Of a DNA stretch of 30,795 nucleotides, positions 1 through 30,795 are shown piece after piece. The stretch's first letter is position 1, and the number at the start of each line of letters is the position of its first letter. The notes beneath the pieces were generated by a model. The model ran no database searches, was not told where the DNA came from, and saw only the letters and a list, made by a program, of their open reading frames with translations. This stretch comes from a virus. A program made the translations under genes and the position numbers. Location: positions 1-30,795 of IMG/VR virus record IMGVR_UViG_3300020281_000089; one strand, 5' to 3'.

Positions 1-21
1 AGTAATTAGAGCAACTTTCAT
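1..21 (-). CDS. 5' end of next gene, possibly sugar-nucleotide dehydratase/epimerase (partial)
   Basis: Seven codons, MKVALIT, begin at position 21 and run off the left edge of the window. The next gene must start here because the intrinsic terminator at 53-75 closes the preceding unit and a promoter-like pair lies between. MKVALIT is a typical opening of Rossmann-fold proteins such as GDP-mannose 4,6-dehydratase and other NAD-dependent epimerase/dehydratases, which cyanophages do carry. Seven residues cannot prove this, so the family is only a guess. No Shine-Dalgarno sequence is visible. Confidence 0.35.
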
Positions 22-39
22 ATTATAGTTGTTTTGTTC

Positions 40-68
40 ATTATACTAAAAAAGGACGGTTTATGCAA
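40..68 (-). promoter_or_regulatory. Candidate sigma-70-type promoter overlapping a terminator
   Basis: On the minus strand TTGCAT (63-68) is followed after exactly 17 nt by TATAAT (40-45). The -10 is perfect and the -35 matches TTGACA at four of six positions. Initiation would fall near 33, about 12 nt before the ATG at 21. The -35 hexamer lies in the loop and left arm of the hairpin at 53-75, so one small segment seems to end one transcript and start another. Confidence 0.4.
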
Positions 69-75
69 CCGTCCT
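53..75 (-). terminator. Intrinsic terminator
   Basis: The arms AGGACGGT (53-60) and ACCGTCCT (68-75) form a perfect 8-bp stem with a 7-nt loop. Read on the minus strand, the stem is followed directly by a run of T residues (48-53) and then AGTATAATG. This is a standard rho-independent terminator. It closes the transcription unit holding the two small genes at 260-735 and the hairpin repeats at 95-225. Confidence 0.8.
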
Positions 76-94
76 ATCTAGGTCTTTACATGCA

Positions 95-225
95 CGCCAC
101 TTATTCTTTTACAGGAAATAAGAAACCTGGCGGGAGATAATCCCATCCGCACCACTTGCTTTTAGGAAGCAAGAAACCAAAGAGGGTCTAATGACTCCAC
201 CACCTAGTTTTAAGAACTAGGAAAC
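95..225 (-). repeat. Three tandem covarying hairpins, candidate structured RNA
   Basis: Three hairpins with the flank pattern GTTT-stem-TGGYG (minus strand) lie 48 and 55 nt apart. The stems are CCTAGTT/AACTAGG (203-209 with 215-221), CTTGCTT/AAGCAAG (155-161 with 167-173) and CTTATT/AATAAG (100-105 with 117-122, extendable by a G-U pair). Two loops are 5 nt; the third is enlarged. At stem positions 2, 4 and 5 the bases differ between copies but pairing is always kept (for example T-A, C-G and G-C at position 5). That is the signature of selected RNA structure. The array sits between the last small gene and the terminator at 53-75, so it would be the 3' part of that transcript. It matches no RNA family I can recall. 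Confidence 0.55.
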
Positions 226-259
226 TTCGGGATTGAAGGGGATCCTTCACCGACCAGGG
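104..259 (-). other. Coding-like in-frame continuation behind two TAG codons
   Basis: The frame of the gene at 260-520 continues past its TAG (260-262) for 23 sense codons to a second in-frame TAG (188-190), then for 28 more to TAA (101-103). The downstream peptides look protein-like and repetitive: FLVLKTRWW, then GFLLPKSKWCGW, then PPGFLFPVKE, spaced 16 and 17 codons apart in one frame. They coincide with the hairpin repeats. The stretch may be a nonsense-damaged C-terminal repeat region, a readthrough product, or a chance reading of RNA repeats. TAG is an ordinary stop for several other genes here, so general recoding is unlikely. Confidence 0.3.
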
Positions 260-520
260 CTAGTTTTGAGACGATACCGAGTCTTTACGATAAGCAGGAA
301 CACCATCGGGATCCAACCAGCAAGTGTAATCGTGATCTTCCATAGCAGTCAACAACTGCATTTCATTATCACAAAGATACATATCGCGGTATCGACCTGT
401 GTATGAATCTACTTTTTGAATGCGACAATCGGGCATACCATTGATTTCCAATTTGCCGACTTGAATATAACGATAAGGGAACCGTTCAAGAAGAACGGTG
501 GGTTTTTTTACCACTTTCAT
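260..520 (-). CDS. Small hypothetical phage protein (86 aa)
   Basis: This 86-residue basic-to-neutral soluble protein starts MKVVKKPTVLLERF and has no signal peptide or membrane segment. I recognise no domain. The central part alternates aromatic and charged residues (YRDMYLCDNE, DYTCWLDPDG), suggesting a small beta-rich fold. Its ATG overlaps the TGA of the gene upstream (ATGA at 517-520), which supports coupled translation and the choice of start. It is the last ordinary reading frame before the terminator at 53-75. The TAG stop is followed by an open-looking in-frame extension, so the true C-terminus deserves a check. Confidence 0.75.
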   Translation of the reverse strand: MKVVKKPTVLLERFPYRYIQVGKLEINGMPDCRIQKVDSYTGRYRDMYLCDNEMQLLTAMEDHDYTCWLDPDGVPAYRKDSVSSQN

Positions 521-735
521 TGTGCAACCTCAACAGTTTCAAGATCAGCGTAAATCTGTTCCATCAACATTTCATAATCATCAAGCGGTTCACCTGAAAA
601 CACCACTCCATTGTTTTCATAGAAGCGGCGCACCTTTTTGAAAAGTTTCGGATTCTTTACATCAAGGAAAATTTCGCCATTGGCAGCAGCACGGAGAGTG
701 CTGATGTCTTTCTTGAATTTTTCAGTCAGTGCCAT
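517..735 (-). CDS. Small hypothetical phage protein (72 aa)
   Basis: A 72-residue acidic protein (MALTEKFKKDISTLRAAANGE...). The text is rich in Lys, Glu and Leu, predicts mostly helix, and has no cysteine pairs or membrane segment. I do not recognise its function. It is the first gene behind a near-consensus promoter at 759-787: initiation near 752 would leave a leader of about 17 nt before the ATG at 735. No strong Shine-Dalgarno is visible in that leader. Its TGA overlaps the ATG of the next gene. The promoter type suggests early expression by host RNA polymerase. Confidence 0.75.
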   Translation of the reverse strand: MALTEKFKKDISTLRAAANGEIFLDVKNPKLFKKVRRFYENNGVVFSGEPLDDYEMLMEQIYADLETVEVAQ

Positions 736-758
736 TGTTGTGTTTGGTTTACCCTTGT

Positions 759-787
759 ATTATAATTGCTTGACTTTATATAGTCAA
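759..787 (-). promoter_or_regulatory. Sigma-70-type (early-like) promoter
   Basis: TTGACT (782-787) and TATAAT (759-764) are separated by exactly 17 nt on the minus strand. This is one base from full consensus. It lies just downstream of tRNA-Pro and 24 nt before the ATG at 735, so it should drive the two small genes at 260-735. The -35 is inside a short inverted repeat, CTTGACT/AGTCAAG (769-775 with 782-788). Confidence 0.75.
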
Positions 788-810
788 GATGCCAGCAAGG
801 AAACTGGCAA

Positions 811-884
811 TCGGGGTGACAGGATTCGAACCTACGACCTCTGCTTCCCAAAAGCAGCGTTCTACCAAACTGAACTACACCCCG
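811..884 (-). tRNA. tRNA-Pro (anticodon TGG)
   Basis: A complete cloverleaf is readable on the minus strand. The acceptor stem is CGGGGTG/CACCCCG with discriminator A, the anticodon stem CTGCT/AGCAG encloses the loop TTTGGGA, and the T arm has TTCGAAT. The C1-G72 pair is usual for bacterial tRNA-Pro. The 3' CCA is not encoded. The anticodon TGG reads CCA and, with wobble, other proline codons, which are common in the fibre genes. A 6-bp hairpin (790-795 with 804-809) follows directly after the 3' end. The gene lies behind the consensus promoter at 985-1013. Confidence 0.95.
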
Positions 885-888
885 AAGT

Positions 889-975
889 GGTAGGTTCCTC
901 ATCGCCGCTACTCCAGAACCTACCAAAGAGAAGTACCGCAGCCAAGAGAGGTGGTGGTGGGTGGTGACCCCTCTT
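889..975 (-). other. Structured leader of the tRNA-Pro transcript
   Basis: Two inverted repeats fill the space between the promoter at 985-1013 and tRNA-Pro. The first is AAGAGGGG/CCTCTCTT (968-975 with 944-951, one G-U pair), beginning only a few bases after the expected transcription start. The second is a perfect 9-bp stem, GGTAGGTTC/GAACCTACC (916-924 with 889-897), ending 4 nt before the tRNA. Neither is followed by a T-run, so they are not terminators. A 5'-terminal hairpin that shields the RNA and a processing element next to the tRNA are plausible roles. I see no other gene in 886-990. Confidence 0.5.
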
Positions 976-984
976 GACCTCTAA

Positions 985-1013
985 ATTATACTACTTCTCG
1001 AACCACTTGTCAA
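985..1013 (-). promoter_or_regulatory. Perfect consensus sigma-70 promoter
   Basis: TTGACA (1008-1013), a 17-nt spacer and TATAAT (985-990) match the bacterial consensus at every position on the minus strand. The promoter overlaps the 3' end of the small gene at 991-1131. Transcription would start near 978 and cover the structured leader and tRNA-Pro. This marks the tRNA as an early gene read by unmodified host polymerase. Confidence 0.85.
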
Positions 1014-1131
1014 ATGGTTTATTGAATGGTTCCCAGTGTTCCCATCCATATTTGTGAACCATATCCATACCAATAATAGGAACGACGACCAGTGCGAGGG
1101 ATAAAATACCAATGCCCCAAGGACTTTCCAT
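991..1131 (-). CDS. Small membrane protein (46 aa)
   Basis: MESPWGIGILSLALVVVP begins a 46-residue protein with one clear hydrophobic segment at about residues 5-22, followed by an aromatic, charged tail rich in Trp (GWEHWEP, DKWFEK). It would be a single-pass inner-membrane or thylakoid protein. The start is 7 nt after the TAG of the gene upstream, in the same tightly packed run. It is not a photosystem subunit that I can identify. The 3' end contains a consensus promoter (985-1013) for the next unit, which is why both features share bases. Confidence 0.65.
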   Translation of the reverse strand: MESPWGIGILSLALVVVPIIGMDMVHKYGWEHWEPFNKPFDKWFEK

Positions 1132-1138
1132 CGTATGT

Positions 1139-1327
1139 CTAACGAATAGTTGAACGTGGTGGATCATCGAAATATGCGGGGAAAGGACATCCTTTGAAAT
1201 TTTCTATCTCTTTAATAGAGAGGACAAACATAGTTGCAAATCCAAGGCAGAAAGCAAAAAGCATTTGAGGGAAGTTGTAGTTTCCCATATAGGCAGTAGG
1301 ATCAGGTTCATCATTATGAGGATGCAT
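1139..1327 (-). CDS. Small membrane protein (62 aa)
   Basis: The preferred start is the ATG at 1327, giving MHPHNDEPDPTAYMGNYNFP, then one hydrophobic segment (QMLFAFCLGFATMFVLSI, about residues 23-40) and a short polar tail. A purine-rich GAGGCAG lies just upstream, and this start leaves the gene clear of the one before it. The frame stays open upstream to an ATG at 1447, which would add a very Lys/Glu-rich coiled-coil-like 40 residues but overlap the preceding gene by 104 nt in another frame. Function unknown; the topology suggests a one-pass membrane protein. Confidence 0.65.
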   Translation of the reverse strand: MHPHNDEPDPTAYMGNYNFPQMLFAFCLGFATMFVLSIKEIENFKGCPFPAYFDDPPRSTIR

Positions 1328-1343
1328 CTGCCTCGCAACCTCT

Positions 1344-1550
1344 TCAATCCTCTTTTGTCTCTCCTTTTCCTTTGAGAGCTTTTTCAATTTGTCTTCTAAC
1401 TCTGTCCCTTGCTTCGGGATCTTCGGTTTCTTTTCTGGAGTATCCATGTTTTTGATGATAGATGAAGTGTCCTTGACATATCATAGTGAGTCCAAACAAA
1501 AATGCAAGGACTACACCTATCCATTCTAAAACTGTGGATGAGTTATCCAC
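1344..1550 (-). CDS. Small membrane protein with charged tail (68 aa, GTG start)
   Basis: The gene starts with GTG (1548-1550), supported by AGGAAGAT about 6 nt upstream, and overlaps the stop of the 27-residue gene before it. A hydrophobic segment (WIGVVLAFLFGLTMICQG, about residues 10-27) is followed by a strongly charged helical tail (RDRVRRQIEKALKGKGE). The pattern is a single-pass anchor with a cytoplasmic helix. I do not recognise the family. Its position, in a chain of overlapping small genes behind zwf, points to expression with the pentose-phosphate genes. Confidence 0.7.
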   Translation of the reverse strand: MDNSSTVLEWIGVVLAFLFGLTMICQGHFIYHQKHGYSRKETEDPEARDRVRRQIEKALKGKGETKED

Positions 1551-1626
1551 GGTATCTTCCTGGCCATGTTAATTGCATTCCAGCAATGAGCAGTGAAGTA
1601 AAAGCAAATACGAATAATAAAGTCAT
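1543..1626 (-). CDS. Tiny membrane peptide (27 aa)
   Basis: MTLLFVFAFTSLLIAGMQLT followed by WPGRYRG forms a 27-residue peptide that is almost entirely one membrane helix with a positively charged end. The ATG overlaps the TGA of zwf (ATGA at 1623-1626) and its TAA overlaps the GTG start of the next gene. That interlocking on both sides is the main evidence that it is translated. Single-helix peptides of this size occur among photosystem and cytochrome b6f subunits, but the sequence is not one I recognise, so no role is assigned. Confidence 0.55.
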   Translation of the reverse strand: MTLLFVFAFTSLLIAGMQLTWPGRYRG

Positions 1627-2987
1627 GCTGGATAATCCCAATCAGTTAAAAAGTCTACTTTGTGTTGTGGTCCCCACCCACCAGTATAAAGGTATGGAGC
1701 AGTGCGTATGGGGCAAGAACTCCCAGTGCAAAGTAAATCATCTACAATTCTCCATGATTCCATTACCTCATCGGCGTGAACAAAATGTGATTGGTCTCCG
1801 TTGATGGCATCGTATAAGAGTTTTTCATATCCATCGATTGCTCTGTCTTGGGGGTACTCGTGGGTGAGAGTAGCGAGTTCAAGATTATCATTAAGCCCAG
1901 GAGATTTAATGTCGAGACTAATATCAAGATGAGGACTAGGTTGGAGACGAATAACAATGCGATCTTTAACTTCTCCATCGTAGAGTTTTAGCGGTGGTTC
2001 TTTGAGTTTGATAACAACTTCCACACAACCATAAGGCATCTTCTTACCAGTTAAGACGCGAAAAGGAACACCCTCCCAACGCCAGTTATCGACATAAAGA
2101 GAACCAGCGACGAAGGTAGGAGTGATACTGTTAGGATCAACACCCTCTTCATCACGGTAGCCTGCGTATTGTCCAAAGATTACATCCCTCCCTAAACGAG
2201 TAGCAGCAAGAACTTTTGTTTTCTCACGACGAACCTCCCTAGCATTCATTTTGCTAGGTGGTTCCATAGCAATCAATGCAAGAACCTGTAAGATATGGTT
2301 CTGCAACATATCACGGACTGCACCAGCAGTTTCATAATATTGTGCTCGCCCATCACAACTGATAGTTTCAGTTGCAAAGATTTGCACTTCTTCTATGTAT
2401 TGACGATTCCAAAGTGGTTCCAACAAAATGTTGCTAAACCTAGTAGCGAGAATGTTATTAACAGTATCTTTACCAAGATAATGGTCAATGCGATAGACCT
2501 GTTTCTCGCGTAGATGTCGCTCCACCACAGACTGTAAATTATCAGCAGATTTATAGTCGTGTCCAAAGGGTTTTTCGATAACCACCCTGGACCTTTCTGG
2601 GTCATTGAGGAGTCCTGCTTCTTTGAGATTGACGATAGCATTCTCATAGCGTTCTGGCGGTACGGACAAGAAGTAAGTATTATCTTCCAGATAATCTGGT
2701 AAGTGTGCCAGAGTCTCTGGCATATCCAAATCTGTTCTAATATAATCCAGATGATGTAAAAACTCTTCTGGATATTCTCCAAGAGATTCCTTCCACATTT
2801 GTGCGGTAGGTTCTCTTCTAGCAGAACCAGTAATGACAAAATTCTCTGGAAGAAGATCTTTCTCCCAGAGTTTATAAAGTGCAGGTATAAGTTTCTTCTT
2901 GCAAAGGTCTCCCGTTGCTCCGAAGATAACTATACCACTAGTGAGCGGTTCCGTTTCCATCGTATTTGTCTGATTCGTAGTATACAT
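1623..2987 (-). CDS. zwf: Glucose-6-phosphate 1-dehydrogenase
   Basis: The enzyme oxidises glucose-6-phosphate to 6-phosphogluconolactone and makes NADPH, the first step of the oxidative pentose-phosphate pathway. Visible motifs are the nucleotide-binding IFGATGDL (about 21-28), EKPFG (138-142) and the substrate-binding, catalytic RIDHYLGK (166-173). The start chosen (2987) has AAGGTGAAA just upstream. The frame is open to an ATG at 3056 that overlaps the gnd stop as TAATG, which would add 23 residues. At 454 residues it is shorter than the usual 480-510, although the C-terminal GGWGPQ region is present. It follows gnd and is followed by tiny membrane-protein genes. Cyanophages are known to carry zwf with gnd to redirect host carbon toward NADPH and nucleotides. 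Confidence 0.95.
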   Translation of the reverse strand: MYTTNQTNTMETEPLTSGIVIFGATGDLCKKKLIPALYKLWEKDLLPENFVITGSARREPTAQMWKESLGEYPEEFLHHLDYIRTDLDMPETLAHLPDYLEDNTYFLSVPPERYENAIVNLKEAGLLNDPERSRVVIEKPFGHDYKSADNLQSVVERHLREKQVYRIDHYLGKDTVNNILATRFSNILLEPLWNRQYIEEVQIFATETISCDGRAQYYETAGAVRDMLQNHILQVLALIAMEPPSKMNAREVRREKTKVLAATRLGRDVIFGQYAGYRDEEGVDPNSITPTFVAGSLYVDNWRWEGVPFRVLTGKKMPYGCVEVVIKLKEPPLKLYDGEVKDRIVIRLQPSPHLDISLDIKSPGLNDNLELATLTHEYPQDRAIDGYEKLLYDAINGDQSHFVHADEVMESWRIVDDLLCTGSSCPIRTAPYLYTGGWGPQHKVDFLTDWDYPA

Positions 2988-3055
2988 TTTCACCTTTTCG
3001 TATCCCGAAATATATCGTGGATAGTACAAACGGTATTGAAATCCAGGTGAGTGCA

Positions 3056-4099
3056 TTACCTAACATCGTGTCCTCCGAACATTGCCCGCATACCGTTTAG
3101 AACCTTGGCCGCGAAAGCACCAAGACGGCGTGAATTAAAACGTTCATACAAAGCACTACTGATAACAGGAGCGGGTACCCCAAGATCCACAGCAGCGTGA
3201 ACCGTCCAACGACCCTCACCACTATCGCTGACTCCCCCATCGAACTTGCTAAGCTCTCGATCGCTCCTAAGTACATCAGCGGTAAGATCAAGTAACCAGC
3301 TGCCAATAACGCTACCGCGACGCCATAACTCAGCCACTTTAGCAACGTCAATATCATATTGATAATCTTCTGGATTCTCCATCGGAGCAACCTCAGCATC
3401 TCCTGCTTTGACATACTTGGAACCTGCATTTGCTTCGTGTAGGATGTTAAATCCTTCAGCATATGCCTGCATGATACCATACTCGATACCATTATGCACC
3501 ATCTTTACAAAGTGACCAGCGCCTGGATCGCCGCAATGCATCCATCCGTACTCTTCTGGATAGAGCTCGTAACCACGTCTGTCGGTAGTTCGTGGGGCAG
3601 CATCAATGCCTGGTGCGAGGGCGTCAAAGATAGGACGGCAGACGGATACTGCATGATTTGCACCACCAACCATAAGACAGTATCCACGCTCCAAACCGTA
3701 AACACCACCAGAAGTGCCACAGTCAAGATATTGGATGCCCAACTTAGACAACCTTTCTGCCCTTTTGCGAGAGTCCTTAAAATTGCTATTGCCATGATCA
3801 ATAATAATATCTCCTTCCACACAAAATTGTAGTAACTCATTTAGTGTGTCCTCCACGGTTTCTGCTGGCACTACCATCATAAAAATTCCTGGCACTTTAC
3901 CAGTCAGTTCTGATCCATTGTGAACTACTTGAACAAGGCTTTCCAGAGAAGTGGTACATCCACTGATATAACCCGCTTCAAATTGTTCTTGAGCTTTTGC
4001 ATAGTTGTTTCTGTACCCCCATACTTCGTGTCCTTCTGCAATAAGACGGCGGGACATACCTTCGCCCATCCGTCCCAATCCAATCATTCCTACTTTCAT
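3056..4099 (-). CDS. gnd: 6-phosphogluconate dehydrogenase, decarboxylating (short form)
   Basis: The enzyme converts 6-phosphogluconate to ribulose-5-phosphate and CO2 with reduction of NAD(P)+. The N-terminal Rossmann motif is GLGRMGEG (7-14), DHGNS lies at 101-105, the substrate-binding DCGTSGG at 126-132, and the catalytic HFVKMVHNGIEYG around 196-208 with Lys199, His202, Asn203 and Glu206. At 347 residues it belongs to the short 6PGDH group (about 300-350 aa) and not the 470-residue form typical of most bacteria and of cyanobacterial hosts. The start at 4099 follows AGGATTG. The stop overlaps the extended zwf start. With zwf it supplies both NADPH-producing steps; no transaldolase or cp12 gene is in the window. 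Confidence 0.95.
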   Translation of the reverse strand: MKVGMIGLGRMGEGMSRRLIAEGHEVWGYRNNYAKAQEQFEAGYISGCTTSLESLVQVVHNGSELTGKVPGIFMMVVPAETVEDTLNELLQFCVEGDIIIDHGNSNFKDSRKRAERLSKLGIQYLDCGTSGGVYGLERGYCLMVGGANHAVSVCRPIFDALAPGIDAAPRTTDRRGYELYPEEYGWMHCGDPGAGHFVKMVHNGIEYGIMQAYAEGFNILHEANAGSKYVKAGDAEVAPMENPEDYQYDIDVAKVAELWRRGSVIGSWLLDLTADVLRSDRELSKFDGGVSDSGEGRWTVHAAVDLGVPAPVISSALYERFNSRRLGAFAAKVLNGMRAMFGGHDVR

Positions 4100-4126
4100 A
4101 AATTTTTACAATCCTAGATGTATGTA

Positions 4127-4231
4127 TTAACTTCGAATTCCTATGATATATCCCAAAAGAACGCCGCTTAACCAAGCAACATAGAGATATAAAACATTGG
4201 AAATCAAGTTGATGAGCTCAGACCACTCCAT
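4127..4231 (-). CDS. Tiny membrane protein (34 aa)
   Basis: MEWSELINLISNVLYLYVAW opens a 34-residue peptide with one hydrophobic helix spanning most of its length and the end GYIIGIRS. The start at 4231 is chosen over the ATG at 4237 because the strong AGGAGG sits about 6 nt before it and abuts the other. It overlaps the end of the 37-residue gene upstream, so translation is probably coupled. It lies directly before gnd in the same operon. Function unknown; a single-pass membrane anchor is all the sequence shows. Confidence 0.6.
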   Translation of the reverse strand: MEWSELINLISNVLYLYVAWLSGVLLGYIIGIRS

Positions 4232-4331
4232 CTTCATCCTCCTCATAGAGAGGACAAGGTTCTTCAAATAATAATTGCATTCTAAGGGATTTAACTCTTT
4301 CCTGTAACTCTTTGTAGTCTTCTTCGGACAT
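4218..4331 (-). CDS. Small acidic protein (37 aa)
   Basis: MSEEDYKELQERVKSLRMQL begins a 37-residue protein that predicts one amphipathic, coiled-coil-like helix followed by an acidic tail (YEEDEDGVV). Its ATG overlaps the TAA of the previous gene as TAATG (4329-4333), and its own TGA overlaps the start of the next. These interlocks and the good amphipathic pattern support a real gene. The acidic tail could bind a basic partner, but nothing identifies one. Confidence 0.6.
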   Translation of the reverse strand: MSEEDYKELQERVKSLRMQLLFEEPCPLYEEDEDGVV

Positions 4332-4549
4332 TAGTTTAAAGTAATTTTTAACCAAGGAAATATTGGATCAATTACTCCGATAAGTCGAAGAAGACCCTCA
4401 GCAAAAAGTGCAAGAACAACCCACCCAACACACATACTGATAATTCCAGCATTACGATTATGTCGGCGTATTGCAGCATCAATCATCTCCTGACACTCTT
4501 CTTGAGTGACATAATGAACTGGTTTAATTTCATCCATCCTGTGAGACAT
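4331..4549 (-). CDS. Small membrane protein (72 aa)
   Basis: The N-terminal half is a charged helix (VTQEECQEMIDAAIRRHNRN) and the C-terminal half is hydrophobic (MCVGWVVLALFAEGLLRLIGV), giving a tail-anchored layout. The first ATG (4549) overlaps the previous gene by 20 nt. An ATG at 4537 (MDEIKPV...) would shorten the overlap and also follow a short purine run, so 68 residues is a real alternative. Family not recognised. It belongs to the chain of overlapping small genes leading into gnd and zwf. Confidence 0.65.
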   Translation of the reverse strand: MSHRMDEIKPVHYVTQEECQEMIDAAIRRHNRNAGIISMCVGWVVLALFAEGLLRLIGVIDPIFPWLKITLN

Positions 4550-4685
4550 TGGGTAAGTTGTCCATCGGGTCAGGTCCTCCTGAAACTATAGCACAAGCCC
4601 GTCGATAATAAAAATTGTCTGTATTTCCTGATGATTCTAAAGCTTCTTTGACTCTCACCCAATTCTCGTAGGATGTTTTGTCCAT
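4530..4685 (-). CDS. Small conserved-looking phage protein (51 aa)
   Basis: MDKTSYENWVRVKEALESSG begins a 51-residue soluble protein with the later motif RRACAIVSGGPDPMDNLPNV. It has no membrane segment. The composition and the Gly-Pro turn motif look like a genuine compact protein, and I believe similar short proteins occur in related cyanophages, though I cannot check this. A different-frame reading of the same DNA (4570-4758) was rejected because it is unlike a protein. This is the first gene of the small-gene/gnd/zwf block; no clear promoter was found upstream. Confidence 0.65.
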   Translation of the reverse strand: MDKTSYENWVRVKEALESSGNTDNFYYRRACAIVSGGPDPMDNLPNVSQDG

Positions 4686-4741
4686 TTGTTTTTAGTTTGA
4701 AATACTTACTAGCTATACTAGTGGGTACTTTCAAACGTGCA

Positions 4742-4765
4742 ACTTTGTGTTGAATCACACAAAGT
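4742..4765 (-). other. Hairpin after the glycine-rich fibre gene
   Basis: ACTTTGTGT (4742-4750) and ACACAAAGT (4757-4765) make a perfect 9-bp stem with a 6-nt loop, 14 nt beyond the stop codon at 4779. No T-run follows on the minus strand, so it is not a standard intrinsic terminator. It could mark a 3' end or a processing site between late virion transcripts and the metabolic block. A smaller hairpin, ACTAG/CTAGT (4708-4722), lies further on. Nothing else is visible in 4686-4778. Confidence 0.4.
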
Positions 4766-4778
4766 GATTAAGAAAATA

Positions 4779-7208
4779 TTAAGTTGGATAAGAAATGATG
4801 ACGATACCATTACCCCCATTACCTGCACGATTGGCATGTCCAGCAGTTGGGAAACCAGCACCACCACCGCCGCCTCCTCCACCAGTTCCATTTACACCAT
4901 CTTGTCCTGCAACAGAACCATAACCACCAAAACCACCGGAACCATTTTGACCTCGACCACCAAAAGTCGCACCACCACCGCCACCACCAGCGTAAAGTTT
5001 ATCATATCCACTAATATTCAGGCGAATTCCAGCGCCTCCAGCTCCACCATGACCACCACCACCATCAGAACCACTACCACCAGCACCACCGCCACCAGAG
5101 GCAGCATTTGAACCTGCATTGTTTGGAGCATATGGTCCATTAACACCACCAGAAGAACCCTGAACGGGAACTGGTTGTGTAGGATCATTGGCAACAAAAT
5201 TTCCAGAGTTTGAAGAAGCACCATGATCTGGCCATGCCGATGATGGAGCACCACCGCCACCAGAACCTCCAACGTGTCCAGGTCCAACTGGGCTTGGTCC
5301 AGGTCTCCAAGCACCACCTGCACCACCACCTTCAGATCTTATTGGTGCTGGTGTTCCGTTTCCAAATTCAGAGAATGAACCTGGATATCCAGCAGTAGGA
5401 ATAAGAGATCCTGGATAATGTACTGTTGCAGGTCCTGAACCACCACTACCGATAACAACAGGATAAGTACCAGTAGTAGCACTAACAGGCAATGCAGTTC
5501 CTCTCATTGGTGCTGGCATACCAGGATCACTAGATCTCATACCACCAGCACCACCGCCACCACCAGCGGCATTATCATTAAATCCTTGTCCACCAGAACC
5601 ACCACCACCAACTACAAGATAATCAACAGATGTTAACGATGGGTTTGTAACAGTAAATGTACCCGATGCCTCGAATTTATGAATGGTTTTTCCATTAGCA
5701 TATGAAATAGCACCACCAGTTGCTTTTGCAACTCTATTATCAATCCCGATTGGATATCTAACAATAACAACACCAGAACCACCAGCACCACCTAAGGTAA
5801 CGCTAATACCCATTCCACCGCCACCGCCACCAGTGTTTGTTGCTCCTTTTCCACCTTTACCATCATGGGTGCCTGATTCACCAGCACCAAATGATGCGAC
5901 TGCTGCCGGTGCACCAGCACCCGAGTCAGCAGGAGTGACTCTGGTATTAGGAGCTCCTGGTTGTCCAGGTTCTGCACCTTCTCCTACATAACCACCAGTA
6001 CCCCACATTCCACCTCGCCACATTCCACCGCCGCCGCCACCGCCGCGACCACCATTGCCTGCCTTTCCTATACCTTTTGGTCTAGTATCAAGAGTAGTGT
6101 TATTTGGAAAATTGGAAGCAGTAGATCCCTGAGCACCACCACCGCCACCACCAGCATACCAACGACGCTGACCAGAAATTGTAAAGTCTAATCCGTCTCC
6201 ACCGTCACCAGATTTTGTAAAGTAGTGTGGTTCTCCCTGAGATCCAGCACCACCACCGCCGCCAACATAATACCATGCAGAATGTTGACCAGGAGAACCG
6301 TAACCACCTGGATGTCCCTGCTCTTGATTGAGTGCGATTCCACCAGTAACGTGAATTTGAGAATCCTCAGCAGGTCCACCAGGACCAAGCCATCCACCAC
6401 CACCACCTGATCCACCTGCACGACCAAAAGAACCTGTGCTCTTGGTGGGACTACTAACATAAGCTCCTCCACCGCCGCCACCAATAGCAAGAAACCCAAA
6501 AGCAGATGAATCTGTGCCAGCATTTCCACCACTAATAGCGGTAAGTTGTGCTCCACCGCCACCAACAGTCATTGTATAAACACCAGGTGAAGTTTCAACT
6601 GGAACATTCTTTCTATAAAGTAATCCACCAGCACCACCACCGCCAGCAGAACCACCAGATCCACCACCAGCAACAATCAATACCTCAACTTTATTATTAA
6701 CAGCAGGAGCATCAGTAACTGTAAAGTCTGAAGTTCCTCTAAAAATATGTGCTCGATAGAGAATACCACCCTCTACATAATCAACAACATCTGAACCACC
6801 TGTTGCTTGGAGATACTTACCACCACCAACTGCTACCCATTGATCTCCATTATAAAGTTCTACAAAATGATTATCAGAATTATAAACTACAGTTCCTGCA
6901 TCAGTACCAACACCAGCATTACGTCCCGCAGTTGTTGTTTGACCCAACCCAAGTGCATTTGATCTTAGGAAAGAATTGCCAACTGTAATACTAGAGGTTG
7001 CCGTTATCAAACCAGCATTAACATCACCGGTCAAATCGCCAACAACACCACCTCTTGCAGTAACAATACCAATAGAATCAATATTAGTTACGTCATCATA
7101 AGTCAGTGTTCCACCAATACTCACATTACCAGAAACTTCTAACTCTGATAATTCTGAGAATGTAGATACACCTGTTATTGAACCTGAACCACTAATAGAT
7201 ACTGGCAT
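4779..7208 (-). CDS. Glycine-rich tail fibre/adhesin protein (809 aa)
   Basis: The N-terminal 150 residues are a fibre-shaft-like text of short Thr/Gly/Val strands (TYDDVTNIDSIGIVTARGG, NAGVGTDAGTVVYN) followed by YNGDQWVAVGG. Two large glycine-rich domains follow, each starting with a V-G/A-GGGSGG motif (about residues 175-490 and 530-809) and ending with the strands VVIVRYPIG and GIVIISYPT. Such domains occur in distal tail fibres of marine T4-like phages, where poly-Gly loops are thought to contact the host surface. The Shine-Dalgarno AAGGAGAAG precedes the ATG. The gene is a paralogue of the 895-residue protein at 12128-14815. Late expression is expected through the promoter at 7582-7589. 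Confidence 0.8.
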   Translation of the reverse strand: MPVSISGSGSITGVSTFSELSELEVSGNVSIGGTLTYDDVTNIDSIGIVTARGGVVGDLTGDVNAGLITATSSITVGNSFLRSNALGLGQTTTAGRNAGVGTDAGTVVYNSDNHFVELYNGDQWVAVGGGKYLQATGGSDVVDYVEGGILYRAHIFRGTSDFTVTDAPAVNNKVEVLIVAGGGSGGSAGGGGAGGLLYRKNVPVETSPGVYTMTVGGGGAQLTAISGGNAGTDSSAFGFLAIGGGGGGAYVSSPTKSTGSFGRAGGSGGGGGWLGPGGPAEDSQIHVTGGIALNQEQGHPGGYGSPGQHSAWYYVGGGGGAGSQGEPHYFTKSGDGGDGLDFTISGQRRWYAGGGGGGAQGSTASNFPNNTTLDTRPKGIGKAGNGGRGGGGGGGMWRGGMWGTGGYVGEGAEPGQPGAPNTRVTPADSGAGAPAAVASFGAGESGTHDGKGGKGATNTGGGGGGMGISVTLGGAGGSGVVIVRYPIGIDNRVAKATGGAISYANGKTIHKFEASGTFTVTNPSLTSVDYLVVGGGGSGGQGFNDNAAGGGGGAGGMRSSDPGMPAPMRGTALPVSATTGTYPVVIGSGGSGPATVHYPGSLIPTAGYPGSFSEFGNGTPAPIRSEGGGAGGAWRPGPSPVGPGHVGGSGGGGAPSSAWPDHGASSNSGNFVANDPTQPVPVQGSSGGVNGPYAPNNAGSNAASGGGGAGGSGSDGGGGHGGAGGAGIRLNISGYDKLYAGGGGGGATFGGRGQNGSGGFGGYGSVAGQDGVNGTGGGGGGGGAGFPTAGHANRAGNGGNGIVIISYPT

Positions 7209-7219
7209 TTATCTTCTCC

Positions 7220-7561
7220 TTATACAATAGTCCAGACAGACCCAGATGGAATAGTAATGACTACACTGGGATCCAAAGTTATAGGTCCCGCTGTCATTGC
7301 GTTCTTCCCACTGCTAATCTGATAACTCTGAGTCACAGTATTTGAATTCTCAAAGAAGACCGTATCCTGACCGCCGCCGACGGCTCCTCCTCCCAGACTT
7401 CCCCAAGAATTTGAATATCCTTCAAATTGTGATGTTGTTACATTATAACGAATAACACCAGAACTGATACCTACTGGTCTATTCGCAGTCGTTCCCTTAG
7501 GGACTGAAAATGGATCAGTAATGGTACCAATACCAGTGTTTACGATCTTTGTAAACGCCAT
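7220..7561 (-). CDS. Small fibre/virion structural protein (113 aa)
   Basis: The protein opens MAFTKIVNTGIGTITDPFSV, continues with PKGTTANRPVG and YNVTTSQFEGYSNSWGSLGG (the wording found at fibre-head junctions, where a plotted strand pair carries FEGY.N..W), and ends with a hydrophobic strand IPSGSVWTIV. The last 30 residues resemble the end of the protein at 11624-12097 (NALNAGPVTL...GTWVIV), so both probably share a C-terminal capping or attachment domain. It lies 11 nt before the large glycine-rich fibre gene and behind a late promoter, which suggests that the two are co-expressed and assembled together. Confidence 0.7.
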   Translation of the reverse strand: MAFTKIVNTGIGTITDPFSVPKGTTANRPVGISSGVIRYNVTTSQFEGYSNSWGSLGGGAVGGGQDTVFFENSNTVTQSYQISSGKNAMTAGPITLDPSVVITIPSGSVWTIV

Positions 7562-7581
7562 TTATGATGACTATTTTCTTT

Positions 7582-7589
7582 TATTTATC
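7582..7589 (-). promoter_or_regulatory. T4-type late promoter (GATAAATA)
   Basis: GATAAATA lies 20 nt before the ATG of the gene at 7220-7561 and matches the NATAAATA late motif of T4-like cyanophages. The TAA stop of the oxygenase gene upstream (7585-7587) is inside the motif. It separates the late fibre pair from the oxygenase operon. Confidence 0.55.
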
Positions 7590-8118
7590 GCACTTCCATA
7601 TCCCAAGAGGTTATCATACGCAACTTATTTGTCTGCATTGCATCAGCATAATGTACTAATACACTTGGCCAAATATACATCACTCCTTCTTTCGGTTCTG
7701 GTATCGATACAATGTTAGTTGTATCTGATACTGGGTCATTCCACGGTCCAATGAACTTGGTTGGTGTATGTACCTTTTCATCATATTCAAGATACATCAG
7801 TCCAGTGTAACCAATAGACCGATGATTATGAGGACAGTGATTTTCTGTCTTCTTAGTGTATTTTAGAGTCCAGATATCCATCACTCGGAGATACTCCAAG
7901 TTTGCTTCTTTTTTGAACTCATCCAACTCCTCAGAAAAGATACCCTCAAAGTCAAGAGAGTATCTATTCTTTTTAGTGTGTCTATCGGTCTGAAAGGTAT
8001 TCAGACCGTGATATCCAAAATCACTTCTATTGATTCTAGAAAGAAGTGCTTTTTTCTTCCTATTCCACTCTTTCACCTCATAAGAATAAAGAGGTGCATA
8101 GAACAATAGATTCAACAT
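7585..8118 (-). CDS. 2-oxoglutarate/Fe(II) oxygenase-like protein (177 aa)
   Basis: The C-terminal half has the pattern of the 2OG-FeII_Oxy_5 type family found in T4-like cyanophages: CPHNHRSIGYTGLMYLEY (candidate metal ligands His-x-His near residues 96-98), then PKEGVMYIWPSVLVHYA with the distal His and NKLRMITSW with the Arg that would bind 2-oxoglutarate. The N-terminal half has many Lys and Arg residues and is unlike its neighbours. The substrate is unknown. It is the last of three overlapping oxygenase genes; its ATG overlaps the TAA upstream (TAATG at 8116-8120). The operon has an early-type promoter although it is embedded among late fibre genes. Confidence 0.75.
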   Translation of the reverse strand: MLNLLFYAPLYSYEVKEWNRKKKALLSRINRSDFGYHGLNTFQTDRHTKKNRYSLDFEGIFSEELDEFKKEANLEYLRVMDIWTLKYTKKTENHCPHNHRSIGYTGLMYLEYDEKVHTPTKFIGPWNDPVSDTTNIVSIPEPKEGVMYIWPSVLVHYADAMQTNKLRMITSWDMEVR

Positions 8119-8831
8119 TATCTGTCGTTAGCGTGATGAACAAAAGGACCTTGTGCGTTTACATAATGCAGGAAGATTTGGTGATGATAGGTATCATCTT
8201 GAATCTTTCTAGTTTTACGCCAGCGTCTCTGCAACCTATTATACTTAGATTCTAGAGGATCACGCCAGTGTTCTCGCTCACAACCTTTATACACAGCAGC
8301 ATCACCGTTCTTCATCAGAACATATGACTCAGAACCATCAGGACGCTCAAACCAAATTGGCCAAGGGTTTTCAGAGTTAGTGCTGATTTGAAGAGTGACA
8401 CTGACTTCACAAGCAGGACGGTCACTATGACGCTTCAACTGCTGACCCACATAATAAAAGCGGTCATAAAAGTAAGTAGGAAGCAAGTCCATACCAAGAC
8501 GCTTTTCTACTTCTTTACGGACAAGGTAATGAAGTTGCTTATACATCGGCACATTATATCGTGCTAATGAACCATTCACCTGCTTCTCATCAGGCATATA
8601 ATTGTACTTATCCTTACGGATGTAATTCATCTGACCCGTCAGACGATTACCATTATCATCAAGTGGGGGATCACAGTAAAGGTTCTGTGGGTCTGCAATG
8701 AGTCCTGGAATAGCAAGATATCCATTCTTCTCAAAGGACTCATTCTTACTCATATTAGTGGTAGTTGGAGTGGCACATTTCTGATACCCGTCCTCATAAA
8801 CACCACCAGTTGATACAAACTCCTTTTCCAT
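8118..8831 (-). CDS. 2OG-Fe(II) oxygenase/hydroxylase-like protein (237 aa)
   Basis: The start at 8831 overlaps the TGA of the gene upstream as TGATG and has GAGGTGG 5-8 nt before it; an in-frame ATG at 8858 would add 9 residues and is less likely. Mid-protein there is GQQLKRHSDRPACEVSVTLQ, a His-x-Asp metal-binding pair typical of the double-stranded beta-helix oxygenases, then GDAAVYKGCEREHWRDP with the probable distal His. The C-terminal HHQIFLHYVNAQGP is a conserved strand in related phage hydroxylases. The substrate is unknown; candidates are a phage or host protein or a small molecule. It forms an operon with the two neighbouring oxygenases. Confidence 0.75.
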   Translation of the reverse strand: MEKEFVSTGGVYEDGYQKCATPTTTNMSKNESFEKNGYLAIPGLIADPQNLYCDPPLDDNGNRLTGQMNYIRKDKYNYMPDEKQVNGSLARYNVPMYKQLHYLVRKEVEKRLGMDLLPTYFYDRFYYVGQQLKRHSDRPACEVSVTLQISTNSENPWPIWFERPDGSESYVLMKNGDAAVYKGCEREHWRDPLESKYNRLQRRWRKTRKIQDDTYHHQIFLHYVNAQGPFVHHANDR

Positions 8832-9448
8832 CACTTCCACCTCGGACCAACAACCCAACCAACAAGACTCTTACGCATACCAGAGCGAACACGACGGACA
8901 CGGTGCTTGGTGCGTGAGTCAAACACCATCAGAGTTCCACGCTGTTTAGGTGCAAAGTATGTCTTGCCACCATTATCAAGGAACTGCACCTCTCCACCAG
9001 TATAATCACTAGGATCGGAAAGTTGAACTGCAAAAGACAGTTTCCTTACAGTTTCTCCTTGAAGTGTAACTTGGTCTTGACTTAGATTAGTACCAGAACC
9101 AGCAACGAGTTGTGGTTTATAGAAAGTATCGATATCAGCATCTTGATGCCAGTTGTAGAACTGACCTTCACCATATTGAGTATATTGAATACTTCCACCA
9201 TCAATATCATACAAGTCATAACAGAAGTTCTCTCTGTTAATCTTATCGATATAATACCACAACCAACCACCAATCCAGTGAGAAGTGGGAATCCAAGCAT
9301 TCTTACTATTACGGATTACCTTATCAACTTGCTCTCCCATAATCTGGGAGTCCTTTGCAACTGCATCAAATGATTGAACGTCTTTCTCTATGATTTCGAC
9401 AATTTCAGTCGGCAAATTAGTCATATGCCAACAAGTCAAGTAAGCCAT
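8831..9448 (-). CDS. Prolyl 4-hydroxylase-like 2OG-Fe(II) oxygenase (205 aa)
   Basis: The protein has the full motif set of the 2OG-FeII_Oxy_3 / P4H family: YNWHQDADID (His-x-Asp metal ligands), KLSFAVQLSDPSDYTGGEVQ, then GTLMVFDSRTKHRVRRVRSG with the distal His, and GMRKSLVGWVVGP with the basic residue for 2-oxoglutarate. The first ATG behind the promoter is at 9448 (MAYLTCWHMTNLPTE); a TTG at 9454 and an ATG at 9424 are alternatives. It would hydroxylate a peptidyl residue; the target is unknown. It is the first gene of a three-gene oxygenase operon with a perfect host-type promoter 24-52 nt upstream. Confidence 0.85.
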   Translation of the reverse strand: MAYLTCWHMTNLPTEIVEIIEKDVQSFDAVAKDSQIMGEQVDKVIRNSKNAWIPTSHWIGGWLWYYIDKINRENFCYDLYDIDGGSIQYTQYGEGQFYNWHQDADIDTFYKPQLVAGSGTNLSQDQVTLQGETVRKLSFAVQLSDPSDYTGGEVQFLDNGGKTYFAPKQRGTLMVFDSRTKHRVRRVRSGMRKSLVGWVVGPRWK

Positions 9449-9471
9449 ATACAAATAATCTTTTCAGGCTC

Positions 9472-9500
9472 ATTATATATCAGATTTTACAGACTGTCAA
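9472..9500 (-). promoter_or_regulatory. Perfect consensus sigma-70 promoter for the oxygenase operon
   Basis: TTGACA (9495-9500), a 17-nt spacer and TATAAT (9472-9477) on the minus strand match consensus at all positions. Initiation near 9465 gives a leader of about 17 nt to the ATG at 9448. The palindrome CAAGATCTTG (9507-9516) lies just upstream. The rest of 9455-9563 shows no gene. This early-type promoter stands out because the flanking fibre genes use late motifs. Confidence 0.85.
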
Positions 9501-9563
9501 TCTTGACAAGATCTTGAATTATAAGTAGACTATGTTTGTTGCTTTTAAAGATCAGATATAGCT

Positions 9564-10109
9564 TTAAGCAGAGATTTCCATTAAAGTGATTGATGACACT
9601 GTTCTATTATGATTATAAGTGTCAGCATCACCTTCAGAGCGGTTAACATAAAATCCATTACCATCATTATCAGCTTCTACATGATATAATCCATAAGTTA
9701 CAGCAGAAGTTGTTGCTGGACTATCTAAATGATTTACTGTAGCCACACCTGGTCCATAAACAGCGTCAAAATAAAAAGTAGGACTTTGAAGGGAAATAGT
9801 TGCTCTATTTCTATTACCATCAGCATCACCAACAGCAATATCTGTGCTATCTCTTCTTAAGACAGCATATTGTGATGCATAAGAACCAGCAACTGCAGCA
9901 TGTAAAGAAATCATTACTAAAATTTTATTACTTGCTGATTGAGGCGTTATTGTTGCCTGCATACCAGGAATTAGTTGTGGAGTAGAAGAACCAGTTAAAG
10001 ATTCTGCATCAGTCTTTGTTACTGAAACAACCTGAATGATACCACCACCACTTGCACCAGTAGGCATTCCGTCTCTTGGGACGATTCTATTTGTTCTTAA
10101 TTCTGACAT
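9564..10109 (-). CDS. Tail fibre-associated virion protein (181 aa)
   Basis: It opens with the adaptor module MSELRTNRIVPRDGMPTGAS and GGGIIQVVSVTKTD, continues with a beta-rich domain (TITPQSASNKILVMISLHAA, TYGLYHVEADNDG) and ends SSITLMEISA. The same layout, with the same order of motifs, is found in the 189-residue protein directly upstream, so the two are tandem paralogues. Proteins of this kind in T4-like cyanophages are fibre or whisker components. The ATG overlaps the TAA of the upstream paralogue (TAATG at 10107-10111). Confidence 0.75.
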   Translation of the reverse strand: MSELRTNRIVPRDGMPTGASGGGIIQVVSVTKTDAESLTGSSTPQLIPGMQATITPQSASNKILVMISLHAAVAGSYASQYAVLRRDSTDIAVGDADGNRNRATISLQSPTFYFDAVYGPGVATVNHLDSPATTSAVTYGLYHVEADNDGNGFYVNRSEGDADTYNHNRTVSSITLMEISA

Positions 10110-10678
10110 TATGCTGATACCTCCATTACAGTAATACTACTCATTCCACGACCATAATAATCGGCTTGATCTCTATCATTATGATTTCTATTCACATATA
10201 CATTATAACCAGAAGCAAAAGAACGCATAGCAATTGAATAACTCACTGCCTGTGTTGTATTTGGACTATCAAGATAATTTACACTGCCATGATACATCTG
10301 ATATGAATTAGTACTATCTCCATGATATTGATTCATAGCAAAACTAAACCTTGGTCTATTACCAGCAGCAGCACCAACAGCTCCTGGAAGTAATGCTCTT
10401 GTTGCTCCTCCAATACCTCTCCATAACTGACCAAAACCTTGCCAGTATTGAGTACTATAACATACGGATGCAGTTACTAATAATTTACTAGTGGCAAATT
10501 TTGGTGTTATGCTGACGTTAAGTCCCGTTACTTCCTCAAAATTGGGATAATTAGTTGCCATATCACCAGCCCAAGCATCTGTCTTAGCAGTTTGTACTAC
10601 TTGGATTATTCCACCGCCACCACCAGTGGGAATACCAGTCGTTGGAATTATTTTATCTACTCTAAGTTCGGATGCCAT
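10109..10678 (-). CDS. Tail fibre-associated virion protein (189 aa), paralogue of the next gene
   Basis: The N-terminus MASELRVDKIIPTTGIPTGG and GGGIIQVVQTAKTD matches the 181-residue protein downstream, as do SITPKFATSKLLVTAS, NYLDSPNTTQAVSYS, YVNRNHNDRD and the end SSITVMEVSA. The middle differs, which fits a conserved mounting module plus a variable surface. It lies 32 nt behind the late promoter at 10711-10718. The intervening DNA has the 12-nt palindrome CACATATATGTG. Confidence 0.75.
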   Translation of the reverse strand: MASELRVDKIIPTTGIPTGGGGGIIQVVQTAKTDAWAGDMATNYPNFEEVTGLNVSITPKFATSKLLVTASVCYSTQYWQGFGQLWRGIGGATRALLPGAVGAAAGNRPRFSFAMNQYHGDSTNSYQMYHGSVNYLDSPNTTQAVSYSIAMRSFASGYNVYVNRNHNDRDQADYYGRGMSSITVMEVSA

Positions 10679-10710
10679 TTATCAGAATAGTTATCACACA
10701 TATATGTGAT

Positions 10711-10718
10711 TATTTATG
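10711..10718 (-). promoter_or_regulatory. T4-type late promoter (CATAAATA)
   Basis: CATAAATA on the minus strand precedes the paired fibre genes at 10678 and 10109. The TAA stop of the upstream chaperone-like gene (10714-10716) lies within the motif. Confidence 0.55.
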
Positions 10719-11109
10719 TTGGTTCCGTTGGCCAGACAACGTTACTAATAATTGGATATGGACCAGCAATTTCTGGAGATGCAGTGCTCGGAAGATCTCT
10801 AAGTGCCTGTCTGTAATTTCTCCACTTTGCAGGAACGTTGGTATTAGTTTCTCTTGCTTTGACAACGACCCAATCACACGCTGTTAATAGTCTGTCACGA
10901 TGGAATCTTAGTCTACGCATTGCTTCATTATCATAAAGTTCCTGTGCTTTATCAAGAACTTGTTGTTCTGTTGGTATTGATGTTACTATACCGACATTCC
11001 ATTCAATATTCTCGTAAGAATTTTCACCACGAATCGCAAGAGCACCTGATAAATTTCCAGTAAGAGAATATGCTGCTTCAGCAATAAAATCAGTAGTTGT
11101 TATAATCAT
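10714..11109 (-). CDS. Phage tail assembly chaperone-like protein (131 aa)
   Basis: The C-terminal half reads RLRFHRDRLLTACDWVVVKA, then VPAKWRNYRQALRDLPS, which is the signature of the phage tail-fibre assembly chaperone family (PF16778): a Leu-Leu-x-x-x-Asp-Trp helix and a Trp-x-x-Tyr-Arg-Gln-Ala-Leu-Arg-Asp-Leu-Pro motif. The N-terminal half (MIITTTDFIAEAAYSLTGNL, AIRGENSYENIEWN) is fibre-like. Such proteins assist fibre trimerisation or are a fibre tip component. Its location among fibre genes agrees. The start at 11109 is 2 nt after the stop of the upstream gene. Confidence 0.8.
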   Translation of the reverse strand: MIITTTDFIAEAAYSLTGNLSGALAIRGENSYENIEWNVGIVTSIPTEQQVLDKAQELYDNEAMRRLRFHRDRLLTACDWVVVKARETNTNVPAKWRNYRQALRDLPSTASPEIAGPYPIISNVVWPTEPT

Positions 11110-11111
11110 AG

Positions 11112-11615
11112 TTATGCTCCCGCAAATAAGTTTCCAGAATGATAAAAAGCAAATGTGTTACTAGTATTAGTATTATGAGAATATGAATTATACACTGAGA
11201 GTGATTGAGTTCCATTTGGATCCCATTTAACAATATAATCATATGTTACTACATTATAATACCAATCATAATGATATTGATTAAACCAAGTTCCATCTGT
11301 GAGATAATTTTTACCTGTTTGATGAAAATACCCCATCAAATATCCATGATTGGTGGAACCACCATGTGAATAATATAATGAAACTATAATTGCATAACAC
11401 CCTGCAGTATCAGCATCACTAATATTGCCAATCAATTTAATGGCATTATCATCAGCCTCGCCCCAAGTTACTCCAGTAAGAAGAGTTGCTCCCATTTTGG
11501 GTTCATGTCTTCCAAAACTCAATTGTCCGTTGTGAGTTTTAGCGTTATTGGTATTTAATTGACTAGTTACTAAAGTCCCAGTGTGATTTAAATTTGATAC
11601 GTTAAGAGTTCCCAT
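11112..11615 (-). CDS. Virion/fibre protein (167 aa)
   Basis: The start at 11615 (MGTLNVSNLNHTGTLVTSQL) has a very strong Shine-Dalgarno, TAGGAGGTAGT, directly before it, and is preferred over an ATG at 11639 that would overlap the previous gene. After a fibre-like N-terminus the protein is rich in Tyr, Asn, Gly and His (SLYYSHGGSTNHGYLMGYFH), which resembles surface-exposed receptor-binding tips. I do not recognise a named domain. The neighbours are the 157-residue adaptor upstream and the chaperone-like gene downstream, so it is probably part of a fibre. Confidence 0.7.
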   Translation of the reverse strand: MGTLNVSNLNHTGTLVTSQLNTNNAKTHNGQLSFGRHEPKMGATLLTGVTWGEADDNAIKLIGNISDADTAGCYAIIVSLYYSHGGSTNHGYLMGYFHQTGKNYLTDGTWFNQYHYDWYYNVVTYDYIVKWDPNGTQSLSVYNSYSHNTNTSNTFAFYHSGNLFAGA

Positions 11616-11623
11616 ACTACCTC

Positions 11624-12097
11624 CTATACAATTACCCAAGTTCCATCAAGTGTCATCGTTGAACCAAGAGTAACTGGTCCAGCATTAAGTGCATTGATGC
11701 TTGTCGTAATATAGTATCCACCAGGACGATTCAATTCACTACTAAAGAATAAAGAACCGTCACCAATATAAAGTCCAACAAAAGAGTTACCAGCACCAAC
11801 TAAGTCTGGACTCTCAAGAGTTGCAGTTTGAACTCCAACGTTGGAGGTAGTTACGATACCTGATGCTCTTTCTTCAAAAAGACCTGCAACAATTCCAGTT
11901 AGATTGGAACCATCGCCAGTGATGGAGTTAGCATTTATAGTACCGGAAACATCAAGATTGCCAGAGATGCCCTCAGCAACAGTCAAACTACCCTGAACTG
12001 TTGTGACACCAGAAATAACTGGACCAGTATCAGTAAAACTTATCGTACTGACACCAGTCCTACTTTGTATTTGATTTACACGAATTTCTGATGCCAT
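11624..12097 (-). CDS. Fibre adaptor protein (157 aa)
   Basis: MASEIRVNQIQSRTGVSTIS opens a protein that continues with short shaft repeats (GVTTVQGSLTVAEGISGNL, NANSITGDGSNLTGI), as in long fibre shafts, and ends with NALNAGPVTLGSTMTLDGTW and VIV. The C-terminal strand pair is shared with the 113-residue protein at 7220-7561. It is the first gene behind the late promoter at 12122-12129. The GDGSNLTGI motif recurs in other fibre genes here. Confidence 0.75.
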   Translation of the reverse strand: MASEIRVNQIQSRTGVSTISFTDTGPVISGVTTVQGSLTVAEGISGNLDVSGTINANSITGDGSNLTGIVAGLFEERASGIVTTSNVGVQTATLESPDLVGAGNSFVGLYIGDGSLFFSSELNRPGGYYITTSINALNAGPVTLGSTMTLDGTWVIV

Positions 12098-12121
12098 AGT
12101 ATATGATACTTTCCTTTTAGA

Positions 12122-12129
12122 TATTTATT
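12122..12129 (-). promoter_or_regulatory. T4-type late promoter (AATAAATA)
   Basis: AATAAATA on the minus strand lies 24 nt before the ATG at 12097. It overlaps the TAA of the glycine-rich fibre gene upstream (12128-12130). The surrounding 22 nt (12115-12136) recur almost exactly at 27218-27239. Confidence 0.6.
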
Positions 12130-14815
12130 AGGTTGGATACGCGATGAGAACAATACCAGAACCTCCATTACCACCTATACCACTTCCATCTCCAGAAGTA
12201 GGTTCTCCATAATTTGTTCCACCACCGCCAGATCCAGTATTATCTAAACCATCACCACCAGCACCACCATATGGTGGAAGACTCGCATCCATAACACCAT
12301 ATCCACCACCACCAACTGGTCTGGTTGTTTCAACAGCAGGGTTTCCAGCAGGTGGATATCCACCACCATTTCCACCACCACCAACATAATATCCACCAGG
12401 ATTTGGTCCAGGTGTTCCAATAGTACCTGCTGGATTTCTAAATGTTGCAGGCATCTGAACACCAGCGCCACCAAAACCTCTTAGTGATGTAGATAAACTC
12501 CATGCATTTGGATATCCTACTTGACCTGCTCCTCCGCCACCAGCACCTTGCTGCTGATTTACCTCAGTGTGACCACCGTCGTGTCCCCAACCATTAGAAG
12601 GTGTTGCTCCAATAGTTCCTGGATACGGATCGCCAGTTGAACTACCACCATTTGATCCTGGTGCAGAAGGTCCACCGCCTGCACCACCACCAGAACCGCC
12701 AGAAGTGGCTGCTCTATCATCCCAAGAACCACCCATACCGCCACCAGGTGCAGTTATGGTACTGGGGAAAGCAATAGATGAAGCGTTTCCGTTTCCAGCA
12801 GGACTAGGATATCCTGAAACGAATGCTGCTCCTCCACTTCCAACTGTTACATTAATTGCATTTGTACCAGAGACTGGTGTACTGCCAGTTTTGTAAGTAC
12901 CAGCACCACCGCCGCCACCTCTATAAGTATAAGATCCACCAGCACCACCGGCACCAATCATTACATATTCACAAGTTTCATTAAAAGATGCGGGTGTAGT
13001 AAAAGTTCCTGTACTAGTAAATGCGTGTATTGTTTTTCCATTATAGAAGGAAACATTACCACCCGTTGCTTTCGCGGTTGCAGTTTGCGATGTACCTATC
13101 TTATATCTAACGATAACAACACCAGAACCGCCAGAACTAGGTCTTCCACCACCACCTGCTGTAGTAGCTGGATGACTACAACCACCGCCACCGCCACCAG
13201 TATTTCTAACACCACGAGCATCTCCACGAGCAGCAACTACTGTTGGATGTGCAGATCCTCCACCACCATCACCACCTGGTGAGATTTGTGCATATCCATG
13301 CCCTCCTCCACCACCAGCATAATAAGTACTAATGCCAGTAATAGAATACTGAAGACCAACTCCACCCTGTCCAGATTTATTACCAGGACCTTTTGAATAT
13401 CCTGGACCAGGATAATTAACAGACTGCCCTATCCCACCTGCACCACCTCCACCGGCACCAGCAGCTGATGGTTGACCACCAAAAATCCCACCAAAATTAC
13501 CAAATCCGATCGCAGGAGAAACAGCACCATCAGTTCCGTTGCTATTTCCAGTTCCATTACCACCAAAGGTAGTACCGGCAGTGTTGTATGCAGCACCGCC
13601 ACCAGAACCTCCATGTTGTGCAGGCAGATCTCCATTTTGTGCAGCGCCAGCACCACCACCATTCATCGTAATAGTGCCAAAAGATGAAGGTCCACCATTA
13701 CCATTTACAGGATTGGAAGACATAGCTCCACCTGCACCAATAACTACGTTATAACTCTGTATTGAAACATTAAATGCAGAGCTATAATACAGTCCACCAG
13801 CACCACCGCCGCCAGCACAGTTACCAGCAGGTCCATCATCACCGCCAGCACCACCGCCAGCAACTACCATATAATCAATAACGTTATCAAAATCATCTGA
13901 TAATCCTGTTACTTCAAATGTACCAGATGAATTAAATATATGTGATCTATATTTGTTTATACCATCATCATAATCTTTAATAATTCCCCCAGTGGCAGTT
14001 AATCCTGTTGGATTTATTGATTTTACATTAACCCAACCAGATGGTCCATATGCTTGAATTTGATTTACCGATGCATTATAAATTATAGTTCCAATAGCAG
14101 TACTAACACCAGCATTACGACCTACTGTTGTTGTAGTGCCAATACCAATAGATTGTGGTTTTAAGAATGTATCACCAACGGTAATCTGATTTGCTGTTAC
14201 ATCACCAGTCAAATTACCATCGAAAGAAGTTGCAGTTGCAACACCAGTTACTCGAAGACCTGTTTGAAAAGTGGGAGCACCAGCACCAGATCTATCTGAA
14301 AAATTATCTGCACGAACTCTACCCCCATTACCCGTCATTGTTCCACGGGTTTCGGTTCCAATTCCTAAAATATCAGGAATAAAATCATCACCTTCACTAA
14401 CAATAAAATCAACTGTATCAGATACTGCTACCTCACTATATTGGGTGTATGCAGCCATTGATGATTCTGGTACATCAACGGTAGTATTACTATTAATATG
14501 TAAAGTCGTATCAGTAAAATAAATCTTATTGAGAGGACTATTTAAATCCTGACTCAGTGCCGTACCAAGACCTGCTGCTGCACCAGTTGCCTCAGAAATA
14601 TCACCATAAAATTTTGAAGCGGTAATAATTCCTGTGGTGTTAATATTGATATCTGTCCCAAGACCAACACCAGTTAAACCTGTGGCATCACCAACAAACT
14701 GAGTTGCAGTAATGACTCCTGTTGTATTAATATTTCCTTCTTCAGATATAGTTAAATTTGTACCTATACCTACCGGTTTTTTGAATAACTCGCCATCAAT
14801 TCTAGTAAGTCCCAT
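12128..14815 (-). CDS. Glycine-rich tail fibre/adhesin protein (895 aa)
   Basis: Residues 1-280 form a fibre-shaft-like text with repeated NTTGIITASKFYGDISEATG-type motifs and GDATGLTGVG. Two glycine-rich domains follow, opening YMVVAGGGAGG (about residue 315) and YVMIGAGGAGGSYTY (about 605) and closing with SGVVIVRYKIG and SGIVLIAYPT. The architecture matches the 809-residue protein at 4779-7208, with very different Gly-loop sequence. This is expected for distal adhesins whose poly-Gly loops decide host range. The ATG overlaps the stop of the preceding gene, and GGAG about 10 nt upstream is a likely ribosome site. Confidence 0.8.
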   Translation of the reverse strand: MGLTRIDGELFKKPVGIGTNLTISEEGNINTTGVITATQFVGDATGLTGVGLGTDININTTGIITASKFYGDISEATGAAAGLGTALSQDLNSPLNKIYFTDTTLHINSNTTVDVPESSMAAYTQYSEVAVSDTVDFIVSEGDDFIPDILGIGTETRGTMTGNGGRVRADNFSDRSGAGAPTFQTGLRVTGVATATSFDGNLTGDVTANQITVGDTFLKPQSIGIGTTTTVGRNAGVSTAIGTIIYNASVNQIQAYGPSGWVNVKSINPTGLTATGGIIKDYDDGINKYRSHIFNSSGTFEVTGLSDDFDNVIDYMVVAGGGAGGDDGPAGNCAGGGGAGGLYYSSAFNVSIQSYNVVIGAGGAMSSNPVNGNGGPSSFGTITMNGGGAGAAQNGDLPAQHGGSGGGAAYNTAGTTFGGNGTGNSNGTDGAVSPAIGFGNFGGIFGGQPSAAGAGGGGAGGIGQSVNYPGPGYSKGPGNKSGQGGVGLQYSITGISTYYAGGGGGHGYAQISPGGDGGGGSAHPTVVAARGDARGVRNTGGGGGGCSHPATTAGGGGRPSSGGSGVVIVRYKIGTSQTATAKATGGNVSFYNGKTIHAFTSTGTFTTPASFNETCEYVMIGAGGAGGSYTYRGGGGGAGTYKTGSTPVSGTNAINVTVGSGGAAFVSGYPSPAGNGNASSIAFPSTITAPGGGMGGSWDDRAATSGGSGGGAGGGPSAPGSNGGSSTGDPYPGTIGATPSNGWGHDGGHTEVNQQQGAGGGGAGQVGYPNAWSLSTSLRGFGGAGVQMPATFRNPAGTIGTPGPNPGGYYVGGGGNGGGYPPAGNPAVETTRPVGGGGYGVMDASLPPYGGAGGDGLDNTGSGGGGTNYGEPTSGDGSGIGGNGGSGIVLIAYPT

Positions 14816-14816
14816 A

Positions 14817-15143
14817 TCAAGTCATCTCCAAGATAGTTAAGGATACGTCAAGACTTCCACTAACATCACTCTTTGCAGTAAAAGTGTCTGTGGTTTCTAA
14901 AACGATTTTATTTCCTTGCATAACTTCAAGAGATGATCCCTGAGGAATAGGTACATTCTTTAAGAGGTGTACATCATCTTCTGATGTCCTTGTAATACCA
15001 ACCCCAACATTAATACTACTACCAGAGGTATTAGCAAGTGTAATGCCAATAATAGTCGTCGTGGTCGATGCAGGAACAACGTAAATGTTCTCCGACGTTA
15101 CCCCCACACTTGCTTTTGTTTTTAACTTGAAAGTATTTGCCAT
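14817..15143 (-). CDS. Small virion structural protein (108 aa)
   Basis: MANTFKLKTKASVGVTSENI begins a 108-residue all-beta protein with a repetitive Thr/Val/Ser pattern (VVPASTTTTIIGITLANTSG) and the end SLTILEMT. Short proteins with this opening occur in the virion gene cluster of T4-like cyanophages. No catalytic motif. The stop overlaps the start of the large glycine-rich fibre gene, so the two are co-translated. Expression is expected from the TATAAATA motif at 15184-15191. Confidence 0.7.
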   Translation of the reverse strand: MANTFKLKTKASVGVTSENIYVVPASTTTTIIGITLANTSGSSINVGVGITRTSEDDVHLLKNVPIPQGSSLEVMQGNKIVLETTDTFTAKSDVSGSLDVSLTILEMT

Positions 15144-15183
15144 TGTTTATTATCCTAGGGCATCCATAATCAAGACCTCCAAA

Positions 15184-15191
15184 TATTTATA
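15184..15191 (-). promoter_or_regulatory. T4-type late promoter (TATAAATA)
   Basis: This is an exact match to the T4 late consensus on the minus strand, 40 nt before the ATG at 15143 and 3 nt past the stop of the gene upstream. It would drive the 108-residue protein and the large glycine-rich fibre gene. Confidence 0.6.
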
Positions 15192-15194
15192 TTA

Positions 15195-15590
15195 CTATCC
15201 AAACGCGATAGCAAGACGGATGACATCATCTCCACCCTGACCAGCAGATGCAGCAGAAATGTCACCCAAGTCTACAACAACAGTAGAACCGTATCCAGTA
15301 ATTGATAATCCAGTACCAACAAACATAATATCGGTGAACCCAACACCGACTCTATATGTTGTAATACCAGTCTGACTATTTACACCGTCAGAACCAATGC
15401 CGACACCAGAAGTAAATAACTGACCTCTCTGATATAAGTCACCCTCAAAATTGATGTCACCATTAACGTCAAGTTGGTAATCGGCAACTGTTGTACCGAT
15501 ACCAACACTAGCACCAAGTCCAAGCGTCCTGTTAGAGTCATCTACACTGACTATTGAACCTAGTTGTGATAACTCCCTATTATTAGCCAT
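15195..15590 (-). CDS. Virion/tail structural protein (131 aa)
   Basis: The protein starts MANNRELSQLGSIVSVDDSN and has shaft-like text (GIGTTVADYQLDVNGDINFE, GVGIGSDGVNSQTGI), with the hydrophobic end GGDDVIRLAIAFG. The 69-residue protein at 22093-22302 has a similar end (TSLAIAYSTAL), suggesting a shared docking motif. Start after AATAAATA and no strong ribosome site. The NRELSQLGS opening and DVNGD motif are typical of proteins in the tail-fibre section of T4-like cyanophages. Function is structural by context only. Confidence 0.7.
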   Translation of the reverse strand: MANNRELSQLGSIVSVDDSNRTLGLGASVGIGTTVADYQLDVNGDINFEGDLYQRGQLFTSGVGIGSDGVNSQTGITTYRVGVGFTDIMFVGTGLSITGYGSTVVVDLGDISAASAGQGGDDVIRLAIAFG

Positions 15591-15604
15591 TCTGGGTTTT
15601 TAGT

Positions 15605-15612
15605 TATTTATT
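15605..15612 (-). promoter_or_regulatory. T4-type late promoter (AATAAATA)
   Basis: The motif lies 14 nt before the ATG at 15590 on the minus strand and overlaps the TAA of the 2143-residue gene (15611-15613). The spacing to the ATG is the shortest of the late promoters here, together with 29316-29323. Confidence 0.5.
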
Positions 15613-18600
15613 ATGCCTGCGATTCGGTCCAGGTAATTCTGGAAGAAACTGCAAGAGGTGAAGTTGCGTTAATTTCAGAAGTATCGACTGGATGAATTGC
15701 AATCGTCAAGATGTCAGGTCCATTGGGGAATGCACCATCTCCACCGTTAATTGCGTTGCCCAAGTCAGTAATCTGAGAGATATCAAATTCACTGGTATTA
15801 GAAAGTCTCTTACCATTCGAGTCTTCTGTACCACCAGATGCTCTCAAAGAGAAGATCTTAGTTCCACCAATAATTTTGTCACCTGCATTGTGCTTAACAA
15901 GTTCAGAAAGAGATGGTGATGTAACATCTTCAAAAGATCTATTACTGATAGAACCATTCAGAATCAAGTCAACTGTACAGTCGTGTGAAAGAGTAATACC
16001 CAACTGCTTCAACTGCAACTGCATTCGGTTGATAATTTCTCTCTGACCCAAAGAACCAGTGAGGTTGTTATCAACAGAAGGTGCGAGTCTAATACTGATA
16101 AGAGGAACTTCATCCTGAAGATTTACTTGATCTCCACCACTTGAAGGAGCACCAATGTAAACTACTTCAGCATTAGAAACTGTTGGATATGTTGCAGGTT
16201 GAATATTGTATCTGTTTGTTGCTCCTGCATAAACATGTACGTTTACATTACTACCAGAATACTGAATGAATGATACTTCCTCACCATCCAATCCACCGTC
16301 ATTGGTATAAAGTTTAGTACCAGTTGCAAACTTAGAAGCATCCGTGCTTGGGAATCTAATTCTAGTATACCAATCATAATTTCTGTTGTTGTTATTCCAA
16401 TATCTAACCAAAGAAGAATTAGTATTTGCAGTAGCACTGGTAGAGTCACCATTCGTGAATGAAAGTGAATTAGATGGAGCGGTAAAGAGATACGCTTTAT
16501 CATCGTCAAATCTACCATCCATAATAACTGAGGTACCCCAGTGGAACAAGGATGGGACAAATGTTGGAACAGCATTGTTTGTGTTCTCAATTTCATATCG
16601 AGCAGGAATATTACCTGATCTCATATATGCTTCTTCTAGTCTGTTGTTGTGTAAGAAGGAGTGCATATATTTGACATGACCGTTAGCATCCTTAAATCCA
16701 AAGCGAATCTTACCAGCACCATACCAAGAATAATCAATGTATGCCATCTGAATCTTATTGATATCAAGATTAAATCCAGAAGGTCCAGTTCCATCTGCCT
16801 TATCAATATTCCAATCTTGCTGTGCGACTTTAGTATCAATAGTCTTTGTGACGATAATACCAGTTGTTGTTACACCACGATATGCAGGTTGAATATGCAT
16901 CTCGGTTTTAGATGGGAGGTTAGTGACTCTATAACTCATACCTCTAATAACAACAAAGTTTCCAACAGAAAGTTGTCCAGATAGATTGGTATCAGTTCCA
17001 GAAACGATATTACTATCTTTTTGAACTGAAACAGTTCCACTTAACTGTTGAACCGATGATCTTCTTACTGCATATAATGTCGAACCATCATATTCGAAGA
17101 ACATTCCGTTTTGATAATCAAAGAGTCCTGTACGTACAGCACTACTTGTCCATTGATCTACACTATACTCAATAACACCATTAGGAACAGATGAACCAAA
17201 GTTTCCTCTTGTATAGAAATCAAACGTAAAATCATCCGCTGCTTGAATATCAGTCTGACCAACGTAAGCATTATCAGAAGCACCTCTCAAAGTAATACTA
17301 GAATTTCTAGTTAAACCGTGAGGATACCTAGTAGTCGCTCTAGCAATATTTGTGGTAATACCAACTCCCTCAACAATAAGATTTCCATTCATTGATGCAT
17401 GATTTTCGCACTGATAGAAATATGTTCCTGGAGTAACACCAGTAGTATCCCATGTAACAGTACCAGAATCAGTTCCAAGTCCTACAAATGTACCCTGAGT
17501 AACTGTGTTTCCAGTACCAGTTGTTGCAGAAGTCTTGATATAAAATGGATGTCCTGGGGCACTGACAACAAACTGAGCAGTATCACCTGTCATTAAAGTA
17601 ATCGTCTGATTATCGCCAAGAAGATTTCCATCTCTATCCGAACCAGAAATACTATAAGCACTATTGTCAATATTATTAACACCAACTCTGAAAGTTTTAG
17701 TTGCTAACGTAGTATTAGCAGTACCTACAACACTGCTGATAATTCTAGATGGACTAAAATTGATAGCAACAGAACACTGAATACCCTTACCAGACTGATA
17801 ACGGAAATACTTACGAGTCTGTCTAACAATAGAACTATTTGGTGAACTACCTGCTGTAATTTCAACACCACCATCAAATGGTCTATGAATGAATGTACCA
17901 TCTGGTCTCGTATTGACCTTTGTTTCAACAAAATGTTCTCCATCCACTAAGTCAGCTCCAGGCGTACCTGTAAGCGTTAGTTCTTGGTCATCAATAACTG
18001 ATGCAACAGTATAAGTTTCATACGCTGGTGGATTATCAGTGTTTGCAACAATAAATGGATCACCTTCGCGGAAGAATCTCTTAAATAATGTTTCTGTGCC
18101 TGTTACGGTAGTAGATTCTGAGGACATCCCAATAGAACCACGAGCAGAAGAGATTCCAGAAATTGAAGGAACTGTAAAAGTAAATGTTCCTACTGACGTA
18201 GTTCCCAAAGAAATAACGTTTCCGGACTGAGCATCACTAACAGTATCTGCTAATTGGAAATGATTTGGTCCATTAGAAACTGCATAATAAGTAGTACCAT
18301 CAATAAGATTGTCTGTATAATTATCCCTTGGAATTGTTCCACCAGATTCGTTGTAGATAACCTTCTGAGCGGTCTTCAATTTGCACTGATCCTTATTGAT
18401 ATAGATGACATTATCAATATTAACAACCTCAGATTGAGCAGCAACCAATTGTCTTCTAGGAATTTCTGTCTGAGAAAAACTAGACATTGAAGTGTTTGTG
18501 GTATTATCAATATCAATATATCCATCAACACCACCGGTCTTTACTTCTGTCTGGAAAGTAAATGGAGATGCTCCAGCACTATCAATATCATAAGTAACAC

Positions 18601-21600
18601 CAATGAGATTTTGAAGTCCAAATCTATTAGAATCTACATTTTTAGCATAAACAATTCCACCAGCAGTAGACAAATCTGGATTAGTTAATGCATTAGCAAC
18701 AGTAGATGCGATTTGATTTGCGATTGTAGCATTAGTGATAGTATTACCACTAGCACCATAATTTAATGCATTAGAACCTGCCTTAACAGGAATTATCACT
18801 TCAATGTGATATCTTGATCCACCATATCCCGAATCAGCATTTGCATGCAAATATCGTGTACTAGTAAAATTAAGATTATGATTAGTATTATTGGTTCCAG
18901 AAGTTGTCCATTTATCTACATATCCAGTCCAATTGCTATTGGACAAGATAACAGTCATACAAATAAATCCATGATATGTGTTATCTGGTACATGATAGCT
19001 ACATTCATAAGTATATTCCCAACCATTACCTAAACTTGTGTTCCAATTAGAATGTGCATTATTAACATTTTCAATAGTACCACCACGACGATAATTATAA
19101 GTTGCATCACCTGACTTATACATTCTAGTTCTAGTGCCACCAGTATCTGCTGGAGGTGGTACTTGCCAAGCATTAATATGATATGGTACTTGCGTATTAT
19201 TATTATAAGGAGTTTGAATCATATAAAATCCCCTACCACCAATATTACCATTCGTTGAGAATGGATCAAATGCCTTACCATTAGCAAATCCACTTAAAGT
19301 GGAAAAGTTTGGACTATCGACATAACTACCACTAGACCAACTAGATCCTTGATTAGTAACACGATATACTCCATGACGCCAATAAATTCTTTGGCGTCCA
19401 CCATTGAAGTTTAATGTCAGGTTGCGGAATGGATAATACTCACCATATCCACGCATTAGCATTGTGCCACTATCATTACCCATAGTAGTTTTGACAGCAT
19501 CCAAAGCAACTTTGGTCTGTTCATAAACAACGTTTAGTGGAGAATTTGCTAATGATTTAAAGTCAGGATCAACTGCACCACTTACAGAACTTGGCAAAGA
19601 ACCTGCAGTAAAAGTAAGTTTCTCTTTTGCTACTAAATCATGAGTATTAAAGTAGAATGTATTTGCAGTTGGATTTGCTTTACTTCCAGATGCAGTATAT
19701 GTTCCAGATGCTGTACGAAGTCTGAAGGCACTATTCAATTTAATTCTGTTGCCAGAAAGAACTGTAATTACAGAAGATGTTCCACTAGCAAATGAAGAAT
19801 TTGTTGGTGTTACATTGTATGATTTTGTAGTATCAGTTCTGTAAGTTAAATCAGAACCAGAATCTGTCGTTAATGTCAATGTTGATTCATCATCAAATCC
19901 ATGATTAGGAATATATAAAGAGTCTGCTTCCGGATCATTTATTAATGGAACAAAGAAAATTAAACCTTGTGTAAAGTTTACAGAATAACCACCATTATAA
20001 TCATTGGTTAATGCATAATGTCTAAAACCATATGTGTTATAAGTATGATTTGTATGATTTAAACCAGTAGATCTTCTTGGATATGTAGAAGTACTATTAA
20101 ATCTTTCAAAGTCTTCAAGGAAATTATATCCATCAGGTGTAGATCCTAATACAAAATTTGTTTCTTTTCCTCTACCAAAGAAAGTTCCACCACTGCTTCC
20201 AGTTCTTATGTGTCTATTATGAAATGCATTGGCATCAGTTCTGATAAACATATATCTATCAGGTTTTCTAGCACCTAAACCAAAGTATCCAGTGTTTCCA
20301 TTTGCATCAGTAGTCTGACCATAGGTAACAAGATCAGAACCAGAACCAACACCATCTCTGTTATGTCTAGTGTACCAGTAACTATACCAACTTCTAGAAC
20401 CTTTATAACATCTCCTAATCTCATAAGCAAGAATTAGAGTATGTCTACCATATTGGGAAGTACCAGTACTAATAAAATTAATTTCTGGATTGTTTGTAAA
20501 ATCTCCATTAGTAGTCTCACACAATGTAATTGTGTCTGATGTTGGTACTGATTTTACATAATAAAGATTAAAATCTCCAAGATTCCCGATAGCAGTATCA
20601 CCTTGTGGTTTTGAATATAAAACTACATCACCAACTTTTAGTTTATGATTTTCCCAGGTAATTGTATTATTTGCAGTATTAACTGAGTCGATACCAAACT
20701 TAATTGCATATGTACCAGTCATTTGTCTGGTTTCAGTCAAATCACTTCTAACACTTGCATTTAACGCAAGTGTATTTACATGGTCTACATAAGGTCTTCC
20801 ATCGGGTGCAATATCAGTCGCTCTATCACTAATAGTAAGTTTTCTAGAACCAATTGTATTTGTCAAATAAACACTAGAACCCTTCGCAAATCCATGATGA
20901 TAATCAGTATCCATACTGAGAGTTGATGGTCTACGTCCATCAGTTTCAATACCTTTTGTTTCATTAATATTAATATCAGAACCAGAATAAAACTCTCCTG
21001 GAGTTATAACAGTATAACTTCCATTAATTGTTGCGGAAGTTGCCTGTGTTGCTTTTCCTTTATAGATAAATTCTGTGTCAGAAGCAACTGATGAAACAAG
21101 ATACTTTCCTTCTGCGGTTCTTGAAGTAAGACCCTGAACGTCAATAGGTGAACCAACAGTAAGACCATGATCGGATGCTGTTGTTACACGAATATTCTCA
21201 CTACCAGCAAGAGTAGTTACGGAAGTAACATCAGAAATAGAATAGTTAGATGTATCTGCGAAGAATGAAGGAACGTTATTTACAAGTTCGATGGTTTCCC
21301 ACTTCGTTGGTTGCAGACCATATTCAAAGTCAGTATCAATCAGGTTCTGTGGATTAGAAACTCTTAACTTACTTACAGGATCAGTAAAGGTTTCAGAGAA
21401 GTCAATCTTATCTTCTTGAATATCAATAAAGATTTGAAGATCATCAAGAGGGTCAAGGTGTGAAGTATCTTTCTTAAATGTTAAGGTAGTCTCATCAAGA
21501 GAACTATTATAATAAGTAGATCCGCCCATAGACGCATCTGCAAAGTTATAGATGATTTCGTTGTCAGACGAAATAGCACCACCTACACTTCTACCAACAT

Positions 21601-22042
21601 TACAAGTAAATGTAGTTGCGTCAGTTACAGTAATTGTTAACGCTTGATTGTATGTTGGGTCAGTTGTTCTTGGATATGAGTGTTCTGTTGCGTGATTATC
21701 TTTGGCACACGTAAATGTCATACCAAGGAGACGGAACTTAATCGTCGCCCCAGTACTTAAATTGTGATTTGTTGTTGTAACAACTGTAAGAAGACCACTG
21801 TTTTCATTAAAAGTAGTAGTACTAGCCATCGTAAGATTGCCAGAACCACCACTAATAATTTCTATTGCACCAGTAGTTGATGCATATTCATCACGGACAA
21901 AGGTATGAGGATATAATCCACCAGTACCAGTAACAGTAACTAATTGCCAGACTTTTGAAGGATAGTTGCCCTTAATAACAACATTACCAACATTCCCAAT
22001 ACCAGGAGTAAATGTGTAGTTATAAACTAACTTCTTTGCCAT
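15611..22042 (-). CDS. Giant virion structural protein (2143 aa) with cupredoxin-like segment
   Basis: The largest gene of the window encodes 2143 residues rich in Thr, Ser, Asn and Gly with no membrane segment. Repeated short beta motifs of the type DHGLTVGSPIDVQG and NHNLSTGATIKF recur, as in long phage tail and baseplate proteins. Around residues 1480-1555 a plastocyanin-like stretch is visible: APGHPFYIK, later TPGTYFYQCENHASMNGNL, i.e. His, then Cys-x2-His-x2-Met, the four ligands of a type-1 copper site. It lies between fibre-type genes behind the late-like motif at 22071-22078. Likely a large fibre, whisker or baseplate-periphery protein; the role of the cupredoxin-like domain is unknown. 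Confidence 0.8.
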   Translation of the reverse strand: MAKKLVYNYTFTPGIGNVGNVVIKGNYPSKVWQLVTVTGTGGLYPHTFVRDEYASTTGAIEIISGGSGNLTMASTTTFNENSGLLTVVTTTNHNLSTGATIKFRLLGMTFTCAKDNHATEHSYPRTTDPTYNQALTITVTDATTFTCNVGRSVGGAISSDNEIIYNFADASMGGSTYYNSSLDETTLTFKKDTSHLDPLDDLQIFIDIQEDKIDFSETFTDPVSKLRVSNPQNLIDTDFEYGLQPTKWETIELVNNVPSFFADTSNYSISDVTSVTTLAGSENIRVTTASDHGLTVGSPIDVQGLTSRTAEGKYLVSSVASDTEFIYKGKATQATSATINGSYTVITPGEFYSGSDININETKGIETDGRRPSTLSMDTDYHHGFAKGSSVYLTNTIGSRKLTISDRATDIAPDGRPYVDHVNTLALNASVRSDLTETRQMTGTYAIKFGIDSVNTANNTITWENHKLKVGDVVLYSKPQGDTAIGNLGDFNLYYVKSVPTSDTITLCETTNGDFTNNPEINFISTGTSQYGRHTLILAYEIRRCYKGSRSWYSYWYTRHNRDGVGSGSDLVTYGQTTDANGNTGYFGLGARKPDRYMFIRTDANAFHNRHIRTGSSGGTFFGRGKETNFVLGSTPDGYNFLEDFERFNSTSTYPRRSTGLNHTNHTYNTYGFRHYALTNDYNGGYSVNFTQGLIFFVPLINDPEADSLYIPNHGFDDESTLTLTTDSGSDLTYRTDTTKSYNVTPTNSSFASGTSSVITVLSGNRIKLNSAFRLRTASGTYTASGSKANPTANTFYFNTHDLVAKEKLTFTAGSLPSSVSGAVDPDFKSLANSPLNVVYEQTKVALDAVKTTMGNDSGTMLMRGYGEYYPFRNLTLNFNGGRQRIYWRHGVYRVTNQGSSWSSGSYVDSPNFSTLSGFANGKAFDPFSTNGNIGGRGFYMIQTPYNNNTQVPYHINAWQVPPPADTGGTRTRMYKSGDATYNYRRGGTIENVNNAHSNWNTSLGNGWEYTYECSYHVPDNTYHGFICMTVILSNSNWTGYVDKWTTSGTNNTNHNLNFTSTRYLHANADSGYGGSRYHIEVIIPVKAGSNALNYGASGNTITNATIANQIASTVANALTNPDLSTAGGIVYAKNVDSNRFGLQNLIGVTYDIDSAGASPFTFQTEVKTGGVDGYIDIDNTTNTSMSSFSQTEIPRRQLVAAQSEVVNIDNVIYINKDQCKLKTAQKVIYNESGGTIPRDNYTDNLIDGTTYYAVSNGPNHFQLADTVSDAQSGNVISLGTTSVGTFTFTVPSISGISSARGSIGMSSESTTVTGTETLFKRFFREGDPFIVANTDNPPAYETYTVASVIDDQELTLTGTPGADLVDGEHFVETKVNTRPDGTFIHRPFDGGVEITAGSSPNSSIVRQTRKYFRYQSGKGIQCSVAINFSPSRIISSVVGTANTTLATKTFRVGVNNIDNSAYSISGSDRDGNLLGDNQTITLMTGDTAQFVVSAPGHPFYIKTSATTGTGNTVTQGTFVGLGTDSGTVTWDTTGVTPGTYFYQCENHASMNGNLIVEGVGITTNIARATTRYPHGLTRNSSITLRGASDNAYVGQTDIQAADDFTFDFYTRGNFGSSVPNGVIEYSVDQWTSSAVRTGLFDYQNGMFFEYDGSTLYAVRRSSVQQLSGTVSVQKDSNIVSGTDTNLSGQLSVGNFVVIRGMSYRVTNLPSKTEMHIQPAYRGVTTTGIIVTKTIDTKVAQQDWNIDKADGTGPSGFNLDINKIQMAYIDYSWYGAGKIRFGFKDANGHVKYMHSFLHNNRLEEAYMRSGNIPARYEIENTNNAVPTFVPSLFHWGTSVIMDGRFDDDKAYLFTAPSNSLSFTNGDSTSATANTNSSLVRYWNNNNRNYDWYTRIRFPSTDASKFATGTKLYTNDGGLDGEEVSFIQYSGSNVNVHVYAGATNRYNIQPATYPTVSNAEVVYIGAPSSGGDQVNLQDEVPLISIRLAPSVDNNLTGSLGQREIINRMQLQLKQLGITLSHDCTVDLILNGSISNRSFEDVTSPSLSELVKHNAGDKIIGGTKIFSLRASGGTEDSNGKRLSNTSEFDISQITDLGNAINGGDGAFPNGPDILTIAIHPVDTSEINATSPLAVSSRITWTESQA

Positions 22043-22070
22043 CTTACGATTAGTCTTCTTTTATATGAGT

Positions 22071-22078
22071 TATTTAGT
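22071..22078 (-). promoter_or_regulatory. Late-promoter-like motif (ACTAAATA variant)
   Basis: ACTAAATA on the minus strand lies 28 nt before the ATG at 22042. It differs from the NATAAATA motif at one core position (C for A). No better candidate is found between the 69-residue gene and the giant gene. Confidence 0.35.
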
Positions 22079-22092
22079 TCTTATAACTCTAC

Positions 22093-22302
22093 TCACAATG
22101 CTGTTGAATATGCGATTGCAAGTGATGTAGAAATTCCAGGTGCAGCTGCTCCACCAACAATACTACCATCCTGCTTATGAAATTCTGTTGCTGTAACAAT
22201 ACCAACAACGTTGATTGCATTTGCATCAATAGCATGAGTGTCTAGTGAAATATTTTCACCGACACCAGTTGAGTGAACCTTAGTTAGTTTATTCAGTGCC
22301 AT
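22093..22302 (-). CDS. Small fibre-type protein (69 aa)
   Basis: MALNKLTKVHSTGVGENISL begins a short protein with one shaft unit (INVVGIVTATEFHKQDGSIV) and the end STSLAIAYSTAL. The shaft unit has the same GIVTATxF wording as the glycine-rich fibre protein N-termini. The end resembles that of the protein at 15195-15590. It follows the 113-residue gene by 4 nt and has no promoter of its own, so it is read from upstream. Role inferred from sequence style and place only. Confidence 0.65.
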   Translation of the reverse strand: MALNKLTKVHSTGVGENISLDTHAIDANAINVVGIVTATEFHKQDGSIVGGAAAPGISTSLAIAYSTAL

Positions 22303-22306
22303 CTAT

Positions 22307-22648
22307 TTACTGCGGTGGTTCTCCTTCTGGTTTAGGATGTTTTTCTTTTATTGAATCGACAAACTGAACCCATTTACCATTCTCCAAGTTTCCAGATTTG
22401 ATATCATCATAAAGTAGGTTCAGTTGTTGTTTCCAATCACCATATTCCTTTTCCCTATTGCGGGCATAAAGATAATAATTGTAAGTATCAACATCTTTTT
22501 TAATTTGCTCTTCAATTTCAGACCATTGAGGTGGCTCAGACCCGTGAGGACATTCCCATCGTGTAAAGTGTTGATTAGAGAGATCAAATTTAGCATCAGG
22601 GCGCAGATATTTAATGGCAGTATCTACGCCAGGTAAACGAAGATTCAT
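22307..22648 (-). CDS. Tail assembly chaperone-like protein (113 aa)
   Basis: The C-terminal half has YGDWKQQLNLLYDDIKSGNL and the ending HPKPEGEPPQ, resembling the helical C-terminal part of small phage tail proteins (pattern Y-G-D-Q-L-x-x-L-Y-D-D-I). The N-terminal half is a mixed domain (MNLRLPGVDTAIKYLRPDAK). TAGGAGA about 9 nt upstream supports the start at 22648. With a second chaperone-like gene at 10714-11109, it suggests that the two fibre systems of this phage each carry an assembly helper. Family assignment is tentative. Confidence 0.65.
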   Translation of the reverse strand: MNLRLPGVDTAIKYLRPDAKFDLSNQHFTRWECPHGSEPPQWSEIEEQIKKDVDTYNYYLYARNREKEYGDWKQQLNLLYDDIKSGNLENGKWVQFVDSIKEKHPKPEGEPPQ

Positions 22649-22669
22649 TTCAATTTTCTCCTAATTAAA

Positions 22670-23086
22670 TCATTCAGCAGAAGGAGTTTCTAATTCCCAT
22701 CCAGTTGTGTTGTCTGCCTGATATGCAGTCTCATTCCAAACATAATATGATCCTGCCGTTTCTTCTGCATCAGTCAATGCAGGTGCTGCACCCAATGGTG
22801 ATACCCAATCTTTTGTGGTTGCATCAATAGTCCAAGATGCGTGTGGTTGAGGAGCAATAAATGCATCGTGAGTTGCGTTATAGGAATATCCGATTCCTGC
22901 ATAACGGGTTCTCATATTGCCATTATAAGATGTCTGCTTCCAATTTCCTCCAAGGAGTTTCTTACAGAAAGCGATTCCAAGAATCTCATCTTCTTGTCCA
23001 GTATGAGGATCAGTAATATCCTTATTGTCAACGACAATGACTTGAGTAACGACGTTATTTTCGTCGAGTTTTGCAAAGTGAGCCAT
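22670..23086 (-). CDS. Conserved cyanophage-type virion-region protein (138 aa)
   Basis: MAHFAKLDENNVVTQVIVVD opens a protein with the recurring elements ILGIAFCKKLLGGNWKQTSY, RTRYAGIGYSYNATHDAFIA and PQPHASWTIDATTKDWVSPL. I recognise this set as a widespread protein of marine T4-like phages and related viruses with no known function. The pattern is a small beta domain followed by a Trp/Pro-rich tail. It lies 36 nt behind the late promoter at 23123-23130 and 22 nt before the chaperone-like gene. Confidence 0.75.
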   Translation of the reverse strand: MAHFAKLDENNVVTQVIVVDNKDITDPHTGQEDEILGIAFCKKLLGGNWKQTSYNGNMRTRYAGIGYSYNATHDAFIAPQPHASWTIDATTKDWVSPLGAAPALTDAEETAGSYYVWNETAYQADNTTGWELETPSAE

Positions 23087-23122
23087 AATTGTTTATGAAA
23101 ATATAAAACGAATGGTTGTTCT

Positions 23123-23130
23123 TATTTATT
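23123..23130 (-). promoter_or_regulatory. T4-type late promoter (AATAAATA)
   Basis: AATAAATA on the minus strand, 36 nt before the ATG at 23086. The TAA stop of the 1200-residue gene (23126-23128) is inside it. Confidence 0.55.
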
Positions 23131-26100
23131 TAGCGTTCGCAGTCTGGAGTGGTGATTCTGCGAATGCTATGTAGATGAAAGTGTTACCATTGCCCTGTGC
23201 TGCGGCTAAGCCAGACCTCCATTTAAATCCATTTGAAACGAGATCTAACAAGTATGAGGCACTATCTTCTTGTTCATCTGAGTTACTATTAGCCATTAAC
23301 ATTCTAGGAATTGGATTAGTTGAACCTCTTGAACTATCATACATCCACCACTCACCATTTGAATCAGTTCTCTTTATCATTAAAAATGCAGGTTTAAATC
23401 CACAATTTATAAATGTTCCATCAGAACCACCAATTCCGGTGTAAGTTCCAAACTTACTGTAACCTTCTATTTCTGCCCAACAGTAAGCAATATATGTGTC
23501 ACCATCATCATCATTTGTTTCATCATTAGTTCCAAGTGCAAATACTGAAGATGTATTGTTTTCATCTTGGAAATAAGCAGTTGTTGGTGTCTGTGCTTCA
23601 GTGGTGGTGTTAAGTCTTAAAATTTGACCAGATGTTAATGAACTATGCCACACACCCCAAGCAACAGCACTATTTCTATTTTTTACAATAATCACATCAG
23701 GAACTTTTCCAAGTCCATGACCAACAGTTGCATTATCAGTTTGATTACCAGTATAAGAAACAATACTAAACCCAGCAGTCTGGTTCGCAGAGACTTGAGA
23801 AGTTATTGAACCATCTGTGTTTGTTACTGCGGCACCACCTGCTTTCCAGCACCATGCCACATAATCGTCATCAGTACCATTAATAGCACTACCAGGACCA
23901 ATTGTAAATCCATTCGTATCAAATGTTCGTGGTCCACTAGAATATGGTAATTCTGACCTGGGGTCGTTCGAAGAAAGATAACGACTTGCTCCCGAAATAC
24001 TATTTACTAATACATGGTCAGTAGAATTATTACGTTCTTTTATCCAAACTAAATCAGGTTTGAATCCAACATCACTAATACTTCTGCTGGGAGCAGAGTT
24101 TCCTCCACCAGTCCAAAGCACAGTCTTAAAGTGATCACCAGGATCAGCAATCGCAGGAGTTGGTAAGTTATCCGTACATAATGCTAAGTAACCAGCTGGT
24201 GGTTGATACTTAAACAGTCCCTTACCATTAGCATCTGTATAGGTTCCTGGTGTTGTATCTTGTCCAGAGAAAGTTGGGTTTTGACCAAAGTTAAATGTTG
24301 CCTGAATTCCAGTAACAGCACTTTGAGCATCGGAAACAACAAATCCGTATGTCCTACCAGGAATTAAATTATTATAATTGTAAGTTAAGTCATTCGAATT
24401 ATATGTAGTTGCAGAACCTCCATTTACGGTGAAACTACAAGTAATTGGTGAAGAATCTAAATCCATATACATTGATATAATATCACCATCATTGGCAGTA
24501 ATACCAAATCTTACACCAGCAGTATCATTTGTATCAATTGATTGTCCAAAGAAATTTGTCCCATTTGCTCCCCCATATATGTCTCTAAATCCAAGATTTT
24601 CTAGTTCTGAAATTCCTGGAATAATATTTCCTGTTGATTCTTCATCAAATCTAAGTTCACAATACCATTTACCAGAATTGACCATAAGGTTTGATATTGA
24701 TGCACTATAATTTACAGAACTACTTGGTTGTACTGTAAGACCTCCATTAGTGTGAGTTGCTGTGGAAGCAAGAGGCTCCATAGTAGCAAAGTTATTCCCA
24801 TTACAAGTACCAGAAGACTGTCTCCAACTCCCAATACCTATAGGTGTATAAGGTTTCGGAACATCAAAACCACCATTATATTTTGCTATGCCTTTATAGA
24901 TACGGAGGTCTTGTAATTTACCTTTTGTATAATTGGTTGACCATCTTCCTATCCAGAGTGGATCGACAGGAGAATATAGTGATTGTGTTTCAAGAGATGT
25001 ATTTACTCCAACACAAACACCATTAACGTATCCAGCAAGAGTTGAACCACTTCTTTCCATACATATATGATTCCATTGATTATCTGGAATTGTATCATTT
25101 ACGTAGTTGGAACTGATAGAGATATTACCAGCACTTGTTCCATCAGTAGATACGAAAAATCTTGGAAGACCACTAGTATTTTGATAAATTAGCCAAGATC
25201 TCTGGTCATTGGCATCATCCCATATTCCTACGCCAGGTTCATCGGGAGAATTACTGTCAATATTCTGCCAATACTCAACAGTAAAATCTCCGCTACCAAA
25301 ATCAAAGTCTGAACTACTTCCCGCATTAAGATAATCACCATCACCATCAAAAATCATCGCACTTCCATAATATCCTGAGATCTCATAACCCACACCAGCA
25401 TTTCCATTTGGCGTAAGAGTCTTATTGATTCCATTACCTTTGATGTCAGCAGAGTAATCTCTTGGTGCGTCTTCTTGTTTGAGTACAATGTTGTCAAAAT
25501 CAAGTGTACTTGATTGCCCTCCACCAACTTCTAACCAAATGATCGTTGTTGTAGTTGCTGCTGTAAAACTTGTTGTATATTTTCCAACACCCTTATTATT
25601 CAAATCGCCATTAGTATAAGCATACTTATCAGCACTATTAATATCTGTTGATGTTCCTGCGTGTACTCTTCCCCAAAGGTTAGTAGCATAAGAAATTTCA
25701 TAAGAAAGTGTATATCTCTTTCCAACTTCTGTGGTAACACTCTGATAAACACCACCATTTACAGAAATATTAGGCACTATTCTTATTGCACCATACCGCC
25801 AAGATGTTGTTGCCTGAACTGTTGTCCACCCACTAATATCACTATCAAAAGTTCCGTTCGTAATTAAATTGGCACTAGTGCTAGTAGATGCACCAGGAAC
25901 AGCAAGAACCAAGTTAGCAGCATAAGGATCTTCTCTCAACTGACTGACATAAGCATCAGTAGTTGTAGGAGCACCATTGCGTGGTTGTGGTAGGTCTTCT
26001 CCTTTTAGTTTGATGATAGTATTAGGAGTGCAGTGGAAGTCAGCACCGAAGTTGGAACTATCATTCATAGGAAGATAGATACCATTCACACCAAATCCAC

Positions 26101-26728
26101 CGTTTCTTTCAATTTCAGTTTTAATCTTTCTTGGTGAATGTGGAGACCACTGTCCTGGACGGAAATCAGTTGCTTTTGTAGTCCCAGAAGACTGATATCC
26201 TTTTCCTTCTTTATAGAAACCAAACACATCTGGTGTGAGTGCTTCACCGTCTACAAGGAAAAAATCTGATAATTCTCCATCCCAATATTGTGATGCATCT
26301 ACATACCTACCAACATAATGACCAACAATATCATTTATTGGAGTAATAGCATTTATGTTTAACGGACTAGCGACTGTATATGGATATATACTACCATTTA
26401 TCCAAAATCTAATTCTATCTCTTTCAAGTGGAAGAGTAGAATTAACTGACACACAAAAATGCATCCAGCTTCCACCATCACCATACTTAGCAAACGCAGT
26501 AGTAATTGCCTGATGCCATAGGGAACCATTGTCATTGATTCCCATATTATAATTACCATTACTATCAAGACCATACTCACTCCGTGCGTTTGGGGAGGAA
26601 GATCCAGCAGCAAAAAATGTTCTGTATTTTAGACTATTTGAACTACCAATTTTTGCCCAAACAGATACTGTATGTACGTGACGATTACCAGTGCTTGTGG
26701 GAGTTCTTGTTAAATATTCGTTCGCCAT
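23126..26728 (-). CDS. Large LamG/SPRY-like tail fibre protein (1200 aa)
   Basis: Domains can be read in order. A concanavalin/LamG-like jelly roll lies at about residues 15-185 (HTVSVWAKIGSS, WDGELSDFFLVDG). A carbohydrate-binding-module-like stretch is at about 290-410 (NLITNGTFDSDISGW, YTLSYEIS). A second LamG domain is at about 455-640 (DFTVEYWQNID, WNHICMERSGS, GKLQDLRIYKGIAKY). A SPRY-like part spans about 650-850 (SGKWYCELRFDEES, GRTYGFVVSDA), and repeated blocks with GFKPDLVWIKERN, GLGKVPDVIIVKNRN and GFKPAFLMIKRTD fill the rest. All are sugar- or protein-binding folds, so this is probably a receptor-binding or surface-decorating fibre. The ribosome site GAGGTAAG overlaps the stop of the gene upstream. 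Confidence 0.85.
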   Translation of the reverse strand: MANEYLTRTPTSTGNRHVHTVSVWAKIGSSNSLKYRTFFAAGSSSPNARSEYGLDSNGNYNMGINDNGSLWHQAITTAFAKYGDGGSWMHFCVSVNSTLPLERDRIRFWINGSIYPYTVASPLNINAITPINDIVGHYVGRYVDASQYWDGELSDFFLVDGEALTPDVFGFYKEGKGYQSSGTTKATDFRPGQWSPHSPRKIKTEIERNGGFGVNGIYLPMNDSSNFGADFHCTPNTIIKLKGEDLPQPRNGAPTTTDAYVSQLREDPYAANLVLAVPGASTSTSANLITNGTFDSDISGWTTVQATTSWRYGAIRIVPNISVNGGVYQSVTTEVGKRYTLSYEISYATNLWGRVHAGTSTDINSADKYAYTNGDLNNKGVGKYTTSFTAATTTTIIWLEVGGGQSSTLDFDNIVLKQEDAPRDYSADIKGNGINKTLTPNGNAGVGYEISGYYGSAMIFDGDGDYLNAGSSSDFDFGSGDFTVEYWQNIDSNSPDEPGVGIWDDANDQRSWLIYQNTSGLPRFFVSTDGTSAGNISISSNYVNDTIPDNQWNHICMERSGSTLAGYVNGVCVGVNTSLETQSLYSPVDPLWIGRWSTNYTKGKLQDLRIYKGIAKYNGGFDVPKPYTPIGIGSWRQSSGTCNGNNFATMEPLASTATHTNGGLTVQPSSSVNYSASISNLMVNSGKWYCELRFDEESTGNIIPGISELENLGFRDIYGGANGTNFFGQSIDTNDTAGVRFGITANDGDIISMYMDLDSSPITCSFTVNGGSATTYNSNDLTYNYNNLIPGRTYGFVVSDAQSAVTGIQATFNFGQNPTFSGQDTTPGTYTDANGKGLFKYQPPAGYLALCTDNLPTPAIADPGDHFKTVLWTGGGNSAPSRSISDVGFKPDLVWIKERNNSTDHVLVNSISGASRYLSSNDPRSELPYSSGPRTFDTNGFTIGPGSAINGTDDDYVAWCWKAGGAAVTNTDGSITSQVSANQTAGFSIVSYTGNQTDNATVGHGLGKVPDVIIVKNRNSAVAWGVWHSSLTSGQILRLNTTTEAQTPTTAYFQDENNTSSVFALGTNDETNDDDGDTYIAYCWAEIEGYSKFGTYTGIGGSDGTFINCGFKPAFLMIKRTDSNGEWWMYDSSRGSTNPIPRMLMANSNSDEQEDSASYLLDLVSNGFKWRSGLAAAQGNGNTFIYIAFAESPLQTANAK

Positions 26729-26739
26729 TATGTCTTACC

Positions 26740-27204
26740 TCAACCTAAAATAACTGAACCAGTGGGGAAATAATCCGAAATTATCTCTACCCAATCTGTA
26801 CCATTATAGTATTCTAATGCACTATTTGTGGTATTAAATCTAAGAAAAGGACCTTCACCATTTGGTCTTTGTTCTGTAGTTCCTTGTGGAAGTGCAAAAG
26901 CATCTGTTGCTCTTGATGCATCAACTGAAACTAATGGTTTGTCTGTTGCAATACCCAAAGAGGATGCAGATCCAACCATTAAAAAATCACCATTAAGAAC
27001 TCTAACACCAGTTCTTGCGGTGATAATGCCAATAGAATCAACGTTAGTGACATCATCATAAGTGATGACACCATCGACATTCATATTACCTTGAACATCA
27101 AGTCTGTTGGTGACAGTAGCAATTCCACTTACATAAACACCATTTTCAAATTCTGGTGCCCCACCAACATTACTAGTTATTCTATTAGCGCGTATCCTAG
27201 ACAT
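26740..27204 (-). CDS. Fibre adaptor protein (154 aa)
   Basis: MSRIRANRITSNVGGAPEFE is followed by shaft units (GIATVTNRLDVQGNMNVDGV) and TYDDVTNVDSIGIITARTGV, which is nearly identical to the segment in the 809-residue glycine-rich protein. The C-terminal half has QGTTEQRPNGEGPFLRFN and YYNGTDWVEI, the head-junction pattern also seen at 7220-7561. It is the first gene left of the plus-strand oxygenase, with its own late promoter at 27225-27232. Its TGA overlaps the ribosome site of the 1200-residue gene. Confidence 0.75.
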   Translation of the reverse strand: MSRIRANRITSNVGGAPEFENGVYVSGIATVTNRLDVQGNMNVDGVITYDDVTNVDSIGIITARTGVRVLNGDFLMVGSASSLGIATDKPLVSVDASRATDAFALPQGTTEQRPNGEGPFLRFNTTNSALEYYNGTDWVEIISDYFPTGSVILG

Positions 27205-27224
27205 CCTGCACCAGACTTTTTAGA

Positions 27225-27232
27225 TATTTATC
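27225..27232 (-). promoter_or_regulatory. T4-type late promoter (GATAAATA)
   Basis: GATAAATA lies 20 nt before the ATG at 27204 on the minus strand. The first two bases belong to the TGA (27231-27233) of the remnant fibre-gene end described next, the same promoter/stop arrangement as at other fibre boundaries. Confidence 0.55.
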
Positions 27233-27254
27233 AGGTTGGGTTTGCAATAAGTTG
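27231..27254 (-). pseudogene. Remnant of a fibre-gene 3' end (QLIANPT-stop)
   Basis: On the minus strand the bases encode QLIANPT and a TGA, directly matching the last residues of the glycine-rich fibre proteins (VLIAYPT and VIISYPT). The DNA 27218-27239 matches 12115-12136, the end of the 895-residue fibre gene and its downstream promoter, at 21 of 22 positions. Upstream of Gln the frame has a stop and the plus-strand oxygenase begins 42 nt away. This looks like the broken tail of a fibre gene left when the oxygenase entered or when cassettes were exchanged. Confidence 0.5.
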
Positions 27255-27281
27255 TCAATGATGATATTATAAGTTTATAAA
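27252..27281 (+). promoter_or_regulatory. Candidate sigma-70-type promoter for the plus-strand oxygenase
   Basis: TTGTCA (27252-27257), an 18-nt spacer and TATAAA (27276-27281) precede the ATG at 27297. Both hexamers are one base from consensus. The distance leaves a leader of under 10 nt, with AAAGG at the expected start. This is the only promoter-like pair in the divergent gap. Confidence 0.45.
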
Positions 27282-27296
27282 GGTAAAAGTAATTCC

Positions 27297-27899
27297 ATGC
27301 GTAAATTCACAAATCGCTGTATTGATAGAAATATATTTCCCAATTTCATTGTGTCCACCGATCTAACTCAACATATCAACAATGAAGATATAAAGTCCGA
27401 CTTCTTGAAAGTAAAAGAAAAGGACAAAGGAATAAATGTAACCAATGCCTTAGGATGGCATTCTATAGTACAGACTGAAGATCCAGACTCTCCACACCTG
27501 AGCGAAGCAATAACTCTCACCAAAGAGTTTGTCAATGAGTTCTTAGAAGAAGAGGGAACCAATCTCCATGTTAATACTTTACACTACTGGTTGATGGAGA
27601 ACGGAGCAGGAGCGTTCAATGTAGTTCATAACCACGGAAAGGTTGATCTGATCGGAGTTTACTACATTGAAGTTCCTCCAACCTCTGAAGGAATGACGTT
27701 ACTTAGAACTGATGCGTTCACTCACACTGCATTTTGCAATCCAAACGTTCCTGCTAGGTATCAGAATTCATTCACTATCGACGCTATTGTTGGAAGAGTG
27801 TATATTATGCCAGGTCACCTGTATCACTATGTAAAACCCTTTGACGGTGAGGGGGACAGGAGGTCTTTGATCTTCAATATAACCTGTTCACTAAATTAA
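27297..27899 (+). CDS. 2OG-Fe(II) oxygenase (200 aa), the only plus-strand gene
   Basis: The protein shows the 2OG-FeII_Oxy_5-type pattern: VVHNHGKVDLIGVYYIEVP (His-x-His metal pair near residues 111-113) and GRVYIMPGHLYHYVKPF with the distal His, then DRRSLIFNI with the Arg expected to bind 2-oxoglutarate. It is related in layout to the 177-residue protein at 7585-8118. It stands alone against the direction of all neighbours, diverging from the adaptor gene at 27204 and converging on the tail-collar gene with only 2 nt between stops. The substrate is unknown. The position next to a remnant fibre end suggests later acquisition. Confidence 0.85.
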   Translation: MRKFTNRCIDRNIFPNFIVSTDLTQHINNEDIKSDFLKVKEKDKGINVTNALGWHSIVQTEDPDSPHLSEAITLTKEFVNEFLEEEGTNLHVNTLHYWLMENGAGAFNVVHNHGKVDLIGVYYIEVPPTSEGMTLLRTDAFTHTAFCNPNVPARYQNSFTIDAIVGRVYIMPGHLYHYVKPFDGEGDRRSLIFNITCSLN

Positions 27900-27901
27900 T
27901 A

Positions 27902-28558
27902 TCAGAGCTTCATAATGAAGGCAAGAACATAGTAAGGTGGTAAGTTTGCACCAGTTGCAGATGAACCTGCACTATCAACAGTGATGCCAGTGGTACCAGA
28001 ATCAGTAGTATGAGTTCCATAATCAACAGTATAAGTTGTTTGTTGACTAGAAGTTTCTGCACTACCTGATGCAACGTTTTCTGCGCGTGAATATGTGTGA
28101 GTATGACCAGGATCAGTAAGCGTATGAGTGTGACTTACGACAATAGCATCTGCGCTACCACCAGTACCACCAATGGTATAGGTACTACCAGAGCTAACAA
28201 TAAAACGATCACGCAAGTCGGGAGTACCGTTCTGACCATCACATAGAGCCCAACCACTGGGAGCAGTCGCACCTGAGTACATCATAATCATCCCAGTAAC
28301 AAACGCTGAGACACCAGTTAAGTTAGATCCATCACCATGAAAAGTACCGTGAATTGTATGAGCACTTACGATACCAACATGAACTACACATGGATTAAGA
28401 GTATGCACTGGACTAGTAGGATCATCAGTTCCGACGCCAATATGCCCACTATTGATGATAAGATCACTAGTTACATTTCCAAATAGATCAAGATGAACGC
28501 TTCCAGATCCGTTAACTGCACGAATCTCATCGTTCTGTCCGTTTATCTGAATACCCAT
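27902..28558 (-). CDS. Tail-collar fibre protein (218 aa)
   Basis: The N-terminal half has shaft units (GNVTSDLIINSGHIGVGTDD, GTFHGDGSNLTGVS). The C-terminal half is a phage tail-collar domain (PF07484 type): GMIMMYSGATAPSGWALCDG, then TPDLRDRFIVSSG and repeated His-rich THTLTDPGHTHTY, ending YYVLAFIMKL. Such proteins are short tail fibres (gp12-like) or distal tips, where the His cluster can coordinate iron. It is the first virion gene of the late run, behind the late promoter at 28580-28587, and converges on the plus-strand oxygenase. Confidence 0.85.
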   Translation of the reverse strand: MGIQINGQNDEIRAVNGSGSVHLDLFGNVTSDLIINSGHIGVGTDDPTSPVHTLNPCVVHVGIVSAHTIHGTFHGDGSNLTGVSAFVTGMIMMYSGATAPSGWALCDGQNGTPDLRDRFIVSSGSTYTIGGTGGSADAIVVSHTHTLTDPGHTHTYSRAENVASGSAETSSQQTTYTVDYGTHTTDSGTTGITVDSAGSSATGANLPPYYVLAFIMKL

Positions 28559-28579
28559 CTGTCATAAAGACTTTTTTGG

Positions 28580-28587
28580 TATTTATG
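28580..28587 (-). promoter_or_regulatory. T4-type late promoter (CATAAATA)
   Basis: CATAAATA on the minus strand, 21 nt before the ATG at 28558 and 6 nt beyond the 3' end of tRNA-Ser. It opens the late virion run. Confidence 0.6.
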
Positions 28588-28593
28588 TTAAAA

Positions 28594-28677
28594 CGGAAAG
28601 TCAGGGATTCGAACCCTGGGTGCTACTAACACGGCAGTTTTCAAGACTGCTACCTTAAACCACTCGGTCAACTTTCC
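28594..28677 (-). tRNA. tRNA-Ser (anticodon TGA)
   Basis: The cloverleaf has acceptor GGAAAGT/ACTTTCC with discriminator G, anticodon stem GCAGT/ACTGC around CTTGAAA, a long variable arm and the T loop GTTCGAAT; the 84-nt length and long variable arm are those of class II tRNA-Ser. It reads UCA, common in A/T-rich phage genes. CCA is not encoded. Its first base is the G of the TAG stop of the gene upstream, so tRNA and coding region share one nucleotide. Confidence 0.95.
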
Positions 28678-28934
28678 TAGCGAACTTCGAAGTTCAATTT
28701 ACGAACTTTACGTTGTCGTCTTTGTTCTTGCCACTGAATATCTTGTTGTGACAGAACACCCTTCTTATTGTTGGGTTGATAAGAGTTTAACATAACAACC
28801 TGCGACAAGTCAACCGCAGATACTTTATCACCACGAATTGTTGCCATATTAGGGCAACCACAAGAAACTGTCTTGCTGGGATGCCCCTCCAACTCCCGAC
28901 CACAGGAGCGGCATCTTACCTTTATGTTATCCAT
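28677..28934 (-). CDS. Small zinc-ribbon protein (85 aa)
   Basis: MDNIKVRCRSCGRELEGHPS begins with a Cys-x2-Cys pair, followed by KTVSCGCPNMATIRGD with a second cysteine pair, which together make a small zinc-ribbon. A basic tail (EQRRQRKVRKLNFEVR) follows a linker with SYQPNN. The combination suggests a nucleic-acid- or polymerase-binding role, but no target is known. I think related short proteins are common in cyanophages. A late motif lies 46 nt upstream at 28981-28988. Its TAG shares a base with tRNA-Ser. Confidence 0.75.
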   Translation of the reverse strand: MDNIKVRCRSCGRELEGHPSKTVSCGCPNMATIRGDKVSAVDLSQVVMLNSYQPNNKKGVLSQQDIQWQEQRRQRKVRKLNFEVR

Positions 28935-28980
28935 CGTTTTGTATAATGTGTTCCTTCTTTCACAGAAGTCTTTCCAGATC

Positions 28981-28988
28981 TATTTATC
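28981..28988 (-). promoter_or_regulatory. T4-type late promoter (GATAAATA)
   Basis: GATAAATA on the minus strand, overlapping the TGA of the gene upstream (28987-28989), 46 nt before the ATG at 28934. Confidence 0.5.
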
Positions 28989-29301
28989 AATCCCAGGGGA
29001 AGTTTTGAATGTAGGTTTCATCATTACCGTTTATATTACCCTCAACAGTAGTTTCAACAGTAGATTTTATATCAGACAACCAACTAATTACAACATCTTT
29101 TGTCAAATCAGCATAAGCAATTGGATTTTCAAGATTTTCTGTAGAGAGATCAACTGATCCAATTTTATTATATGTGGTTGTTAGAATGCCAGAGGTATTA
29201 ATACCAATGCAATCATACCCTACTGTATAGACAATATCATTATGCTCACCCAGAGATGAATACTTTTTAAGATATTCAATATTCCAATTAAAGTGAGTCA
29301 T
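28987..29301 (-). CDS. Conserved phage protein (104 aa), MTHFNW-type
   Basis: MTHFNWNIEYLKKYSSLGEH opens a 104-residue acidic protein with IVYTVGYDCIGINTSGILTT in the middle and PIAYADLTKDVVISWLSDIK near the end. This layout matches a small protein family of T4-like cyanophages that starts MTHFNWTIE and contains a YADLT-x-x-x-V-x-x-W motif (I believe DUF7936-like, unchecked). Function unknown, probably virion-related in the late region. The TATAAATA motif at 29316-29323 lies 14 nt before its ATG. Confidence 0.7.
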   Translation of the reverse strand: MTHFNWNIEYLKKYSSLGEHNDIVYTVGYDCIGINTSGILTTTYNKIGSVDLSTENLENPIAYADLTKDVVISWLSDIKSTVETTVEGNINGNDETYIQNFPWD

Positions 29302-29315
29302 TAGTTTTTTCTTTT

Positions 29316-29323
29316 TATTTATA
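29316..29323 (-). promoter_or_regulatory. T4-type late promoter (TATAAATA), abutting tRNA-Val
   Basis: TATAAATA begins directly after the discriminator base of tRNA-Val (29324) on the minus strand, 14 nt before the ATG at 29301. It is an exact T4 late consensus match. Confidence 0.6.
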
Positions 29324-29395
29324 TGGGCGATGAGGGATTCGAACCCCCGACCAATTGCGTGTAAAGCAACTGCGCTACCGCTGCGCTAATCGCCC
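29324..29395 (-). tRNA. tRNA-Val (anticodon TAC)
   Basis: The acceptor stem is GGGCGAT/ATCGCCC with discriminator A; the D arm is GCGC/GCGC, the anticodon stem GTTGC/GCAAT (one G-U pair) encloses TTTACAC, and the T arm has GTTCGAAT. The anticodon TAC reads GUA. CCA is not encoded. The reading frame of the 57-residue gene upstream runs 10 nt into the 5' acceptor stem and stops with the TAG at 29386-29388. Confidence 0.95.
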
Positions 29396-29559
29396 TTCTT
29401 CTCATATTCTAACATATACTCTACGGTTTTGGCAACATCTTCCATTGCATCACGTAGAACTGGTCGCTGTCCTGATTCCATCCATTTTGTATCTTTCTCA
29501 TCAGTAAGAGTCCAACGCCATTGACCCATACTCTTGGAATACCAGAGATTAATTTTCAT
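29386..29559 (-). CDS. Small hypothetical protein (57 aa), overlapping tRNA-Val
   Basis: MKINLWYSKSMGQWRWTLTD begins a 57-residue protein with many Trp, Lys, Asp and Glu residues and the helix PVLRDAMEDVAKTVEYMLEY. It reads as a compact beta-hairpin plus helix. Family not recognised, though small proteins of this appearance are common near cyanophage tRNAs. The start follows TTTCTT with no clear ribosome site; the first ATG after the promoter at 29583-29611 is at 29559. The last codons lie inside tRNA-Val. Confidence 0.65.
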   Translation of the reverse strand: MKINLWYSKSMGQWRWTLTDEKDTKWMESGQRPVLRDAMEDVAKTVEYMLEYEKKGD

Positions 29560-29565
29560 AAGAAA

Positions 29566-29581
29566 GGGGACTTACGTCCCC
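29566..29581 (-). terminator. Hairpin after pstS, possible terminator
   Basis: GGGGAC (29566-29571) and GTCCCC (29576-29581) form a perfect 6-bp GC-rich stem with a 4-nt loop, followed by TTTCTT on the minus strand. It could end the pstS transcript. It also sits exactly where the promoter at 29583-29611 would begin its RNA, so it may be a 5'-terminal hairpin of the next transcript instead. Confidence 0.5.
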
Positions 29582-29582
29582 A

Positions 29583-29611
29583 ATTATACTATTCTTATTT
29601 AATCGAGTCAA
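29583..29611 (-). promoter_or_regulatory. Sigma-70-type (early-like) promoter inside the pstS 3' end
   Basis: TTGACT (29606-29611), 17 nt and TATAAT (29583-29588) on the minus strand are one base from consensus and identical in hexamers and spacing to 759-787. It overlaps the pstS stop. Expected to drive the 57-residue gene and tRNA-Val, mirroring the tRNA-Pro unit on the left. Confidence 0.75.
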
Positions 29612-30560
29612 CAGCAGCAAGTGCTTTCTGTCGAAGAGACTCTGGGAGAGGTACATATCCCAGGGAATCTGAAAGACCTTGCGACTTCTCACTCAACATA
29701 TAACGAAGAGTTTCCTTTACTCCAGTCTTGGATTCTGGATAAGCAAGAATCCAAGTCAGAGAGACGATAGGATAAGACCGTGCTCCATCAGGATTGGGAT
29801 CAGCACCACGAAGTTGGTCATCCAAGACGATCTTACTCAAACCAGCAGCAGAAGTTTCAGCATCAGCAGTCACAAAGTTGCCAAACTTATTTTGAAGAGC
29901 AACCTGTTGGAAGTCACTATTGTTGACAACGTAACCATAATTAAGATAACCGATAGAACCTTCAAGGTTTTTGATGCTAGCGGCGACACCAGAATTACCT
30001 TTGCCACCGATACCAACTGGCCAAGAAACTGCCTTACCAGTGCCAACCTTTTCTTTCCATTCAGGAGAGAAGGCAGACAAGGAGTTGGTGAAACCTTTGG
30101 TAGTACCAGAACCATCGGAACGCCACACTGTGACGATCTTCTTGTCAGCACAACCAAAGTAAGACCAGTTAGTGATCTTGCCAAGGAAGACATCAGCAAG
30201 TTCAGTCTGTGTCATTTTAGCAGCACAACCAGTCAGGTTGTAAGCAGGAACAATAGCACCACCAGTCACAGGAATGTGAACCATAGGCAGTTTCTGCTTT
30301 ACATCACTTACAGCACCATCAGAGGCACCGAAGTCAACAGTCTTAGCAGTGAACTGACGGACACCAGCACCACTACCAACTGCTTGGTAATTGACTTGAT
30401 TGCCAGTTTCTTGAGCAAAAGATCCAAACCATGCATTATAAAGTGGAGCAGGAAAGGTAGCACCTGCACCATTCAATTTGAAAGAAGTTTTCTCTGCGCT
30501 ACCGCAGGCAACCATCAGGGGAGTGGCAGCAGCAACTGCTGCGAGTGCTTTGAGTTTCAT
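29595..30560 (-). CDS. pstS: Phosphate-binding protein PstS
   Basis: PstS binds inorganic phosphate for the PstCAB transporter of the host. The 321-residue protein has a hydrophobic leader (about 1-18) ending LMVAC with the lipobox Cys19, then GAGATFPAPLYNAW, GSGAGVRQF, TVDFGASDGAV and VWRSDGSGTT, the phosphate-contacting motifs of the family. Cyanophages carry pstS, expressed when the host is phosphate-starved, typically under host PhoB control; no Pho box is visible in the 10 nt before it, so it may be read from the porin-like gene upstream. Start at 30560. Its length is normal. Confidence 0.95.
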   Translation of the reverse strand: MKLKALAAVAAATPLMVACGSAEKTSFKLNGAGATFPAPLYNAWFGSFAQETGNQVNYQAVGSGAGVRQFTAKTVDFGASDGAVSDVKQKLPMVHIPVTGGAIVPAYNLTGCAAKMTQTELADVFLGKITNWSYFGCADKKIVTVWRSDGSGTTKGFTNSLSAFSPEWKEKVGTGKAVSWPVGIGGKGNSGVAASIKNLEGSIGYLNYGYVVNNSDFQQVALQNKFGNFVTADAETSAAGLSKIVLDDQLRGADPNPDGARSYPIVSLTWILAYPESKTGVKETLRYMLSEKSQGLSDSLGYVPLPESLRQKALAAVDSIK

Positions 30561-30570
30561 TTATCTACTA

Positions 30571-30795
30571 TCAGAACTTGTACTTGGTACCGACTTCCAC
30601 TTTCCAATCGCGAGTGTCATCGCTATCTTGGAAGATGTTCTCCCACTTACCATAAGCAGAGAAACTATCAGTAATCTTCAGTTTTGTGCCAACTTCAAGT
30701 GCCTTGAAGGTGTCATTCTCACCACCATCAGGAACGGAAACACCTAGACCTGCCTCAATGTAAGGGGAGAGGCGACCAGTTTTCCATTCATAACC
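30571..30795 (-). CDS. Porin-like outer-membrane protein, C-terminal part (partial)
   Basis: The window edge cuts the gene; 74 residues remain (GYEWKTGRLSPYIEAGLGVS...). They alternate polar and hydrophobic residues in strands ending with turns (LEVGTKLKITDSFSAYGKWE, DWKVEVGTKYKF), as in beta-barrel outer-membrane proteins, and end in Phe as bacterial outer-membrane proteins do for BAM-dependent insertion. Cyanophages often encode a small porin-like protein next to pstS, under phosphate control. The pstS ATG follows 10 nt after its TGA. Function (phosphate entry or phage-imposed permeability) cannot be set from this fragment. Confidence 0.65.
   Translation of the reverse strand, partial: GYEWKTGRLSPYIEAGLGVSVPDGGENDTFKALEVGTKLKITDSFSAYGKWENIFQDSDDTRDWKVEVGTKYKF

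Follow-up and report, generated by a model that had tools for sequence, protein, structure and literature searches.

The wcaG RNA was put forward as a riboswitch candidate by Weinberg et al. in 2010 (PMC2864571). A legend in that report names pseudoknots for the manA and epsC RNAs and, within that legend, none for wcaG. The view that wcaG is a 5' untranslated element of sugar genes has been repeated in later cyanophage genome papers (PMC9964418, PMC9602691). The 2010 report also contains the STAXI motif (RF01728), a pseudoknot repeated two to three times (PMC2864571). T4-like phages carry composite promoter-terminator motifs known as PeSLs (Arbiol 2010; Comeau 2014; both as cited in PMC4503421), which are described there as lying between shuffled cassettes and as combining a terminator stem-loop with a promoter of the host type.

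The locus compared here with these systems lies at the beginning of a viral DNA stretch of 30,795 nucleotides, called the window below (IMG/VR record IMGVR_UViG_3300020281_000089). Tandem pseudoknots in a 3' untranslated region are also found in the upstream pseudoknot domain of TMV, where a tRNA-like structure follows them. The flavivirus xrRNAs share this feature with the window, and both likenesses are analogies of layout between unrelated sequences and viruses. Judged from sequence comparison, the element in the window is an expanded wcaG RNA of four tandem units, three of which are H-type pseudoknots.

Relation to wcaG and other RNA families

The Rfam model of the wcaG RNA (RF01761) matches positions 86-181 on the minus strand with 102.3 bits, against a gathering cut-off of 42. 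The covariance model is matched over its full length (positions 1-98 of 98), its consensus of hairpin, small hairpin and hairpin is present, and the alignment contains no non-standard pair. A weak second match of 25.7 bits at 189-286 is explained by the two additional units that lie there. The preliminary description of this locus had recognized three hairpins and knew no named RNA family for them, and this has to be revised, since two of the three belong to RF01761. Matches to wcaG were found in at least 177 phage records, all of them Synechococcus or Prochlorococcus phages or cyanophages, and in at least 119 viral stretches.

The window array shares with RF01761 the units B and C, the hairpin between them, a cyanophage origin and a sugar-nucleotide gene downstream. 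It differs from the family as described in three respects. The model covers only B and C of the four units in the window, and units A and D lie upstream of them. The Rfam structure line consists of plain hairpins, whereas the corresponding units appear here as pseudoknots; covariance models of the Rfam kind cannot represent pseudoknots. The array also lies at a 3' end with a promoter behind it, as opposed to the 5' leader of the published view.

The STAXI motif resembles the array in its tandem pseudoknots, usually in two to three copies, and differs in its occurrence in Enterobacteriales and in its gene neighbours; the window holds no match to RF01728 at gathering or relaxed Rfam thresholds. 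The preliminary description had drawn an analogy to RNAs C and D of T4, which likewise are phage RNAs adjoining tRNA genes. When the rnaC and rnaD sequences were folded and inspected, neither showed a GTTT..TGG unit or any evident similarity to the array, and rnaC ends in a tRNA-like T arm. The analogy was abandoned.

Units of the window array

All units are read on the minus strand, in the order D-A-B-C. Unit D (254-284) is a hairpin of AGAC (284-281) and GTCT (272-269) with the loop TCGGTATC, followed by an A-rich linker and CTGG. Its loop base C279 pairs with G260, the last base of the TAG stop codon (262-260) of the upstream gene, which sits in the linker. In unit A (200-228) the first helix (S1) is aaG (227-225) with ctt (214-212), the first loop (L1) is UUU, and the second helix (S2) is CCTAGTT (221-215) with AACTAGG (209-203), followed by TGG; its hairpin core at 200-225 reads GTTT-CCTAGTT-CTTAA-AACTAGG-TGG. 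Unit B (152-178) has an S2 of CTTGCTT (173-167) and AAGCAAG (161-155), with TGG at 154-152, and its core at 152-177 is GTTT-CTTGCTT-CCTAA-AAGCAAG-TGG. The S1 of unit B is weak in the window (GG:CC). A small hairpin of GGGA and TCCC (131-145), which is paired in the Rfam model alignment, separates B from C. Unit C (97-129) combines an S1 of CAGG (129-126) and CCTG (115-112), an L1 of UUU, and an S2 of CTTATTT (122-116) and GAATAAG (106-100), followed by TGG; the core at 97-126 is GTTT-CTTATTT-CCTGTAAAA-GAATAAG-TGG.

The three hairpins with common GTTT and TGG flanks that had been noticed earlier were recovered on the minus strand (200-225, 152-177, 97-126), and the differences between their stems are compensated in the sequence, as had been stated. 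Their tandem arrangement extends to a fourth unit at 254-284. A simple pattern search of the window with mismatches allowed was uninformative, with 13 matches against 9.1 expected.

Array set and controls

Relatives of the array proved to be abundant in viral contigs. At least 127 distinct arrays were collected among the matches listed from IMG/VR and phage records; the set was gathered by a core pattern of the known motif and by the neighbours of the window's upstream gene, so that its frequencies are biased. Units were scanned for as GTTT-stem-loop-stem-TGG, and two or more units within 120 nt were counted as an array. Gene calls in the array contigs are simple open reading frames, and terminators and promoters are consensus matches.

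The scan found 468 units in 1.46 Mb of 207 related viral sequences (0.16 units per kb per strand), forming 156 arrays. The same scan of 66 bacterial loci (0.52 Mb) found 17 scattered units (0.016 units per kb per strand) and no arrays. The difference in unit density and array counts excludes chance hairpins as an explanation. A cellular origin was rejected as well: in a genome-wide scan with the core pattern, the 66 bacterial matches listed are read as chance occurrences because none belongs to a named cyanobacterium record and none is accompanied by a second unit.

Hypothetical proteins are annotated over the array match in several isolates, namely SSM2_190 in S-SM2, gp208 in Syn9, SRSM4_042 in S-RSM4 and SynMITS9220M01_186. 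These are probably spurious reading frames over a structured RNA.

Pseudoknot pairing

Across the 127 distinct arrays, the loop begins with bases that can pair with those up to and including the G of GTTT. The S1 pairs include CTGG/CCAG, CAGG/CCTG, CCTG/CAGG, CCAG/CTGG and CTAG/CTAG, and further TCAG/CTGA, ATGG/CCAT, ACGG/CCGT and AAAG/CTTT. Among 54 distinct C units, all cells of both the pseudoknot helix and the stem are paired, with 114 double-changed cells against 26 after shuffling. The covariation score of these units is 0.608 versus 0.213 for shuffled sequences, and none of the slid registers of the same 54 units rises above 0.166. Their S1 has a mean of 3.81 contiguous pairs out of 4, a value that did not exceed 2.69 in 1000 shuffles. 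The pairing is shorter across arrays in the A type (2.60 contiguous pairs versus 1.77 shuffled, maximum 2.53) and in the B type (2.62 versus 2.16, maximum 2.44). The complementarity and covariation of these bases with the start of the loop indicate that each GTTT unit is an H-type pseudoknot, whose S1 is made of the three to four bases ending in the G of GUUU. The preliminary description's proposal of selection on RNA pairing is borne out by this covariation across relatives, which exceeds the shuffled controls.

The UUU of the first loop and the AAA of the last loop are invariant in C units, and U.A-U triples are plausible there. The unpaired GUUU, AAA and UGG hardly vary across arrays, a pattern that hints at a specific partner.

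Modularity and D units

The D type consists of a 4-bp hairpin with the loop NYGG, an A-rich linker and CTGG, and precedes the GTTT units in 69 of 123 arrays. Its stem covaries (AGTC/GACT, CGTC/GACG, GGTC/GACC, CACC/GGTG). In 54 distinct units the loop Y and a linker R form a pair without exception, C-G in 33 and T-A in 21. Beyond this single loop-linker pair, no second helix was established for the D unit.

The number of detected units of both types is two in 58, three in 26 and four in 38 of 122 arrays; three GTTT units occur in 16 of 127. In S-SM2 (143118-143525), a gp206-like gene is followed by two D units, a small gene (MAAKGSAAKS...) and then units B and C; by its sequence, a gene cassette appears to have divided this array. 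In the 86-aa gene upstream of the window array, the last codons and the stop share sequence with unit D (260-284), and the protein tails of relatives (SVSSQN, DTDGL, YPVAE) appear to track the unit type.

Position in the transcript

The array follows two genes on the minus strand. The first gene of its transcript encodes 72 aa (517-735; phrog_552), and syntenic relatives are annotated as a Phd-like antitoxin. The second encodes 86 aa (260-520; phrog_481), its relatives are annotated as "similar to gp206", and its 3' end runs into unit D. Transcription probably starts at a promoter-like site at 759-787 (TTGACT, 17 nt, TATAAT), identified as a consensus match only. An intrinsic terminator lies directly behind the array (51-77, core 53-75), and a sigma-70-type promoter at 40-68 overlaps it, with its TTGCAT (68-63) in the terminator loop and, after 17 nt, its TATAAT at 45-40. 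Behind this promoter begins a GDP-mannose 4,6-dehydratase gene (MKVALIT..., ATG at 21), which occupies 1-21 and is cut by the window end. The N-terminus MKVALIT recurs in array contigs, and the gene is annotated at the same place in the relative S-SKS1. The terminator at 53-75 and the promoter at 759-787 had both been proposed earlier and are present as consensus matches. The earlier placement of the array in the 3' untranslated region of the upstream gene's transcript is likewise supported by the stop codon, the terminator and the promoter of the next gene.

A same-strand gene ends within 100 nt 5' of the array in 89% of arrays, and in 72 of 122 the first unit contains its stop codon. A promoter matching 10 of 12 positions is found between the upstream gene and the array in only 4 of 122, and a small-RNA gene with its own promoter was rejected on this ground. 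An intrinsic terminator lies within 40 nt behind the last unit in 100 of 127 arrays. In 86 of these 100, a sigma-70-like promoter (9 of 12 or better) overlaps the terminator, against 6.2 expected from shuffled sequences. The -35 box of the composite is in the terminator loop, the -10 box is past the T tract, and the median distance from the -10 box of such promoters to the next ATG is 21 nt. Since the promoter of the next gene is inside the terminator, the primary transcript of that gene cannot contain the array. Only two terminator-promoter composites were found in the S-SM2 genome, one of which is that of the array. The combination of a terminator stem-loop with an early promoter in these 86 arrays resembles the PeSLs as they are described in PMC4503421, a likeness by description only; two features set the composite apart, the position of its -35 box in the loop of the terminator and the pseudoknot array ahead of it.

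A tRNA gene takes the place of the terminator in 10 of 124 arrays, as it does in the isolates S-RIM8, S-CREM1, S-RSM4, S-H9-2 and S-CAM1. The 16 arrays (about 13%) with neither terminator nor tRNA are mostly trailed closely by an open reading frame. In S-CREM1, annotations of wcaG, manA and abiF RNAs cluster among tRNA genes (2513-3335). The window itself has a tRNA-Pro at 810-885, downstream of minus-strand reading frames at 1623-4099 that resemble two metabolic genes typical of cyanophages, those for glucose-6-phosphate dehydrogenase and 6-phosphogluconate dehydrogenase.

Sugar-nucleotide enzymes predominate among the genes downstream of arrays, with 47 of 115 in one epimerase/dehydratase cluster. 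In at least two relatives of the junction behind the phrog_481 gene (L139 and L142), the terminator, the promoter and an epimerase or sugar gene are kept without the array, and the array is therefore dispensable. From sequence, the array-free junction would be either a natural deletion or the ancestral state.

Possible functions

A 3'-end-forming site, either a terminator or the 5' end of a tRNA, lies right behind the array in both main contexts, and this favours a role for it in the 3' end of the message that comes from the upstream gene. We propose that the D-A-B-C array may serve a short phage mRNA as a boundary element or as a 3' end that resists nucleases, and assign this reading a probability of about 0.4. 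The array would form the 3' untranslated end of a short early transcript running from about 759 to the terminator at 53-75, and would fold directly behind the last translating ribosome. After termination, its compact pseudoknotted 3' end could withstand host ribonucleases; in phages with the tRNA context, a resistant end could arise after RNase P cleavage. The array would prolong the life of the upstream mRNA and set it apart from the next gene, which has a promoter of its own. Comparison among relatives shows the pseudoknots, the modular build, the link to the upstream stop codon, and a terminator with a separate promoter for the gene behind it; from these we infer the protection of the mRNA. 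A strong terminator hairpin by itself already protects a 3' end, so that up to four extra units need another reason. The near-invariant unpaired bases, the arrays followed by neither terminator nor tRNA, and the junctions that lack the array also weigh against the proposal. In its favour, cyanophages are reported to increase the RNase E of their host and to keep their own transcripts safe from it (PMC9692554). Two RNA-seq papers on S-PM2 (PMC5931967, PMC10976474) contain nothing on the wcaG array element.

In the published view of a metabolite riboswitch, for which wcaG was named as a candidate in PMC2864571, the pseudoknots would sense a sugar nucleotide or related metabolite and gate the terminator before the GDP-mannose dehydratase gene. 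In its favour are the invariant unpaired bases, a terminator no more than 40 nt away in 100 of 127 arrays, and the predominance of sugar-nucleotide enzymes downstream (47 of 115 in one cluster). However, the downstream gene has its own promoter past the array in 86 of 100 cases, several isolates carry tRNA genes rather than sugar genes behind the array, and both the D units and the start of the array are linked to the stop codon of the upstream gene. Control of the downstream gene would require readthrough of the terminator. The array does lie upstream of gmd, with the terminator and gmd's own promoter between them, and would be a 5' untranslated region only in readthrough transcripts. A 5' riboswitch of sugar genes fits poorly, and we consider sensing of this kind unlikely. 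Attenuation or antiterminator pairing was rejected, as a permutation test showed the arms of the terminator to match their own array no better than the arrays of other phages in complementarity. Readthrough into a long sugar gene cluster could instead be brought about by a processive antiterminator of the EAR or HK022 put type, with the array binding RNA polymerase. EAR, JUMPstart and put are precedents in phage or polysaccharide operons, and the arrays lie directly ahead of terminators and surface-sugar gene clusters. This is distinctly improbable: in the tRNA context there is no terminator that polymerase would have to get through, basal expression does not need the array because an independent promoter lies in the terminator, and the window has no match to EAR or epsC RNA at gathering or relaxed Rfam thresholds.

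The transcript could also be trimmed to the pseudoknots, leaving a stable RNA of 100-230 nt that would titrate a host RNase or RNA-binding protein, by analogy with flavivirus sfRNA. Such a decoy had been suggested in the preliminary description, together with a stable small RNA and a protein-binding array, and these functions are conceivable. Tandem pseudoknots with invariant L1 UUU and L3 AAA at a 3' end before a terminator would suit it, and repeated units are typical of multivalent binding. The scarcity of own promoters (4 of 122) and the variation in unit number from two to four speak against it, and we regard it as improbable. Lastly, the units might act as DNA, as homology blocks at gene ends through which cassettes are shuffled, in the manner of T4 PeSLs or integron attC sites. 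They do form chains where small cassette genes end, a gene lies between the D-D and the B-C part in S-SM2, and the overlapping terminator and promoter resemble PeSLs as cited in PMC4503421. On the other hand, RNA is favoured by covariation that tolerates G-U pairs, by a pseudoknot geometry that requires a single strand and by the strict orientation to transcription, and the units are too dissimilar for mere homology blocks, which makes a recombination module very improbable.

Implications

The wcaG RNA has been an orphan riboswitch candidate since 2010. In the broadest and more speculative form of the 3'-end proposal, which we hold as doubtful, wcaG RNAs would not be riboswitches but modular tandem-pseudoknot 3' ends of cyanophage mRNAs that start at the stop codon, grow or shrink by the unit, and either block host ribonucleases or yield a stable decoy RNA. 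Bacterial viruses would then have a counterpart to the tandem pseudoknots with which eukaryotic RNA viruses resist exonucleases. If the array is the pseudoknotted 3' end of the upstream message, ligand searches for wcaG would be misdirected, and the Rfam model with its "cis-regulatory" label would describe a fragment of a larger modular RNA. The array is a concrete candidate for the means by which T4-like cyanophages may protect or separate their transcripts during infection.
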